Positions 1 to 64,000 of a DNA stretch of 64,000 nucleotides are shown one piece after another. How positions within the stretch are numbered: the first letter of the stretch is position 1; every line of letters begins with the position of its first letter. The notes beneath the pieces are model-generated. The model saw only the letters and a list, made by a program, of their open reading frames with translations. It was not told the origin of the DNA and made no database searches. The DNA comes from an uncultured Gammaproteobacteria bacterium (GTDB taxonomy: Bacteria; Pseudomonadota; Gammaproteobacteria; Enterobacterales; Psychrobiaceae). The position numbers and the translations under genes were made by a program. The stretch is taken from contig CAKZQF010000112.1 in the NCBI GenBank assembly GCA_937139475.1, forward strand, positions 1-64,000, written 5' to 3'.

Positions 1-275
1 AGTGCTTTTAGTTGTGCTTTAATTCCCTCTATATCAAGCTCTGTGTCATCTAGGTCTAATCGTAACAGCGTGAAGTTGTCGTGCTTAATCGCCTGCTCTT
101 TACGCTTGTTAATGGCATCATGTGACGCAATAACTGCTGATTTGTTTTTGGCTTCTTTCGCCGTTTTAAAAGCTGTAACAGGTAAGCCTGAGCAAAGGAG
201 AACTAAGTCTTTCCATGCTATATAGGAAAAATTTCCCGTCTGAGCGACACTTGCCGCGTATAAAAAATATATCAT
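1..275 (-). CDS. Partial primase/replication-like protein of the island (N-terminal 91 residues)
   Basis: An open frame on the minus strand starts with ATG at 275 and runs off the left edge. It begins MIYFLYAASVAQTGNF, then has a Trp-Lys-Asp-Leu segment near residue 21, a Lys/Ala-rich stretch (residues 36-60) and an acidic motif LRLDLDDTEL at about residues 71-80. A start in this form followed by an LDLDD-type acidic motif resembles the N-terminal part of primase-polymerase-type replication proteins carried by P4-like islands; that assignment is from memory of the family and is an inference. A GGAG at about 10 bases before the ATG can serve as ribosome binding site. It is the last gene of the minus-strand island block visible here. 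Only the N-terminus can be judged. Confidence 0.55.
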   Translation of the reverse strand, partial: MIYFLYAASVAQTGNFSYIAWKDLVLLCSGLPVTAFKTAKEAKNKSAVIASHDAINKRKEQAIKHDNFTLLRLDLDDTELDIEGIKAQLKA

Positions 276-343
276 CCTTGATATACTCCAATAATGCTGG
301 AGGCTGTTTCCGTCAAGAGCTAACCACCAGCGAGTTAAAAGGA

Positions 344-367
344 GCCTACTTAGCTGTAGGCTTTTTT
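344..367 (+). terminator. Hairpin plus T-run between the zinc protein and the primase-like gene
   Basis: GCCTAC, a six-base loop and GTAGGC are followed directly by six T on the plus strand. Read on the minus strand the same hairpin is followed by TCCTTTT. It would stop rightward transcription entering the island gene block, or weakly separate the two minus-strand genes on its sides. Confidence 0.5.
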
Positions 368-410
368 AATTCTTCACTGCGACTGTTTATTTTGCCGCTT
401 GCGAGGCTTT

Positions 411-719
411 CTATTTTTGTGCTTTGCAATCAAGCCAAGTGTTCCCCTTGTGTTGTGTGAGTGATAGTACTGGTTTGGCTTCACAGTGCTCACACCAGAA
501 GTGAATATTTAAACCATGCCGCCAACGGCTAGGATTGCCTTCAAGCTCATTATCAATTGAAACTTTACCATTTCCGACTATTAAATGAAGGCCTGCTTCA
601 GCGTCTTCTTCACGCTCAAAAACCTCTATTCTGTCGTGGTGCAAATAATTGCCACCACAAAATGGACATAGTAGTATGCGACCTAACTCAGTGGCTCGTT
701 CTTCAAAACTTAAACTCAT
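411..719 (-). CDS. Small phage/island protein with two CxxC pairs (zinc-ribbon-like)
   Basis: A 102-residue protein with CPFCGG near residue 18 and a second pair CEHC near residue 76, the usual layout of a zinc-binding ribbon in short phage and island proteins of the Lar/restriction-alleviation-like type. Between the pairs lies an acidic stretch (EVFEREEDAEAG). No enzyme motif is seen. It sits between the primase-like gene and a DUF5681-like gene, all on the minus strand, so it probably belongs to the replication/accessory block of the island. The likely function, nucleic-acid or protein binding through zinc, is an inference. Confidence 0.6.
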   Translation of the reverse strand: MSLSFEERATELGRILLCPFCGGNYLHHDRIEVFEREEDAEAGLHLIVGNGKVSIDNELEGNPSRWRHGLNIHFWCEHCEAKPVLSLTQHKGNTWLDCKAQK

Positions 720-795
720 ATCGATTTACTCCTTTAAAAAGATCATATTCAGCTAGCCAAATAAGCATTGCTTACTGCCAAATAATGGCCAAGTT

Positions 796-1080
796 TCAGT
801 AATCAACTGCTCTAACAGTGTTATACTTCCTAGTGATGTCTTCTACTAGTACTGCGTGTTTTATCTCCTCACTTTGCGCTGCAATACCTACTAGATGTGG
901 TGCTGGTTTAGATAGCGAAAAATTCAATACTAACTTGCACGCTTCGATGTCTCCTTTGGCAACATGCTCAGCAATCACCGCTTTGGCTTGCTCTATGGTC
1001 GATTGTTCAAATAGGTTAACTTTGTTTCTTGTGCCCAATTGCCGGCCGCCTGTTTTTTCTCTTCCTTTCTCAAATCCCAT
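796..1080 (-). CDS. Small basic phage-type protein (DUF5681-like N-terminus)
   Basis: A 94-residue protein starting with a basic, Gly-rich segment (GGRQLGTRNKVN at about residues 11-22), which resembles the opening of DUF5681-type proteins found next to phage packaging or island genes. The remainder looks like a short helical domain (about residues 25-60). AGAGGTG lies a few bases before the ATG and supports this start. No catalytic motif is visible. The function is unknown; a DNA-associated role is a guess from the basic N-terminus and context. Confidence 0.5.
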   Translation of the reverse strand: MGFEKGREKTGGRQLGTRNKVNLFEQSTIEQAKAVIAEHVAKGDIEACKLVLNFSLSKPAPHLVGIAAQSEEIKHAVLVEDITRKYNTVRAVDY

Positions 1081-1264
1081 AAATCACCTCTATTTTTATC
1101 TACTTTAGAATGGTTTTTACTTCCCAGCTCCAGCCAAAGATGTAACTCCTGGTAATCGGTAGCCTTTTTCTTACAACTTAGCCAAATCACTTGGGCTAAA
1201 GCTTTACGCCGCCCCTAGGAGCATTAACAATATAATTTTACTCTTTGAGTGCAGCACACTTATG

Positions 1265-1519
1265 CTAATCAATGTTCAATAAATCCTCCGTGCGTTTCAC
1301 TTTCAGGGATGTAACAAGCGCCTTTATTTGTGCCGGACTTTGTCCAGCGATGCGAGCCTGAAGAACGGCATCAAGTTCATGCTGTAAATAACCGATCGCA
1401 CGATTTCCTAATGGGATTGAACTGGGCATTAATCCCTGTTTGATTTGATTAAATAAAGTGGATTTACTGAAAGCAAATTGCTTCAGTAGCGCGGGTTGTT
1501 TTACGATTTGTATGTTCAT
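1265..1519 (-). CDS. AlpA-family transcriptional regulator
   Basis: An 84-residue protein with a helix-turn-helix of the AlpA type: FAFSKSTLFNQIKQGLMP, followed by the family pattern LGNRAIGYLQHELDAVLQARI. AlpA proteins are small MerR-like regulators of P4-type islands that control excision or replication genes. An upstream in-frame ATG at 1567 exists, but the start at 1519 is preferred because AAGGA lies eight bases before it and family members begin this way. Upstream is a 430-base non-coding region with three similar dyads that are good candidates for its own or a partner's binding sites. The C-terminal tail (ALVTSLKVKR...) is typical of the island subgroup. Confidence 0.8.
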   Translation of the reverse strand: MNIQIVKQPALLKQFAFSKSTLFNQIKQGLMPSSIPLGNRAIGYLQHELDAVLQARIAGQSPAQIKALVTSLKVKRTEDLLNID

Positions 1520-1950
1520 TTGAAAATCCTTTTCTTTTTTGAATAATTGCAGTGCAACGGGTGCCATTGCTGAACATTAAAAGCTTATGACATGCTTTGG
1601 ATTTTATCTACTCAATGGTGTGTCACCATTAGGGGGGAATGGTGACACACCATCCCTCAAACTCTTGCTATCGCCGACATCTATGGTGTACAACCATTCT
1701 ATTTGTGAATGACACTCGTGAACCACACTTGAACTTGATTACTCCCTTTAAACATAGTTTTTTAATAAAACCACCGATTATCTATCAAGTGTTTTATTAA
1801 AATTTTTCGCGGGTAGATTGTTGTAATATATGTGTTGATTTAATGAATCAAAAAAGTGGGGGGGGATTCACATGGGATGCTTGAATTCTCACGAAATGAG
1901 TCGTCATTTAACGGTGGGATAATATGCCACAGCATATTATCCCAATGATC
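1520..1950. other. Long non-coding control region of the island
   Basis: No credible gene is seen here. Besides the three dyads at 1615-1697 the stretch holds an AT-rich inverted repeat with 11-base arms (1761-1771 and 1791-1801) followed by a short T-run, and an inverted repeat with 13-base arms and a four-base loop (1915-1927 and 1932-1944) directly after the stop of the upstream gene at 1951. The last lacks a T-run on the relevant strand, so it may be a stabilising 3' stem rather than a terminator. Poly-G tracts occur at about 1632 and 1857. Confidence 0.6.
1615..1697. promoter_or_regulatory. Three ATGGTG/CACCAT-type dyads upstream of the AlpA-like gene
   Basis: Two dyads, ATGGTG-TGT-CACCAT (1615-1629) and its reverse complement ATGGTG-ACA-CACCAT (1639-1653), are separated so that 1615-1630 and 1638-1653 together also form a perfect 16-base inverted repeat with a seven-base G-rich loop. 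A third, looser copy, ATGGT-GTACA-ACCAT, is at 1683-1697. The three lie 96 to 178 bases upstream of the AlpA-like start. Repeated dyads of one sequence in a control region are what operators of a dimeric regulator look like. The binding protein is unknown. Confidence 0.6.
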
Positions 1951-2691
1951 CTATTTTGATTTATTTCTATCGCTTAAGGGAAGCCATTCATCTAAACTAG
2001 AACTTTGTACACTTCCGTATTTACACCCCTTAGCAGGCGATGCATTAATAATATTTTCAATTAAACCAGTTTCCTTTTCATCGATTCCCACTATTTCAAT
2101 AACATATTTTCTTACCTGTGCTTTAGTTGGAGTCTTCATAGTTTTAGGTAAGTTACGCCAGCACGCTTTAAATACGCTGTACCCATAGTAAAGGCTGTCT
2201 GGTGTATCTTCGTTGCAAAAATCAGCACCGCTGATTTCTTTGATTTTATAATCGTCGATTTTGGATAATTTAAGACTTTCCTCTAGATCAAGTAAGTTTG
2301 CTTTATCTTTTTCACCCTTTACGTAAAGCCATCTAGTCGCACTGATTATTGTTATGATGGTTTCTTCTAGTATTGGCATCCGAATGTTACTGCCGTCTAA
2401 TGCTGTATATTTGGGCTCTAGTAACTCGATAAGTGTCGTTTGTGTTGTTTCAGCAGGATTAGCTAGGCGTTGATAGGCTATCGAGATTTGCATGAGCAGA
2501 GCATCTTTGATATTCATTGCCTCTCGCACTTTGTCTTTTAGCGAAATCTTATTTTCAGGTTTCGAATCATGTTCTTCTGCAAAACGCCTCCAAAGAACTG
2601 GAATTTTTGTATGTTCTTCGTTTAAACCCATTGCAACTAGCGCTATCTCCTCAGCAGTAAGGCCGCTTTTATACTTTGTATCTATTTTCAT
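1951..2691 (-). CDS. Unknown 246-residue island protein, third gene of the integrase operon
   Basis: I do not recognise this protein. It looks soluble and mostly helical, with no signal peptide or membrane segment. Visible features are an N-terminal helix (LTAEEIALVAMGL), a basic stretch SLKDKVREAMNIKDAL near residue 50, a Trp-containing segment ATRWLYVKGEKDKANLL near residues 117-133 and an aromatic patch SLYYGYSVFKACWRNLP near residues 166-182. AGGA lies eight bases before the ATG. The gene starts 12 bases after the stop of the small recombinase-tail gene, which itself overlaps the integrase, so all three should be one transcript. Genes beside the integrase of P4-like islands are often cargo, including defence genes; such a role here is only inference from position. 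Confidence 0.7.
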   Translation of the reverse strand: MKIDTKYKSGLTAEEIALVAMGLNEEHTKIPVLWRRFAEEHDSKPENKISLKDKVREAMNIKDALLMQISIAYQRLANPAETTQTTLIELLEPKYTALDGSNIRMPILEETIITIISATRWLYVKGEKDKANLLDLEESLKLSKIDDYKIKEISGADFCNEDTPDSLYYGYSVFKACWRNLPKTMKTPTKAQVRKYVIEIVGIDEKETGLIENIINASPAKGCKYGSVQSSSLDEWLPLSDRNKSK

Positions 2692-2703
2692 ATTAAATTT
2701 CCT

Positions 2704-3015
2704 TTAGGTTATAGCCCCAATAGTTGAGGCTATCCTATGTGAGCATTCGCTAACGTAAGCCCCCCACCATTCAATTATTTTTTTACGCTGATCAAAGTAT
2801 GTAGAATAGTTATAAGATTGACTCACCGCACTACCCACTTTATGTGCCAGTAAACACTCTGAAACGTCATAGGCAAAGCCCTGTTCGCTTAATGTTGTCT
2901 GGCTACCGACATTGAAATAGTGCTGTATAGACGCGATACAAGAGCAAAGTTCAAATAAAGGGGAATTATCATCTCTGCTTTCATCTACAAATACCAAGTA
3001 ATAGCTAAATTCCAT
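2704..3015 (-). CDS. Small protein resembling the C-terminal tail of a P4-type integrase
   Basis: A 103-residue ORF. Residues from about 37 onward align with the end of the neighbouring integrase: both have LxEQGF, LAH, a Tyr-Asn pair (the position of the nucleophilic tyrosine), Tyr-Phe, Arg-Lys and Trp-Trp, roughly 21 of 50 positions identical by eye. The first 36 residues show no match, and the upstream catalytic Arg and His-x-x-Arg motifs are absent, so it cannot be a recombinase by itself. It has its own AAGGA six bases before the ATG, which overlaps the integrase stop. It may be the remnant of an older integrase or a retained small protein; the divergence argues against a recent duplication. 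Confidence 0.55.
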   Translation of the reverse strand: MEFSYYLVFVDESRDDNSPLFELCSCIASIQHYFNVGSQTTLSEQGFAYDVSECLLAHKVGSAVSQSYNYSTYFDQRKKIIEWWGAYVSECSHRIASTIGAIT

Positions 3016-4258
3016 TGATAATCCTTAATGCTTTGCCTTTACCGCCAGTGGCTATCGGTATGTCACGTTCGGCAGCTTGAATAAAATCAGACCACCAGCA
3101 CATCATTATTTTTCTGCGCGCAAAATATTCAGCACGATTATAAGCGCGTCTTACCTCGTTGTTATCAACATGGGCTAATGCTGACTCAATAACATCAGCA
3201 TCAAACCCCTGCTCATTTAATGCGGTACTGGCGATTGACCTCATGCCATGTGAAACCAAACGGTTTTTAAAGCCCATGCGTTTTATTGCACGATTAGCTG
3301 TTTGAGAGTTGCAAGGTTCACTTGGTTTTCTATCACTTGGGAACACATGCTCTCGGTGTGCGCTTAAAGGCTTCATGCGCTCAAGAATTGCTATTGCTTG
3401 ATCGGTCAATGGAATAACGTGCTGCCGTTTTTTCTTCATACGTTCTGGCGGTATAGTCCAAGTTCTTTCTTCTAAGTCGATTTCAGCCCATAACGTTCCT
3501 GATGCTTCATAAGGTCTAACCATTGTGTGAAGTTGCCACTCAATCAAGCATCGGGTAGTTAACTTAATGCTGGCGAAAGAAATGGCTTTCATAAACTCGG
3601 GCAATTCTTCGGGTTTAATGGTCAACATGTTTGTTGCTTTGGGGGGTTCAAATGCTGCTCTGATGCCAGCTAATGGGTTATGATGAGTTAGCCCTGTATT
3701 AACAGCATAGGTCATTACGCCGTTTAAATACCCTATCAACTTACTTGTTGTTTCTAACGTGCCTCGGGCAGCTAACGGCTTAATAGCAGCTATCACCTCT
3801 GGTGCTAAAAGCTTGTCTATTGCTCGATGTCCCAACGTTGGAAATAAGTGGTTTTCAAACGTTCGCCAAATGCTGGTAGCAGTGCTCTCTGCAATCTTGG
3901 TCTTTTTTATTTCAAACCAATCAAGGGTTACATTTCTTAAGGTATGACTAGCAGCAAGCGCCTCTTGTACAAGTTTGTCATCTCGTGACTCTTTGGGATC
4001 TTGCCCTTGGGTTAGCATTTCTTTGGATTGAGCGCGGCATTTTCTGGCGTCTGCTAAAGATAATGTTGGGTATTGCCCCAAGCTTAAGTTCTTGCGCTTT
4101 TTAGTTACGGGGTGATAGTAGTTGAATAACCATAATTTAGAACCCTTTGGCTTAACTCTCAGTATTAAACCGTCACCATCAGATAGGACATACTCCTTAT
4201 CTTTAGGTTTGGCGTTCTTAACCTCTGTATTGGTCAATGGTTTAGTGATTCTAGGCAT
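3005..4258 (-). CDS. P4-family tyrosine recombinase (island integrase)
   Basis: A 417-residue integrase with an N-terminal DUF4102-type arm-binding domain (SDGDGLILRVKPKGSKLW, then LGQYPTLSLADAR), a central core-binding domain, and the C-terminal catalytic domain with Arg in MVRPYEA, Lys near KKRQHVIPLT, His-x-x-Arg in SHGMRS, His in LAHV and Tyr in AYNR. It catalyses site-specific insertion and excision of the island. The start at 4258 (MPRITKPL) is chosen over the upstream in-frame ATG at 4348 because GAAGGGA precedes it and the family begins there. It faces away from the 3' end of tRNA-Leu 180 bases upstream, the usual arrangement for tRNA-targeted islands. Its stop overlaps the next small gene. 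Confidence 0.93.
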   Translation of the reverse strand: MPRITKPLTNTEVKNAKPKDKEYVLSDGDGLILRVKPKGSKLWLFNYYHPVTKKRKNLSLGQYPTLSLADARKCRAQSKEMLTQGQDPKESRDDKLVQEALAASHTLRNVTLDWFEIKKTKIAESTATSIWRTFENHLFPTLGHRAIDKLLAPEVIAAIKPLAARGTLETTSKLIGYLNGVMTYAVNTGLTHHNPLAGIRAAFEPPKATNMLTIKPEELPEFMKAISFASIKLTTRCLIEWQLHTMVRPYEASGTLWAEIDLEERTWTIPPERMKKKRQHVIPLTDQAIAILERMKPLSAHREHVFPSDRKPSEPCNSQTANRAIKRMGFKNRLVSHGMRSIASTALNEQGFDADVIESALAHVDNNEVRRAYNRAEYFARRKIMMCWWSDFIQAAERDIPIATGGKGKALRIINGI

Positions 4259-4273
4259 GTTTAAATCCCTTCG

Positions 4274-4328
4274 TAGTAACACTGAGTTTAGTAACACCGC
4301 GCTGGTGTTACTAAGAATGTTACTAAAG
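4274..4328. promoter_or_regulatory. Four TAGTAACA-type repeats between integrase and attachment site
   Basis: The core TAGTAACA occurs twice in one orientation (4274-4281, 4289-4296) and twice inverted (TGTTACTA at 4306-4313 and 4319-4326). The inner pair forms a perfect inverted repeat with 11-base arms and a five-base spacer (4288-4298/4304-4314). The cluster lies just upstream of the integrase start and near the tRNA, where arm-type integrase sites, excisionase sites or an int operator are expected. Which protein binds is not visible. Confidence 0.6.
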
Positions 4329-4370
4329 TTTGTGGATTTAATAAACACCCATAGATTCTCTTAGGGCATA

Positions 4371-4412
4371 AAAAAACCCGACAACCTTGTTTTAATTAGG
4401 TTATCGGGTCTT
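4371..4412 (-). terminator. Terminator behind tRNA-Leu
   Basis: On the minus strand CCCGATAACCT pairs with AGGTTGTCGGG (11 base pairs with one G-U in RNA) and is followed by a run of seven T. It lies 26 bases after the end of the tRNA, between it and the integrase, and would end the secG/tRNA transcript. A second small hairpin (GGTTCT-CAT-AGAACC, 4417-4431) lies between it and the tRNA. Confidence 0.85.
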
Positions 4413-4437
4413 TAATGGTTCTCATAGAACCTTGTGT

Positions 4438-4522
4438 TGGTGCGGATGGGGGGACTTGAACCCCCACGCCCTAAAGCACTACCCCCTCAAGGTAGCGTGT
4501 CTACCAATTCCACCACATCCGC
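4438..4522 (-). tRNA. leuU: tRNA-Leu(GAG) with encoded CCA
   Basis: The minus strand reads GCGGATG at the 5' end and CATCCGC-A-CCA at the 3' end, with a long variable arm of class II type, D-arm GGTGGAATTGGTAGACACG, anticodon stem CTACC/GGTAG around the loop TTGAGGG (anticodon GAG) and T-arm loop GTTCAAG. Gene order secG-tRNA-Leu matches enterobacterial leuU. The island integrase lies on the 3' side, so the 3' part of this gene is the probable attachment core (attR or attL); no second copy of that part occurs in 1-4430. Confidence 0.96.
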
Positions 4523-4542
4523 GAAACTTGTTTATTCAGTGA

Positions 4543-4881
4543 TTACTTAGGTACGTCACTGTCTTTTTTAGCAGGTACATCTGTAGCTACTGGAATACTT
4601 TGCTCAGTTGTTTGAGTCTCTAAGTTTTCGAACTCGCTTGTTTGATTAGCGCGTTCTGCCGTTAGGTTACCCAAAATCAAGCTTAGAACAAAAAATACTG
4701 TTGCTAGTACACCTGTACTGCGCGTCAGGAAGTTACCTGCGCCAGATGAACCAAACAATGTGCCGCTGCCGCCACTACCGAACGACGCGCCCATATCGGC
4801 ACCCTTGCCTTGTTGAACTAATACTAGGCCAACGATGCCCAAGGCTACAACTAAATAAATTACAATAAGTACTTCGTACAT
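4543..4881 (-). CDS. secG: Preprotein translocase subunit SecG
   Basis: A 112-residue membrane protein, auxiliary subunit of the SecYEG channel. The first membrane helix spans about residues 2-22 (VLIVIYLVVALGIVGLVLVQ), followed by the family stretch QQGKGADMGASFGSGGSGTLFGS, then the second helix near residues 52-72. The tail is hydrophilic and acidic. The start ATG shares its first base with the stop of tpiA (TAATG), so translation is coupled. The tRNA-Leu gene follows 20 bases after the stop and is probably on the same transcript. Confidence 0.96.
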   Translation of the reverse strand: MYEVLIVIYLVVALGIVGLVLVQQGKGADMGASFGSGGSGTLFGSSGAGNFLTRSTGVLATVFFVLSLILGNLTAERANQTSEFENLETQTTEQSIPVATDVPAKKDSDVPK

Positions 4882-5648
4882 TACTTGTTACTCTGTGCGT
4901 TTTGGCAAATAGCCATAAATTTCTCGCTCACTAGACTGGCTCCGCCAACTAATGCACCATTTATGTCATTTTGCTTGAATAGTTCAGCAGCGTTTTTTTC
5001 ATTTACGCTACCGCCATATAAAATTCTTACACCTGCGGCGACTTCATCGTCATATTTAGCCAAATGGCTACGAATAAACTGATGAACTTCTTGTGCCTGC
5101 TCTGGCGTTGCGCTCTTTCCAGTACCGATAGCCCAAACAGGCTCATAGGCGATAATACCTTGCTCGAACGATTTTATACCGCAAAGCTCGATTACCGCAT
5201 CGATGTCTTTAGCAATAACGTTAAATGTTTGTTCATTATCACGTTCTTGCTCAGATTCACCAGTACATAATATTGGAGTAATTTGATTAGTCAATGCTAC
5301 GTTATATTTTTTCGCAACAAGCTCTGGCGTTTCACCATAAATACTACGGCGCTCAGAGTGACCAACAATTACAAACTTAGCATTTACTTCATGTAGCATT
5401 GCCGTTGAAATCTCACCGGTAAATGCACCTGAATCGTTTTCGTTTAAGTTCTGAGCACCCACTGCAATTGCAGAGCTGTGCTTGGCAACTTGATATGAAA
5501 ATCGTTCCAAGTAAACGCTAGGAGGACAAACTAACACATCAATATCTGATAATGCTTCGGCATCAAATTGTTGAGCGAACTCACTAATCAATGCGTTATT
5601 ACCGTTCATTTTCCAATTCGCAGCAATAAAAGGTTTTAATCCACTCAT
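4881..5648 (-). CDS. tpiA: Triosephosphate isomerase
   Basis: A 255-residue TIM-barrel enzyme that interconverts dihydroxyacetone phosphate and glyceraldehyde 3-phosphate in glycolysis. Seen: AANWKMNG with the substrate-binding Asn and Lys near residue 10, the catalytic His in VGHSERR, the catalytic Glu in AYEPVWAIGTG with the mobile loop, and the C-terminal phosphate motifs LYGGSV and GALVGGASL. The start at 5648 is preferred over an in-frame ATG at 5675 because GGAG lies eight bases before it. Placement between glmM and secG is usual for Shewanella/Alteromonas-type genomes. Confidence 0.96.
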   Translation of the reverse strand: MSGLKPFIAANWKMNGNNALISEFAQQFDAEALSDIDVLVCPPSVYLERFSYQVAKHSSAIAVGAQNLNENDSGAFTGEISTAMLHEVNAKFVIVGHSERRSIYGETPELVAKKYNVALTNQITPILCTGESEQERDNEQTFNVIAKDIDAVIELCGIKSFEQGIIAYEPVWAIGTGKSATPEQAQEVHQFIRSHLAKYDDEVAAGVRILYGGSVNEKNAAELFKQNDINGALVGGASLVSEKFMAICQNAQSNK

Positions 5649-5780
5649 ATTTGTTTCTCCAATAAAGCGCGGCAATAGTAACGATTCTTGACTAGGGTTA
5701 CAAGAACGATTAACAAATAAATCTTGTTTTACAACCGTTCGCCTTTTTTTTAGTCGCTAATTAAGTTTTTAAGCTACTAC

Positions 5781-7121
5781 TTAACCACAAACCGATTTTA
5801 CAACATCGCTAATGTCATTGGCATGTTGCGTCACTTCATCAAGATCAACACCCTCCACCATAACGCGAATTAATGGCTCGGTGCCTGATTTACGTAACAG
5901 CACCCGACCACGATCGCCAAGCGTGCTTTCCGCGCTTGCAACCGCTGCTAACACTTGCTCATTGGCTAGCGGATCGCTATCGCCTTTAAAGCGCACGTTA
6001 ATCAATAACTGTGGCAGTAATGTCATGCCTTTGCGAAGCTCTTGTAAGCTCATGCCAGATTTTAATACTGCGGTTAATATAAGCAGTGCAGCAATCACAC
6101 CGTCACCTGTGGTGTTATGATCCAGGGAGATAATGTGACCTGAGTTTTCGCCACCTATTTTCCAATTATGCTCGGATAATTTCTCCATCACATAACGATC
6201 ACCGACATCAGCTCTTACAAAGGGAATACCCAGGTCACGTAGCGCAATTTCAAGACCAAGATTACTCATCTTAGTACCAACGACACCGCCACCTAGCATG
6301 CCTGCTTTTAACGCTTCACGAACGATAATAAATAAAGTTTCATCACCGTCTAGCGCATCACCTTCATGATCAACCATCATTAAGCGATCGCCATCACCAT
6401 CAAGAGCGATTCCCATGTGCGCTTGGTGTTCTACAACAGATTTTTGAAGATTAGCTAAATCTGTCGCGCCATAGCCATCATTAATATTTAATCCATTTGG
6501 CTCACAACCAATGGAAATAACTTCGGCGCCGAGTTCGCTTAGGACAGCGGGTGCAATGTGATAAGTTGCGCCGTGCGCACAATCAACAACAAGCTTTAAG
6601 CCGTGCAGTGACAACGCATTAGGGAAGTTACTTTTACAAAATTCGATATAACGGCCAGCCGCATCATCGATGCGCGTAGCTTTACCTAACAGCTCAGATT
6701 CGACACAGCCCATGCCTTTGTCGATTTCAGCTTCGATAGCCAATTCAAGATCATCATCTAGCTTGGTGCCATCAGCTGAGAAAAACTTAATCCCGTTATC
6801 ATAAAATGGGTTATGCGATGCGCTGATAACAATACCAGCTTCTGCGCGGAACGTACGTGTTAAATAGGCAACAGCAGGGGTCGGCATTGGCCCCAGGAAC
6901 GCTGTGTTTATTCCAGCTGCAGATAGACCGGCTTCAAGTGCCGATTCCAACATGTAGCCGGATATGCGGGTATCCTTACCGATGATTACTTTCTTGGTAC
7001 CAACTTTTGAGAAGACTTTACCAGCGGCGTAGCCAAGTTTCATTGCAAACTCTGGCGTAATTTTACCTTCGCCGACTTTACCGCGCACGCCATCGGTGCC
7101 GAAATATTTACGTTGTGACAT
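5781..7121 (-). CDS. glmM: Phosphoglucosamine mutase
   Basis: A 446-residue enzyme that converts glucosamine 6-phosphate to glucosamine 1-phosphate for UDP-GlcNAc synthesis. Seen: the N-terminal [14 protein letters not shown], the phosphoserine loop [13 protein letters not shown] at about residue 100, the metal-binding DGDGDR near residue 242, the sugar-binding GENSGH near residue 325 and the phosphate-binding [12 protein letters not shown] near the C-terminus. Length matches the family. It lies downstream of folP with a 46-base gap, the conserved folP-glmM pair. Confidence 0.97.
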
Positions 7122-7167
7122 TATTTTCCTTAATCCCTAAATCTAATTGCCGCCTATTTTGCGACAG

Positions 7168-7989
7168 TTACAGTGATGCTTTCAATACGGCTAAAACGTC
7201 AGCCGTTGGTTTAACATCATGTACTCTTATTATATTTGCGCCTTGTTGCGCACATAATAGCGCACCAGCAAGGCTAGATGCTAGACGTTGATCAACCTTT
7301 GCCCCTAATAAGTGCTCAAACATGCTTTTTCTGGACAATCCTGCTAATAGAGGCAAGCCAAATTGTTCGAAGCGTTTAAAATGCTTAATCAAAGAAAAGT
7401 TGTGCTCCATCGTTTTACCAAACCCAAATCCGGGATCAACAATAATCTGGTTATACTCAATGCCTGCAGCGACGCAATGATTAATGCGATGTTCGAAAAA
7501 ATCTAATACATCTTCTATCACGTCTAAATATTGCGGTGCATCTTGCATTGTTTTAGGCTGACCTTGCATATGCATCAAACAAACCGGCACCTTGGCGTCC
7601 ACAGCAGCATGTAGTGCACCAGGTTGTTGTAATGCACGAACATCATTAATTAAGTTAGCACCTGCATTCACCGCCTCTGTCATCACGACAGCTTTGCTCG
7701 TATCGATGGACAACCAGCAATCATGATGCTGGCGTATCTTTTCAATCACAGGTATCACTCTTTCAAGCTCTTCCTCTGCGCTAACTAGTGGCGCACCAGG
7801 GCGCGTAGATTCGCCACCAATGTCGATAATGCTCGCACCATCAATTAGCATGCTATCGACTTGTTCCAGGGCTTTATCGAGTTGATTAAAGCGGCCGCCA
7901 TCAGAGAATGAATCAGGGGTTAGGTTTAAAATCCCCATAATTTGCGGCTGCGTAAGATCTAATACTTTTTCTTTATGTTGTAATTTCAT
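7168..7989 (-). CDS. folP: Dihydropteroate synthase
   Basis: A 273-residue TIM-barrel enzyme that joins 6-hydroxymethyl-dihydropterin diphosphate and p-aminobenzoate in folate synthesis; the sulfonamide target. Seen: the first signature IMGILNLTPDSFSDGG near residue 18, the second IDIGGESTRPGA near residue 60, ISIDTSK-type loop (LSIDTSKA), VDPGFGFGKT near residue 187 and GLSRKS near residue 217. It lies between ftsH and glmM on the same strand; a 190-base gap with a tandem repeat and a terminator separates it from ftsH, so it probably has its own promoter. Confidence 0.97.
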   Translation of the reverse strand: MKLQHKEKVLDLTQPQIMGILNLTPDSFSDGGRFNQLDKALEQVDSMLIDGASIIDIGGESTRPGAPLVSAEEELERVIPVIEKIRQHHDCWLSIDTSKAVVMTEAVNAGANLINDVRALQQPGALHAAVDAKVPVCLMHMQGQPKTMQDAPQYLDVIEDVLDFFEHRINHCVAAGIEYNQIIVDPGFGFGKTMEHNFSLIKHFKRFEQFGLPLLAGLSRKSMFEHLLGAKVDQRLASSLAGALLCAQQGANIIRVHDVKPTADVLAVLKASL

Positions 7990-8021
7990 GGTTATTTTTT
8001 CGAATTATTATCAGTATGCAA

Positions 8022-8137
8022 TTCATCCTGAACATCGCCGCGCTTTGGCTTCCATGCCACTGCGGCATACCGTTCATCCTGAACATCGCCGCGCTTTGGC
8101 TTCCATGCCACTGCGGCATACCGTTCATCCTGAACAT
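8022..8137. repeat. 51-base tandem repeat, about 2.3 copies
   Basis: The unit begins TTCATCCTGAACATCGCC at 8022, 8073 and 8124; the first two copies are complete and essentially identical, the third stops after 14 bases. Each unit contains two small dyads, GTTCA-TCC-TGAAC and ATGCC-ACTGC-GGCAT. It lies in the ftsH-folP gap directly behind the ftsH terminator and is more GC-rich than its surroundings. It looks like an intergenic dispersed repeat that has duplicated in tandem. Confidence 0.85.
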
Positions 8138-8164
8138 AAAAAAGCCCCGAATACTCGGGGCTTT
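8138..8164 (-). terminator. Terminator of ftsH
   Basis: On the minus strand GCCCCGA-GTAT-TCGGGGC is followed by six T. It begins 18 bases after the ftsH stop. Confidence 0.9.
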
Positions 8165-8181
8165 ATAAATACTAGCTAAGA

Positions 8182-10143
8182 TTATGAGGCAGGTGTATCA
8201 GTCGAAGGGTCGTTAGCATCCACTTTGGTATCTACCTTTGGCTCTTCTTTCACCTCTGATTTTTCAGCTGGAGCACTTGGCTTATCGCCATCATCACTTG
8301 CTGAATCATCGTTAGTCCAATCCGCAGGTGGACGTGGTTCTTTACGCTCCATCAAGTCATCAATTTGCTTCGCATCAATGGTTTCATACTTCATCAATGC
8401 ATCTTTCATAGCATGTAAAACATCCATGTTGTCATTGATGATGGTATAAGCACGTTGATAGTTACGGTCAACAAAATCACGGATTTCAGTGTCGATTGCT
8501 TGTGTCGTATCTTCAGACATTTGCTTGTTCTTACCAACACTACGGCCTAGGAAAACTTCACCCTCTTCTTCTGCATAAAGTAGTGGCCCCATTTTTTCAG
8601 ATAGGCCCCACTGGGTAACCATCTTACGTGCAATTTCTGTTGCGCGTTCGATATCGTTTGATGCGCCAGTGCTTACTTTATTGGCACCGTAAATCACTTC
8701 TTCTGCAATACGGCCACCGTAAAGACTGGAAATCATACTTTCTAAATGTTCTTTCGAATGGCTAACACGGTCTTGCTCAGGCAAGTACATGGTGACACCC
8801 AGTGCGCGACCACGAGGAATAATACTTACTTTATAAACCGGATCGTGTTCTGGTACGAGACGACCAACAATCGCATGGCCGGCTTCATGGTAAGCGGTCA
8901 TTTCTTTTTCTGACTCAGACATCACCATTGATTTACGCTCGGCGCCCATCATGATTTTGTCTTTCGCTTTTTCAAACTCTTCCATACTAACAGTACGCTT
9001 TTGACCACGTGCTGCAAATAAAGCCGCTTCGTTAACAAGGTTAGCTAAATCAGCACCTGAGAAGCCTGGTGTACCACGTGCAATAAGGCTTGCTTCTACA
9101 CCTTCGCCTAGAGGTACTTTACGCATATGAACTTTTAAGATCTGCTCACGGCCGCGAATATCAGGTAAACCAACGGTTACTTGACGGTCAAAACGACCAG
9201 GTCGTAATAGTGCTGGATCTAACACGTCTGGACGGTTAGTCGCCGCAATAACGATAATACCTTCATTACCTTCAAAGCCATCCATTTCAACCAGCATTTG
9301 GTTTAACGTCTGTTCGCGCTCATCGTTACCGCCACCAAGGCCTGCGCCACGCTGGCGACCTACAGCATCGATTTCATCGATAAAGATAATACATGGTGCA
9401 GATTTTTTCGCTTGCTCGAACATATCACGAACACGTGATGCACCAACACCAACAAACATTTCAACAAAGTCAGAACCTGAGATGGTAAAGAATGGAACTT
9501 TTGCTTCACCAGCAATCGCTTTGGCAATTAGGGTTTTACCTGTTCCTGGAGGACCAACAAGTAACACACCAGTAGGAATGCGACCACCAAGTTTTTGGAA
9601 TTTAGTTGGCTCACGCAAGTAATCTACAAGCTCAGCCACTTCCTCTTTCGCTTCATCACAACCGGCAACATCTTTAAAGGTTGTATTGATTTTATCTTCG
9701 CCCATTAGCTTAGCTTTTGACTTACCGAACGACATCGCGCCCTTGCCGCCGCCGCCTTGCATTTGGCGCATAAAGAAGATCCAAACACCAATGAGAAGAA
9801 TCATTGGGAACCAAGAGATAAAGATAGAAGTCAGCATGCTAGATTCTTCAGGCGCTTGCCCCTCAACACGCACACCTTTAGTGATCAGTTGGTTGATTAA
9901 ATCTTTGTCATACATTGGTATAATGGTAGAGAATTGTGTGCCATCACGACGTTTACCGCTAATGATTTTACTCGACTCGTCAACGCTAATTTCGTCGATA
10001 CTACCGCGCTCAACTTCCTTTACAAACGATGTGTAGTCCAATTTATTTGCGTTGCTACTATCTGGGCTAAAGCCCTGAAAAACTGACATTAATACCACTG
10101 CTATTACGAGCCACAGTATTAGGTTCTTAGCCATATCACTCAA
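8182..10143 (-). CDS. ftsH: ATP-dependent zinc metalloprotease FtsH
   Basis: A 653-residue inner-membrane AAA+ protease that degrades misfolded membrane proteins and short-lived regulators. Seen: two membrane helices (about residues 5-22 and 105-125) around a periplasmic domain, Walker A GPPGTGKT, Walker [10 protein letters not shown], second region of homology [20 protein letters not shown], and the zinc site HEAGH near residue 418. The tail is acidic and disordered. The start is taken as TTG at 10143 because AGAGG lies eight bases before it; the in-frame ATG at 10134 is the alternative. Some 178 bases separate it from rlmE upstream. Confidence 0.97.
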
Positions 10144-10321
10144 AGTAATGACCTCTTCTCTTATTTAAAATTAAAAATACGTTGTTAGCTTAATGCCACA
10201 CTTCACAATGAAGTAACGCTGCTACTTATGACATATTATGCCAACTTATCAAAAGGGTTGCCTTAGTAAATTAGCAAAAAGTCCCCTTTAATTACAAAAA
10301 TGCTTCATATAGCTCAGGTTA

Positions 10322-10957
10322 CTATACTTTATAGCCTGTAGCTACTATATAGACTTCGCGGGATCGATCTCTAGAAGAATCAGGTTTACGAGTACGTACC
10401 ACTTTAAACATCGAGCGCACTTCCTTCATATATTCTTCGTAACCTTCCCCCATAAATACTTTGACAGCAAAACTGCCATTAGGTGCTAATACTTGACGAC
10501 ACATATCAAGTGCTAGCTCAACTAAGTACATTGCACTAGGTTGGTCTATCGACACATTACCGCTGAAATTTGGTGCCATATCAGACAACACAACATCAAC
10601 TTTATCGTCACCAACACGGCCAAGCAATGCATCTAATACTGCCTCTTCACGAAAGTCACCTTGTAAGAATGCCACGCCTGGTAGCGCATCCATCGGTAAA
10701 ATATCACAGGCAATAACTTGCCCTTTCTCACCAACAACCTTTGCAGCCAGTTGTGACCAGCCGCCCGGCGCCGCACCTAAATCAACAACGGTCATTCCAG
10801 ACTTAATAAGTTTATCTTTCGCTTGAATTTCTTCTAGTTTAAATACGGCACGTGATCGTAGGCCTAATTTCTGCGCTTTTTGTACATAGTGGTCGTTAAA
10901 GTGTTCTTCAATCCAACGGTTACTACTTTTTGTACGATTTTTCTTCTCATGCTGCAT
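10322..10957 (-). CDS. rlmE: 23S rRNA (uridine-2'-O-)-methyltransferase RlmE
   Basis: A 211-residue RrmJ/FtsJ-type enzyme that methylates U2552 of 23S rRNA at a late step of 50S assembly. Seen: basic N-terminus [14 protein letters not shown] motif [15 protein letters not shown] near residue 60, catalytic Lys/Asp/Lys/Glu tetrad positions around [30 protein letters not shown] and SREVYIVA. The frame is open upstream to 11122, but the start at 10957 gives the family length (about 209) and N-terminus. It is divergent from yhbY, sharing a 130-base promoter region, and precedes ftsH as in E. coli. Confidence 0.96.
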
Positions 10958-11087
10958 CGAATAAATTTTCCATATTTGGCTATTTGTTGCCATTAACCCG
11001 TTATTTGGGACATCGCTAATAGAATTAAGTTTGATATGGGGGTAAAATATGTTTCTTTCAACCCCTAATACAGTGAAATATCCAATA

Positions 11088-11381
11088 ATGAATTTAACCA
11101 ACAAGCAAAAACAACACCTCAAAGGATTGGCTCATCATCTTAAGCCTATCATTCAACTAGGCGCTAATGGTCTAACAGAAGGTGTTTTAGCTGAAATTGA
11201 TAATGCCTTGGCACATCATGAGCTAATTAAAGTTAAAGTTGCTACCAGTGATCGCGAAATGAAAAAGCTGATTATTGAAGCTATCGTACGCGAAACTGAG
11301 GCGATTAAAGTTCAAACAATCGGCCATGTTTTGGTAATTTACAAGCAAAGCGATGAGCCTAACATCTCACTGCCTCGCTAA
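11088..11381 (+). CDS. yhbY: RNA-binding ribosome assembly factor YhbY (CRM domain)
   Basis: A 97-residue CRM-domain protein associated with pre-50S particles. Seen: [19 protein letters not shown] at the start, the GxxG-type loop [12 protein letters not shown], and the end [11 protein letters not shown], all nearly identical to E. coli YhbY. The start at 11088 gives the exact family length; an in-frame ATG at 11049 would add 13 unrelated residues. Divergent from rlmE, the usual arrangement; both act on the large subunit. Confidence 0.96.
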
Positions 11382-11390
11382 AGTTTGCAC

Positions 11391-11422
11391 CATTAAAAGG
11401 GCTTTAATTAGCCCTTTTAATG
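11391..11422. terminator. Bidirectional terminator between yhbY and the transglutaminase-like gene
   Basis: CATTAAAAGGGC and GCCCTTTTAATG form a perfect 12-base-pair stem around an eight-base AT loop, with A/T-rich flanks on both strands. It serves two convergent genes and overlaps the last codons of the minus-strand gene. Confidence 0.8.
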
Positions 11423-12049
11423 GTTACAATCAAGTTGAGGATATTCTTTTTCAAACGTAGCAACTATCTCTGTTAACGGTACGTCATAAAACTCCCCACG
11501 ATAGTTCAAATACTCCATATGTTTATCGCCAGCTGCATTAAAAGGCATAAATATTGAGTCATTGATACCATCAAAATCTGCTGCCAGTATCCCGAACTTA
11601 TTACATAAACGCTGATTAAAGGCAGGCGTTGCCTTAACCCACTTGCCATTTAAATATAATACGGCATAACTGTGCCAATAGAACACATCGCTGCCCATAC
11701 TTTGACGAAGTTTGGCTGTCGTAATATGGTTTTTCACATCCGCAAAACCTAAACCAGCAGGGACACCGATAGCGCGACAGCAAGCAGCCAGTAATACGGC
11801 TTTATTGACACACCAGCCTCGACGCTTTTCAATAACAAAACTCGCACTTAGCCCATTAACACTTAAATCAATACGGTGAGGGTTGTAACTTATTTTATCG
11901 CGAACGGCATAATATAAACTGACGGCTTGCTCAAATAACGTTTCACCAAGCGCATGTTGTGCAACAAAATTAGCGACAAGCGGATGCTCAAAATCTAAAT
12001 GAGCGGTGCTTTTTAAACATTGTGTGGGGTCTAGTTCACAGGGCTGCAT
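11417..12049 (-). CDS. Transglutaminase-like cysteine peptidase-fold protein
   Basis: A 210-residue soluble protein of the transglutaminase-core superfamily. The catalytic triad can be read as Cys in RGWCVNKAVLLAACCRAIGVP (about residues 77-97), His in FYWHSYAVLYLNGKWVKATP and Asp/Asn in the following strand near residue 140. No signal peptide is seen, so it is cytoplasmic. Bacterial members are thiol hydrolases or proteases of mostly unknown substrate. It is convergent with yhbY and lies downstream of greA, from which a terminator separates it. The specific function is unknown. Confidence 0.8.
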   Translation of the reverse strand: MQPCELDPTQCLKSTAHLDFEHPLVANFVAQHALGETLFEQAVSLYYAVRDKISYNPHRIDLSVNGLSASFVIEKRRGWCVNKAVLLAACCRAIGVPAGLGFADVKNHITTAKLRQSMGSDVFYWHSYAVLYLNGKWVKATPAFNQRLCNKFGILAADFDGINDSIFMPFNAAGDKHMEYLNYRGEFYDVPLTEIVATFEKEYPQLDCNH

Positions 12050-12063
12050 GGTAATACTCGACT

Positions 12064-12095
12064 AAAAAAAATGCCACTCTCTTCAGGAATGGCAT
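12064..12095 (-). terminator. Terminator of greA
   Basis: On the minus strand ATGCCATTC...GAGTGGCAT forms a nine-pair stem (one G-U) and is followed by a run of T. It lies 28 bases after the greA stop. Confidence 0.85.
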
Positions 12096-12122
12096 CTTAT
12101 GCATATATAGTAATTAACTTTA

Positions 12123-12599
12123 CTAGATGTATTCTACATTGGTGATTTCAAATTCTTTGACGCCACCAGGAGTAGTTACGGTAACTTCATCATCAAGCTC
12201 TTTGCCGACAAAAGCACGAGCGATTGGAGAACTAACTGACAGCAGGTTGTTTTTTATATCAGCTTCGTCTTCGCCAACGATACGATAAGTCACTTCCTTA
12301 TCGTTATCTAGATCGAGTAACGTAATCGTTGATCCAAAAATCACACGACCATTATTATTCATTTTCGTCACGTCGATAACCTGGGCGTTTGATAGCTTGC
12401 CTTCAATCTCTTGAATACGACCTTCACAAAACCCTTGTTCTTCACGCGCAGCATGATATTCAGCATTTTCTTTTAAGTCACCATGCTCACGTGCTTCAGC
12501 GATATCGGCAACGATGCGGGGACGCAGCACAGTCTTTAGGTGCTCTAGTTCTTCACGCAGTGCAACCGCACCTTGCTCAGTCATTGGTACTAAACTCAT
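12123..12599 (-). CDS. greA: Transcription elongation factor GreA
   Basis: A 158-residue factor that rescues backtracked RNA polymerase by stimulating transcript cleavage. The N-terminal coiled coil (about residues 1-75) carries the acidic tip [20 protein letters not shown] with the Asp/Glu that reach the active site; the C-terminal FKBP-like domain has [11 protein letters not shown] and [16 protein letters not shown]. Length equals that of E. coli GreA. Unlike in many enterics, carAB is not its neighbour here; upstream is phhB. Confidence 0.97.
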
Positions 12600-12704
12600 A
12601 ATATCTCTTTAGATCTGGCCAACGTAAACAGTTAGCTCATTAAAAATTAATGAGCGTTATTCTAGAGAAGATATGTACCAAGCGCAACTATACTAAACAC
12701 GCAA

Positions 12705-13046
12705 TTAAGCGACGGTTAGTAGCTCGTCTGTTTTAGCTGCCATAATAAAGTCATTGCGATGTAAGCCACCAATAGCATGAGTCCACCATGTCACTGTCAC
12801 TTTACCCCATTCAGTTAAAATTCCTGGATGATGAAATTCACTCTCTGCTAATGCGCCCAGTTGATTCGTGAAGGCCAAAGCCAGTTTAAAGTTTTTAAAC
12901 TTATACTCGCGCTGTAATTGCATTACCCCGTCAACGACAATAGGTGTCCAATCGGGTATTTGTTTAATTAGCTGCGCTAGCTCATCATCTGACACCGTCG
13001 GTGCACCAACTTGACACGCTTCACAATTTGCTTGGCTTAAACTCAT
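12705..13046 (-). CDS. phhB: Pterin-4a-carbinolamine dehydratase
   Basis: A 113-residue enzyme that dehydrates the 4a-hydroxytetrahydropterin made by phenylalanine hydroxylase so that the cofactor can be recycled. Seen: the family core with [23 protein letters not shown] and [21 protein letters not shown], holding the His-His-Pro and His active-site residues. Its start overlaps the stop of phhA by four bases (ATGA), giving translational coupling, the standard phhAB order. Confidence 0.96.
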
Positions 13047-13852
13047 ATTGTTTCCTTTTTTTGTACTTGTTGTTTGGGTTCAAATTTCGCCGGTAATAAA
13101 CCTAACTCGATCGCTTGGTCGACTAAACCCATTAAATCTAATCGAGTCAACTCAGTTAAGTGCGCCATATCTTCCAGTACAAAGTACTGAGGCTGCATAA
13201 TGTCGATACGATAAGGCGTTCTAAAGACTTCTAATGGGTCTAATGGCCTAATATCGGCTTCTTTATGATAAGCATAATTCGTTTCCCCTGGTGAGGATAA
13301 AATGCCACCACCAATAATGCGAAGACCATCATGACTGCGTACTAAACCAAATTCAACCGTAAACCAGTAGAGGCGCGCCAAATATACTCGTTGCTGTTTA
13401 TTGGCTTTTAGTCCGAGCTTGCCGTAATGCTCGGTGAAGTCAGCGAAATGCTTGTTCGTCAGCATGGCGCAATGACCAAAAATTTCATGAAAAATATCTG
13501 GCTCTTGCAAATAGTCTAATTCTTCCTGAGTTCTGATAAAAGTAGCGACTGGAAACTTTTTATTCGCCAACAGCGTAAAGAATTCTTCGAATCCGATAAG
13601 CGCTGGAACCGGAGCCGTTTGCCAACCGGTGCTCTTTAATAGGACTTGATTAATTTCATCAAGTTGCGGTATGCGATCCATTGGCAAGTTAAGTAGTTTT
13701 AGTCCAGCTAAAAACTCCTCACAAGCCGTGTTATCTATCCAATCCATTTGTCTGGTGATCAATTGTCGCCAGATATCGTGTTCAGTTGCGCTATAATCGA
13801 TATACCCCTGAGCATCAGGTAATTTCGCTTGATAGCTTGTTCCTTTGGCCAT
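13043..13852 (-). CDS. phhA: Phenylalanine 4-monooxygenase
   Basis: A 269-residue bacterial aromatic amino acid hydroxylase that converts phenylalanine to tyrosine with tetrahydropterin, oxygen and non-haem iron. Iron ligands are visible as the two His of [13 protein letters not shown] and the Glu of WFTVEFGL. Other family motifs are [13 protein letters not shown] and [12 protein letters not shown]. The N-terminal regulatory ACT domain of the animal enzyme is absent, as in all bacterial forms. First gene of phhAB; a TyrR/PhhR-type site lies about 95 bases upstream. Confidence 0.97.
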
Positions 13853-13946
13853 GTTGCACCTATTTATTGCTGCTTAGATATCTCTCACTACAACATAGAA
13901 AATAAGTAAAATACAATACGTGTTGGTATAGAAAGCACTGTCAACA

Positions 13947-13964
13947 TGTACCAAAGAATTTACA
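13947..13964. promoter_or_regulatory. Probable TyrR/PhhR operator of phhAB
   Basis: TGTACC-AAAGAA-TTTACA matches the TyrR box consensus TGTAAA-N6-TTTACA at ten of twelve fixed positions. It lies 95-112 bases upstream of the phhA start. PhhR, the TyrR homologue of pseudomonads, activates phh genes from such sites; control here is an inference from the motif and the target gene. Confidence 0.65.
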
Positions 13965-13986
13965 CTCAACAGCGGAATTTTTACAA

Positions 13987-14018
13987 TAAAAAACCAGCTA
14001 GGGTTTCCCTAACTGGTT
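13987..14018 (-). terminator. Terminator of the DUF3149 gene
   Basis: On the minus strand ACCAG-T-TAGGG-AAA-CCCTA-G-CTGGT is followed by a run of T. It starts about 30 bases after the stop of the small membrane protein gene. Confidence 0.85.
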
Positions 14019-14048
14019 TAATTATTCATCGATGATATGAGCTAAGTA

Positions 14049-14192
14049 TTATTCTGACTCAGGCTCAGCTTTCATGATATTTGAAATAAAGTAATAGGCC
14101 ATAAACGCCGCGATTCCAGCTAAGATAGCTAAACCAATAATAGTTCCCATTGCCGCATCATTACTTAAAATAAAATCAACCCAGTTCATCAT
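14049..14192 (-). CDS. Small membrane protein, DUF3149-like
   Basis: A 47-residue protein (MMNWVDFILSNDAAMG...) with one membrane helix at about residues 17-38 (IIGLAILAGIAAFMAYYF) and an acidic tail ending EPESE. Length, the short amphipathic N-terminus and the helix fit the DUF3149 family of gammaproteobacteria, whose function is unknown. AAGGA lies close before the tandem ATG codons at 14192 and 14189; the second has the better spacing. A terminator follows. It is a separate unit between methionine gamma-lyase and phhA. Confidence 0.8.
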   Translation of the reverse strand: MMNWVDFILSNDAAMGTIIGLAILAGIAAFMAYYFISNIMKAEPESE

Positions 14193-14244
14193 CTAATCCT
14201 TTTCACAATTTGTTTTGTTAGGACAGATAGTAAACAATCCGGCA

Positions 14245-15468
14245 TTAGGCTTGTTGATATAGATCAAGGCCAGCTACTGACTGATTATTCAACCCATTTA
14301 ACCCATGATCTAGATCATTAATTAAGTCTTGCGCTGCTTCTAAACCAATGGATAAACGAATTAAATTATCCGCAATACCAGCTTTGTGTCGAGCTTCAAG
14401 GCTATAAGTAGCATGGGTCATCGAGGCAGGGTGCTGAATGAGCGACTCAGCATCTCCCAGGCTTACAGCGATTGTGAACAATTTAAGCTTATTAACAAAT
14501 GCTTGGGTTTGCTCAAAGTCGGCATGAAGTTCAATTGCGACCAGACCGCCACCAGCACTCATTTGGTTGCCAAGAAGTGCTTTGCCGCACTCTTCATTTA
14601 ATCCCGGGTAATAGACCTTTGCTATGGCTGGGTGTTCACTAAGCCATTGCGCTATCGTTAACGCGCTTTGACAATGACGCTCCATGCGAACAGATAATGT
14701 TTTTAACCCGCGGCTAATCAGCCACGCATCAAATGGTGCCATGCTAGCACCGAAGTCTTTAATGATTGTCCCTTTGATATTATCTATTTGTTCCTGACTC
14801 GCACAAACAATACCAGCCACAACATCACCATGACCGTTTAAGTATTTGGTTGCACTATGAATGACAATATCAGCACCTAGTTCCAATGGCCGCTGAAGCA
14901 GTGGTGTTAGAAATGTATTATCAACAATCGAAATAATATGATGTTCACGCGCAATGTTTATAATTTTTTCCAAATCAAAAACTTGAAGGTGAGGATTAAC
15001 AGGTGACTCAAGAAAGATAACTTTGGTATTTGCTTTCACTGCTTGCTTTATTTCTTTAAAGTCAGACATATCAACAAATGTAACGTCAATACCATAACGC
15101 GGTAGTTGCTCGTTTAAGAGAGAGAACGTACAACCATACACTGCGCTAGATGCAATTACATGCTCGCCAGCCTTGAGATTTGCTAATAATGACGCCGAAA
15201 CGGCGCCCATCCCAGTGGCCGTCGCTGCAGCGTCTTCGCTGCCTTCAAGCGAGGCCATTTGACGCTCTAGCTCCCTAACGGTCGGATTACCTAACCGCGT
15301 ATAAATGTAGCCCTCATCTTCACCAGCAAAACGCTTTGAGCCCTGCTCTAGATTTTCAAAGGTAAATGTTGAGGTTTGATAGATAGGCGCAACTAACGCT
15401 CCATGTTCATTACCTTGCTTACCTTGATAATGGATTAGGGCGGTGTCACGTTGGTATAACGGTTTCAT
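14245..15468 (-). CDS. Methionine gamma-lyase (Cys/Met metabolism PLP enzyme)
   Basis: A 407-residue PLP enzyme of the cystathionine gamma-synthase family. The PLP lysine is in SATKYLNGHGD near residue 203; the Tyr-x-Arg phosphate motif is in YIYTRLGNPT and GMGAVSA follows. The Cys in YGCTF near residue 110 sits where the characteristic Cys116 of methionine gamma-lyases lies, which favours that activity (methionine to methanethiol, 2-oxobutyrate and ammonia) over cystathionine gamma-synthase or beta-lyase. The start at 15468 has GGA five bases before it; an in-frame ATG at 15492 is less likely. Monocistronic, with a TyrR-like dyad 113-130 bases upstream. Confidence 0.85.
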   Translation of the reverse strand: MKPLYQRDTALIHYQGKQGNEHGALVAPIYQTSTFTFENLEQGSKRFAGEDEGYIYTRLGNPTVRELERQMASLEGSEDAAATATGMGAVSASLLANLKAGEHVIASSAVYGCTFSLLNEQLPRYGIDVTFVDMSDFKEIKQAVKANTKVIFLESPVNPHLQVFDLEKIINIAREHHIISIVDNTFLTPLLQRPLELGADIVIHSATKYLNGHGDVVAGIVCASQEQIDNIKGTIIKDFGASMAPFDAWLISRGLKTLSVRMERHCQSALTIAQWLSEHPAIAKVYYPGLNEECGKALLGNQMSAGGGLVAIELHADFEQTQAFVNKLKLFTIAVSLGDAESLIQHPASMTHATYSLEARHKAGIADNLIRLSIGLEAAQDLINDLDHGLNGLNNQSVAGLDLYQQA

Positions 15469-15488
15469 AAGCTTCCTTAGAGTAATAT

Positions 15489-15507
15489 GCACAATCTGTA
15501 GTTGTGC
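15489..15507. promoter_or_regulatory. Small inverted repeat in the methionine gamma-lyase leader
   Basis: GCACAA-TCTGTAG-TTGTGC, 21 bases upstream of the start at 15468. It could be an operator or a leader hairpin; nothing in the sequence decides which. Confidence 0.3.
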
Positions 15508-15580
15508 TTCATCGATACCTTCACTCTAGAAACTTTATTTGGTCGGGGCAAGCAAGCCAAATAATGTACAAAAATTCTAA

Positions 15581-15598
15581 TGTAACATTAATTTTACA
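15581..15598. promoter_or_regulatory. TyrR-like box upstream of methionine gamma-lyase
   Basis: TGTAAC-ATTAAT-TTTACA matches the TyrR consensus TGTAAA-N6-TTTACA at eleven of twelve fixed positions. It lies 113 bases upstream of the lyase start, at a similar distance to the box before phhA. The region is AT-rich, so chance is possible. Confidence 0.5.
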
Positions 15599-15653
15599 GG
15601 TGCTATGTTTTTAAGCCTAGAATACCTCGATTATCTCAATGATAAGCGTTAAA

Positions 15654-17075
15654 TTATCTTGCAATTTTTTTTGCAAGCACTAGCCGAAAACAACTGCCCT
15701 GGCCGAGTGAAGAGCTTAGTTCTATTTTAGCATTTAGCGTTGTGCATAATGTACTCACTTGGGCTAACCCTAAACCATAACCGCTACTCGTTCTACTAGA
15801 ATCGACCCTATACAGCCGCTTGAAAATAAGTTGGTGATACTTTGGCTCAATACCGATCCCCTGATCTGACACCTCAAGAAATACTTCCTTGGCGTTAAGT
15901 TCGCCACAACTCAACCTAATTTTACTACCTGCTTCACTATACTTTAATGCATTGTCGATTAAGTTAACCAGTATTTGATTTAAGCGCCCGGCATCAGTCG
16001 TTAACAGGCATGGTGACAGGTTCTTAGTACAAATATAAATATTTCTATCTTCAGCTAACTCTTGATAATAAGATGCGGTTTCCTTAATAAATTTATTAAG
16101 GTTAACAACACTGGTTTCAAGCGAATATTTACCACTTGCTTCATCATGAATTCCCATTAGCGTACTGAGCATATGATTTGCCTGCTGCGCCGACTCGGCG
16201 CAATCTGACAGGGCGTGGTGTAACTCAGCTGACTCGTTAGTATTTGAGGATCTGTTAGAGAGTGTTTTTTCCGCACTAAGACTAATTCTTGCTAGTGGAG
16301 TTCGTAAATCATGGGCAATCGCATCCACGGTATTTTCCATACTATCAATGGTCGCTAACAGCCGTCGGAGCAACTTATTAATACTAACATGCAGCACTTG
16401 CAAGCCAGTATTTTTTCCATCGTCTGGCATCACCTCAAGCTTTTCTAGGCTATCAAGTGACCAGTCGTTCGTCTTATCAACCACCGAGGCTAATTTATGT
16501 AGCGGTAACAAGGTGGCATTAATTAAGCGCCACACCACTATCGCAATAATAAAGCACAATGAGGCTAGTGCCATGGCAATCCAGTACCATTGCTGGTACT
16601 TGAGTTTAAGTTGACTGTTGAGATCGAGTACCAACCAGAAGTTAGACTCGCCATTAAGTAGCAGTGACATATAATTAGGCGCGCTAAATAACGCTGTCCA
16701 ACTGCGCTGTTGCCAATCAATTTCAGCCAGTTCAATATTATCAACACTAAAGCGGCTACCCGATATCCAGCCAAGGGAAGCATCTTCGTTTACCTTAAAC
16801 ATGGCGATATGCAATTCAATCAGCTGCTCTGGATTGTTTCTTGAGATCTCACTAAGCTTTTTTCCATCATGGGCATTTAGAATACGCTGATATTCTGAGG
16901 CAATGGACATCAATAGCTTTTTCTGTTCATTATCAAACTGCTGGAACAGCACACCACCAACGCCAATCATAATCACAACAAAGCAAAGGAGCATGGTTGC
17001 AAAAAAGCGGCTAAATAAACTGCGCTGTGCATAGCCTATCGAAGATTCAGCTGTCATTTCTAAGGACATAGCCAA
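15654..17075 (-). CDS. Sensor histidine kinase
   Basis: A 473-residue membrane kinase. Two membrane helices (about residues 22-44 and 172-192) flank a periplasmic sensor domain; a HAMP-like linker follows. The H-box is AIAHDLRTPLARISLSAEK with the phosphorylated His near residue 258, the N-box LVNLIDNALKYSE, G1 DQGIGIEP and G2 GYGLGLAQ. It overlaps the response regulator by 29 bases and is downstream of it, the standard OmpR/QseBC-type layout. The signal is not apparent. The divergent lipoprotein gene beyond the regulator is the obvious candidate target. The start could also be at the third codon. Confidence 0.93.
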   Translation of the reverse strand: MAMSLEMTAESSIGYAQRSLFSRFFATMLLCFVVIMIGVGGVLFQQFDNEQKKLLMSIASEYQRILNAHDGKKLSEISRNNPEQLIELHIAMFKVNEDASLGWISGSRFSVDNIELAEIDWQQRSWTALFSAPNYMSLLLNGESNFWLVLDLNSQLKLKYQQWYWIAMALASLCFIIAIVVWRLINATLLPLHKLASVVDKTNDWSLDSLEKLEVMPDDGKNTGLQVLHVSINKLLRRLLATIDSMENTVDAIAHDLRTPLARISLSAEKTLSNRSSNTNESAELHHALSDCAESAQQANHMLSTLMGIHDEASGKYSLETSVVNLNKFIKETASYYQELAEDRNIYICTKNLSPCLLTTDAGRLNQILVNLIDNALKYSEAGSKIRLSCGELNAKEVFLEVSDQGIGIEPKYHQLIFKRLYRVDSSRTSSGYGLGLAQVSTLCTTLNAKIELSSSLGQGSCFRLVLAKKIAR

Positions 17076-17724
17076 CCCCTCTTATCGTGTGAATCAGCGG
17101 TAAATCAAATCCTTTGTCAACGCTCGCCCGTAGTCGACAAACCAACACATCAACCACATTTGTTTGCGGATTAAATTGATAACCCCAGATACTTTCAAGA
17201 ATAATAGTTTTGGAAAAGACACGCTCAGGTTGCTGTAAAAATAAATGAATAAGTTTGAATTCACGTTGGGTTAGCTGTATTTCTTGTGAATTGCGATACA
17301 GCTTACGACTCACCACATCAAGGCGTAGGTCATGATATCTAAGTTCCTCACTGTTACTTTGATTAGCTGTGCGCCTAAGTAACATCTGGCAAAGCGCCGC
17401 TAACTCAGCAAAAGCAAAAGGTTTAGCTAAGTAATCATCAGCCCCAGATTGTAGGCCCAGCACTTTTTCTGAGACGGTATGGCGGGCGCTTAAGATGATA
17501 ATTGGTACTTGATGCCCTTCACCACGTATCCGCTTTAGTACAGTTAACCCATCGACACTGGGTAACATTAAATCTAAAATAATTAGATCAAATTGGCCAC
17601 TGCTCGCCAGTGCTAAGCCTTCGCTACCATCACCGCTATGAGTCACTAAATAACCAAGCTCCTCAAGCCCCTCAACTAAGAAGTCAGCAATATGCGGGTC
17701 ATCTTCAATTACTAAAAGTTTCAT
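17047..17724 (-). CDS. OmpR-family response regulator
   Basis: A 225-residue regulator: receiver domain with acidic pair EDD near residue 8, phospho-acceptor Asp in DLIILDLMLPSVDG near residue 51, conserved Ser/Thr in IILSAR and Lys in DYLAKPFAF, followed by a winged-helix DNA-binding domain (LTQREFKLIHLFL, then VDVLVCRLRASVDK and IRGVGYVL). It is the first gene of the two-gene operon with the kinase and is divergent from a lipoprotein gene 178 bases away. The shared gap contains a perfect dyad at 17812-17833. Confidence 0.95.
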   Translation of the reverse strand: MKLLVIEDDPHIADFLVEGLEELGYLVTHSGDGSEGLALASSGQFDLIILDLMLPSVDGLTVLKRIRGEGHQVPIIILSARHTVSEKVLGLQSGADDYLAKPFAFAELAALCQMLLRRTANQSNSEELRYHDLRLDVVSRKLYRNSQEIQLTQREFKLIHLFLQQPERVFSKTIILESIWGYQFNPQTNVVDVLVCRLRASVDKGFDLPLIHTIRGVGYVLRNDS

Positions 17725-17811
17725 CGATATCCTGTTGAATTTGCGCCTGATGTCTACATAACGCTAAGTACAAACATGATGCACCTTTATCAAATACCAG
17801 TAAAGCGAGAT

Positions 17812-17833
17812 AACATTACAACTTTGTAATGTT
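17812..17833. promoter_or_regulatory. Perfect dyad between the response regulator and the lipoprotein gene
   Basis: AACATTACA-ACTT-TGTAATGTT, nine-base arms with a four-base spacer, roughly in the middle of the divergent gap. It is a candidate operator for the two-component system, although OmpR-type regulators more often bind direct repeats. Confidence 0.45.
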
Positions 17834-17902
17834 GGCGCAATCACTGAGTAATCCTGGCTTGTTAGAGTTTATGGCAGACAATAATCCAATAAGGTAAAAA
17901 AC

Positions 17903-19075
17903 ATGCGAAATAAAAACTTAAGCCAAACTGTTAAAGCTAGCGCATTCGCACTTAGCTCTCTTATGCTAATTGCCGGTTGTTCTACCTCACAAGATCAAGC
18001 GACGCACGCCGCAGCAGAGCAACAAAAAACTATCGAGCAAACGCTAATCGATGGATCTCCTTGGGCGACGACTGCCCTTTACCAAGTTAACAATGGCCAG
18101 GTAGATAAAACGACAAACTATATTGATGACAGCGCCATTTCCAAAGGCACTATCAGCTCTGCCCAATACCGTGATGGCCAGTTTATGTTCATTGGCATGC
18201 GAGATTACAACACCGGAGAATTTGACCAGCTAAGCCTTGTTTCAGCAATTAATGCAGCGGCTAATGACAACGCAAAACCAAGTGGTTTCGCCTTTGGTGA
18301 TTATGCAATATTTAATGATGGGCAAGGTAACGACATTCGCCGTCTGACTAATGCGAGCTTTGCGCCAACCGCGGTAATTAATCGCACCGTGACCATTGCC
18401 GATAGTAAAGAGTTTGGTTACGTTTTTACCGCGGCAAATGGTCATACCTATTATGTTGAGCATAAACCATATGCACTGGCGTTTAGCGATAAAACCTACC
18501 CAAGTGAATTGGCAACCGCGGTAGATAATTTCTTTCACGCAAAATTCACCCTAACCAAACAGGCAGACTACAACCTGAGAAAGGGCTCCCCCTGGGCAAC
18601 AACAGCCATCTATTTACAAGTCAATGGCCAAGCCGACACTAGTGTAAATTACATTAATGATGCCGCTATTTCGCAAGGCACAATTAGTTCTGCGCAATAT
18701 CGTAATGGTCAGTTTCTTTTTGTTGGCATGAACGACTTTACAACGGGTGAGTTTGACCACGTTGCCTTAGTCGATAGCCTGATTGCAGTGAGTAATGACG
18801 AGGCCAACCCACAGGGGTTCGCTAAAGGTGACTATCAACTATTATTAAATGAACAAGGTCAAGTGACAAGACGTATCACTAACGCCAGCTTTGCACCAAC
18901 GGCAATTATCGATCGCGTTGTTACCGAGGCAACAGAGAATAAGTTTACCTATACCTTTAGCAAAAATGGTGAAACCTATTATGTTGAGCATTTAAATTAT
19001 GCAGATGCTTTTAAAGGTCAAACTTACCCACAAACATTACAAACCGCTATAGATGCCTTTTTTGCTGGGCAATAA
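17903..19075 (+). CDS. Lipoprotein with two tandem DUF4822-like domains
   Basis: A 390-residue exported lipoprotein: signal peptide of about 25 residues ending in the lipobox LIAGC. The rest is a duplication, with repeats at about residues 51-210 and 227-386. Both contain GSPWATTA, then NYI[D/N]D.AIS.GTISSAQYR[D/N]GQF, TGEFD, R[R]xTNASFAPTA and YYVEH. The pattern resembles DUF4822, seen in lipoproteins of other bacteria and of unknown function; this match is from memory. The copies have diverged, so the duplication is not recent. Divergent from the two-component operon, which may control it. Confidence 0.75.
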   Translation: MRNKNLSQTVKASAFALSSLMLIAGCSTSQDQATHAAAEQQKTIEQTLIDGSPWATTALYQVNNGQVDKTTNYIDDSAISKGTISSAQYRDGQFMFIGMRDYNTGEFDQLSLVSAINAAANDNAKPSGFAFGDYAIFNDGQGNDIRRLTNASFAPTAVINRTVTIADSKEFGYVFTAANGHTYYVEHKPYALAFSDKTYPSELATAVDNFFHAKFTLTKQADYNLRKGSPWATTAIYLQVNGQADTSVNYINDAAISQGTISSAQYRNGQFLFVGMNDFTTGEFDHVALVDSLIAVSNDEANPQGFAKGDYQLLLNEQGQVTRRITNASFAPTAIIDRVVTEATENKFTYTFSKNGETYYVEHLNYADAFKGQTYPQTLQTAIDAFFAGQ

Positions 19076-19088
19076 ACTACCTTAACCA

Positions 19089-19117
19089 AACAGTGTGCTT
19101 AAGGTGTGCACACTGTT
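19089..19117. terminator. Hairpin between the convergent lipoprotein and ubiT genes
   Basis: AACAGTGTGC and GCACACTGTT form a ten-pair stem with a nine-base loop between the two stops. There is no clear T-run, so it may be a weak bidirectional terminator. Confidence 0.5.
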
Positions 19118-19619
19118 ATTGGCTTTGGGCATTACGTTTTAGGATATTCTCTGCACAGTAATGCACAAAGCTGTTTACCCAAGTAGGCAACTTATCGAGC
19201 TCTACACTATCAATTAGGTTCTTTACCTCCAAACCAAGCTCTGTATCCCCTTCAATCATCAGGCGACGCTGAAAAAACAAAGTATCGGGATCTTCTTTAC
19301 GATCGGCAATCAATACCAAATCATCACCATTGGCACTAAAACTAACGTCACATGACTGCGTGGCCGCTAGCTTATCGCAAACAACAAGCTGTCCATTGTC
19401 AAAACTGATAAACCAACGCAAACCCAAATCGTTAATTTTTATTTCAAGATAGCGATTGCTTAAAAAATCAAGATCGCCATCTTCCTTTGCCCCAGCAAAC
19501 AAACTTTTTAGCGTGTGCTCTAATATTCTTTTTTGCAGGGAAAAAGGCATTAAAGCCAACGGTGGGCGTAATAAACTCGGTGCATTATTAAAAAACTGGC
19601 GTTGAACGTTAGCAAGCAT
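19116..19619 (-). CDS. ubiT: UbiT, SCP2-type accessory factor of anaerobic ubiquinone synthesis
   Basis: A 167-residue soluble protein with an SCP2 lipid-binding fold. Seen: PLALMPFSLQKRILEHTLKS near the start and the core YLEIKINDLGLRWFISF, then RRLMIEGDTELGLEVKNLIDS, as in E. coli YhbT/UbiT. UbiT binds ubiquinone intermediates and is required with UbiU and UbiV for oxygen-independent ubiquinone synthesis. It is divergent from ubiUV with a shared 180-base region holding a perfect FNR box. Confidence 0.92.
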   Translation of the reverse strand: MLANVQRQFFNNAPSLLRPPLALMPFSLQKRILEHTLKSLFAGAKEDGDLDFLSNRYLEIKINDLGLRWFISFDNGQLVVCDKLAATQSCDVSFSANGDDLVLIADRKEDPDTLFFQRRLMIEGDTELGLEVKNLIDSVELDKLPTWVNSFVHYCAENILKRNAQSQ

Positions 19620-19676
19620 GTATGAATCCTCTCGGTAGTTGGTATGTATTATCAGGCAGTTGTGAACTAAAAAAAA

Positions 19677-19690
19677 TTGATATTCATCAA
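19677..19690. promoter_or_regulatory. Perfect FNR box between ubiT and ubiUV
   Basis: TTGAT-ATTC-ATCAA is an exact match to the FNR consensus TTGAT-N4-ATCAA. Its centre is about 64 bases from the ubiT start and 116 bases from the ubiU start. Oxygen-independent ubiquinone synthesis is an anaerobic function, so FNR-type activation fits. The -10/-35 elements are not clear enough to assign. Confidence 0.85.
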
Positions 19691-19799
19691 AGCATCGTGC
19701 TCCCTTTACAAAACTTACTGCTTAGTTAACCAATATCAATTATTCAATCTCTACTCTTCACTTAGACTGCCCCCAACAGAATACTTATAGGTAAAATCA

Positions 19800-20795
19800 A
19801 TGGAGCTTCTCTGTCCAGCAGGTAATCTACCTGCGCTAAAACTCGCAATCGATAATGGCGCTGATGCGGTCTACATCGGTATGAAAGATGATACCAATGC
19901 AAGGCACTTTGCCGGTCTAAATTTTAATGAAGCAAAGCTCAAAAAAGCAGTGGATTATGTGCACCAACATGGGAAACAAATCCATGTGGCGATTAATACC
20001 TTTGCTCACCCAGGTGGCTGGGATCGTTGGCAGGGTGCTGTTGATATGGCGGCAAATGCCGGCGTAGATGCACTCATTATTTCTGATATTGGCGTATTAC
20101 AATATGCTTATGAAAATTACCCACAAATAGAACGTCATTTGAGCGTGCAAGCCTCGAGCACTAACCTTGAGTCAATTAATTATTACCATCAGAACTTTGC
20201 AATTGCTCGCGTTGTACTTCCCCGAGTGCTGTCTGTACAGCAAGTAAAACAATTAGCACGCAATAGCCCAGTGCCGGTTGAGGTTTTTGCATTTGGCAGT
20301 CTTTGTATTATGGCTGAAGGTCGCTGTTATCTATCCTCTTATATGACTGGAGAGTCCCCTAACACGGCCGGGGCTTGCTCACCAGCTAAATACGTACGCT
20401 GGAACAAGACTGAGCTTGGCACCGAAGCACGCTTAAATGATGTGTTGATAGATCGTTATACCGATGACGAGAATGCTGGCTACCCGACGTTGTGTAAAGG
20501 CCGATTTGAAGTTGAAGGAAATACTTATCACGCGCTTGAAGAGCCAACGAGCTTAAACACGCTAGAGTTATTACCTGAACTCGTCGAAGCCGGTGTCGTG
20601 TCATTTAAAATAGAAGGCCGTCAGCGCAGCCCTGCTTATGTCGAGCAGATAGCACAAACATGGCGCAGTGCGATGGATGCCTATAAACAAGCACCAGATA
20701 AATTTGAAATAAATGAAAAATGGATGACGACATTAGCTGGCTTATCAGAAGGCAGCCAAACGACCCTTGGCGCGTATCACCGTAAGTGGCAATAG
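19800..20795 (+). CDS. ubiU: UbiU, U32-family protein for oxygen-independent hydroxylation in ubiquinone synthesis
   Basis: A 331-residue peptidase-U32-like protein. Seen: the start MELLCPAGNLPALKLAIDNGADAVYIG, the Cys cluster EGRCYLSSYMTGESPN...GACSPAKY and a further Cys in TLCKGRF, which together make the four ligands of a 4Fe-4S cluster, and SFKIEGRQRSPAY. UbiU forms a heterodimer with UbiV and hydroxylates the ubiquinone ring without oxygen. Its stop is 25 bases from ubiV. Confidence 0.96.
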   Translation: MELLCPAGNLPALKLAIDNGADAVYIGMKDDTNARHFAGLNFNEAKLKKAVDYVHQHGKQIHVAINTFAHPGGWDRWQGAVDMAANAGVDALIISDIGVLQYAYENYPQIERHLSVQASSTNLESINYYHQNFAIARVVLPRVLSVQQVKQLARNSPVPVEVFAFGSLCIMAEGRCYLSSYMTGESPNTAGACSPAKYVRWNKTELGTEARLNDVLIDRYTDDENAGYPTLCKGRFEVEGNTYHALEEPTSLNTLELLPELVEAGVVSFKIEGRQRSPAYVEQIAQTWRSAMDAYKQAPDKFEINEKWMTTLAGLSEGSQTTLGAYHRKWQ

Positions 20796-20820
20796 CCCGT
20801 AAACAGAACAGGAAAGACAA

Positions 20821-21702
20821 ATGAAATTCTCATTAGGCCCGCTACTCTACTTTTGGCCCAAAGACACGGTAGAAAGTTTTTACAGCCAAGCAATGGATAG
20901 TGACGCCGATATTATCTACTTAGGTGAAACGGTGTGTTCAAAACGCCGCGAGTTAAAACCAAAAGACTGGATTGAGCTGGCTAAGCGCTTAACCACCAGC
21001 GGCAAACAAGTTATCCTGTCGACCATGGCATTACTTGAAGCACCGGCGGAATTAATGGCGATGCGCCAACTAGTAGGCAATGGTAAAGTTATTGTCGAAG
21101 CCAATGATATGGCGGCGGTACAACTTGCCCAGCAACACGGTATCAACTTCGTCATTGGGCCGGCGATTAACTGCTATAACTTGGCAACGCTAAAAGTACT
21201 TATCTCACAGGGCATGACACGTTGGGTAATGCCTGTTGAATTATCGGGAGACTGGCTCCGCACGTTATTACAAGAAGCAACGGAAGCTGGCATTCGTGAC
21301 CAGTTTGAGGTGGAGGTCTTCGCCTACGGACACCTTCCCCTTGCCTACTCGGCCCGTTGTTTTACAGCACGCAGTGAAAACAGGCCCAAAGACGATTGCC
21401 GCTATTGTTGTATCAAGCATCCAAATGGTCTCAAGATGAATTCCCGTGAAGGGGAACAGGTATTTTTGCTCAATGGTATTCAAACGATGTCGGGCTATCG
21501 TTATAACTTAATTAACGATGTTCAAGAACTAGAACGATTAGGAGTAGATGTCTTGCGACTAAGCCCAGAGTCGTTGGACACATTGGCACTTATCGAAAAA
21601 TTTAGACAGCAGCTGAGCTCACCACATCATTATCCGCTAGAAAAAAACGTCGAATGTAATGGTTACTGGCATAACATCGCCGGGATGTCATTGGCGCAAT
21701 AA
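20821..21702 (+). CDS. ubiV: UbiV, partner of UbiU
   Basis: A 293-residue U32-family protein, start MKFSLGPLLYFWPKD, with Cys in ETVCSKRREL (about residue 40) and the cluster ARCFTARSENRPKDDCRYCC (about residues 179-198) that supplies iron-sulfur ligands. It acts as the second subunit of the UbiUV complex. Same transcript as ubiU; a small gap of 25 bases contains GGAAAG as ribosome binding site. Confidence 0.95.
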   Translation: MKFSLGPLLYFWPKDTVESFYSQAMDSDADIIYLGETVCSKRRELKPKDWIELAKRLTTSGKQVILSTMALLEAPAELMAMRQLVGNGKVIVEANDMAAVQLAQQHGINFVIGPAINCYNLATLKVLISQGMTRWVMPVELSGDWLRTLLQEATEAGIRDQFEVEVFAYGHLPLAYSARCFTARSENRPKDDCRYCCIKHPNGLKMNSREGEQVFLLNGIQTMSGYRYNLINDVQELERLGVDVLRLSPESLDTLALIEKFRQQLSSPHHYPLEKNVECNGYWHNIAGMSLAQ

Positions 21703-21746
21703 CGCCAGCGATATTGCTATTACTGCAAAGGATATAAATTTCCCAC

Positions 21747-21770
21747 AAAAAAGCCCGCTTAACGCGGGCT
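21747..21770 (-). terminator. Terminator of the rpsP-rimM-trmD-rplS operon
   Basis: On the minus strand AGCCCGC-GTTAA-GCGGGCT is followed by six T. It also sits beyond the ubiV stop, so it separates two convergent operons. Confidence 0.9.
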
Positions 21771-21808
21771 CTTCTGGCTTTTCTAATTCTGGGTAGGAAA
21801 GTGGTAGC

Positions 21809-22165
21809 TTATCGCTTAGCCAATTTCTCTTTAATACGTGCAGCACGGCCTGAAAGGTTACGTAGATAGTAAAGTTTCGCTTGACGAACAAGGCCGCGAC
21901 GCTTAACTTCGATGCTATCAACTAATGGGCTGTGAGTTTGGAAAACACGCTCAACACCTTCACCGTTAGAGATTTTACGAACTGTGAATGCTGAATGTAG
22001 ACCACGGTTACGAACAGCTAGTACAACGCCTTCGTATGCCTGTAGACGAGTACGCTCGCCTTCTACTACTCGAACCTGAACAACTACTGTGTCACCAGGT
22101 GCGAAGCTTGGAACATCAGTTTTTAACTGTGCATCTTCAATTGCTTGAATAATTGGATTTTTCAT
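21809..22165 (-). CDS. rplS: 50S ribosomal protein L19
   Basis: A 118-residue ribosomal protein at the 30S-50S interface. Seen: [22 protein letters not shown], the loop [21 protein letters not shown] and the end [18 protein letters not shown]. Last gene of the rpsP-rimM-trmD-rplS operon, 34 bases behind trmD. Confidence 0.98.
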
Positions 22166-22199
22166 ATCTTTCTCATTCCTAGATTATACTGAAACTCTT

Positions 22200-22937
22200 C
22201 TAACCCTTGCTTTTTGCAAGGTTGGCAAGAATATTTTCTTGCTCGTCAGTCAGAGCTAGGTTAATTAGTAAGTCGGGTCGACGATTTTGAGTTCTCTCTA
22301 AAGATTGCTCCAGGCGCCAACGCTTTATTTTTTCATGATTACCACTTAGTAATACTGAAGGTACTGAAACACCGTCTAAGGTTTCTGGTCGCGTATAGTG
22401 TGGACAGTCAAGTAATCCATCAGCAAATGAGTCTTGCTCAGCTGAGGCTTGCTTGCCCAATACGCCGGGAACAAAGCGCGACACTGCATCAATCAATGTC
22501 ATTGCCGGAAGTTCACCACCACTTAATACATAATCACCAATGGACCATTCTTCATCGACTAGCGATTCAATAATCCGTTCATCTATTCCTTCATAGCGAC
22601 CGCAAATAAGAATTAACTTCTCGTTTTTGCTTAGCTCTTCAACCCCAGTTTGGTCTAAACGACGTCCCTGTGGTGATAAATAAATGACTTTTGCGTCGCC
22701 ACCAGCTGCTGCTTTTGCAGCATCAATAGCATCGCGTAGTGGTTGCACCATCATTAACATCCCCGGACCACCGCCATATGGGCGATCATCGACGGTGCGA
22801 TGCTTATCATGAGTGAAATCACGAGGATTCCAACATTGCAACTGTATTAAGCCTTGTTTAACGGCTCGTCCTGTCACTCCCTGCTCAGTGATAGCTTTAA
22901 ACATGTCGGGGAATAAAGTAATTATTCCTAGCCACAT
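22200..22937 (-). CDS. trmD: tRNA (guanine-N1-)-methyltransferase TrmD
   Basis: A 245-residue SPOUT-class enzyme that makes m1G37 in tRNAs, preventing frameshifts. Seen: [25 protein letters not shown], the trefoil-knot SAM region [14 protein letters not shown] and [11 protein letters not shown], and the C-terminal [13 protein letters not shown]. Third gene in the ribosomal operon. Confidence 0.98.
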
Positions 22938-22955
22938 AACTCTATCTCCAAGTAG

Positions 22956-23489
22956 TTAGAAATCAGGATCCCAGTCCACTTCAATTAAACGAGCGTCACG
23001 ATCAATATTTTTAATCACATCGCCATCCACTAAAGGGATCAATCTTTCTTTTTTACCGAACCCATCACGGGCATTTGCCTTCACTTGCAGTACATCGTTC
23101 GAACCAGTTTCCATTAAGGCATCTACATGCCCAAAGTGGTAACCTTTAACGTTCTTTACTTCCATACCAATAAGTTCACGCCAGTAAAAGTCATTTTCAC
23201 CTAACGCTTCAAGTTGTTCTTCTTTGACGAAAATTTCACATCCAGTATGACGCGCTGCATCATCTCGATCTTCAACTTCCTCAAAACGGCAAACAACCCC
23301 TTTGCCATGTGCGCGCCATTGCGCAACTTTTACTTCAACTAACTTTCCGGCCACTTTTATAAGCCAAGGAGAGTAGTCAAAAATGCTCTGTGGAGCATCG
23401 GTGTAGGTAGTAATTTTCATCCAACCTTTAATACCGTATGGTGCACCTACGCAACCTAACAATACATTCTCGGTTTGATTACTCATCAA
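22956..23489 (-). CDS. rimM: Ribosome maturation factor RimM
   Basis: A 177-residue factor for 16S rRNA 3'-domain maturation that binds protein S19. Seen: VLLGCVGAPYGIKGWMKI at the start, the FYWRELIGMEV linker between the RimM N-terminal domain and the PRC barrel, and the end LIPLVDGDVIKNIDRDARLIEVDWDPDF-type C-terminus typical of the family. It lies six bases behind rpsP. Confidence 0.97.
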   Translation of the reverse strand: MMSNQTENVLLGCVGAPYGIKGWMKITTYTDAPQSIFDYSPWLIKVAGKLVEVKVAQWRAHGKGVVCRFEEVEDRDDAARHTGCEIFVKEEQLEALGENDFYWRELIGMEVKNVKGYHFGHVDALMETGSNDVLQVKANARDGFGKKERLIPLVDGDVIKNIDRDARLIEVDWDPDF

Positions 23490-23495
23490 TTACCC

Positions 23496-23744
23496 TTAAG
23501 CCGCTTTTTGAGCGTCTTTAATTAATTTTGCTACACGGTCTGAAGCTTGAGCGCCAAGGCCAACCCAGTGTGCAACACGGTCAAGATCAAGACGTAAAGT
23601 CTCTTCTTGGCCACGAGCCATAGGGTTAAAGAAACCAATTTTCTCAATATAACGGCCGTCGCGAGCGCAACGACTATCTGCTACTACTACCTGGTAGAAA
23701 GGACGCTTCTTAGCGCCACCACGTGTCAAACGAATGGTTACCAT
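23496..23744 (-). CDS. rpsP: 30S ribosomal protein S16
   Basis: An 82-residue ribosomal protein. Seen: [20 protein letters not shown] at the N-terminus, [19 protein letters not shown] and the C-terminal [20 protein letters not shown]. First gene of the four-gene operon; its promoter should lie in the 278-base gap upstream. Confidence 0.98.
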
Positions 23745-24022
23745 AGGTAAATATTCCTCTAATAATGTATGACCAAGGCCATAATGTTAAACTAAATGTT
23801 TTCTCAACCTGCCTACAGGTTACGCGAGATTTCGAACCCGCTAGAGCTGTAGAATCGAGGTTAAATAGAACGCACCCAGATTAGAAAGCTCGCAAATTAT
23901 ACGCGAATGGAGCGTCACTGCAACAGTTACCGGGTATTTAGCTCACATATTTTGTATTAAAAACCAAAAGGCCAGCTTGCTTAGCAAACTGGCCTTGAGA
24001 ATATCGATATGTATTGAGGACG
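23745..24022. other. Gap between ffh and rpsP: leader of the ribosomal operon and ffh terminator
   Basis: Bases 23961-23996 hold the ffh terminator. The rest is the presumed promoter and 5' leader of rpsP. Bases 23821-23860 can fold into a tRNA T-arm-like hairpin, but no whole tRNA can be built. No gene is seen. Confidence 0.6.
23961..23996 (-). terminator. Terminator of ffh
   Basis: On the minus strand AAGGCCAG...CTGGCCTT forms an eight-pair stem, extended by an inner TTGCT/AGCAA pairing, followed by TTGGTTTTT. Confidence 0.85.
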
Positions 24023-25414
24023 TTATCTTGGTGGCATCCCACCAAAACCGCCGCCACCGCCCATGCCAGGTGGCATCATGCCCTGCATGCCGCGCATCAT
24101 TTTTTTCATGCCGCCTTTGCCAGACATTTTTTTCATCATCTTCTGCATTTGGGTAAATTGCTTCAATAATTTATTTACATCTTGGATCTGCGTACCAGAG
24201 CCTGCAGCGATACGGCGCTTGCGCGAGCCTTTGATAATTTCAGGACGTGCACGTTCACCAGGTGTCATAGATGAAATAATCGCTTCCATGTGCACGGTCA
24301 TTTTATCATCCATCTGATTCTTAACCGCATCAGGTACATTGCCCATACCCGGCAATTTATCCATCATGCCCATCATGCCGCCCATGTTGCGCATTTGCGC
24401 TAATTGGTCACGGAAATCTTCAAGATCAAAACCTTTGCCTTTCTTAATCTTTTTCGCTAGTTTTTCCGCTTTCGTTTTATCAACTTTGCGTTCAACTTCT
24501 TCGATTAAAGAAAGGACATCACCCATCCCTAGGATACGTGAAGCAACACGCTCAGGGTGAAACGGTTCAAGTGCATCGGTTTTTTCACCAATACCTAAGA
24601 ACTTTATTGGCTTGCCTGTAATATGGCGAATAGATAATGCGGCACCACCGCGGGCATCACCATCGGTCTTAGTTAAGATAACACCGGTTAATGGTAATGC
24701 TTCATCAAAGGCTTTAGCAGTGTTTGCAGCATCTTGACCAGTCATTGCATCAACAACAAATAGCGTTTCAACAGGCTTTACTGCACTGTGCAAATCAATG
24801 ATCTCATCCATCATCTCGCTATCAACATGAAGTCGACCAGCGGTATCAAGAATTACAACATCAATGAATTTTTTCTTGGCATGCGCAATGGCAGCATTGG
24901 CAATATCAATTGGCCTTTGAGAAATATCCGATGGGAAGAACTCAACTTCAACTTCTGTTGCTAAGGTTTCCAGCTGTTTAATCGCCGCCGGGCGATAAAC
25001 ATCAGCACTTACCACTAAAACAGACTTCTTCTCACGCTCACGTAAAAACTTCGCGAGTTTTGCAACCGAGGTTGTTTTACCAGCACCTTGTAAACCCGCC
25101 ATCATCAAAACAGCTGGCGGTTGAGCATTAAGGTTTAACCCTTCATTAATCTCACCCATTGCCGCTTCAAGTTCATTTTGAACGATTTTAACAAAAACTT
25201 GGCCAGGGCTTAGGCTTTTAGTAACTTCAGTACCTACAGCACGCTCTTTCACTTTCTTGATAAATTCGCGTACAACAGGTAAGGCGACATCTGCCTCGAG
25301 TAGCGCCATGCGTACTTCGCGTAGCGTTTCTTTAATATTGTCTTCGGTTAGGCGGCCACGACCACTAATATTCTTTAGCGTGGCGGAAAGACGGTCAGTA
25401 AGGTTTTCAAACAT
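24023..25414 (-). CDS. ffh: Signal recognition particle protein Ffh
   Basis: A 463-residue SRP54-type GTPase that binds signal sequences and 4.5S RNA and delivers ribosomes to the membrane. Seen: N domain helices (about 1-90), G1 motif GLQGAGKTT near residue 107, VSADVYRPAA, DTAGR, TKTDGDARGG, and the Met-rich M domain with SGTQIQDVNKLLKQF near residue 400. The tail is unusually rich in Met, Gly and Lys. It is upstream of rpsP on the same strand but is separated by a terminator. Confidence 0.98.
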   Translation of the reverse strand: MFENLTDRLSATLKNISGRGRLTEDNIKETLREVRMALLEADVALPVVREFIKKVKERAVGTEVTKSLSPGQVFVKIVQNELEAAMGEINEGLNLNAQPPAVLMMAGLQGAGKTTSVAKLAKFLREREKKSVLVVSADVYRPAAIKQLETLATEVEVEFFPSDISQRPIDIANAAIAHAKKKFIDVVILDTAGRLHVDSEMMDEIIDLHSAVKPVETLFVVDAMTGQDAANTAKAFDEALPLTGVILTKTDGDARGGAALSIRHITGKPIKFLGIGEKTDALEPFHPERVASRILGMGDVLSLIEEVERKVDKTKAEKLAKKIKKGKGFDLEDFRDQLAQMRNMGGMMGMMDKLPGMGNVPDAVKNQMDDKMTVHMEAIISSMTPGERARPEIIKGSRKRRIAAGSGTQIQDVNKLLKQFTQMQKMMKKMSGKGGMKKMMRGMQGMMPPGMGGGGGFGGMPPR

Positions 25415-25645
25415 AACTAAATCAAACCATATAATAAAATGTGATAATAATTAGCCTCATTATAGCCTGCGACATCAACAATACGCTAGAGCTAATTAAT
25501 ACAACGGGGGCTTTGAGCAAGAACTAAAATGTATGTCAAAATATTTCAAAGTAGCAAACTGTGTAAAGCAACGTAAAAGAGCTGCCAACTATTACATGTT
25601 CCTGTATTGTGTCACGATTATTTTTATCTTTACATTAAGACGACT

Positions 25646-26875
25646 ATGCGTAAAAAACATTTAATCTCGCTACTTATTTTGGTTATTGGCCTCGGTGGCG
25701 TTCTTTATATTAAGTACTCAAAACCTAGCGCTAAAAAGCGAGGTAGCCGCCCACCGTCGGCAATGACTGTTGAAACCCTTAACGTAAAAGCACAGCCGTA
25801 CCAGGTAACACTCGATTCATTTGGCCGTGTGTCAGCCAAAGTTCAGGGGCAATTAAATGCTCAGGTTGCTGGTAAAATAGTTAAAGTTAACCAGAACTTT
25901 AATGAAGGTAGCTTTTTCAAGCAGGGCGATGTACTAGTGTCGGTTGATGCCAGAGACTACAATATCCGTGTAGAGGCGGCGCAAGCAGAGCTTGCCCAGG
26001 CGCAAGTTGTTTTTAATGAAGAACAGGCATTGTCTGCACAAGCGATTAAAGATCGCCGTGACATTGGTACGCTAAAGCAAGCCAGTGATTTTGCGCTGCG
26101 TAAACCGCAAATGGCCGCAGCCAAGGCAAAACTCCAAGCAGCAACGGCTAATCTAAAGCAAGCACAGCTAGATGTAGAGCGCACCCAAATTGTTGCCCCT
26201 TACAATGGCCGAATTCTTAATAAGCACGTAGATATTGGCCAAGTGATCTCAAGTAATACTAATATCGCTGATATTTACTCAACAGATCGTGTCGAAATTA
26301 AACTGCCGATTAAAAACTCTCATCTCAATCTAATTGATTTACCAAACAACCATCAGGTGGATCAAACCAGCGCGTCAAATTCAATCTCCATCATTAATAG
26401 TGTTGGCGGTGAGCCACAACATTGGGCGGTCGAAGAGCAACGTACCAGTGGCGGCATCAATAACAATACACAACAGGTAAGTTTGATCGCGGAAGTCGCA
26501 ATGCCCTTTGGCTCGCCAGGGAAACGTTCACTTAATATCAATCAATTTGTCACAGCAAAAATCCAAGCCAAGACGATTGATGACGCTGTTGTGATCCCTA
26601 ATTCTGCCATCTATCAAGGGAGTTATGTCTATTTGTATGTTGATGGTGCCGTACAGCGTACTAATGTCACTATCGCCTTTCAAAACAAGCTCGAGGCCCT
26701 TATTAGCAGCGGCGTAGAACCCGGTATGGCACTAATTACTACGCCGTTAGGCCAAGTCACTTCGGGTACCAAAGTCAATTTACTTGGTACCAAGAGCAAA
26801 AAAGGATTAGATACTCCCCGTCAGCGTGATGGAGAAAAAAGAAATAAACAGCAACGTAAACAGGAGCAGCAATAA
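25646..26875 (+). CDS. RND efflux periplasmic adaptor (membrane fusion protein)
   Basis: A 409-residue adaptor. One N-terminal membrane helix/uncleaved signal (LISLLILVIGLGGVLYI), then barrel-sandwich/lipoyl halves (GKIVKVNQNFNEGSFFKQGDVLV and IVAPYNGRILNKHVDIGQ) around a long alpha-helical hairpin (about residues 105-180). It links the inner-membrane pump to an outer-membrane channel. The start at 25646 is preferred over 25607 because the hydrophobic segment then begins after a short basic stretch. The C-terminus is a strongly charged tail (RNKQQRKQEQQ), which is unusual. Its stop shares a base with the pump's start (TAATG). Confidence 0.92.
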   Translation: MRKKHLISLLILVIGLGGVLYIKYSKPSAKKRGSRPPSAMTVETLNVKAQPYQVTLDSFGRVSAKVQGQLNAQVAGKIVKVNQNFNEGSFFKQGDVLVSVDARDYNIRVEAAQAELAQAQVVFNEEQALSAQAIKDRRDIGTLKQASDFALRKPQMAAAKAKLQAATANLKQAQLDVERTQIVAPYNGRILNKHVDIGQVISSNTNIADIYSTDRVEIKLPIKNSHLNLIDLPNNHQVDQTSASNSISIINSVGGEPQHWAVEEQRTSGGINNNTQQVSLIAEVAMPFGSPGKRSLNINQFVTAKIQAKTIDDAVVIPNSAIYQGSYVYLYVDGAVQRTNVTIAFQNKLEALISSGVEPGMALITTPLGQVTSGTKVNLLGTKSKKGLDTPRQRDGEKRNKQQRKQEQQ

Positions 26876-29800
26876 TGATCGCTTGGTTTGCGCGTAATGA
26901 TGTCGCCGCCAACTTATTGATGGGGACAATCTTGCTGCTTGGCTTAACAATACTAAATACTCGTATTCCCTTGGAGGTATTTCCAAGTACCGAGATTCGT
27001 CAGGTCAGTATCAACATGAGCCTACGCGGTGCAACACCTGAGGATGCCGAACAAGGCGTCGCCATCTTATTAGAAGAAGCCGTTGCCGATTTACAGGGGA
27101 TAAAGCAGATTGTAAGCCGTTCAGCGGAAGGTTCGGTGGCCGTTCGCTTAGAGCTGGAAAATGGCGTTGATTCTCAGCGCTTGTTGAACGAAGTAAAAAG
27201 CCGCGTCGATGCGGTAAATAACTTTCCCGTGAATGCAGAAAAACCTATCGTTAGTATTCCCAAGCGTCAGCGCGAAGTGATTAGCGTGGTGGTCGCAGGC
27301 CCGCAATCGGAAAAAGAAATCCGCCAAATGGCAGAACATGTACGCGATGATATTTTGCGTATTGATGGCATAACGCAAGTGGAGTTAGATTCAGTTCGCC
27401 CCTACGAGATAACAATTGAAGTAAACCAAGACACCTTACGCCAATACAACATTAGCTTAAACCAGGTGTCCACGGCTATTGCTAACAGTTCGCGTGATTT
27501 GTCATCTGGTAACATCAAAACCTTAGGTGGCGATATTCTTATTCGCTCGTCAGGCCAGGCGTACCGCCAAGATGAGTATGACAATATAGTCATCCTCACT
27601 CAAAACGATGGTAGTTTAATTCGTCTAAAAGATTTAGCACGGGTCACTGATGGCTTCGATGATAGTGAGTTTTCAAGCCGCTTTAATGGCAAGAATGCGG
27701 CGTTCGTTGATGTCTATCGTATTGGCGATGAAAGTGCAATTGAGGTCGCTGAAAAGGTAAGAAACTATTTAGCCCAGCAGCAGCCTAAAATGCCCCACAA
27801 TGTTGAGCTTACTTATTGGCGTGACCGTTCTGTTATCGTAAAAAACCGTATAAGTACCTTAACAGGCAATGCGATTCAGGGCGGCATCCTTGTGCTCTTG
27901 CTGCTTACCCTATTCCTGCGTCCAGCCATTGCAATTTGGGTCTTTATCGGTATTCCGGTGAGTTTCATGGGGGCATTTTTCTTAATGCCGCTTATGGGGG
28001 TTACGCTTAATATCTTCAGTTTATTCGCGTTTATCCTGGTGCTAGGGATAGTCGTTGATGATGCCATTGTCACCGGGGAGAATATATACTCTCACTTACG
28101 CCATAGTGAAACAGGATTACAAGCGGCCATTCGAGGCACTCAAGAAGTGTCAGTCCCTGTGACCTTTGGTATTTTAACCACGATTGCGGCCTTTTTACCC
28201 TTAGCATTCATCGAAGGGCGACGCGGCGATCTTTTTGCCCAAATCCCGGTGGTCGTGATACCGATCTTACTTTTCTCCTTAATTGAATCAAAGTTAGTCT
28301 TACCTTCACATCTTAAGCACATCAAGCTGCGCAAAGATAAAAACGACAGTAAGTTTTCTAAGTTTCAAGAGCGATTCGCCGATGGTTTTGAACGAGCAAT
28401 CTTGAAATATTACCAGCCCGTCCTTGGACTCTGTTTACGCAACAAGCTCTCAACACTGCTCGCCTTTATTGGTGTGCTGGCGGTTATCATAAGCTTGTTG
28501 ACTAACGGATGGATGCGTTACACCCCGTTTCCGCGGGTTGAAAGTGAAACGGCACGCGCATCATTGTCAATGCCTGCTGGCACTCCGTACGCTGTAACAG
28601 ACCATTATATTAGTAAAATGACTGACGCCGCCTTTAAACTCAAAGCTAAATATTATGAGCGTGAAGGGGTCGACCTGATTTTAGATATAAACTCAACCAC
28701 AGGCAGTAATGGCCGCTCACAAGGCTCACATCTTGGTCGGGTACTATTTCAAATTGTGCCGCCAGAGGAACGGGAGCTTAAGATCAGATCAAGTCAGCTG
28801 ATGCGAGAATGGCGGGCTATGATTGGTGAAATCCCTGGCGCGCAATCATTAACCTACCGTGCTGAAATAGGTCGAACATCAGATCCTATCGATATTCAGT
28901 TCTCCGGTATTGACTTTAACACCTTGTCCGAAGTTGCCGACAAGCTTAAAGATCAATTAGCGCTCTACCCTGCGCTTTTTGATATCACCGACTCCTTAGC
29001 GCAAGGTAAAGAAGAACTACAAATTGAGCTCAATGCCCACGCTTATGCGTTGGGACTGGATCGTAATAGCGTACTTTCGCAAATCCGTGCTGCCTACTTT
29101 GGTGTGCAAGTTGAACGAATTCAACGCGGACGTGATGATGTACGGGTCATGTTAAAGCTACCTAAAGAGGAGCGCCAATCAGTTGCTGGATTAGAGAATT
29201 TATTAATCGCCACCAACAGTGGCCAGAACATTCCGTTGAGTCAATTAGCGACTTTAACACCAGGAATTTCACCGACATCAATAATGCGTATTGACCGTTA
29301 CCGCACTATTTCGGTAAGTGCTGATGCTAACAAGGCTGAAGCCAACATGACCCTTATTCAGGGAGAATTACGCCAGTTCATTGATGATTTATTGTTGCAA
29401 TACCCAGGCATTCACTACAAGTTTGAAGGGGAAGCGCGCGAGCAACGAGAGTCATTTGATTCAATGTATTATGGCCTAATCATCCTAATGTTTGTGATCT
29501 ATGCATTGCTGGCCATTCCGTTCAAATCTTACATACAGCCTATTATCGTTATGTCGGTTATTCCATTTGGCATTATCGGCGCCGTTGGCGGTCATTGGAT
29601 AATGGGCATGGATTTAACGATGTTAAGTCTTATGGGCATGATGGCTTTAGTCGGGGTGGTGATTAATGATTCACTCGTATTGGTGGATTATATTAATAAG
29701 CAATACCGGGAAAAGGCAATGCCATTAATGGAGGCTGTATTAACGGCCGGTGCAGCTAGATTTAGGCCTGTAATACTGACATCACTGACGACCTTTATCG

Positions 29801-29964
29801 GATTAATGCCGTTGTTATTTGAAAAATCAACCCAGGCTCAGTTCTTGATTCCGATGGCGGTATCACTCGCTTTTGGTATTTTGTTTGCCACTTTCATTAC
29901 CCTAATTTTAGTGCCAATAAACTACCTTTTAACTGAAAGGATGCGCTTGTTTTTTATTAAGTAA
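26875..29964 (+). CDS. RND-family efflux pump, inner-membrane permease
   Basis: A 1029-residue proton-driven pump with twelve membrane helices and two large periplasmic loops. Seen: PLEVFPSTEIRQVSI in the porter domain, the TM4 proton-relay pair in LGIVVDDAIVTGENIY near residue 400, the following cytoplasmic loop, and the second-half counterpart LVGVVINDSLVLVDYIN near residue 940. Length and spacing are full. Coupled to the adaptor gene by a one-base overlap. No outer-membrane factor is encoded nearby, so a TolC-type channel elsewhere would be needed. The substrate cannot be told. Confidence 0.94.
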   Translation: MIAWFARNDVAANLLMGTILLLGLTILNTRIPLEVFPSTEIRQVSINMSLRGATPEDAEQGVAILLEEAVADLQGIKQIVSRSAEGSVAVRLELENGVDSQRLLNEVKSRVDAVNNFPVNAEKPIVSIPKRQREVISVVVAGPQSEKEIRQMAEHVRDDILRIDGITQVELDSVRPYEITIEVNQDTLRQYNISLNQVSTAIANSSRDLSSGNIKTLGGDILIRSSGQAYRQDEYDNIVILTQNDGSLIRLKDLARVTDGFDDSEFSSRFNGKNAAFVDVYRIGDESAIEVAEKVRNYLAQQQPKMPHNVELTYWRDRSVIVKNRISTLTGNAIQGGILVLLLLTLFLRPAIAIWVFIGIPVSFMGAFFLMPLMGVTLNIFSLFAFILVLGIVVDDAIVTGENIYSHLRHSETGLQAAIRGTQEVSVPVTFGILTTIAAFLPLAFIEGRRGDLFAQIPVVVIPILLFSLIESKLVLPSHLKHIKLRKDKNDSKFSKFQERFADGFERAILKYYQPVLGLCLRNKLSTLLAFIGVLAVIISLLTNGWMRYTPFPRVESETARASLSMPAGTPYAVTDHYISKMTDAAFKLKAKYYEREGVDLILDINSTTGSNGRSQGSHLGRVLFQIVPPEERELKIRSSQLMREWRAMIGEIPGAQSLTYRAEIGRTSDPIDIQFSGIDFNTLSEVADKLKDQLALYPALFDITDSLAQGKEELQIELNAHAYALGLDRNSVLSQIRAAYFGVQVERIQRGRDDVRVMLKLPKEERQSVAGLENLLIATNSGQNIPLSQLATLTPGISPTSIMRIDRYRTISVSADANKAEANMTLIQGELRQFIDDLLLQYPGIHYKFEGEAREQRESFDSMYYGLIILMFVIYALLAIPFKSYIQPIIVMSVIPFGIIGAVGGHWIMGMDLTMLSLMGMMALVGVVINDSLVLVDYINKQYREKAMPLMEAVLTAGAARFRPVILTSLTTFIGLMPLLFEKSTQAQFLIPMAVSLAFGILFATFITLILVPINYLLTERMRLFFIK

Positions 29965-30326
29965 CACCATAGCCATTAATAAAATGGTCTTGCTGAACTA
30001 AGCAAGAATAAACGAGAGCAACGCTGTTATCGTTCTAACCAGCACAGGTGGCTAATTATTTTAGTGGAACTGGTATAAACAGTGGCCTTTCAAACTACCG
30101 CACTTATTTAAGTGCGGTAGTTTGTTGCTTTTAATAAAACAACCAATTGTTTTACATAATTTTACATTTCTTAATTGCCCTCACCAATATCTTACGTTAA
30201 CTTATAAAATCGATTAAAAAAAAACCAACCCTAATACTTTTCTGTTAGTTCGAGGCGAGCTTGTTCAACGGGTTCAGCCATTGATTTTCTGATATTAAAA
30301 TAAAAATTTAAAGCGAAGGATTTGCT
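29965..30326. other. Gap between the RND operon and the chemoreceptor gene
   Basis: Holds the RND operon terminator at 30091-30124 and the presumed promoter of the chemoreceptor, with an AT-rich stretch at about 30120-30235. No gene is seen. Confidence 0.6.
30091..30124 (+). terminator. Terminator of the RND operon
   Basis: CAAACTACCGCACTT and AAGTGCGGTAGTTTG form a perfect 15-pair stem with a four-base loop, followed by TTGCTTTT. It is 127 bases after the pump's stop. Confidence 0.8.
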
Positions 30327-32210
30327 ATGAAATTCAAAAACATAACGATAAGAGTAAAGCTTATTCTGGCAACCATACTAACGGTATGTCTGTTTTTAAG
30401 TTCTGCCACTTTAACCTATCATTTTGAGAAGACCACGGCTGATTTATTTACCACCTCGATGTTAGTCAAGGAAGCCGAGTTATCCATGCTTACCCTGCGC
30501 CGTAACGAAAAGGATTTTATGGCTCGGTTAGATTTAAAGTATAACGAGAAATTTCAAAAGAATTACGCTTTGATGTTGCGCCAACTTAATGAGATAAGCG
30601 AAAAAACCAGGCAGCACAATATTGATGACAGTGGTCAACTCGCCAGGTTGGTTACGCTATTAGAAGAGTATCAAGTCAAATTTCAAGCTTATGTTTTGCA
30701 AAGCCAAACGATTGGGCTAACACCTGATGCAGGTCTGCGAGGCGAATTAAGAAAAACAGTACACGAAGCAACGGCTCGAATTGAAGATGCCTCGCTGCAG
30801 CTACTCAATGGTCATTTACTTGTTTTAAGGCGCGATGAAAAAGATTTTTTAATCCGTCTGCAAGATAAATACGTCGAGCGTTTTGAACAAAACATGATGG
30901 TATTTAATGATGAGATAAATCAGGCCAGCATATCGCCTCAAGAAAAAATCATTTTATCTAATCTCGCGCTAAGTTATCACGATAGTTTCAAGTCACTAGT
31001 AACCGCCTATCAAGATAAAGGAATGACTCCAACGCACGGCGTGCATGGCGAACTACGCAATGCAATTAAGGCCACTGAACAAGTTTTTGGCGCACTGCAA
31101 GGTAAAGTAAAACTGGCGGTTAAACAAGCAAGTAGCGATACGGTAATCCTGTCCCAGTTGATGTCATTGTTGATCATTCTGTCAATCACAAGCGCACTGT
31201 TTATCATTTCTAAATCAATTACGGTTCGCCTTGACCGGGTCAACGCTCACATGGATGAAATCGCCAAAGGGGCTGGTGATCTTACGGTGCAACTTGATGA
31301 AGACGGCAAAGACGAAATAAGTAAGCTATCACATTCATTCAATTTATTTGTTCTCAAGCTTCGTCAGATGTTTGGCGATATTTCAACCATCTCAACCACC
31401 CTTGCCGATTCATCGCACGAGAACTCTATTGCAACAACTTGTAGTAGTGAAAACGCACAGAATCAACTCCTAGCGTCGCAAGAGGCACATCAAGCGATGA
31501 ATGAAATGATCTGCGCGACCAATGCCATTGCTGAAAATATAATGCATGCAGCTAATGCCGCAGAGTTAGCACAGCAGTCTGCTCGAGGCGGAATTGAGGC
31601 GTCAAATGAAACGGCGCAGTCGATTAGAGACTTAGGTGAGGATATAACACAAGCCGTTGTTTCAATCGAAAATCTGGAATCAAATTCTGCCAATATAGGC
31701 TCTGTGCTGGAGGTCATTTGTAGCATTGCAGATCAAACTAACCTATTGGCACTAAATGCCGCCATAGAAGCTGCCCGTGCGGGAGAAAATGGCCGTGGTT
31801 TTGCTGTTGTTGCCGATGAGGTTAGAACCTTAGCCCAACGCACTCAAGAGTCCGCTGGGCAAATACAAGAATTAATTGAAAACTTACAGCACGGTGTGCT
31901 CTCCTCCGCGGCAGCCATGAAAAGTACAAGCAGCAACGTTCACGAGGGTGTCGAAAAAATGCAAAAGCTGAGTGACGTACTAGTCACCATTAACGACAAC
32001 ACCGCAGAAATTTTTTCAATGAATTCTCAAATAGCTAGTGCGTCACAGCAGCAGTCAGCTATTTCCGATGCTATTAAAGACAACATTCAGTCAATAGCAG
32101 ATAGCGCAACAGAAACAGCATCTAGCACCCAACAATCAGCAGTGGCCAGCGATGAAGTTTCAAAAATGTCGCAACGGTTAAATCAATTAATCAGTGGCTA
32201 TAGCGTTTAA
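30327..32210 (+). CDS. Methyl-accepting chemotaxis protein with HBM-type sensor
   Basis: A 627-residue chemoreceptor. Membrane helices at about residues 10-28 and 272-292 flank a periplasmic all-helical domain of about 245 residues that shows the double [L/R]RRxEKDFxxR pattern ([15 protein letters not shown] and [14 protein letters not shown]), typical of helical bimodular (HBM) sensors. A HAMP domain follows, then the signalling hairpin with [18 protein letters not shown] and [15 protein letters not shown]. No C-terminal CheR-tethering pentapeptide is present. The ligand is not evident; known HBM receptors sense organic acids. Confidence 0.93.
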
Positions 32211-32218
32211 GAGCAGTC

Positions 32219-32249
32219 AGTGTGATGAAGAATGTTCATCACACTTTTT
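32219..32249 (+). terminator. Terminator of the chemoreceptor gene
   Basis: AGTGTGATGA and TCATCACACT form a ten-pair stem with a seven-base loop and run into TTTT. It starts nine bases after the stop. Confidence 0.85.
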
Positions 32250-32266
32250 CAGTTCAACAGGGTTTA

Positions 32267-32425
32267 ATACCAATCTGACTAAGTTTCTCCCATTGGGCGG
32301 GTTTGAAATCGCTTTATACTGCATTAGATGAACTTGAAATAGAATAACTAATCCGTCATTCATCTGCCTTGCCTAAAGCCATTTCAATTCCCACTGAGTG
32401 GGAAGCTACTTAATCGGATTGGTAT
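32267..32425. mobile_element. MITE-like element, 159 bases, with imperfect terminal inverted repeats
   Basis: Left end ATACCAATCTGACTAAGTTTC, right end (reverse complement) ATACCAATCCGATTAAGTAGC, both followed by a TTCCCA/CTCCCA motif; the right half carries the hairpin CCCACTGAGTGGG. No ORF is inside. A shorter relative lies at 47696-47756 with the same ends. Such TIR-only elements are common between genes in Alteromonadales and are moved, if at all, by a transposase in trans. It separates the chemoreceptor terminator from the metH control region. Confidence 0.75.
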
Positions 32426-32534
32426 AACACCACATTCTTATAGCAAATAACTATCCTGTCTTAGCCATTCAAAATTGACTGTAATAAACACTCGTCATTT
32501 AGCAATAACCGTTGTAGTATGGTCTAATTGTTTT

Positions 32535-32550
32535 AGACGTCTAAACGTCT
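32535..32550 (+). promoter_or_regulatory. Two tandem MetJ boxes before metH
   Basis: AGACGTCT followed directly by AAACGTCT: one perfect and one seven-of-eight match to the met box consensus AGACGTCT in the adjacent tandem arrangement MetJ needs. It lies 30-45 bases before the metH start, so MetJ with S-adenosylmethionine should repress metH. No cobalamin riboswitch is seen upstream. Confidence 0.88.
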
Positions 32551-32579
32551 ACAGTTTAAAGATGTAAAAGGTTTGAGTA

Positions 32580-35500
32580 ATGAGCATGCAAGCAGCAAAT
32601 AAAAAAGCACAAATTCAGCAGATCCTAAAAGAGCGTGTAATGATCCTCGATGGCGCCATGGGCACCATGATCCAAGCGCACAATTTTAGTGAAGAAGAGT
32701 TTCGTGGCCAGCGCTTTGCCGATTGGCCATGTTCGATTAAAGGCAATAATGACTTGCTTTCAATCACTCAAACCGATGCGATAAAAGACATTCATCGCCA
32801 ATACTTTGCTGCAGGCGCTGATATTGTTGAAACCAACACCTTTAATGCAACGACTATCGCGATGGCTGATTATGAAATGGAGTCAGTATCACGTGAGATA
32901 AACTTTGTCTCCGCCAAACTTGCCCGTGAAGTTGCCGATGAGTTTGCTATTAGCGAGCCAGACAAGCCGCGCTTTGTTGCTGGTGTGTTAGGGCCAACCA
33001 ATAGAACCTGTTCTATTTCTCCTGATGTAAACGATCCAGGATTTCGTAACATCACCTTTAATGGCTTAGTCGAAGCGTACACCGAATCTGCCCATGCCCT
33101 TATTGAAGGTGGCTGTGACATCATCATGGTGGAAACCATCTTTGATACACTAAACGCCAAAGCGTGTTTATTTGCTGTTGAAAGTGTCTTTGAGCAGCTA
33201 GGTTATAAACTGCCCGTGATGGTTTCAGGCACCATAACCGATGCATCAGGGCGTACGTTAACCGGACAGACCACCGAAGCATTCTATAATTCACTTAGCC
33301 ACGTTGAGCCCATTAGTATTGGTTTAAACTGTGCCCTTGGCCCAGCAGAACTTCGTCAATATGTTGAAGAATTATCGCGCCTCAGTGAGTTTCCGGTCAG
33401 TGCGCATCCCAACGCGGGCTTGCCTAACGAATTTGGCGCTTATGATTTAGACGCCGTTGAAATGGCTGGTTATATTAGCGAGTGGGCTAATAGCGGCTTT
33501 TTAAATATTGTCGGGGGCTGTTGTGGTACTACGCCAACTCATATTCAGCGTATCAGTGAAGCCCTGTCGGGCATAGCACCACGTCAATTACCTGAAATTG
33601 AAGTCGCTTGTCGCCTGTCAGGCTTAGAGCCTTATAACATTACCGCACAATCACTCTATACCAATGTTGGTGAGCGAACCAACGTGACTGGTTCCGCACG
33701 TTTTTTACGTTTAATTAAAGAAGAAGACTTTACCACCGCCCTTGAAGTGGCATTACACCAAGTGGAAGCTGGCGCGCAAATCATCGATATTAATATGGAT
33801 GAAGGGATGCTTGAGTCCAAAGAGGCAATGGTGCGCTTTTTAAATCTGATTGCCTCTGAGCCAGATATTTCTCGTGTGCCAATTATGATTGACTCATCCA
33901 AGTGGGATGTTATCGAAGCAGGCCTGCAGTGTATTCAAGGTAAAGGGATTGTTAACTCCATCTCACTAAAAGAGGGTGAAGAGCAATTCATTTATCAAGC
34001 ATCCTTGATTAAGCGCTATGGCGCGGCAGCGATTGTGATGGCATTTGATGAAGAAGGTCAGGCAGATACCTATGAGCGCAAGATTGAGATTTGTCAGCGC
34101 GCCTATGATGTACTGACTCAAAAGGTTGGTTTCCCGCCACAAGATATCATTTTTGATCCTAACATCTTTGCCATCGCTACGGGCATTGAAGAGCATAACA
34201 ACTACGCCGTTGATTTCATTGAAGCGACTCGTTACATTCGCGAAAATCTACCACATGCCGGCGTTTCAGGTGGTGTCTCTAATGTATCCTTCTCGTTCCG
34301 TGGTAATAACCCGGTACGTGAGGCAATCCACGGCGTATTTTTATACCATGCTATTCAGGCTGGTATGAACATGGGTATCGTCAATGCGGCGCAATTAGCC
34401 ATTTACGATGATATTCCACAAGATTTAAAAGAGGCAGTTGAGTACGCCGTACTAAATCAAGGCGATGATGCCACCGAGAAGTTACTCGATGTTGCCGAGG
34501 AATATCGTAACGCAGGTTCTAAATCGAAAGTCCATGTTCAAGATTTATCTTGGCGTGAACTCCCAGTGGCCGAGCGTCTTGCCCATTCATTGGTAAAAGG
34601 TATCACCGAGTTTATCGATGAAGATACTGAAGCTGCACGAGTGATGTTTGATAAACCGATTGAGGTTATCGAAGGTCCCTTAATGGATGGCATGAACATT
34701 GTCGGTGATTTGTTCGGTTCAGGAAAAATGTTCCTGCCACAAGTGGTTAAATCAGCGCGGGTAATGAAACAGGCGGTTGCTTATCTAAATCCCTATATTG
34801 AAGCTGAGAAAACACCGGGACAATCTAACGGTAAAGTCGTCATGGCAACCGTAAAAGGTGATGTTCACGACATCGGTAAAAACATTGTCGGCATTGTGCT
34901 GCAATGTAATGGCTACGAAGTGTTTGATTTAGGCGTGATGGTGAGCGTAGAAGATATCATCAAGTGTGTTAAAGAAAACGATGCCGATGTCATTGGTTTA
35001 TCTGGACTTATCACACCTAGTCTCGATGAAATGGTGCATAACGTTAAAGCCTTTAAACGCGAAGGTATTGATATTCCGGTATTAATTGGCGGCGCTACTT
35101 GCTCTAAAATTCATACTGCAGTTAAAATTGCGCCGCACTATGAGCATGGCGCCCTATATGTTGCCGATGCCTCGCGCAGTGTACCTATTGTAACCAAGTT
35201 AATTAACGATAAGACTCGTAAGCCTTGTATTGATGAGCACTATGGTGAGTATGATGCGATGCGCGAAAAACGCCTTGCTCAAGGTAATCGTAAAACCTTG
35301 GTCAGCCTAGAAGCTGCACGTGCTAACAAAAGCACCTTTGATTACACCAACAACCCACCAGCGAAGCCTAACGTAATGGGCAAGCAGATCTTTGATAACT
35401 ATCCACTAGAGAAGCTATTAGATCGCATTGACTGGACACCATTCTTCCGTTCATGGGAACTGCATGGAAAATATCCTAATATCTTGAAAGATAAAGTAGT

Positions 35501-36281
35501 AGGTGTCGAGGCGACTAAGCTATTTAGCGACGCGCAAGATATGCTCAAGAAAATCATTGATGAAAAATGGTTAACGGCGCGAGCGGTTATCGGACTCTAC
35601 CCCGCTAACAGCGTAGGTGATGATATTGAAATTTATACAGATGAGTCCCGTAGCGACGTATTGATGACCACGCATCATCTACGCCAGCAATTAGAGCGCG
35701 TGGGTGGCAATAACAATTTCGCCCTATCAGATTTCGTGGCACCAAAAGAATCTAGCGTGCCAGATTATATGGGGGGCTTTGCCGTAACGGCAGGCGTCGG
35801 TATTGACGAGCATATTGAGCGTTTTGAAGCCGCCAACGACGACTACAGCGCCATTATGCTGAAATCACTGGCCGACCGACTGGCAGAAGCCTTTGCAGAG
35901 CATATGCACGAGCGAGTGCGAAAAGAGTTTTGGGGCTATGCAAGCGATGAAGCACTAGATAACGAAGCGTTGATTAAAGAAAAATACAAAGGTATTCGTC
36001 CAGCGCCTGGCTACCCTGCTTGTCCCGATCATACAGAGAAGGGTCTGCTGTGGGAGCTATTAACGCCAGATCAGGATATCGATTTAAACATTACTGAAAG
36101 CTTTGCGATGTTCCCAACAGCGGCAGTGTCTGGTTGGTATTTTGCAAACCCTGAGTCACGCTACTTTGGAGTAAGTGACATCAAACGGGATCAGGTGGAA
36201 GATTATGCCAAACGTAAAGGCATGACCATTGAAGAAACCGAGCGCTGGCTATCGCCAATTTTAGGTTACGATCCTGAGTAA
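32580..36281 (+). CDS. metH: Cobalamin-dependent methionine synthase
   Basis: A 1233-residue four-domain enzyme that transfers the methyl group of methyltetrahydrofolate to homocysteine through cobalamin. Seen: homocysteine domain with the zinc cysteines (LNCALG and GGCCGTTP, near residues 250 and 317), pterin domain ([12 protein letters not shown] near 360), cobalamin domain with the cap helix and the cobalt-ligand His in [12 protein letters not shown] near residue 763, and the activation domain binding S-adenosylmethionine ([15 protein letters not shown] near 1140). Length matches E. coli (1227). Controlled by tandem MetJ boxes. Confidence 0.98.
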
Positions 36282-36294
36282 TCAGAGGCTACAA

Positions 36295-36329
36295 ACAAAA
36301 ACGCCAGCTAATTAGCTGGCGTTTTTGTT
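36295..36329. terminator. Bidirectional terminator between metH and the deoxynucleoside kinase gene
   Basis: ACGCCAGCTAATTAGCTGGCGT is a perfect palindrome flanked by A-runs on the left and T-runs on the right, serving both convergent genes. Confidence 0.92.
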
Positions 36330-36339
36330 TTAGACGGGC

Positions 36340-37011
36340 TTAAGCGATGTCAGCAACTAGCGCTGAAATATCAGGGCACACGTCTGTTAATATGCGTCTT
36401 GCTAGCATTTCATGACAACCAAAATCAGTCCACTCTTGGGTAATAAGTTGCGTGTTATAGCGACGACAAATATGTGGTAAGAAAGTATCGTGACAATCAG
36501 AGATCAATTGAAGGTACTCTTGTGACGTTCCAGCTTCTGCATCACGGGCACGCTCAAGCATACGGGTATAAGAGATCACAGGGTCAGATTTTAAGTAGAT
36601 AACCGCGCTCACTTGCGGGTAGTCATTTAGCTTATCCTGAATATCGTAGTAGTAATCCAAATCTTTGCCATCTGGGCGACAGGCTTCCGCCAGGTTTGCT
36701 TGACAGAATACCAAATCAGAGAACAATGAGCGCTCAATCACATAGTGGAATTCAGGATTTAGGTTTTGACAGATTTCAGCACGTTTATTAGTAATGTAAC
36801 GCTGAAACTCAATACGCTTAGTCGGATCAACCGTAAACGCTTTTAACAGGCGCTGAAACTCGCTATCAGTATCAACATCTTCGATGATAAGTTGCCAAGG
36901 CTGCGTGCTATGCCCGTTTAACTGTTCGACAAGTTTTGGTAGTAAAGTCGACTTACCAACACCGATATTTCCTTCTACCGCAATTAAATTAAAATGTGGG
37001 GCTTGTGACAT
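36340..37011 (-). CDS. Deoxynucleoside kinase (dNK family)
   Basis: A 223-residue kinase with P-loop VEGNIGVGKST near residue 14, the catalytic/substrate motif IIEDVD near residue 43, the Glu-Arg-Ser motif VIERSLFSD near residue 91 and a lid RMLERARDAE. It phosphorylates deoxynucleosides for salvage of dNTPs. Gammaproteobacterial members of this deoxyadenosine/deoxyguanosine kinase-like family have not been given a fixed symbol; the exact base preference is not visible. Monocistronic, convergent with metH. Confidence 0.88.
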   Translation of the reverse strand: MSQAPHFNLIAVEGNIGVGKSTLLPKLVEQLNGHSTQPWQLIIEDVDTDSEFQRLLKAFTVDPTKRIEFQRYITNKRAEICQNLNPEFHYVIERSLFSDLVFCQANLAEACRPDGKDLDYYYDIQDKLNDYPQVSAVIYLKSDPVISYTRMLERARDAEAGTSQEYLQLISDCHDTFLPHICRRYNTQLITQEWTDFGCHEMLARRILTDVCPDISALVADIA

Positions 37012-37262
37012 GCTTACCTACTCACTATGACTATTCATTTAAAGAGCGCGCTAGAATAGCACAATATATGGTAGAAACATTGAGGCTGTTCAAAGTTTAA
37101 CTTACCGAATTCTAGTTGCTTTATTTTTATACAAACCAACCAGTTACATATGAATAAGCTGTGCATAACCACTTAGCAATAAGTGAGTAAGCGGTGAGCA
37201 AGCAGGTTAACCCCTTGGCCTTTTTAGCTTTAATTAAATCGGGTGCAAAGCCGAAATAAGCC

Positions 37263-37769
37263 TTAATAAATTGGCCCTTTTTCCTCGAGTTGCGTTAAGT
37301 ACAAGCGCAGGTCTAATTCTAGTTGAAAATAATCTGGTTCCATATATTGGCACAGTTTATAAAACGCTTTGTTATGCTCCTTTTCACGACTATGCGCTAA
37401 CTCATGAACCACTATCATCGAGAGAAAAGCCAAAGGCACCTTTTTAAAAACACGCGCGATGCGAATTTCGCGTTTTGCTTTTAATTTCTTCCCTTGCACA
37501 CGACTAACGTAAGTATGGGTACCCAGCGCATTATTTATCACATGAATCTTGTCATCAAAAGCAACCTTGCTAATCGGCGTTGACTGCTTTAAAAACTGGT
37601 TTTTAATCCCCTGAACATAGTTATAGAGCTCTTTTTCACTGGTCACCTGATGGCAGCTAGGATAACGGGCAAGCAAGTAGTCAGCTAACTTATCTTGCTT
37701 TATAAGTTGCTGTGCTTGTTCAATAATCTGTTGGGGATAGCCTCGTAAATAAGGCAATTGATTAGTCAT
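37263..37769 (-). CDS. ygjP: YgjP-type zinc metallopeptidase
   Basis: A 168-residue protein with the zinc motif VVHELAHSREKEHNKAFY near residues 121-138, giving His-Glu-x-x-His and the third His, then YMEPDY, which are the hallmarks of the YgjP/DUF45 (M48-related) family. Length matches E. coli YgjP (167). Cytoplasmic; the substrate is unknown. It is divergent from the 92-residue gene with only 42 bases between them. The 250-base gap to the deoxynucleoside kinase holds no gene. Confidence 0.85.
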   Translation of the reverse strand: MTNQLPYLRGYPQQIIEQAQQLIKQDKLADYLLARYPSCHQVTSEKELYNYVQGIKNQFLKQSTPISKVAFDDKIHVINNALGTHTYVSRVQGKKLKAKREIRIARVFKKVPLAFLSMIVVHELAHSREKEHNKAFYKLCQYMEPDYFQLELDLRLYLTQLEEKGPIY

Positions 37770-37811
37770 AGGGATGGTTTATAATAAATTTTTCATTGTA
37801 AGTTACGTACC

Positions 37812-38090
37812 ATGGCAAAGCTACCCGTTGATAAGCTACTCAAAAACCACCCCGAACTCACACATTCCCTCGCCGTAAAGGTAACCTCTCACATCCAGCG
37901 ACAAGCGGGTGATTGGCTGCTAAATACCATTATGCTCGATGGTGTTGACGTGCCGTTTAAATACAAACGAAAAAAACTATATCGAGAACTCACTGGGCAA
38001 CGCGTGAATCTTACCTATTATCCAGCAACCGAATCAGTTGCTGGGTTTGAGGTGGAAATAATGAAAGTGGTACGCATTCGAGTTGCTTAA
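37812..38090 (+). CDS. Conserved small protein of unknown function
   Basis: A 92-residue basic protein (MAKLPVDKLLKNHPELTHS...) with a central VPFKYKRKKLYRELTGQRVNLTYYP. I do not assign a family. No signal or membrane segment. It reads well as a gene: start after a short spacer, typical codon use, and convergent stop against the DUF3010 gene with a small hairpin (GAGTTGC/GCAACTC, 38080-38099) across its stop. Confidence 0.65.
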   Translation: MAKLPVDKLLKNHPELTHSLAVKVTSHIQRQAGDWLLNTIMLDGVDVPFKYKRKKLYRELTGQRVNLTYYPATESVAGFEVEIMKVVRIRVA

Positions 38091-38106
38091 TGGCAACTCA
38101 ATTAAG

Positions 38107-38529
38107 TTAACTACTTAAAAAAGCGTAAGCGGTATTAAATGCTTTCTCTTGGAATGGTTTTAGACCAGTATGCTTGAATTCAATTGCTGGCGGACAGCGT
38201 TTAAGCCATTGTTTCTCAACAGCCATCGGAATAATTTCAACATCAAGGTCAGCACAAAGTTGAAGCGCAGCTTCGAGTTTAAAGGTTGGCATTTTTGCCG
38301 CGTGTTTACCATTTGAAATACGTTCAGCGATAATAACGCGGTCAACATTATAATCTTCCATTAGCTTTTTAAAGGCAAATTGGAAAGCCATTAAGTCTTC
38401 ACGCTCATTAACACGCTGTACTGTAAAACGCTGTTGACGACAGTCAGGAATATCAAAAACATCGTTATCTTTATGTAATAAACAGATATTGGCGTGATTA
38501 TCTTTTAAATCTACGGCACAAATTCTCAT
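38107..38529 (-). CDS. DUF3010 family protein
   Basis: A 140-residue protein with MRICAVDLKDNHANICLL at the N-terminus and VDRVIIAERISNGKHAAKMPTFKLEAALQL in the middle. The Asp in AVDLKDN and the Glu in IAER give an RNase H/RuvC-like outline, which is an inference. The family is restricted to marine gammaproteobacteria and relatives and has no established role. Confidence 0.8.
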   Translation of the reverse strand: MRICAVDLKDNHANICLLHKDNDVFDIPDCRQQRFTVQRVNEREDLMAFQFAFKKLMEDYNVDRVIIAERISNGKHAAKMPTFKLEAALQLCADLDVEIIPMAVEKQWLKRCPPAIEFKHTGLKPFQEKAFNTAYAFLSS

Positions 38530-38767
38530 TAAGTTTCACCTATTATAAATATTTTACTTTCAATGGCGCCTATTATACTCAATCGCACCAAATACTCACT
38601 CTTTATGCATGCTATTTGCGAGTTAGTTGGCTTTATATTTTAGAAATACAAGATTTTAATCAAAGCGGCGAACGTTATTTGATGAGATTTACGCTTTTAT
38701 CCACTTTAATACGATATACTGAGCGAATGCGAATAGAGCATACGAATATATTAGTACAGGAAAACTC

Positions 38768-39715
38768 ATGGCCAATGTTTTAGAGAGCGTCAACCAACGC
38801 ACCCAGCTAGTCGGTGAAAACCGCCTTGAACTATTGTTATTTAATTTGGGATCTTACCAAAGCTTTGCGATTAACGTTTTTAAGGTGCAGGAAGTGGTCA
38901 GCCTTCCCCGCTTATCGGCTTTACCCGGCTCTCACCCTTCAGTTGTTGGTGTGACAAATATGCGTGGCACGACAATACCTGTCATTAATCTACCACAAGC
39001 AATCGGCATGCGACCACTAGAGATAAATGCAGATTGCAACATGATAATCACTGAATACAATCGCACTGTGCAGGGCTTCCTTGTGGGAAAAATTGACCAG
39101 ATAGTGAATACTGACTGGGGTAACATACAGCCACCGCCTAAAACAGCTGGACGCCATCATTATTTAACCGCCATCACGCAACTCGAGCGTGAGGGGCAAA
39201 ATAAAATTATTGAGATTATTGATGTTGAGAAAGTGCTTGCCGAAATAATCAGTTACGATACCAGCATTTCAGAAGGGGTGTTAGACCATACGATAGCTCA
39301 AGAATTTTATGGTAAAAAAGTGTTAATCGTCGATGACTCAACCACCGCACGTAACCTAATCAAACAAACCTTAGCTGTAGTCGGCATTGAGATTATTGAA
39401 GCAACCGATGGGTTGCAGGCGCTCAACCTATTAAAAGGCTGGGCCGATGAAGGCAAAACGGTTACTGATGAAATACTCATGATGATCACAGATGCAGAAA
39501 TGCCAGAAATGGACGGCTACAAGCTCACTCATGAGATACGCAATGATCAGCGACTTAAAGACTTATACATCGCTCTAAACACCTCGCTTAGTGGTAGTTT
39601 TAATGACGCGATGGTTGAAAAGGTTGGTTGTGATCGCTTTATCTCTAAGTTCCAACCAGATAAATTGGTTGAGGTAATGCAAGACCGTCTACGTCAAACC
39701 TTAAACATCGATTAA
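38768..39715 (+). CDS. cheV: Chemotaxis coupling protein CheV
   Basis: A 315-residue CheW-receiver fusion. The CheW part covers about residues 15-165 (FAINVFKVQEVV, GVTNMRGTTIPVINL). The receiver part covers about residues 178-310 with IVDDS, the phospho-acceptor Asp in MMITDAEMPEMDG, the Ser/Thr in LNTSLSG and the Lys in RFISKFQ. It couples receptors to CheA, with phosphorylation adjusting adaptation. It stands alone, as cheV often does, with AGGA before the ATG. Confidence 0.96.
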   Translation: MANVLESVNQRTQLVGENRLELLLFNLGSYQSFAINVFKVQEVVSLPRLSALPGSHPSVVGVTNMRGTTIPVINLPQAIGMRPLEINADCNMIITEYNRTVQGFLVGKIDQIVNTDWGNIQPPPKTAGRHHYLTAITQLEREGQNKIIEIIDVEKVLAEIISYDTSISEGVLDHTIAQEFYGKKVLIVDDSTTARNLIKQTLAVVGIEIIEATDGLQALNLLKGWADEGKTVTDEILMMITDAEMPEMDGYKLTHEIRNDQRLKDLYIALNTSLSGSFNDAMVEKVGCDRFISKFQPDKLVEVMQDRLRQTLNID

Positions 39716-39720
39716 GATAT

Positions 39721-40407
39721 TTAATCGTTAAGTGCCTGCGTAATAATTTCAGTGTACTCCTGGGGTGTTCTTGCCCCGTTCACTAAGTATTTCTGGTTTA
39801 TGATAAGCGCCGGCACACTATTTATGCCCGCCTGTTTAATGTCCTCCATCAGCCGGCTAAGCTGCAATCTAAGCTGTTCATTCTCTAGCGCGTATTTAAT
39901 TTGCTCGCTATCTAAGCCAACGTCCAAGGCTATTTGGCTAAGTATTTTACGGTCACTAATATCATCTCCGCGCTTAAAGTAGGCATCAAACAAAGCGGAC
40001 TTTAATGGTGTTTGTAATCCCAACGATTGAGCTAGGTGTAATAAACGGTGACAATCAAAGCTGTTGTACACATGGCGCTCTACTAACGGCTTAAACTCAA
40101 AACCGACAGCTAAGCCCCGTTGCTCAATGTGCATGATATTTTGCAGCTGTTGTTCCCTGTCCATGCCATATTTTTGCCTCAAGTATTCTTCTATCCCCTG
40201 CCCTTCTTTACTCATATGGGGGTTAATTTCAAACGGCAACCATGATAACTCTACTCTCATAGAGGAAGGCAATGATGCAATTGCCTGAGATAGCGCATGG
40301 TAACCAATAGCACACCAAGGACAACTGACATCTGACACAATTTCTAATTTAATCACTACGTTACTCACCACAATCACCAATATGTTTTTAGTTGCAACTT
40401 GCTTCAC
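39721..40407 (-). CDS. DsbA-family oxidoreductase, FrnE-like
   Basis: A 228-residue thioredoxin-fold protein with the active site CPWC in EIVSDVSCPWCAIGY and the DSBA helical insertion; the cis-Pro loop is GINSVPALIINQKYLVNGA. No cleavable signal, so it is cytoplasmic, like FrnE. The start at 40407 is GTG with AGGA four bases before it, giving an 18-residue leader ahead of the family start; a later GTG near VIKLEIVSDV is the alternative. Its stop faces cheV, and its start region overlaps the leader of the amidohydrolase gene. Confidence 0.88.
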   Translation of the reverse strand: MKQVATKNILVIVVSNVVIKLEIVSDVSCPWCAIGYHALSQAIASLPSSMRVELSWLPFEINPHMSKEGQGIEEYLRQKYGMDREQQLQNIMHIEQRGLAVGFEFKPLVERHVYNSFDCHRLLHLAQSLGLQTPLKSALFDAYFKRGDDISDRKILSQIALDVGLDSEQIKYALENEQLRLQLSRLMEDIKQAGINSVPALIINQKYLVNGARTPQEYTEIITQALND

Positions 40408-40448
40408 TATTTCCTAAGCTCCATCTTACCAAAAACTTAGTGAATAAA

Positions 40449-42101
40449 ATGATGATAAATAAAATACTACTAAGCACCACAGTTTTAATGGCGTGTTCAT
40501 TCAACACCTTGGCCAATGATTTATATGTAAACTTCAAGGGCTACCATACACCGCAAGGCCAACTAAGCCAGTTTAATGCCCTATACGTTACTCAGGGGAA
40601 GGTTGTCGAGACAGGAAAAGCTAAGCAATTGGTAAAGAAGTATGCCAAAGCCAATGTGATTGACCTTCACGGAAAAACAATGTTACCAGGGCTCATTGAT
40701 GGTCATGGTCACGTTGCAGGGTTAGGCCTGAATTTGCAACGAATTTCATTGCGCAATAGCCCGTCCGAGCAAGCGAGTGCAGAAGCGGTGGCCAAATTTG
40801 CCAGTGAAAACCCTGATTTGGCTTGGATCCGCGGCAGGGGGTGGAATCAAGTTTTATGGAAAAGCAAAAGCTTCCCCACTAAAGAAAGTTTAAATGAAAA
40901 GGTATCAAATCGCCCGGTGTGGTTACGTCGCGTTGATGGTCATGCTGGCTGGGCAAACTCAAAAGCACTTGAACTTGCTGGAATAACCCGCCATACCGTA
41001 TCACCTGCAGGCGGAGAAATCGTTAAAGACGCACAGGGGGAACCGACCGGCGTATTAATCGATAATGCGATGGACTTGCTTGAGTCTCATATTCCCCAGC
41101 AATCAGAGCAAGAGTTACGACATGCTATCTTGCAAGCTTCTGCGCATCTACTAAAGCTTGGCATAACCAGCGTTCACGATGCCGGTATTGGTCTATCAAC
41201 TTACAAAGTTTACCGCGCATTAGCGCAGGAAAAGCAATTGCCATTTCGTGCTTATGCAATGATTAGTGCAGCGTCTTCTAGCTACCATGAAATGCTTAAC
41301 AATGGTCACGTGGTTACTGATGATGGCATGCTTAATATTTCCAGTGTCAAAATTTCAGCTGATGGCGCTTTAGGCTCACGCGGCGCAGCGATGCTGCAGC
41401 CTTATTCCGATGACGCTCAAAATAGTGGCTTGTTATTATATAGCCCGGCCGATCTGGAAAAGCAGATGGGACTGGCTATTGGCAAAGGATTTCAAACAAA
41501 CGTACACGCCATTGGTGATAAAGCCAATCACTTAGCGCTCAATTACTACGAGAAATTCAACAAGCATGATGCATCACGAGCACTGCGCCATCGCATAGAG
41601 CACGCTCAAATAGTTGCTGTAGATGATCTACCACGCTTTAAAGCTCTTGATGTGCTACCTTCAATGCAACCGACCCACGCTACCAGCGACATGAATATGG
41701 CGCAAGACCGAGTAGGTCATGCGCGTATCAAAGGGGCTTATGCATGGAAAACATTACTCGATAGTGGGGTAAAAATTGTTTCTGGCTCCGACTTTCCGGT
41801 GGAATATGCCAACCCATTTTACGGCTTACACGCCGCTGTTAGCCGCCAAGATCGCCACAACATGCCTAAGCAAGGTTGGTTAACACATGAAGCAATGACA
41901 TTAACTCAGGCGCTTAACTCTTTCACTTTAGATGCGGCTTATGGCGCACATCAAGAGAAAATAATTGGCAGCTTAGAGCCTGGCAAGTGGGCAGACTTTA
42001 TTGTGACTGATATTAATATCTTTGAGGTGCCAAGCAACCAAATCTGGCAAACCCAAGTTGAGCAGACCTATGTCGCAGGTAAACTAGTTTATTCAAAATA
42101 G
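40449..42101 (+). CDS. Secreted amidohydrolase (YtcJ-like, amidohydrolase family 3)
   Basis: A 550-residue protein with a signal peptide (about residues 1-23, ending FNTLAND). Metal motifs: HxH in LIDGHGHVAGLG, carboxylated or bridging region ISADGALGSRG, His in NVHAIGDKAN and RHRIEHAQIV, and the Asp in VSGSDFPVE. Family 3 enzymes hydrolyse C-N bonds (for example N-substituted formamides); the true substrate is unknown. The start at 40449 gives a proper signal peptide; an in-frame ATG 57 bases upstream does not. Convergent with the lyase gene, seven bases apart. Confidence 0.9.
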   Translation: MMINKILLSTTVLMACSFNTLANDLYVNFKGYHTPQGQLSQFNALYVTQGKVVETGKAKQLVKKYAKANVIDLHGKTMLPGLIDGHGHVAGLGLNLQRISLRNSPSEQASAEAVAKFASENPDLAWIRGRGWNQVLWKSKSFPTKESLNEKVSNRPVWLRRVDGHAGWANSKALELAGITRHTVSPAGGEIVKDAQGEPTGVLIDNAMDLLESHIPQQSEQELRHAILQASAHLLKLGITSVHDAGIGLSTYKVYRALAQEKQLPFRAYAMISAASSSYHEMLNNGHVVTDDGMLNISSVKISADGALGSRGAAMLQPYSDDAQNSGLLLYSPADLEKQMGLAIGKGFQTNVHAIGDKANHLALNYYEKFNKHDASRALRHRIEHAQIVAVDDLPRFKALDVLPSMQPTHATSDMNMAQDRVGHARIKGAYAWKTLLDSGVKIVSGSDFPVEYANPFYGLHAAVSRQDRHNMPKQGWLTHEAMTLTQALNSFTLDAAYGAHQEKIIGSLEPGKWADFIVTDINIFEVPSNQIWQTQVEQTYVAGKLVYSK

Positions 42102-42108
42102 CCTATCA

Positions 42109-44553
42109 CTAACGCGCAGATGAAACACGAATCTGCGCGCCTTTTGAGAACTTCGCCGCCACTAAATTAACCCCCACTTGCCCCTGTATAACTTGGACTT
42201 GTGGCTGTCCCTTAACTTCAAGCTTTAACTGCGCAGGCTTATCTAAAAACAACACCATTTCCTCACTGTCGCCAGAAAGAGTAGCCTGCCAAATAGGTTT
42301 ACTATGTGGCCACAGCACCAGTAGTGGTCCCAAATGGCTAGCGCCTCCCTTGCTGTCACTTAAGGGGGAACGCTGATAGGCCGCGTCTTTGTCTATGGTT
42401 AGCCTTCGCTGCATTGCAACCACATAGCGTGTCAGCTGTTGTTGATCCACTGGCGATATTTCAATACGCCAAGGTGATTTGTCATACCAAGGCTTCACTT
42501 TATATCCCTGCTCAAAAAATTGCCCGTTAAGCTCATTGCTATCACCATCCGCCTCGACATAATGCTGATAGCGCTCCCCACCAACAACCGCCGTCGTGGT
42601 GAGTTGTGGCGCAAGAATATCGATACTTAGTTGGCCTTTGCCGTTGGTGGTTCGCAAGCTTTGCGTCATGGTTGATGCGATGCCATCGTTGACTGTTCCT
42701 TTGAGTTGCCTCATTGAGCGAGCCCGTGGCTTGTTCACCGTATGGGCGAGCCATTTGGTACGGTAATTAGCGTCTGTCGATAAGATCTTGTCATACGTAA
42801 ACATCACATCATATTGATTTAGGTAGGCAAGGTGCCTAATGACTTGTTTGACTTTGGCATTGTTGCCCCCTGCACTAAACCGAGTACTGTTATAAGCCGA
42901 GGTTAAATCAGATGAAATGGCAACATAATTTTCAGGCGCATTGAAATAACGAATCAACTCAGCTGCCCCCAAATGCATTCCACCGTTGCGCTGTGCTTGC
43001 CAATGGGCAACGCTCGTTATTGCGCTACCTGTCGGCATCGCTAAACGCTGGCCACCAGCAGCAACATTTTGCTTGAATAAGTGATTGGGCTTGACCACTT
43101 CATCAGGTTGTTCAATCAACAGACTATTTTTAGACAGCGTTCGAATATCAATATGTCGCCTACGTGGACTTAACACTGAGCCATTGTATTGCGCTGCATC
43201 AACCAGTAGTGGTGCTCCTTTAAATAGCGTGAAGTGGCCGGCATTGTAATGTTGATGGTGGGTAAATATGTGACCAGCCTGGTAGCTAATTACCGTGTCA
43301 TCAGTGCCCCAACCACTACGTACCGCTAAATGATTTCTGAGCTTATGACCAAATAACATATTGTTGTTCAGGTAAGGAGCCATTGGCCACAACAGATCGG
43401 TTTTGCTGCGTTTGGCACGCACACTCGTTGGCTCATGATACTCTGGACTGTAAAGCCATGGAAGTAGCCAGCGGTAGCCTGAATAATAACTCTCTGCGCC
43501 ATAACGCTGGCGAATGGACTGTGCAAAGTGAAAAAAAACCGGCTCCTTGGTCAATTGCGCAATGAGATCGATAACTCGCGCCGTTTCATCCTTAAGGTCA
43601 ATGCGCGGCCCCTCGTCTGCCCAACCGGACATTTTAAAGTCGGGACGGGTAAAATGAATATGGGCCAAGCCGATACGTTTAATAGAGGCGATGATATCTG
43701 CTTTATCATGACTTTGAATTTGAGCGTTGGCATAGGCTGACATCGCTAGCACGCTAATAAACGCACGATTATTAATCCAATAATTGTAGCCTCCAGGCCA
43801 CGTTTCGGTCATTACAATAGCGTGATACGTTTGCTGAAAATGTCCTAGTGCCCGGCGGTATAATTGCTTATTTGTCTCATTTTCACGATTAAGCACCGTG
43901 GCGATAAGAAAGGCTTGTGCGCCTAGGCTCGCTCGGCTGTGCCATAGGCTTGCACTGTCATTATCGAGCAGTTGCAAGTAGTCGAGCAACATCGCCTGTG
44001 CCATTGCATCTAGCTGTTGCCATTCGCTGTCGCTTAGCCAGTGGCTCGATTTAGCAATATCAAGTGCAAAAGAAAAGAGCCACGCGTTACCGCGGCTATT
44101 ACTTACTTTAGGTTTAACTACCCGAAAGGTCGTTAAACTGTCCAGTAAACGGTTAAAGCTCTGCTCACTAGGTTTACTAGCAAAGCAATTAAGCCGAGAA
44201 GCCAGGTGCTTGTTGTTACAATTGATACGAAAACCTAGTCTTTTATCGTTGATGATTTGTAATCTTTTGCTAAGAAATGGCGCAGGTGTGCGGCCCTCCC
44301 AACCTTGTAATTCATGAGCTAGGATTCTGGGGTAAGTTGCCGCGCGAATCCCGACAAGTGAAGTGTCGGCATACCTTGCTTGCGGTGTGATAAACAATGC
44401 ATCTTGCTCGCCTATCGATAACTTATTTGCGACTTTATTAATTAAGGTGGGAAAAGACACCTCAAACCGTTCCATCAACAGCAATGCAATAGCACCGGGC
44501 ACCACCAAGAACACGCAGATCATTATCACAGGTATAACCAAAGAACGTTTCAT
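42109..44553 (-). CDS. Membrane-anchored heparinase II/III-like polysaccharide lyase
   Basis: An 814-residue exported protein. One N-terminal hydrophobic helix (IPVIMICVFLVVPGAIALLL) without a clear cleavage site suggests a membrane anchor. The middle is an alpha-toroid domain (about 100-380, with WPGGYNYWINNRAF), and the C-terminal half is the heparinase II/III beta-sandwich domain with HHQHYNAGHFTLFKGAPLLVD near residue 433, carrying the His/Asn residues expected in the active site. Such lyases cleave uronate-containing polysaccharides. There is no SusCD, transporter or second lyase nearby, so it is not part of a utilisation locus here. Confidence 0.82.
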   Translation of the reverse strand: MKRSLVIPVIMICVFLVVPGAIALLLMERFEVSFPTLINKVANKLSIGEQDALFITPQARYADTSLVGIRAATYPRILAHELQGWEGRTPAPFLSKRLQIINDKRLGFRINCNNKHLASRLNCFASKPSEQSFNRLLDSLTTFRVVKPKVSNSRGNAWLFSFALDIAKSSHWLSDSEWQQLDAMAQAMLLDYLQLLDNDSASLWHSRASLGAQAFLIATVLNRENETNKQLYRRALGHFQQTYHAIVMTETWPGGYNYWINNRAFISVLAMSAYANAQIQSHDKADIIASIKRIGLAHIHFTRPDFKMSGWADEGPRIDLKDETARVIDLIAQLTKEPVFFHFAQSIRQRYGAESYYSGYRWLLPWLYSPEYHEPTSVRAKRSKTDLLWPMAPYLNNNMLFGHKLRNHLAVRSGWGTDDTVISYQAGHIFTHHQHYNAGHFTLFKGAPLLVDAAQYNGSVLSPRRRHIDIRTLSKNSLLIEQPDEVVKPNHLFKQNVAAGGQRLAMPTGSAITSVAHWQAQRNGGMHLGAAELIRYFNAPENYVAISSDLTSAYNSTRFSAGGNNAKVKQVIRHLAYLNQYDVMFTYDKILSTDANYRTKWLAHTVNKPRARSMRQLKGTVNDGIASTMTQSLRTTNGKGQLSIDILAPQLTTTAVVGGERYQHYVEADGDSNELNGQFFEQGYKVKPWYDKSPWRIEISPVDQQQLTRYVVAMQRRLTIDKDAAYQRSPLSDSKGGASHLGPLLVLWPHSKPIWQATLSGDSEEMVLFLDKPAQLKLEVKGQPQVQVIQGQVGVNLVAAKFSKGAQIRVSSAR

Positions 44554-44685
44554 ATTAGCAGCACGTTATTAAAACCATGGTTTGAGTATAGACTGTTTTA
44601 TTTGCTCAATCATAATCAACCAAAGCACTAGAATTGGCGCTTAAATTATCCTATAGTCACGCCATCAATATTTAGAGAGTTGCAC

Positions 44686-46644
44686 ATGTTTAAAGACAAT
44701 GCATTGCTGGCGCAATTAAAACAAGATATCCAAGAAACACTGCCTAAAGTAGAGGGCCGCGTTAAAGCCACCGACAAAAACTATGGCTTTTTGGAAGTAG
44801 ATAAAAATAAGAGCTATTTTATTGCGCCGCCAAACATGAAAAAAGTGATGCATGGCGATATTATCGAAGCGACTATCAGTAGTGAGAAAAACAAAGAGCA
44901 AGCCACACCTGTCTCTTTAGTCACCCCTGCACTAACTACATTTATAGCCCAGATCACCAAACAAAATAACAAGTTAGTTTTAGTGCCGCCAGCACCATAC
45001 AAGGGGCCTGCGCTGCCCAGCCAAATCGAGACAGCGGGTAAATATGGCGAAGGTGATTATGTGCTTGCACGACTAGCTAATCACCCTTTAAACGCCAAAG
45101 AAAACAGCAACAGCCGACCAATGGCAAAAGTTGAATCTTTAATTTGTAAGCACGATGACAACAGTGCACCGTGGCTCGTGACATTGGCTAAATACAAACT
45201 ACAGGGTCTGGACCTGGCAAGTAAAGCACCTGTGCAATCGAATCCATGGGCGATTAATGATCATGGCTATGTTAGACATGATCTTAACGACCAACTATTT
45301 TTTACCATCGATGGCGAGTCAACGTTAGATATGGATGATGCGGTAAGCATCAGCTTGCTTGAAAATGGCCATTGGCAACTTAAGGTAGCCGTAGCTGATC
45401 CTTCGGCATATATCGACATCGGTGATGAAATTGACAATCAGGCTCGTTCACGCGGTTATACTCACTATTTACCGGGCCAGCACATCACCATGCTACCGGA
45501 AGACCTAAGCCATGACCTGTGCTCTTTGCGTGAAAACCAGCAACGTCCCGCACTTGTTTGTACCATGGAAATCACCCCGCGCGGTAAACTGTTAGACAAT
45601 GCGCAATTTTGTTTAGCCATGATAACCTCTAAAGCGAAACTAAATTACGCTCAGGTTGCTCAGTTTCTTAGTGGCGAAAGCCAATGGCAGCCTAGCGAAG
45701 CCATCGCGCAAGCATTAGCATGTTTAAATGACATGGCTTTTGCCCGCAGTGTGTGGCGGGCTAAAAATACCCAGCTGTTCGATGCACAGCCTGATTATCG
45801 CCTCGTGCTAAATCAAGATAAAAAGATTGAAGAGGTGATAGTTGAGCATCAAAATGTGGCTCGTAATATCATTGAAGAAGCGATGTTATGTGCTAATTTC
45901 AGCGCAGGAGCATTACTGGCAGCGAACCAATCAACCGGTGTATTTAACACGCACCCGGGCTTTGAACCAGAAAAAGCGAACAAACTATCAACCCTGCTTG
46001 CTGAGCACGGTTATATCTATCACCCAGAGCATTTGCTAACGACCGAAGGCTTTTGTCAGCTCCAGCGTGAACTCACTTCACGCAACGACAATTACTTCGC
46101 TGCGCGCCTGCGCAAATTCCAGCTCTATGCCAATATTTCGGATATGCCTGAGCCCCATCACGGACTTGGCGTAGCGCAATATGCAACGTGGACTTCACCA
46201 ATAAGAAAATTTGGCGATTTACAAAACCACCGATTAATCAAATCGATTTTGCACAGTGATTTTAACGCGCCAACAATCAGCTTGTCAGACGTTGAGTTAC
46301 TAAAAGAGCAACGTGATAATCAACGCATGGTTGAACGTGATGTAAATAATTGGTTGTATCTTGATTATCTTGCTGATGATTTAATAAATCTGTCACAATT
46401 CGACGCTAAAGTATTCAATATTAATCGCGGTGGTTTAATGGCAAAAATACAATGCAATGGCGCTGTCGTATTCTTACCACTAAACAATCTGACCAAAGAC
46501 CGCAAAGGGTCTAAAATCGATACCGAACTTGGGACGATCACCATCAACGATCAGGTCGCTTACCGCTTAAATGATACAATCACCCTGACACTTAGCGATT
46601 TAAATTCTGAAAAATTAAGCATTACCGGAAAAGTTATTCTATGA
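44686..46644 (+). CDS. rnb: Exoribonuclease II
   Basis: A 652-residue RNB-domain 3'-5' exoribonuclease. Seen: N-terminal cold-shock-like domain ([20 protein letters not shown]), RNB catalytic motif [15 protein letters not shown] near residue 206 with the metal-binding Asp residues, [17 protein letters not shown], and the S1 domain at the end. The start at 44686 ([14 protein letters not shown]) matches E. coli Rnb; a TTG six bases earlier is unlikely. The last four bases overlap the GAPDH gene (ATGA). Confidence 0.96.
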
Positions 46645-47660
46645 GTATTAAAATAGGTGTTAACGGCTTTGGCCGTATGGGGCGATTATCCTTTCGCGTT
46701 TTATGGGCAATGCCTGAAATAGAAATTGTGCAAATTAATGATCCTGCGGGAGATAGTGAAACACTAGCGCACTTACTTAACTTCGACTCAATCCATGGAC
46801 AGTGGCAACACAACGCCAGCGCAACAGACAGCGGCATGGACATTGACGGAAAGCAGGTTGCTATCTCCCATAACACCACCATTGAAGATACCGACTGGCG
46901 CAATTGCGATATCGTGATTGAAGCGTCTGGCAAGTTCAAATCTAAAGCCACTTTAGCCCCTTATTTAGCCCAGGGCGTCAAACGTGTTGTCGTTAGCGCA
47001 CCAGTAAAAGAAGACGGTGTACTTGATGTGGTCATGGGGGTGAACGATCACCTATACGAGCCAAACCAACATCAAATCATTAGCGGGGCTTCGTGTACCA
47101 CCAACTGCTTAGCACCGGTAGTTAAAGTATTGCAGGAGCACATTGGTATCAAGCATGGCAGCATGACCACAATTCATGACATTACCAATACCCAAACTAT
47201 AATCGATGCCCCGCACAAAGACTTGCGCCGTGCCCGCGCCTGTGGAATGAGCCTTATCCCCACCACAACGGGCTCGGCTACCGCGATAACTCACATATTC
47301 CCTGAGTTAGCTGGCCGCTTAAATGGTCATGCTATCAGGGTTCCATTGACCAATGCCTCAATCACAGACTGTGTCTTTGAAATGGAGCGCGCGACAACGG
47401 TTGATGAGTTAAATGGGTTATTTGAGCACGCTGCAAAGAATGAGCTAAAAGATATTTTGGGCTATGAATCTCGCCCGCTGGTTTCAATCGATTATCGCAC
47501 TGATCCCCGTTCATCAATTGTCGATGCACTATCAACCATGGTGATCAATGATACGCAGGTTAAACTCTACTTGTGGTATGACAATGAGTGGGGTTATGCC
47601 AATCGCTTAGCTGAGCTCGCTTTAAAGATTGCATTAATCGATGCTAACTCCCAGCAATAG
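46641..47660 (+). CDS. Glyceraldehyde-3-phosphate dehydrogenase, ArsJ-associated type
   Basis: A 339-residue NAD-dependent dehydrogenase. Seen: [15 protein letters not shown] (Rossmann loop), catalytic Cys in [12 protein letters not shown] near residue 152, catalytic His in [10 protein letters not shown] and [14 protein letters not shown]. The text around it ([24 protein letters not shown] and [19 protein letters not shown]) resembles the GAPDH subtype that sits beside arsJ and makes 1-arseno-3-phosphoglycerate for export. No arsJ or arsR is near it here. It overlaps rnb by four bases, so it is co-transcribed with a ribonuclease. Subtype by resemblance from memory; erythrose-4-phosphate dehydrogenase (Epd) and glycolytic GapA are less likely. 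Confidence 0.85.
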
Positions 47661-47695
47661 CAACATGGGCCAACAGCGCTAAAACAATACGTATT

Positions 47696-47756
47696 ATACC
47701 AATCAGACTAAGTTTATTCCCACTCAGAGTGGGAAATTACTTTATCTGATTGGTAT
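47696..47756. mobile_element. Short MITE-like palindromic element, 61 bases
   Basis: ATACCAATCAGACTAAGTTTATTCCCACT at the left and its imperfect inverse at the right, with the central hairpin CCCACTC-A-GAGTGGG. It has the same ends as the 159-base element at 32267-32425 and looks like its internally deleted form. It lies 36 bases behind the GAPDH stop and may also act as a terminator. Confidence 0.75.
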
Positions 47757-47959
47757 TAGTTACTGCCAACTACTGGGCATTCACCTTAATCGATGGTGCC
47801 CAGCTGATGTTGCTACTTCTTTATTTTGCCAATTAAGGTTACGCACTGCACACATTGCTCTGCCATGCTTGTTTCATGCAACCTTTGGCGTGCTTACCAA
47901 AACTAAACGTTATGCCAGCTCCACAAACAGAAACCATTGCCACTGAATAAGTAACTGTT

Positions 47960-48169
47960 TTATAAAAATGCAGCTTCTAGCGCATCCAAGGCATGCTCTT
48001 GATCAAACTCACCGATTTGACGCAATAATTGACGCTGCTCCTTAAGCCGCTCAATTTGACGCCAGCATGACTTGTTTTTATTTCCTTTGCCACCACGTTT
48101 GATGGTTGGCTGACTGTGTTGATATTGATCTGCGTTTTCATAGCTATCAAGCAAATTTAATGTTTTCAT
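47960..48169 (-). CDS. DUF3545 family small protein
   Basis: A 69-residue basic protein with KRGGKGNKNKSCWRQIERLKEQRQLLRQIGEFD in the middle (residues 24-56). This Lys/Gly-rich segment leading into a helix is the DUF3545 pattern of gammaproteobacteria; the function is unknown. GAGG lies seven bases before the ATG. The gaps on both sides (about 200 and 170 bases) hold no other gene. Confidence 0.82.
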   Translation of the reverse strand: MKTLNLLDSYENADQYQHSQPTIKRGGKGNKNKSCWRQIERLKEQRQLLRQIGEFDQEHALDALEAAFL

Positions 48170-48342
48170 TGTAGTGCCTCATTTATCAATTCCCCATCAC
48201 AATAAAGTCACTAAATGACAATTTGGTGAATCTAAGGTTACAAATAAATTAAACAGAAATCGTGAATATTAACCTTTGTGTCAAGTTGACATGCTATGAT
48301 CAATATATACCTGAGCTACTTGGGTATTTATTTGGAGGATTA

Positions 48343-50013
48343 ATGACTTATTCGCTTTACCTAGCTCACATCAATGACACGCATTCACACTTCGAGCCTT
48401 CTCTCATTCATTTTTCGCTCGACATAAAGCAACAACAAGTAAAATTTGATGCCTACTGCGGGGGTTATGCCGCGATTGAAACCGCAGTCACCAAGCAAAA
48501 GGAAATTGCAGAAAAACAAGGCGACTTATCACTATTTTTGCACGCAGGAGATAGCTTTCAAGGCAGCTTGTATTTTAGTCGTTTTAAAGGCGAGGCTAAC
48601 TCGCATTTACTCAACCTACTTCAACCCGACGCGATGACTATTGGTAATCATGAGTTTGATTTAGGCAACACTCCGGTGGCAAATTTTATCGAGAAAGTGT
48701 CCTTTCCTGTGCTGGCAGGCAACATGGATTTAAGCCAAGAAGATCAGGAAAAAGAAGCGCCACTACGCCCCTTAAAGAACCTGCTACGCTATGATAACCA
48801 ACAAGCTATCGCACAATATATGTTAAAACCCTTGGCCGATAAACAACTGGCTATTTTTGGTGTCACCATTGATCAAATGGCTAAAATTGGTTGCCCCGAC
48901 CCTGATTGTATATTTCTAAATGCGATCAAAATCGTTAGAGCGACGATTGCCCACTTACATGCTAAAGGCATTGTTCACATCGTGGTATTAAGCCATTTGG
49001 GACATCAGGGAGACTTTGAGTTAGCTGAGCAGGTGGATGGAATAAGTATTATCGTTGGTGGGCATTCCCACACCCTGTCAGGCGATTTTAGCGAGATAGG
49101 CATAGCCTCTACCGAGCTACCGCAGCAGTTCGTCAATAAAACGATTATCCTACACGCAGGTAAGCATGCCGAATCAATCGGGCTGCACAAGATTGAGTTT
49201 GATGAGCAAGGCTACGTCACTAAACAAACAGGGGGCACTTCATTTCTAATTAGCTCCACTTGGCAGGAAAATGCTCAAGAGGCGCCGTTAGAGCGACATC
49301 AAATAGAAGCAATCGACCGCTACATTCAAAATAGTCCATTATTTTTACGTGTTGGCGAAGATCAATACATCAATCAAATCATCAACAGCCAGTATCGACC
49401 GGCCATTGCTAAGATGCGTAAGAATATTATTACGCAGCTCAAAGAGCCACTTCAACATACCAGACTGCCAACACCAGAACTGCCGCAAGGTAGTGAAATA
49501 GCTCCCTTAGTGAGCGAAGCGTTTTATCACAGTGCTAATCGTGATATGCCAATAGATTTTGCCCTGCATAATGCCGGCGGTGTAAGAGTGTCGCTAAAAA
49601 GTGGCCCATTAAGCGAAGCTGACATCTGTGGCCGTTTGCTTCCGTTTGAAATTCATATTGTTAGCTACGACATCTATGGCAAGGATTTGTACTTAGCTCT
49701 GGAAGGTGCGATTGACAATGCCACCAATAACGGGGTTGTCGGCACCGGCGATGGCAGCTACCCCTATTGCCATAACCTACGATTTACTTACCAAGCCGAT
49801 AAACCACAAGGTTCAAGGCTAACAACCATTGAAGTAAAACGAGACGATGCTTGGCAGCCACTTGAAAAGTATGAAATATACCGTGGTGTATCTTCTGCCT
49901 ACACCATTGCTGGAAAGGAAGGCTATGACGCTATTTTAAGTTCCTGGCGCCATTTTGAACACCCGATAAGTATGAGCGATGCGTTTATGGATTTTGCTAA
50001 AAACTTAGCCTAG
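48343..50013 (+). CDS. 5'-nucleotidase/UshA-like metallophosphoesterase
   Basis: A 556-residue two-domain phosphoesterase. Metal motifs: HINDTHSHF at residue 9, GDSFQG, TIGNHEFDLG, LSHLGHQGD and GGHSHTL; the C-terminal substrate domain has HNAGGVR and GDGSYPYCHNLRFTY. Unlike UshA there is no signal peptide from the start at 48343, which has GGAGG four bases before it; an upstream in-frame ATG at 48262 adds 27 residues without a convincing signal. So it is probably cytoplasmic, as in YfkN/YunD-like members. Monocistronic. Confidence 0.88.
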   Translation: MTYSLYLAHINDTHSHFEPSLIHFSLDIKQQQVKFDAYCGGYAAIETAVTKQKEIAEKQGDLSLFLHAGDSFQGSLYFSRFKGEANSHLLNLLQPDAMTIGNHEFDLGNTPVANFIEKVSFPVLAGNMDLSQEDQEKEAPLRPLKNLLRYDNQQAIAQYMLKPLADKQLAIFGVTIDQMAKIGCPDPDCIFLNAIKIVRATIAHLHAKGIVHIVVLSHLGHQGDFELAEQVDGISIIVGGHSHTLSGDFSEIGIASTELPQQFVNKTIILHAGKHAESIGLHKIEFDEQGYVTKQTGGTSFLISSTWQENAQEAPLERHQIEAIDRYIQNSPLFLRVGEDQYINQIINSQYRPAIAKMRKNIITQLKEPLQHTRLPTPELPQGSEIAPLVSEAFYHSANRDMPIDFALHNAGGVRVSLKSGPLSEADICGRLLPFEIHIVSYDIYGKDLYLALEGAIDNATNNGVVGTGDGSYPYCHNLRFTYQADKPQGSRLTTIEVKRDDAWQPLEKYEIYRGVSSAYTIAGKEGYDAILSSWRHFEHPISMSDAFMDFAKNLA

Positions 50014-50115
50014 CCTACTACGCTAAGTTCATAAAATGTTACATAAATACGATTCCATTTTGACATCGTAAAATCGATACTCGTAGCACTTAATTGTCAA
50101 TCCACAGGATGTAAA

Positions 50116-50871
50116 ATGAATAAGTTACTTTTACCATTAGCAGTATCAAGTGTGTTAATTAGCGGCTTTGCACAAGCCGATAGCCTTTCTAGCGGCATCA
50201 AGGCTGCAATGAAATCGGAAATTCGTAGCGAAAAAGAAACCATGCGCGACCGTAACCGCAAGCCAGTTAGAACACTTGAGTTTTTTGGTATCAAAGACGA
50301 TATGAAAGTCCTGGAACTTATTCCTGGACGCGGTTGGTACACTAAATTACTGGCACCGGCCTTGGCAGAAAAAGGACAATACTACGTCAGTATCGGTACT
50401 TCGCGCGTGAGCAAGAATGTACTTAACCAAGCGGGGTTTGAAAAAGCAAAAGTACTTAGCCCTAAAACCAATATGAGCTACAACAAAGAGCTTGGCGGTT
50501 ACCAACTCAATGACATCAACTTTGATGTATCAACGCTCGATGCTGTCCTTACATTTCGTAATTACCATAACCTGACAGAAGAGTCTCGTAAACGCTTAAA
50601 CAAAGCGGCTTATGATGCATTGGCACCGGGTGGGATTTATGGTGTGATTGATCATACACGTCGTCACATGCAAAAAGATAATGATGAAAATGGGCGTCGC
50701 TTTGATCCCGTTTTAGCGATTAAAGAGATTGAACAGGCAGGATTTGATTTTGTCGATTATTCAAATCTACATTATCGCGCCGATGACGAGCTACGCTACG
50801 AAGTGGGTCGTAAAACAGTGACTGGTAATACCGATCGCTTTACTTTCTTATTTAAGAAGCCGGCAAAATAA
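50116..50871 (+). CDS. Exported class I methyltransferase-like protein (COG4798-like)
   Basis: A 251-residue protein with a cleavable signal peptide (about residues 1-21, SGFAQADS) followed by a Rossmann methyltransferase fold: motif I MKVLELIPGRGWYTKLLAPAL near residue 73, LDAVLTFRNYHNL near residue 140 and LAPGGIYGVIDHTRR near residue 167. The Pro-Gly-Arg-Gly loop replaces the classical Gly-x-Gly-x-Gly. The family is predicted only; S-adenosylmethionine is not known to be available in the periplasm, so what it does there is unclear. Confidence 0.78.
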   Translation: MNKLLLPLAVSSVLISGFAQADSLSSGIKAAMKSEIRSEKETMRDRNRKPVRTLEFFGIKDDMKVLELIPGRGWYTKLLAPALAEKGQYYVSIGTSRVSKNVLNQAGFEKAKVLSPKTNMSYNKELGGYQLNDINFDVSTLDAVLTFRNYHNLTEESRKRLNKAAYDALAPGGIYGVIDHTRRHMQKDNDENGRRFDPVLAIKEIEQAGFDFVDYSNLHYRADDELRYEVGRKTVTGNTDRFTFLFKKPAK

Positions 50872-50876
50872 TACGA

Positions 50877-50928
50877 GCTTACCCATTCAGGTAAGCATCA
50901 AGTGACTAAACAACAGTGTTTAGTCACT
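50877..50928. terminator. Two consecutive hairpins between convergent genes
   Basis: GCTTACC/GGTAAGC (50877-50896) is followed by AGTGACTAAACA/TGTTTAGTCACT (50901-50928, 12 pairs, four-base loop). No strong T-run; probably a bidirectional transcription barrier. Confidence 0.55.
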
Positions 50929-50936
50929 GCCAAGAC

Positions 50937-51404
50937 TTACTCTACCACCAACTCCATCGGCGTAAAGCTAATCCCATGACGAGTCTGTAACTCATCTGTT
51001 GTTGTAAATCCCCAACGTTGATACACAGGTAAGGCATAAGAGGTAGAGTTTAAGGTAAACTTTTCCGTTTGACCTTGCTTGATACTTTCGCGACTAATTG
51101 TATCCCACAACTGTCTGGCGATGCCTTTATTGTGATGGTCTTTATCAACAAACAAATGAAACATGTGACGAAAATCTTTAATCGCAATCACGCCAATGAC
51201 TTCGTGATTAGCGATGGCCACCATGTATCGAAATCCTTGCTCCATATACTCGCGTATCGCTTGCTCTGTTACGGCATTCAAAAAGAAAACCAAACCATCC
51301 CCTTCAAAGTCATCATTTAATAATGATTTAGCGTTGCGAGAGATCAGTGCGCTTATCTCAGCGCAATCTGTAATGGTGGCTTTCCTAATCGTAATCTGTT
51401 GCAC
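50937..51404 (-). CDS. GNAT-family N-acetyltransferase
   Basis: A 155-residue acetyltransferase. Seen: IRKATITDCAEISALI at the N-terminus, central strand VAIANHEVIGVIAI, and the acetyl-CoA loop HLFVDKDHHNKGIARQLWDTI near residue 90 (Q/R-x-x-G-x-G/A pattern, here HNKGIA), followed by ALPVYQRWGFTTTDE. The acceptor is unknown. Convergent with the exported methyltransferase-like gene. Confidence 0.88.
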   Translation of the reverse strand: MQQITIRKATITDCAEISALISRNAKSLLNDDFEGDGLVFFLNAVTEQAIREYMEQGFRYMVAIANHEVIGVIAIKDFRHMFHLFVDKDHHNKGIARQLWDTISRESIKQGQTEKFTLNSTSYALPVYQRWGFTTTDELQTRHGISFTPMELVVE

Positions 51405-51512
51405 AAACTGCCTCCTTTTCGTTGCAAAGTTGACCCATCATAATACAAATGGATCAAAATTTCCATGTAACCACTAGACTAAAGTATGAAGATGATCATT
51501 TGGCTACGCCAA

Positions 51513-51547
51513 CAAAAAAGCCCCCGCAAGAAGCTTGCGAGGGCTTT
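51513..51547 (-). terminator. Terminator of the dapA-bamC operon
   Basis: On the minus strand AAGCCCTCGCAAGCTTCTTGCGGGGGCTTTTTT forms a stable GC stem with a T-run. It begins about 15 bases after the bamC stop. Confidence 0.9.
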
Positions 51548-51561
51548 TGGTAAGCAATTTA

Positions 51562-52650
51562 TTAAAGCTGCTTTTGACCTAAGATCCGATTAAAGGCAGG
51601 ATACATCTCAGCAATCTTTTCAGCTGAGAGTTTTTGGCCCTGAGCATCTAATACGCTTAATAGACTCGCTTTATCACTAGGCTTTAAGATAATTTGATAC
51701 TTTTCATCTTCAGTTAGCTTAAGCGGCGCAATGCCTTCCTCATCACTTGAAAAGAGTCCAGACCAAAAGCCAGTATCCACTTCTTCAAAATGAGTGTAAT
51801 AAGTATTTACTGTTTTATCGCGGTCATCGATAACAAAGCCAAGCTTTGGTAGCACGATTGCAAGCTTTTCCCAAACCAGGTTAAACGATGAGTTAACCTT
51901 ATAAACAGAATCGTTACTCTCATCAAAGCTCATTTCTGTTACCAAGCCTGCTTTTGCTTTAACACGATTGGCCAGTATCTTTTTGTTATGCTGCATGTAA
52001 ACGTGAGATAGCAGCTTATTTAGCATTCTTATCTCGTAACGACGCTTAGCAAACTTATTTAGTTCAACACTCTCGCCTTGCTCACTATGCTCAGTCAACG
52101 CAACATTTACCGTTGCTCGATGTCCTTGAGGATCAACAGCCAGGTTAAATTGATACTGCTGACTTAGCGCATACTCTTCTTCTAAGCCAAAGATTAATTT
52201 GAAGTATGGATCTGACTCAATCTGGCGAGTTGTTAGCTGTTGCCCTTCACGGCTTAAGCCAACACCATAGTTATTCTCGTTAACGAAAAGATTAATCTTC
52301 GCCCATAACTCATCTCTAAATGCAGCTTCAGATAAGAATGATTCAAAAACTACTTCAGCTTTATCGGCGGTGTTACTTGTTAGAGAGTTAGGTGCAACAG
52401 GCATAACCAACGCCGGTGCGCGCGTATCGAGTTTACGACCGACCAACGCTTTATTGGCGTCTGCTCCCAGCTCAGGAATTTTATAATGATCATTGCTAGC
52501 TATCGGCGTCAACCCTTCTGGCAATACATACTCTTGACTAGGTTCTTGCTCTAGATATTTAAAATTACCGCTAGCCTGATGGCGCTCAGAAAAGCTGCTA
52601 CAACCAGATAATACGATACCGCCACACAGGGCAATATAAAGCTTTCTCAT
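51562..52650 (-). CDS. bamC: Outer membrane assembly lipoprotein BamC
   Basis: A 362-residue lipoprotein with the lipobox VLSGCSSF near residue 16 and two helix-grip domains; it is an accessory part of the BAM complex that inserts outer-membrane proteins. Seen: an N-terminal unstructured lasso (QEPSQEYVLPEGLTP) and the C-terminal YQIILKPSDKASLLSVLDAQG typical of NlpB. The start at 52650 has GGAG five bases before it and gives a correct signal peptide; the frame is open to 52680. It follows dapA as in E. coli. Confidence 0.93.
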   Translation of the reverse strand: MRKLYIALCGGIVLSGCSSFSERHQASGNFKYLEQEPSQEYVLPEGLTPIASNDHYKIPELGADANKALVGRKLDTRAPALVMPVAPNSLTSNTADKAEVVFESFLSEAAFRDELWAKINLFVNENNYGVGLSREGQQLTTRQIESDPYFKLIFGLEEEYALSQQYQFNLAVDPQGHRATVNVALTEHSEQGESVELNKFAKRRYEIRMLNKLLSHVYMQHNKKILANRVKAKAGLVTEMSFDESNDSVYKVNSSFNLVWEKLAIVLPKLGFVIDDRDKTVNTYYTHFEEVDTGFWSGLFSSDEEGIAPLKLTEDEKYQIILKPSDKASLLSVLDAQGQKLSAEKIAEMYPAFNRILGQKQL

Positions 52651-52669
52651 TTGATCTCCGTTATTTTTA

Positions 52670-53551
52670 TTATAATACACGCGCTTGTTTCATCGCGTTT
52701 AACAACTGCTCATGGTACGGCGTTGATAATTCGATTAATGGTAAGCGAAGGAATCCATCATTTAATAAATTCATTTGCGCCAAACACCACTTAACCGGAA
52801 TTGGATTCGCTTCAACAAAAAGGTTGTCATTCAACCCTTGCAGTTGTTGATTAATTGCTTCGGCCTGTGCACGCTCTCCTTTTAGTGCGTGTATACACAT
52901 CTGACTCATCAGCTTTGGTGCAACGTTATTGGTTACTGAAATAACGCCATCACCGCCTTTAAGCATAAACTCCATGCCCGTTGCATCGTCACCACTAAAG
53001 GTGAGGAAGCTATCGTCACACAGGGCTTTGATTTCATCTAAGCGGTTTAAGTTCCCCGTTGCTTCCTTAACACCGATAATATTTTCAACTTTTGCTAACT
53101 CGGCAATCGTTTCAGGCAGTAAATCACAGCAAGTACGTCCAGGCACATTGTACAAAATCTGCGGTACATCAGTTGATGCAGCAATCGCTTGATAATGTTT
53201 AATTAAGCCCGCTTGTGGCGGCTTGTTGTAATATGGAGTAACACCGAGCATCGCATCAACACCAATTTTGTTTTGCATTTGGGTTAATTCAATGGCTTCA
53301 GCAGTAGAGTTAGAACCATTACCACCAATAATTGGAATGCGACCGTTAGCAAAGCGAACAACCTGCTTCACAACTTCCATGTGCTCTTTCATAGACAAGG
53401 TTGTCGACTCGCCGGTTGTACCAACAGCAACAATACCGTGAGTGCCCTGCTCGATATGAAATTCAACCAGTTGTTCTAGGTTTTGGTAATCTATTTCGCC
53501 GTTAGCTTTTAATGGTGTTACTAACGCAACAATACTGCCTGAAAACATCAC
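52670..53551 (-). CDS. dapA: 4-hydroxy-tetrahydrodipicolinate synthase
   Basis: A 293-residue TIM-barrel lyase that condenses pyruvate and aspartate semialdehyde for lysine and peptidoglycan synthesis. Seen: VGTTGEST near residue 43, [17 protein letters not shown] near 105, the Tyr in YNVPGRT and the Schiff-base Lys in IGVKEATGN near residue 161, and [13 protein letters not shown]. Two ATG codons begin the frame (53551 and 53548). First gene of dapA-bamC; divergent from gcvR. Confidence 0.97.
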
Positions 53552-53718
53552 TTACATTCCTCCAAAAATAATGTCAGTCATAGTACGGATCACAGCTAAT
53601 AAACTCAAGGAATTAATCGCCTTATAGCCTTACTATGTTAAAATGTTTGCAAAATATTAACCCACGCTGAAGCGATAGATTAACTAGTGTGTTAATTTCA
53701 ATCAAATAGAGTAAGTTC

Positions 53719-54249
53719 ATGGCAAATTTTTTAGTTGTAACCGCTATCGGCACAGACCGACCAGGTATCGTTAATGAACTAACCCAATTAGTAATGCAAA
53801 CTAATTGCAACATTGTCGATAGCCGACTTGCTGTCTTTGGTAATGAGTTTACCTTAATTTTGCTATTAAGCGGCGAATGGAATGCCATCACCCGCTTTGA
53901 AAATGACCTAAGTATTCGCAGTGCGCAACTCGAACTTATTACACTAATGAAGCGCACCAGTGAGCATGAACTAGTTAACTACACCACGCAAATGTTAATT
54001 AAGCTTGATGGCCAGGACGCGCCGGGCTGTATTGGTCAGTTCACCCAATACCTCGCAGAACAAGGTGTCGACTTATCAAGTTTTCGTACGAAAGCCAAAA
54101 GTGGCTATCAACAAATTCAAATGGTGATCAATTTAAATGACACTGTTGACTTGCTCGACCTAAAGCAGCATTTTACTGAGTTAGCCGGGCAACTAAATTT
54201 AACTATTCGCTTTGAACAACTCGAGCAAAGCGAACTCAAGGAGCAGTAA
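53719..54249 (+). CDS. gcvR: Glycine cleavage system regulator GcvR
   Basis: A 176-residue protein with two ACT domains (VVTAIGTDRPGIVNELTQLV near residue 6, and LIKLDGQDAPGCIGQFTQYL near residue 93). In E. coli it binds GcvA and represses gcvTHP. Gene order dapA (divergent)-gcvR-bcp is the same as in E. coli. Its stop is immediately followed by the bcp start (TAAATG). Confidence 0.93.
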   Translation: MANFLVVTAIGTDRPGIVNELTQLVMQTNCNIVDSRLAVFGNEFTLILLLSGEWNAITRFENDLSIRSAQLELITLMKRTSEHELVNYTTQMLIKLDGQDAPGCIGQFTQYLAEQGVDLSSFRTKAKSGYQQIQMVINLNDTVDLLDLKQHFTELAGQLNLTIRFEQLEQSELKEQ

Positions 54250-54714
54250 ATGAATACATTAAAAGCTGGTGATAAAGCGCCACAGTTTAGCCTACTAGAT
54301 AAAGACGACAACGAAGTAACCTTGGCGCAATTTGAAGGTAAAAAAGTGCTGGTTTACTTTTACCCAAAAGCGATGACACCAGGCTGTAACGTGCAAGCCC
54401 AGGGTCTACGCGACATAAAAAGCGAATTAGATGCACTAAACGTTGTCGTGCTAGGCATTAGCCCAGACGCCACCAAGCGCCTAGTCAAATTCACTGACAA
54501 GTACGAACTAAACTTTACCCTACTTTCAGATGAAGACCACGCCATCGCCGACGCTTTTGGCATTTGGGGCCTTAAAAAATTCATGGGTAAAGAATACGAC
54601 GGCATCCACCGCACCAGCTTTATGATTGACGAGTCAGGCGTTATCGAACACGTCTTTAACAAGTTCAAAACCAAAGAGCATCATCAAGTAGTGTTGGATT
54701 ACCTTAACCAATAA
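54250..54714 (+). CDS. bcp: Thioredoxin-dependent peroxiredoxin Bcp/PrxQ
   Basis: A 154-residue peroxiredoxin reducing hydroperoxides. The peroxidatic Cys is in KAMTPGCNVQAQ near residue 46. The residue five positions later, Cys in E. coli Bcp (VQAC), is Gln here, so the usual resolving Cys is missing and the enzyme should work by a one-Cys mechanism with an external reductant. Other motifs, LSDEDHAIADAFGIWG and GIHRTSFMID, match the family. Co-transcribed with gcvR without a gap. Confidence 0.95.
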   Translation: MNTLKAGDKAPQFSLLDKDDNEVTLAQFEGKKVLVYFYPKAMTPGCNVQAQGLRDIKSELDALNVVVLGISPDATKRLVKFTDKYELNFTLLSDEDHAIADAFGIWGLKKFMGKEYDGIHRTSFMIDESGVIEHVFNKFKTKEHHQVVLDYLNQ

Positions 54715-54727
54715 TCAACAGTGCGAA

Positions 54728-54754
54728 GAGCTAAAAGGTCACCTCTTTTAGCTC
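54728..54754 (+). terminator. Hairpin behind bcp
   Basis: GAGCTAAAAG and CTTTTAGCTC make a ten-pair stem with a seven-base loop, followed by ATTTCC. A weak intrinsic terminator 13 bases after the stop. Confidence 0.6.
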
Positions 54755-54938
54755 ATTTCCCAACGACAGTTATCCCCCCTATTAACCCACCGGCATAGAC
54801 TTAATTATTCTTTCGCCTTAAAGCTTGTTAGCTTTGGCACTTAATCAAGTGATTTTTAAATGGCCTGCTATATTTGTACCTTTAATGATGTTGTTTTCAT
54901 CATTCGTTCTTTGCTATACAAATAAATAGGAGAATATG

Positions 54939-55649
54939 ATGCCATTAATTAGTCACCAAACTGGCAAGCAGTTAATTGAAATACTCCGGGGTCCAGACGG
55001 AGAAGTGCTATATGATGCAACACTTGCGGTTTCTTCTGATAATAAATTAACAGCTCTTAACGAAAACTGGCACGATAAAAAAATTGAAGCGTCTAATCGG
55101 CTTTTATTGCAGGGCAATGAATTAACACTAGGAGCCCAAAGCTCAACGTTGGAGGCTTCTAAGCTAGCTTGGGAGATTATCAAAGAAGGAAAGTCTGTGG
55201 GTAAATCGGCAGACGCTAAGTCATCCGTATTATCTAAGGCTGATTTAGATCCTTTAAATTATGAGGGAGCAGTTAGTGGGAAATCAGGAACTTATACTTG
55301 GGAAGTCAATGATGCATGCACCATATTCGGTAAGATAAATTACGTGACGATAAAGGTCCGGCTAGAAGGAAAGTTTAAGGCGACGCCGACTGCAAACTCT
55401 AAGGCCCCCGCGGGACATTACTTACCAGATGTTTATGTCAATGTGACCCATTGCACTACAAAATTTCCGTGCTCGGCAAGTGGTAGTGCAAACTTGTCCA
55501 ACCCCTCAAATATTGGACGGGGAGAAGTCAATACCGAAGTAAAAGCACATGCCAAGTTGACTGCAGGTTGGTTTGCGCAGCACTTTGGCATTACCATCGG
55601 CTTCCAAGCCACAGGAACAGGCGGTTTTAAGTTACTCGGAAAGGAGTAA
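54939..55649 (+). CDS. Unknown 236-residue protein of an accessory region
   Basis: I do not recognise this protein. It has no signal peptide or membrane helix. The N-terminal third reads like a short beta domain (LIEILRGPDGEVLYDATLAV); a low-complexity Lys/Ser linker follows (EGKSVGKSADAKSSVLSK, about residues 85-102); the C-terminal part is strand-rich and Thr/Gly-rich with two close Cys (THCTTKFPCSAS near residue 180). Three of its Cys are in the second half. GGAG before ATGATG supports a start at 54936 or 54939. It is flanked by long gaps and followed by another unknown gene, which fits an acquired segment. Confidence 0.65.
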   Translation: MPLISHQTGKQLIEILRGPDGEVLYDATLAVSSDNKLTALNENWHDKKIEASNRLLLQGNELTLGAQSSTLEASKLAWEIIKEGKSVGKSADAKSSVLSKADLDPLNYEGAVSGKSGTYTWEVNDACTIFGKINYVTIKVRLEGKFKATPTANSKAPAGHYLPDVYVNVTHCTTKFPCSASGSANLSNPSNIGRGEVNTEVKAHAKLTAGWFAQHFGITIGFQATGTGGFKLLGKE

Positions 55650-55901
55650 AGTGATTTTGGCCGATGTAACGATGCTAGTAAGCAACCCGGCATCGGTAAA
55701 ACATGAAAGTCAGCGTTTTAGGTAGGATATACATTGCGCACAGGGATTATTTCACTACCTTGTCTTAAACGACCTAAATCCCGCTATGCGAAAGATAAAC
55801 TACCGTCCGATTATAAGTTAAGCACCTTATATTCAGTCACTTCCACAGCAAGCCTAAAAGTTGACTAAACTTACATTTACCGGGTTAAACATTAGGTGAT
55901 T

Positions 55902-56201
55902 ATGAAAGACCTAAATAGCAAAAGGTTTGAAGACATCACCGCGCTGTTGTTAACACAACTGAGTACGGAGGATGATTACACGAGCGTAGAAACAACTGCA
56001 ACATCGTGTGATCCGGTAAGCTATGAAACAGTAACATATACCATTAATTCAGGAGCCAACACATATTACCTGACTATAGGAAACGTATGGGAAAAGGAGG
56101 AACTAAGGGGGCTTATCTTGAAAGCCATCGATGAAATGAGAAAAAAGCCCGACCAACATTTTGAGATTGATGATGACCTTAAACTCAAAATTAAACCTTA
56201 A
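55902..56201 (+). CDS. Unknown small acidic protein
   Basis: A 99-residue acidic protein (MKDLNSKRFEDITALLLTQL...). It has a Thr-rich strand segment (SYETVTYTINSGANTYYLTIG) near residues 44-64 followed by a helix and a charged end. Not recognised. The ATG at 55902 has AGGTG close before it; a GTG at 55896 is also in frame. Same strand as the preceding unknown gene but 250 bases away; the gap holds nothing recognisable. Confidence 0.55.
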   Translation: MKDLNSKRFEDITALLLTQLSTEDDYTSVETTATSCDPVSYETVTYTINSGANTYYLTIGNVWEKEELRGLILKAIDEMRKKPDQHFEIDDDLKLKIKP

Positions 56202-56495
56202 ACATCTAAACGTTAGGGTTTCTCACTACCATTATTGCCTTTCCGTGAAATATAATGACAGTTTCTTGCAAAGGGGGGTCGGCAGATTGTCCGCAAATAC
56301 ACTATCTCATAGCACTGTATTTGCACTCAGCACATAGTGCGTAATTTTAAGTTGCTAATTGCATATTGAATCAGCGCGGAGCCCCGCCTATAGCCTATTC
56401 AGTTCTGCTAGCGCAAATATAAAAAAGCCCCGTAGTCCACTGGTCTACGGGGCTTTTTACTTTATAGCGTTATAACCGAACTAAGAGGAATTTCT
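56202..56495. other. Gap with a bidirectional terminator
   Basis: Apart from the terminator at 56421-56460 nothing is seen: no ORF with a ribosome binding site and no repeat shared with the rest of the window. Confidence 0.6.
56421..56460. terminator. Bidirectional terminator
   Basis: GCCCCGTAG and CTACGGGGC form a nine-pair stem with six A before it and five T after it. It lies between the unknown gene at 55902 (plus) and the TIGR02922-like gene (minus). Confidence 0.92.
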
Positions 56496-56702
56496 CTAAA
56501 TTATACGGTCACCGATTGCATTTAGTATCGAAACCTCTCCCTCACAAACCGCAATAATGATTTTATCCTGCTTAAACGACATAGGAATAACCAAACGACT
56601 CCCAGCGGTGAGAACTGGTAACATTAACACTTCTTTAAATAGCGATAACTTTTGTTCACAGGTATAAATTACCGTGAATTTACTAAGCTGAGCATTGTTC
56701 AT
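56496..56702 (-). CDS. Small TIGR02922-like protein
   Basis: A 68-residue protein beginning MNNAQLSKFTVIYTCEQKLSL and ending EVSILNAIGDRII, with LPVLTAGSRLVIPMSFKQDKIIIAVCEGE between. This resembles TIGR02922, a short family found in Colwellia, Pseudoalteromonas and relatives; function unknown. The start at 56702 is chosen because AAGG lies seven bases before it; the frame stays open to 56729. Upstream is a 270-base empty gap. Confidence 0.7.
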   Translation of the reverse strand: MNNAQLSKFTVIYTCEQKLSLFKEVLMLPVLTAGSRLVIPMSFKQDKIIIAVCEGEVSILNAIGDRII

Positions 56703-56974
56703 GATTAAGCCTTTTAGCTTACCGAGCATTACATTAATAATACTAGTTCACTCTTTAGATAATTTCAGCGCTATTCAATATTCATTTTAACGATTTCCCT
56801 ATCTTCGCGCGCATCCGGTGCGGTTCAAGCCTTTAATACTGACATTTTTCCAACCCAAACCCGTATCTAAAGGCAGGGTTTCTCTGGTATTGGCGACAAA
56901 GTGGATTGGTGAGTATTTATATAACGCAAGCAATAAAAAACGATGCTCGTTTTTTATTGCTTAGGGATAGAACG

Positions 56975-57535
56975 TTAGTGCTTATGTCCTTTCATTACAG
57001 GCTTGCTATTATCTATTGGGATCATTATATGCGCATAAGGTGTATCGGCCCACATAACATAAGGGCCACCGGAAGCAGGATCGGTTGACAAGCCTTTGAG
57101 CATTTCTTTAGGCACGATGATCATCAAATGAGGCCCAGTTTCTACGTAATCTTTAGCGTTTTTATGATCCTTATGATAAGGGTCTGAGTTACTAACCCCG
57201 GCACCAAAATCTCCCTTTAGCATGTACGAAATACCAATTCTATCGGGAGTGAAAGGTGATTTAGAGCCCAATGCTTGTAATGCTTTCATCCACGTTGCGT
57301 CATTACAAATTGGATTCTTATCATTTGGAAGGGTATCAGGCAAACACGTCCAGCCATTGCTGCCCTGCTTTAATACCGTACCGTCAGCATCTAATATTAA
57401 CGCATTATTACTAATGGCTGTTGGTGCTGCGGACTTAGCTCTTTTAATCTTACTTTCATTAGATTCACCGGCATAACTAAGCGTGATGTGTGTACTAGCG
57501 AGAATGACTGCTAGCAATGGTATTGTCGCTTTCAT
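56975..57535 (-). CDS. Secreted protein of unknown function
   Basis: A 186-residue protein with a signal peptide (residues 1-22, LSYAGES). The mature part contains ISNNALILDADGTVLKQGSNGWTCLPD, a Cys pair (TCLPD and ICNDATW) that may form a disulfide, then ISYMLKGDFGAGVSNSDPY, GPHLMIIVPKEML and GPYVMWADTPYAHIMIP. I do not assign a family. It is probably periplasmic. The His-rich end (KGHKH) and the Met/His content are notable. Own promoter upstream (57536-57729 holds nothing else). Confidence 0.75.
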   Translation of the reverse strand: MKATIPLLAVILASTHITLSYAGESNESKIKRAKSAAPTAISNNALILDADGTVLKQGSNGWTCLPDTLPNDKNPICNDATWMKALQALGSKSPFTPDRIGISYMLKGDFGAGVSNSDPYHKDHKNAKDYVETGPHLMIIVPKEMLKGLSTDPASGGPYVMWADTPYAHIMIPIDNSKPVMKGHKH

Positions 57536-57729
57536 AAACTAAACCTTCTGTTAATTATAGAAAACCTGAATACAACAAACTACAACAGGAGGTTTTAGTA
57601 TAGTTTAGCGATTAATTATTAGCCAAAATTAGTTGTCCACCAGCCCATCACGAACGCACATTCCCTTGCACACGTCATCAACTTGCGCTGGGGGAATAAT
57701 AGTGAAGCCCTTTCTAAGGGAGCTAAGTA

Positions 57730-58104
57730 TTATTCACCTGCTACAACGACCACAGACTTCAATTGTTGCTTTTGGTAGCTATTTACTTTACTTACTAAGT
57801 CGCTAATGGTCACTCTTCCAGAACGATACCTGCCTATAGATGCTGCAGTTTTAAGTGCGCCATACTGGACAGCAAACTCGGTGATACTAACGCCGTTACA
57901 CTTCACCTTTTTAACCACGCGACTTATGCTCATATGAGCCATCTTAACGTTTTGTCGTAGCTTATAGCCATTATCCTGAGCTGCTGCAACACAGATTTTA
58001 GTGGTTGGCCATTCATTGGCCGGCACAAAAGTATAGTTAGCGCCGTGGGCTGTAAAAGCGAGGCTTAAACCTATGATAACCGAAGTGAATTTTAAAGTTT
58101 TCAT
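57730..58104 (-). CDS. Exported DUF3718-like protein
   Basis: A 124-residue protein with a signal peptide (residues 1-21, FTAHGAN). The mature part has TKICVAAAQDNGYKL and VKKVKCNGVSITEFAVQYG, giving two Cys about 38 residues apart in the arrangement of DUF3718, a small exported family of Alteromonadales. Function unknown. Monocistronic, next to another exported unknown. Confidence 0.75.
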   Translation of the reverse strand: MKTLKFTSVIIGLSLAFTAHGANYTFVPANEWPTTKICVAAAQDNGYKLRQNVKMAHMSISRVVKKVKCNGVSITEFAVQYGALKTAASIGRYRSGRVTISDLVSKVNSYQKQQLKSVVVVAGE

Positions 58105-58513
58105 GTTCTCATCCTTCTTGCATCATTGCTAAACGCGAAGTAAATCAAGCTAATAATTTACCTTATATCTGCAACGCCCTCCTCTCATCGATAACAAAAT
58201 AAAAAAAGAACGCCTCCATTATAATAAGTGACGCTAGCCCCCCCTAAACTCCCATTTTTTACTGAAAACAACGGTGAAATTACACACAAGACTGGCCGTA
58301 TTACTTTACAGTAATACGGCGTTTTCTGAATGTTGGACAAGACCTCATTACCTGCCCCTACATTTATCGTCCAAAATAAGATGCTCACTAAGTAGACACA
58401 AAAAAGCCAGCTTGCAAGCTGGCTTAATAAACTTCCATCCCAAAAATCTTGGGACGATAAAAATACTGATAAAACTGGGCATTGATACTGCTAAACAATG
58501 CCTTAACGCCTAT
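58105..58513. other. Gap with a palindrome and a terminator
   Basis: Contains GCCGTATTACT-TTAC-AGTAATACGGC (58295-58320), a perfect 11-base inverted repeat followed by GTTTTC, and the minus-strand terminator at 58393-58423. No convincing gene; a plus-strand frame across 58274-58528 runs through the terminator and has no ribosome binding site. Confidence 0.6.
58393..58423 (-). terminator. Terminator of the 46-residue gene
   Basis: On the minus strand GCCAGCTTG/CAAGCTGGC is a perfect palindrome followed by six T. Its first 21 bases on the plus strand recur at the pspABC terminator (58774). Confidence 0.85.
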
Positions 58514-58654
58514 TTATTGTTCTTCTAATTCAATGATGCGTTGGTCATAAACCTCGGCTTCTTTAATTAACTGCTCGTAATTTTCGTCATTCTCTAACGC
58601 GACGCGGGCTTTTTCGTAATACTCGGCACTTTTCTTTTTATAGTAGTCGATCAT
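58514..58654 (-). CDS. Small charged helical protein next to the psp genes
   Basis: A 46-residue protein (MIDYYKKKSAEYYEKARVAL...), highly charged and predicted entirely helical, ending DQRIIELEEQ. AGAGG lies seven bases before the ATG and a terminator follows the stop, so it is a complete transcription unit. It lies 192 bases downstream of pspC on the same strand. Not recognised as a named family; its shape is like small coiled-coil proteins. Confidence 0.7.
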   Translation of the reverse strand: MIDYYKKKSAEYYEKARVALENDENYEQLIKEAEVYDQRIIELEEQ

Positions 58655-58773
58655 TATTTACCTCTTATTATCATCCTGAAATCGGTAAACACAAACTACC
58701 TAACTTTTTATCATATGTCACCAGAAAATTTCACTTGAATATTTAAAGGTGTCTTTTTTCAAATGACATAATT

Positions 58774-58813
58774 TAGACACAAAAAAGCCAGCTTACAATC
58801 AAGCTGGCTTTTT
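58774..58813 (-). terminator. Terminator of the pspABC operon
   Basis: On the minus strand AAAAAGCCAGCTTG-ATTGT-AAGCTGGCTTTTTTG: GC stem and T-run, 33 bases after the pspC stop. Confidence 0.88.
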
Positions 58814-58846
58814 CAATGGTTATGCGAGTTAGCTAAGACGGATTTT

Positions 58847-59251
58847 CTATAACTTATCAATTTCTTTAGATAGGTTATATTCCGACGACGTTACGTAAGT
58901 CTCAACATGGCGAAGGCGCAATTCAATTTGTCTAAACTGCTTTTTCACTTCTTGAAACGCCTCCTTTGGTGGCTGGCCTGGCTGCCATACTTTCGATTTA
59001 ATCGAGATTTTATGGTCAAGTCCACTCATGCTGCTAGCCAGTTGCGGTGGCTTCTTATCTAGCATAAACCAAGCGGCTATATACATTAAGAAAATAAAAC
59101 CACTGCCGCCAAGAAAGAACGCAGAGGCTACGGCAACACGTACTAGCCAGGTTTCTACGTCAAAGCGTTCGGCCAAACCAGCACATACACCAGCAATCTT
59201 TCCTTGTTCTGGGATACGATATAGCTGTTTTACCTGCTCATTCTGACTCAT
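58847..59251 (-). CDS. pspC: Phage shock protein C
   Basis: A 134-residue inner-membrane protein with a PspC domain: YRIPEQGKIAGVCAGLAERFDVETWLVR at the N-terminus, a membrane helix near residues 39-65 (GGSGFIFLMYIAAWFML) and a cytoplasmic coiled-coil tail. With PspB it relieves PspA inhibition of PspF under envelope stress. Its start overlaps the pspB stop by four bases. No pspD follows. Confidence 0.95.
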   Translation of the reverse strand: MSQNEQVKQLYRIPEQGKIAGVCAGLAERFDVETWLVRVAVASAFFLGGSGFIFLMYIAAWFMLDKKPPQLASSMSGLDHKISIKSKVWQPGQPPKEAFQEVKKQFRQIELRLRHVETYVTSSEYNLSKEIDKL

Positions 59252-59484
59252 GATTTATTTCTCCACTCCGGTGCCTCAGCGTCTAGAATAGACTCAAGCG
59301 TTGAGATCCTTACCGCCATTGCTTCGGCTTGTTCGCCAAGCGCTGTTAACTCTTTATACTCTTCATCACTCAAGCCTTGGCTAACTTGACGTTGACTGCG
59401 GTAATGTAAAAATAACCAGATTGGCGCTACAAATATTAGGAATAGTGCCAGCGGGATGACGATTAACGCTGTAATTGATTGCAT
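59248..59484 (-). CDS. pspB: Phage shock protein B
   Basis: A 78-residue protein with one N-terminal membrane helix (TALIVIPLALFLIFVAPIWLFLHY) and a cytoplasmic leucine-zipper-like coil (LSDEEYKELTALGEQAEAMAVRISTLESIL), ending AEAPEWRNK as in E. coli PspB. Co-transcribed between pspA and pspC. Confidence 0.96.
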   Translation of the reverse strand: MQSITALIVIPLALFLIFVAPIWLFLHYRSQRQVSQGLSDEEYKELTALGEQAEAMAVRISTLESILDAEAPEWRNKS

Positions 59485-59496
59485 ATCACTCTCCGC

Positions 59497-60153
59497 TTAT
59501 TTCTTTAGTTTGGCTTTTAAAGCTTCTAATTCATCGTTAATAGAGTCTTGTGCTTCAAGCTCTGCAAACTCATCTTTAAGACTACGGCCAGCAATATCTT
59601 GCGCTTCTACTTGCGACTCAATATCTTCAACACGGCGTTCGTAGTTTTCAAACTTATCGATAGAGTCTTGTACTTTAGCACTATCTAACTGCTTTTTAAC
59701 CTGTAAGCGTGTAGAGGCAGTTTCGCTGCGAATAACCATGCTTTTCTTACGAGCTCGTGCTTCATCTAACTTGGTTTGTAATTGCGCGACTTCACCTTTT
59801 AATAATTCAAGTTGCTCGTCAATTTGCTCCATGTCATTTGACAAGTTAGTCGCTAGCTCACCACTTTTTTGCTTTTCGATTAAAGCGGCGCGCGCCAAAT
59901 CTTCGCGTTCTTTGTTTAGTGCCAGCTCAGCTTTACTTTGCCACTCAGCTTCCTGATTAGAAGCACGAGTGATTCGGCGTTGCAGTTCTTTCTTTTGCGC
60001 GATAAGGCTAGCAGAGTTAGAGCGTACCTCAACCAGTGTGTCTTCCATCTCCTGGATTATTAGACGAACCATTTTCTTCGGATCTTCTGCTTTGTCCAAT
60101 AGTGATGTAATGTTTGAATTGACGATATCGGCAAAACGACTAAAAATTCCCAT
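59497..60153 (-). CDS. pspA: Phage shock protein A
   Basis: A 218-residue peripheral membrane protein of the PspA/IM30 (ESCRT-III-like) family: MGIFSRFADIVNSNITSLLDKAEDPKKMVRLI at the start, then long coiled coils. It binds PspF to inhibit it and, on stress, oligomerises on the membrane to limit proton leak. First gene of pspABC; a degenerate sigma-54 promoter is seen 50-65 bases upstream. Confidence 0.97.
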   Translation of the reverse strand: MGIFSRFADIVNSNITSLLDKAEDPKKMVRLIIQEMEDTLVEVRSNSASLIAQKKELQRRITRASNQEAEWQSKAELALNKEREDLARAALIEKQKSGELATNLSNDMEQIDEQLELLKGEVAQLQTKLDEARARKKSMVIRSETASTRLQVKKQLDSAKVQDSIDKFENYERRVEDIESQVEAQDIAGRSLKDEFAELEAQDSINDELEALKAKLKK

Positions 60154-60203
60154 AATATAATCCTCTAATATAAATCTGTTTTATTTGACTTAACCTAACA
60201 CTT

Positions 60204-60219
60204 ACATTTTTTATGCCAA
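60204..60219 (-). promoter_or_regulatory. Candidate sigma-54 promoter of pspABC
   Basis: On the minus strand TTGGCAT-AAAAAA-TGTA: the -24 element TTGGCA is good and its GG is ten bases before the -12 dinucleotide, which is GT instead of GC. It lies 51-66 bases upstream of pspA, and PspF, the activator that needs sigma-54, is encoded divergently. Confidence 0.55.
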
Positions 60220-60343
60220 GTTTTAAAAACACGCTATACCCTTGATTTTATGCCTTTTAAATAAGTTAAACAAATAATATTCATTATAAAACTTATCTGT
60301 TAGACTAATTTTTAGTGAATTAAACCAATAATAAGTACGTGCA

Positions 60344-61402
60344 ATGAGCAGATTTAACAAGAAAGATAACCTAATCGGTCAAGCCGCTAGTTTTTTGGAA
60401 GTTTTAGACCATGTTTCATTAGCTGCCCCTGTTGAAAAACCAATATTAATCATTGGCGAACGCGGTACAGGTAAAGAGCTAATTGCAGAACGAATCCATT
60501 ATCTATCAAAGCGCTGGCAGGATTCTTACCTTAAACTTAATTGTGCAACCTTGGCTGATAGCGTCTTAGAAAGCGAATTGTTTGGTCATGAGTCAGGCTC
60601 GTTTACAGGGGCAAACAAACGTCATGAAGGTCGGTTCGAACGAGCGCACGGCGGTACTTTGTTTCTTGATGAATTAGCCAACACCTCCTTAAGAGTGCAG
60701 GAAAAGTTACTTAACATTATTGAATACGGAGAGTTCGAACGTGTTGGTGGCTCAAAACCGGTAAAAACTGACGTTCGCTTAATTTGTGCAACCAATGAAG
60801 ATTTACCAGCATTAGTAGAGCAAGGTAAATTTCGTGCTGATTTGCTCGACCGACTCGCATTTGACGTTATTACACTACCGCCGCTGCGCTATCGCCAAGA
60901 AGATATCTTGCTACTTGCCGAATCTTTTGCAATTAACATGGCACGCCAACTGGAGCTTGAGTACTTTGGTGGTTTTGGCGCCAAAGCGAAGCAAATTCTT
61001 ACCAGCTATGATTGGCCGGGTAATGTGCGGGAGCTGAAAAACGTGGTAGAACGTTCTTTGTATCGTCATGATAACGCTGCGTTACCACTGCAAAAAATAC
61101 AATTGGACCCATTTGAGTCTCCGTATCGACCACAACCTGCGACGACAAGACAAGCACCAACATCTGGCGACGAGTCAACACCATCAAAAGTCGCTTCAGT
61201 AACTCCGGCTGCGCCATCAAGCCATAAGTTTCCGTTGGACTTTAAAGACGTGACTAATACCTTTGAAATCGACTTAATTAAGCAAGCGTTAGCCTATTCT
61301 CAGTTCAGCCAGAAAAAGGCTGCGGAGCATTTAGGGGTTACCTATCACCAGTTGCGTGGTTTGTTAAAAAAGTACAATTTATTGGAATCGGATGTGAGCT
61401 AA
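60344..61402 (+). CDS. pspF: Sigma-54-dependent activator PspF
   Basis: A 352-residue enhancer-binding protein with no regulatory domain, as in E. coli PspF. AAA+ domain: Walker A GERGTGKE near residue 41, the sigma-54 contact loop as ESGSFTGANKRHEG near residue 86 (GSFTGA instead of GAFTGA), Walker B GGTLFLDELA near residue 103, arginine-finger region FRADLLDRLAFDV, then a Ser/Thr/Pro-rich linker (about residues 260-300) and a C-terminal Fis-type helix-turn-helix (KKAAEHLGVTYHQLRGLLKK). Divergent from pspABC. The linker is longer than in E. coli. Confidence 0.95.
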   Translation: MSRFNKKDNLIGQAASFLEVLDHVSLAAPVEKPILIIGERGTGKELIAERIHYLSKRWQDSYLKLNCATLADSVLESELFGHESGSFTGANKRHEGRFERAHGGTLFLDELANTSLRVQEKLLNIIEYGEFERVGGSKPVKTDVRLICATNEDLPALVEQGKFRADLLDRLAFDVITLPPLRYRQEDILLLAESFAINMARQLELEYFGGFGAKAKQILTSYDWPGNVRELKNVVERSLYRHDNAALPLQKIQLDPFESPYRPQPATTRQAPTSGDESTPSKVASVTPAAPSSHKFPLDFKDVTNTFEIDLIKQALAYSQFSQKKAAEHLGVTYHQLRGLLKKYNLLESDVS

Positions 61403-61502
61403 GCTAATCCTTCGATAAAGTGAACATTCACGCTGATTTATTTAATAAATTTATTGATGTTGTAGATACATGGCGTTACATTACAAATACTAATGGAAAG
61501 CC

Positions 61503-63167
61503 ATGTATCTCATGATAAACAGCGTGAAATTTTTCTTAAAATATAGCATTTTGCCATTCTTTTTGTTTTTAGCAGGATGTGAACCAAATCATATGGATGG
61601 TGAGCGTGTTGCACCAGGCATTGTGTATTGCTCTGAGGGTGACCCAACCACCTTCAACCCTCAGCTTACAACCACTGGCACCACCACTGACGCAACCTCC
61701 TATCAGCTCTATAATCGTCTAGTAGAATACGATCCAGCCTTAGGCTCAATCATGCCTGGCCTTGCTCATCATTGGCACATTAATGAAAACGGTAAAATCT
61801 ACACGTTTTACTTGCGCAAAGAAGTACCCTTTCACAGTAATAAGATTTTTACCCCAACAAGACACTTCAACGCTGATGATGTGTTATTTAGCTTTAATCG
61901 TATTATCGATAGCCAACACCCTTACAATCAGGTTTCCGGTGGAACTTATCCATTTTTTCAAAGCGTTGGCTTTTCCAGTCTTATTGAAAAAATAGTCAAA
62001 GTGCATCCGCACATGATAACCATCCACCTTAAGGAAAAAGACAGTTCGTTCTTGGCTAACCTTGCCGCTAATTTTGCAGTGATACTGTCTAAAGAATATG
62101 GTGATCAGCTACTAGCATCACAAACGCCTGCAAAAATCGATACGATGCCCATCGGCACAGGACCATTTTACTTGGATTCATACTTTCAAAGTAATCATAT
62201 CCGTTACAAACCAAACAAAAGCTACTGGGGCGGCGCGCCCACAATCGAGCAGTTAGTTTTTGATATTACGCCTAAAAGTACCAATCGAATCGCTAAATTG
62301 CTCACAGGCGATTGTGATGTTTCGGCCTTACCTCAGTCAAGTGAGCTGGAAATTTTAAGGCGCAACCTTAATTTAGAGCTGCAAATACAAACCGGCTTTA
62401 ATGTGTCTTATTTTGCCTTTAATTTAAAAAAGCCGCCTTTCGACCAACCTAAAGTACGACAAGCAATTGCCCATGCAATTAATAAAAGAGCCATTATTGA
62501 AGCGGTGTATTATGGCAGTGCCACCGAGGCAGATAGCATATTACCCCCGCTTTCATGGGCTTATAATGATGAGCTAACCCAATATAAATACAACCCAGAG
62601 CTGTCTAAACAACTCTTAGCAGAAGTGGGTTTAGGGCAAGGGTTTGAAATGGATATTTGGACATCCCCAGTGCAACGTATCTATAACCCAAATGCGATAA
62701 AGACCGCTGAACTACTTCAAGGGCAACTGGCAAATATCGGGGTCAAGGTAAACATCATTAGTTATGGTTGGAGTGTCTTTTTAGGCAAGTTAAATTCCTA
62801 TGAATATGACAGTGTACTACTTGGCTGGACCGCCGATAACGCCGACCCAGATAACTTTTTCCGCCCCATATTTAGCTGTGCAGCGCTAGCCTCTGGCAGC
62901 AATAGAACCAATTGGTGTTCCCAAGAACTTGACCAGTTATTTACCAAGGCTATCTCAAGCACCAATCAAAAAGACCGTACTGCGGTTTATCACGAGGTGT
63001 TGGAAAAACTCAATGTTCAGCTGCCGCTAATACCTATTGCTCATGCACTGCGCTTTCAAGTAAAAAACCGCTCAATCACTGGGATGCCACTAAACCCCTA
63101 TGGTGGTATTGCCTTTGCTAAAAGCCGTCGTTCTGCATCAGCAGGCTCTAGAATAGGAGCCCAATAG
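61503..63167 (+). CDS. sapA: Peptide ABC transporter substrate-binding lipoprotein, SapA-like
   Basis: A 554-residue extracytoplasmic solute-binding protein of family 5. The signal peptide ends in a lipobox (FLFLAGCEP), so it is a lipoprotein rather than a free periplasmic protein like E. coli SapA. Family signatures: EGDPTTFNPQLTTTGTTTDA, the SBP5 motif RLVEYDPALGSIMPGLAHHW and LGWTADNADPDNFF. Sap systems import peptides (including antimicrobial peptides in enterics); substrate here unknown. It precedes a sapB-like permease by one base and lies behind pspF, as in other gammaproteobacteria. Confidence 0.9.
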   Translation: MYLMINSVKFFLKYSILPFFLFLAGCEPNHMDGERVAPGIVYCSEGDPTTFNPQLTTTGTTTDATSYQLYNRLVEYDPALGSIMPGLAHHWHINENGKIYTFYLRKEVPFHSNKIFTPTRHFNADDVLFSFNRIIDSQHPYNQVSGGTYPFFQSVGFSSLIEKIVKVHPHMITIHLKEKDSSFLANLAANFAVILSKEYGDQLLASQTPAKIDTMPIGTGPFYLDSYFQSNHIRYKPNKSYWGGAPTIEQLVFDITPKSTNRIAKLLTGDCDVSALPQSSELEILRRNLNLELQIQTGFNVSYFAFNLKKPPFDQPKVRQAIAHAINKRAIIEAVYYGSATEADSILPPLSWAYNDELTQYKYNPELSKQLLAEVGLGQGFEMDIWTSPVQRIYNPNAIKTAELLQGQLANIGVKVNIISYGWSVFLGKLNSYEYDSVLLGWTADNADPDNFFRPIFSCAALASGSNRTNWCSQELDQLFTKAISSTNQKDRTAVYHEVLEKLNVQLPLIPIAHALRFQVKNRSITGMPLNPYGGIAFAKSRRSASAGSRIGAQ

Positions 63168-63168
63168 C

Positions 63169-64000
63169 ATGTGGTTCTATATTGTCAGACGATTTAACTT
63201 ATTCGTATTAACCGTTGCGGTGTTGTACTTTTTAGTCTTTTTAATGCTGGTAGCATTACCTGGGGATTTAGCAACGAACATCAGTGGTCAACAACAGGCA
63301 TCACCCGCACAGCTCGCTGAATTAACCCAAACATATCAGTTAGATAAAAACTGGTTTAATCAATATATTTCCTTTATCAACCAGCGTATTCATGGAAATT
63401 TCGGTATTTCCTTTACCACAAACCAGCCAATCTATGATGAAATATTAAAGTTTCTACCCGCGACCATCGAGTTGTGTGTGTACGCTACGCTTGTCGCATT
63501 AATTGTTGGTTTCCCTCTGGGTATGTTGGCGGCAATACAGTCACAAAAACCGGCAGACTTTATGGTGCTAGGTGTCAGCCTAATTGGCTACTCCATCCCG
63601 GTATTTTGGCTTGGCGTAATAGCCATCATGTATTTTGGGCTCGAGCTACAATGGCTGCCGGTGGCAGGTCGGCTCAATTTGCTCTACCAAATAGAGCCCA
63701 TTACCGGCTTTACGTTAATCGACATCTGGTTATCAAACCTTGAATATAAGCAATTGGCCTATCGCGATGCTTTTGCTCATCTCGTCATGCCAACGCTAAC
63801 ACTCGCTGTTATCCCTGCCACCATGGTAATGCGGATCACTAGAACAGCAGTGCGTGAAGAGTTAAACGCTAATTACATAAAGGCTTCCCAATCTCGTGGC
63901 CTATCTCCTGCAACCATAATGTTCAGGCACGCACTGCCTAATGCGATGCAACCAATTATCTCGCAGTTAAGCCTGCAATTAAGCACCTTATTAACCAGTG
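63169..64000 (+). CDS. sapB: Peptide ABC transporter permease, SapB-like (partial, runs off the right edge)
   Basis: The frame starts at ATG 63169 two bases after the sapA stop and is open to the window end (277 codons). It begins MWFYIVRRFNLFVLTVAVLY with the first membrane helix; then LVALPGDLA, the DppB-type YQLDKNWFNQYISFINQRIHGNFGISF-like region, further helices (for example LVALIVGFPLGMLAAI), and near the end the cytoplasmic EAA-type loop EELNANYIKASQSRGLS. It forms the inner-membrane channel with a SapC-type partner expected to follow. Confidence 0.92.
   Translation, partial: MWFYIVRRFNLFVLTVAVLYFLVFLMLVALPGDLATNISGQQQASPAQLAELTQTYQLDKNWFNQYISFINQRIHGNFGISFTTNQPIYDEILKFLPATIELCVYATLVALIVGFPLGMLAAIQSQKPADFMVLGVSLIGYSIPVFWLGVIAIMYFGLELQWLPVAGRLNLLYQIEPITGFTLIDIWLSNLEYKQLAYRDAFAHLVMPTLTLAVIPATMVMRITRTAVREELNANYIKASQSRGLSPATIMFRHALPNAMQPIISQLSLQLSTLLTS

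Follow-up and report, generated by a model that had tools for sequence, protein, structure and literature searches.

Protein X, a new family in the integrase-to-alpA slot of PICMI-like, tRNA-inserted satellites and a candidate recombination accessory protein

The Vibrio PICMI satellites, which a virulent helper phage induces and packages, offer the closest described comparison for the locus analysed here. Their backbone has the gene order int-iolg-alpA-up1-prim, in which the iolg/icg gene lies between int and alpA and is overlapping or contiguous with int, and the occupants of this position belong to 13 unrelated families with 35 subfamilies in all (Barcia-Cruz et al. 2024, PMC10803314). In PICMI115, the only such island that has been tested experimentally, helper-induced excision was lost when any one of int, iolg and alpA was deleted, and without iolg transfer fell below detection (PMC10803314). 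In the model put forward by those authors, int and iolg have constitutive expression and AlpA, once induced, makes the excision complex complete; the paper leaves open how the three proteins work jointly (PMC10803314). Complementation of the iolg deletion used int plus iolg (PMC10803314), so an effect on int itself may, in our view, contribute. A second point of reference is the P4-like satellites, whose int-psu locus is a defence hotspot (Rousset et al. 2022, PMC9122126).

The window (the whole 64,000-nucleotide stretch of DNA studied here) begins at a contig end, so that the island it carries is truncated within its replication gene. A tRNA-Leu(GAG) gene identified by ARAGORN at 4438–4522 on the minus strand is the presumed attachment site, with the island at its 3′ end; no second att copy was found for this island, and the contig break may account for this. 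Reading away from the tRNA gene, and all on the minus strand, are a 417-aa tyrosine integrase (3005–4258), a chimeric 103-aa “tail ORF” (2704–3015), the 246-aa protein that we call X (1951–2691), an AlpA-family regulator/excisionase of 84 aa counted from its conserved ATG (1265–1519; Pfam PF05930, E = 1.7e-7; the ORF reaches 1567 upstream of that ATG), a 94-aa backbone gene to which no function is assigned (796–1080), a 102-aa zinc-ribbon-like backbone gene (411–719) and the first 91 residues of a RepB/primase-like replication protein (3–275). The last four are 88%, 92%, 64% and 93% identical, respectively, to their counterparts in a second island of the same genome, here called C15 (L004; the replication protein is at L004:9418–10461). 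The product of 411–719 has a CxxC zinc ribbon, is weakly Lar-like (Lar_restr_allev, E = 0.0016, below the cut-off) and is kept in the C15 island. Outside the island, at 7973–8179 in the window, there is a short near-exact direct repeat with the unit MFRMNGMPQWHGSQSAA between folP and ftsH.

The integrase belongs to the PRK09692 (P4-type) family, with the Pfam domains Arm-DNA-bind_3, Phage_int_M and Phage_integrase and a score of 495 bits against NCBIfam NF007246 (cut-off 434). It runs from 4258 to 3005, the ATG of the tail ORF at 3015 overlaps its last 11 nt, the tail ORF stops at 2704–2706, and the ATG of X follows at 2691 after a 12-nt gap; the Shine-Dalgarno-like sequences AAGGGA, AAGGA and AAAGGA lie upstream of the starts of the integrase, the tail ORF and X, respectively. 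This confirms the tight array of three minus-strand ORFs, with its overlap, its 12-base gap and its ribosome binding sites, that a first-pass annotation of this DNA had described. The same annotation spoke of a P4-like island, and this holds only for the integrase, whereas the remainder looks like a small AlpA/primase satellite. No psu was seen in the part covered here, and the P4 capsid genes psu, delta and sid were not seen on looking over the ORFs of the C15 island, the window island being truncated.

To judge from its alignments, the tail ORF is the C-terminal relic of a previous integrase that has since been replaced, and does not represent a separate small gene family. Its residues 38–103 are 71% identical (47/66) to residues 342–408 of the C15 integrase and, in contrast, the ORF is 34% identical (24/71) to the integrase that it adjoins; the first 37 residues are unmatched. 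Of the integrase it retains the LAH and SYN boxes, whereas HxxR and the whole region before that motif are missing, and so it cannot be a recombinase by itself. The C15 island still has its integrase directly in front of the X homologue, and the simplest reading is that the window island formerly had a C15-type integrase directly before X, most of which was then replaced by a different integrase. Such replacement seems to recur, since the short PHROG integrase C-terminal families phrog_24775, 14880 and 37801 match the tail ORF and full integrases alike, and L019 has an intact integrase with a 116-aa C-terminal piece of another integrase starting 10 nt after it (9225–9575). The possibility that residues 1–37 are the start of a donor slot gene was also considered, and gave no convincing match. 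Because the small ORF is an old integrase’s C-terminus, it does not count as evidence for a designed three-gene operon, and the proposal that it is a partner gene in one is set aside. Among the genes behind the C15 island (L004:12283–19161) are fragments of two additional phage-type integrases, which suggests that this region has been used for insertion more than once.

Against Pfam, PHROGs, NCBIfam and PADLOC, X had chance-level matches only, and a profile search of PDB sequences gave a single weak and implausible match, in agreement with the original observation that X matches no known family. Three homologues were found: L004:7065–7817 in the C15 island, which is 43% identical over its full length and occupies the same position behind the integrase; L008:1751–2503 in a second genome (G207), about 30% identical; and L012:9337–10554 on an IMG/VR contig, a 405-aa protein reached only through its integrase, in which the N-terminal domain of X occurs twice in tandem (profile matches at about 7–141 and 138–334). 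All four family members found directly follow an integrase and precede alpA. The suggested translational closeness of X to the integrase is supported; in C15 and G207 the X homologue begins 1 nt past the integrase stop. Where the site could be seen, the islands with X lie at three different tRNA genes, tRNA-Leu(GAG) in the window, tRNA-Pro(GGG) for C15 and tRNA-Thr(GGT) for G207. A profile search located X in 2 of the 395 genomes of the order sample, and a rerun on the same genomes with a four-member profile added chance-level matches only. A set of 277 Vibrionaceae species genomes (recognised as that family through its Vibrio fortis record) yielded no X, and neither X nor its alignments matched anything among plasmids, phages, genome contigs and viral contigs. 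A likeness by eye between X and the proteins in the same position in L014 and L051 was not borne out by BLASTP, and the corresponding L012 protein likewise gave nothing significant against those two. By these sequence comparisons X is a new and rare protein family, with two related X-bearing islands (window and C15) in one genome.

The X reading frame is open over 246–250 codons in three diverged copies (30–43% identity). For the window and C15 pair its dN/dS is about 0.5 (bootstrap 5–95%, 0.35–0.71), compared with 0.2 for the integrase tail and 0.1 for AlpA at similar dS, so X evolves faster than either; dS is near 1 and thus close to saturation, and these ratios are rough. The full-length 43% identical homologue at the same position, together with this dN/dS, indicates that X is a real coding gene, and its rate pattern is more like that of an arms-race or weakly constrained gene. 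The family is acidic (pI 4.8–5.9), a point against its being a simple DNA-binding excisionase; with Pfam, PHROG and NCBIfam, neither a helix-turn-helix nor any other DNA-binding family was detected in X, and no enzymatic motif is apparent among its conserved residues. X has an N-terminal alpha/beta domain (about residues 1–135) and a C-terminal helical region. A full-length AlphaFold model built with four alignment rows was poor (pLDDT 44.6) and was kept out of the fold search. The structural comparison proposed in the first-pass annotation could be run with a model of the N-domain (pLDDT 73, pTM 0.73) and gave nothing significant in Foldseek and a best Z of 2.2 in VIA, a result that does not show a new fold; with no convincing structural relative, the fold gives no mechanism.

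The arrangement around X resembles that of PICMIs in that a single gene of unassigned family lies between int and alpA and overlaps or abuts the int stop. X is contiguous with int at +1 nt in C15 and G207, and in the window it begins 12 nt after the relic integrase tail. The C15 backbone, int-X-alpA-(small genes)-Rep-DUF5906 helicase, matches the PICMI order and has the PICMI combination of int, alpA and a DUF3987/DUF5906 primase (PF19263, E = 2e-19); in the window island int and alpA are present and the replication gene is incomplete, since the contig ends within it. Unlike PICMIs, which lie downstream of fis and occur at most once per genome, these islands lie at tRNA genes and two related ones share the present genome; the host is also outside the Vibrionaceae group, in whose 277 genomes no X was found. 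Since they depart from PICMIs in the fis location and in the one-per-genome observation, we call these islands PICMI-like and not PICMIs. X is likened to the iolg of PICMI115 by position, gene order and coupling, not by sequence or structure.

How regular is this position? Searching the 395 genomes with an AlpA profile gave relatives in 34 of them, and we inspected 32 regions between int and alpA. A related integrase lay upstream of alpA, on the same strand and within 1.7 kb, in 20 islands, and 19 of these (all except L123) had a single co-directional gene of 178–333 aa between the two; the other surveyed regions had different integrase types, wide gaps or no integrase. The slot gene started no further than +12 nt from the integrase stop in 12 of the 19 cases and within 100 nt in 18, and all-against-all BLASTP divided the 19 into 14 unrelated families; these counts are descriptive, because starts were picked mechanically and the islands are related to one another. 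Six further islands (C15, G207, L012, L014, L027 and L030) have the same arrangement. The int-to-alpA position is thus a conserved slot and a regular part of AlpA-type satellites, shared here by 14 unrelated families much as 13 families share the PICMI iolg/icg position. With individual scans of all but five singleton or unnamed slot proteins (L113, L116–L118 and relatives), the sole occupant known to Pfam is DUF6387 (PF19924; in L027, L030 and L136), which uses the same slot as X, has no detectable sequence relation to it, and is listed beside AlpA in published island tables for ICEKp258.2 and a Serratia island. PADLOC gave no convincing match among the slot proteins scanned and no match for that of L012. 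A five-member unnamed slot family (L121, L125, L128, L133 and L116; 201–284 aa, 21–48% identity by BLASTP) is directly coupled to the integrase and suits deep modelling better than X.

A helper role in integration/excision is the most likely one for X in our analysis, ahead of a role as defence cargo. Its position, gene order and coupling correspond to those of PICMI iolg, and by these features we consider it somewhat more probable than not that X, coupled to its integrase, is an accessory protein of recombination in a PICMI-like satellite inserted at a tRNA gene. As the integrase-contiguous (iolg/icg slot) gene, X would be translated together with the integrase and would act within the recombination complex, where X, integrase and inducible AlpA together would permit excision of the island upon helper phage infection. 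Its acidity and the lack of a recognisable DNA-binding domain lead us to infer that X contacts integrase or AlpA protein-to-protein and not DNA directly. The proposed role in excision is one that X would share with excisionases and RDFs such as AlpA/TorI and Xis; unlike these, X is large (246 aa) and acidic and has no excisionase family match, and AlpA is already present in the island for the excisionase part. Three possible functions had been put forward for X, and the excision cofactor is the best supported of them, as Vibrio PICMIs require the gene in this position for their excision; a defence role is weaker. Several observations run counter to the accessory protein reading. The integrase that precedes X in the window today is not its original one, an unusual situation for a dedicated partner; X is also fast-evolving and acidic, with an N-domain model that resembles no known fold, and it was not seen in the 277 Vibrionaceae genomes. 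Having survived the replacement of its integrase, X may be able to cooperate with different integrases, or the present pairing may be a mismatch. With its acidity, comparatively high dN/dS and persistence through that exchange, X may still have a role in immunity or regulation.

An immunity or defence effector beside the integrase, directed against phages or competing satellites, would fit the faster evolution of X relative to its neighbours at similar dS, and P4 satellites have a defence hotspot flanking the integrase (int-psu; PMC9122126); their integrase is of a related family (PRK09692), and the gene concerned likewise adjoins it. In some islands, similar integrases are also followed by what by eye we would name a UvrD-like helicase (L009:9530, 582 aa) or an OLD-like ATPase (L021:9497 onwards, 608 aa). 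We nonetheless regard this explanation as unlikely. X has no PADLOC match and the other slot proteins no convincing one, its conserved residues show no apparent enzymatic motif, and the known defence genes of PICMIs sit elsewhere, between prim and fis (PMC10803314). Nearly all of the islands, moreover, have one same-strand gene coupled to int ahead of alpA, unlike the variable multi-gene cargo of a hotspot such as int-psu. The suggestion that X is part of variable defence cargo beside a P4 integrase is not supported by what was found, a regular slot with many unrelated families in which no known defence genes were recognised.

Could X instead be an island regulator, controlling int/alpA expression or superinfection and incompatibility from outside the recombination complex? 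It adjoins alpA and is translated with int, its fast divergence fits element-specific recognition, and between the two islands of this genome X has diverged (43% identity) where AlpA is nearly identical (88%). The acidity of X and the lack of a detected helix-turn-helix or other DNA-binding family argue the other way, as does the fact that loss of iolg in PICMI115 blocks excision itself (PMC10803314), and this role appears decidedly unlikely. We think it very improbable that X is a weakly constrained passenger, with the slot reflecting co-inheritance of the integrase and the first gene and no common function. Fourteen unrelated families in 19 slots, a dN/dS of about 0.5 and retention of X after the integrase swap are what such a history could leave, but a frame of 246–250 codons stays open in three diverged copies, dN/dS is clearly below 1 in the bootstrapped pair, tight coupling to int recurs across slot families, and the sole tested slot gene, the iolg of PICMI115, is required for excision (PMC10803314).

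For the accessory protein reading a wider form can be stated, which we advance tentatively and consider doubtful: the satellite integrases of this clade may be two-component recombinases, nearly all of them translated along with a dedicated, fast-evolving partner; these partners would come from many unrelated families, X included, and would set the direction or the helper-phage control of excision by protein contact, as an accessory class distinct from AlpA/Xis. The kind of slot is already known and appears to be widespread beyond Vibrio; what is new here is the X protein family. Islands from many bacterial families other than Vibrionaceae have the slot occupied, with at least 14 unrelated protein families among the occupants, and the slot looks like a general but overlooked component of AlpA-type satellites. 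The relic integrase tail records how such islands swap integrases, and one genome holds two natural variants, the original int-X pair in C15 and the swapped integrase in the window, which makes partner specificity directly testable.
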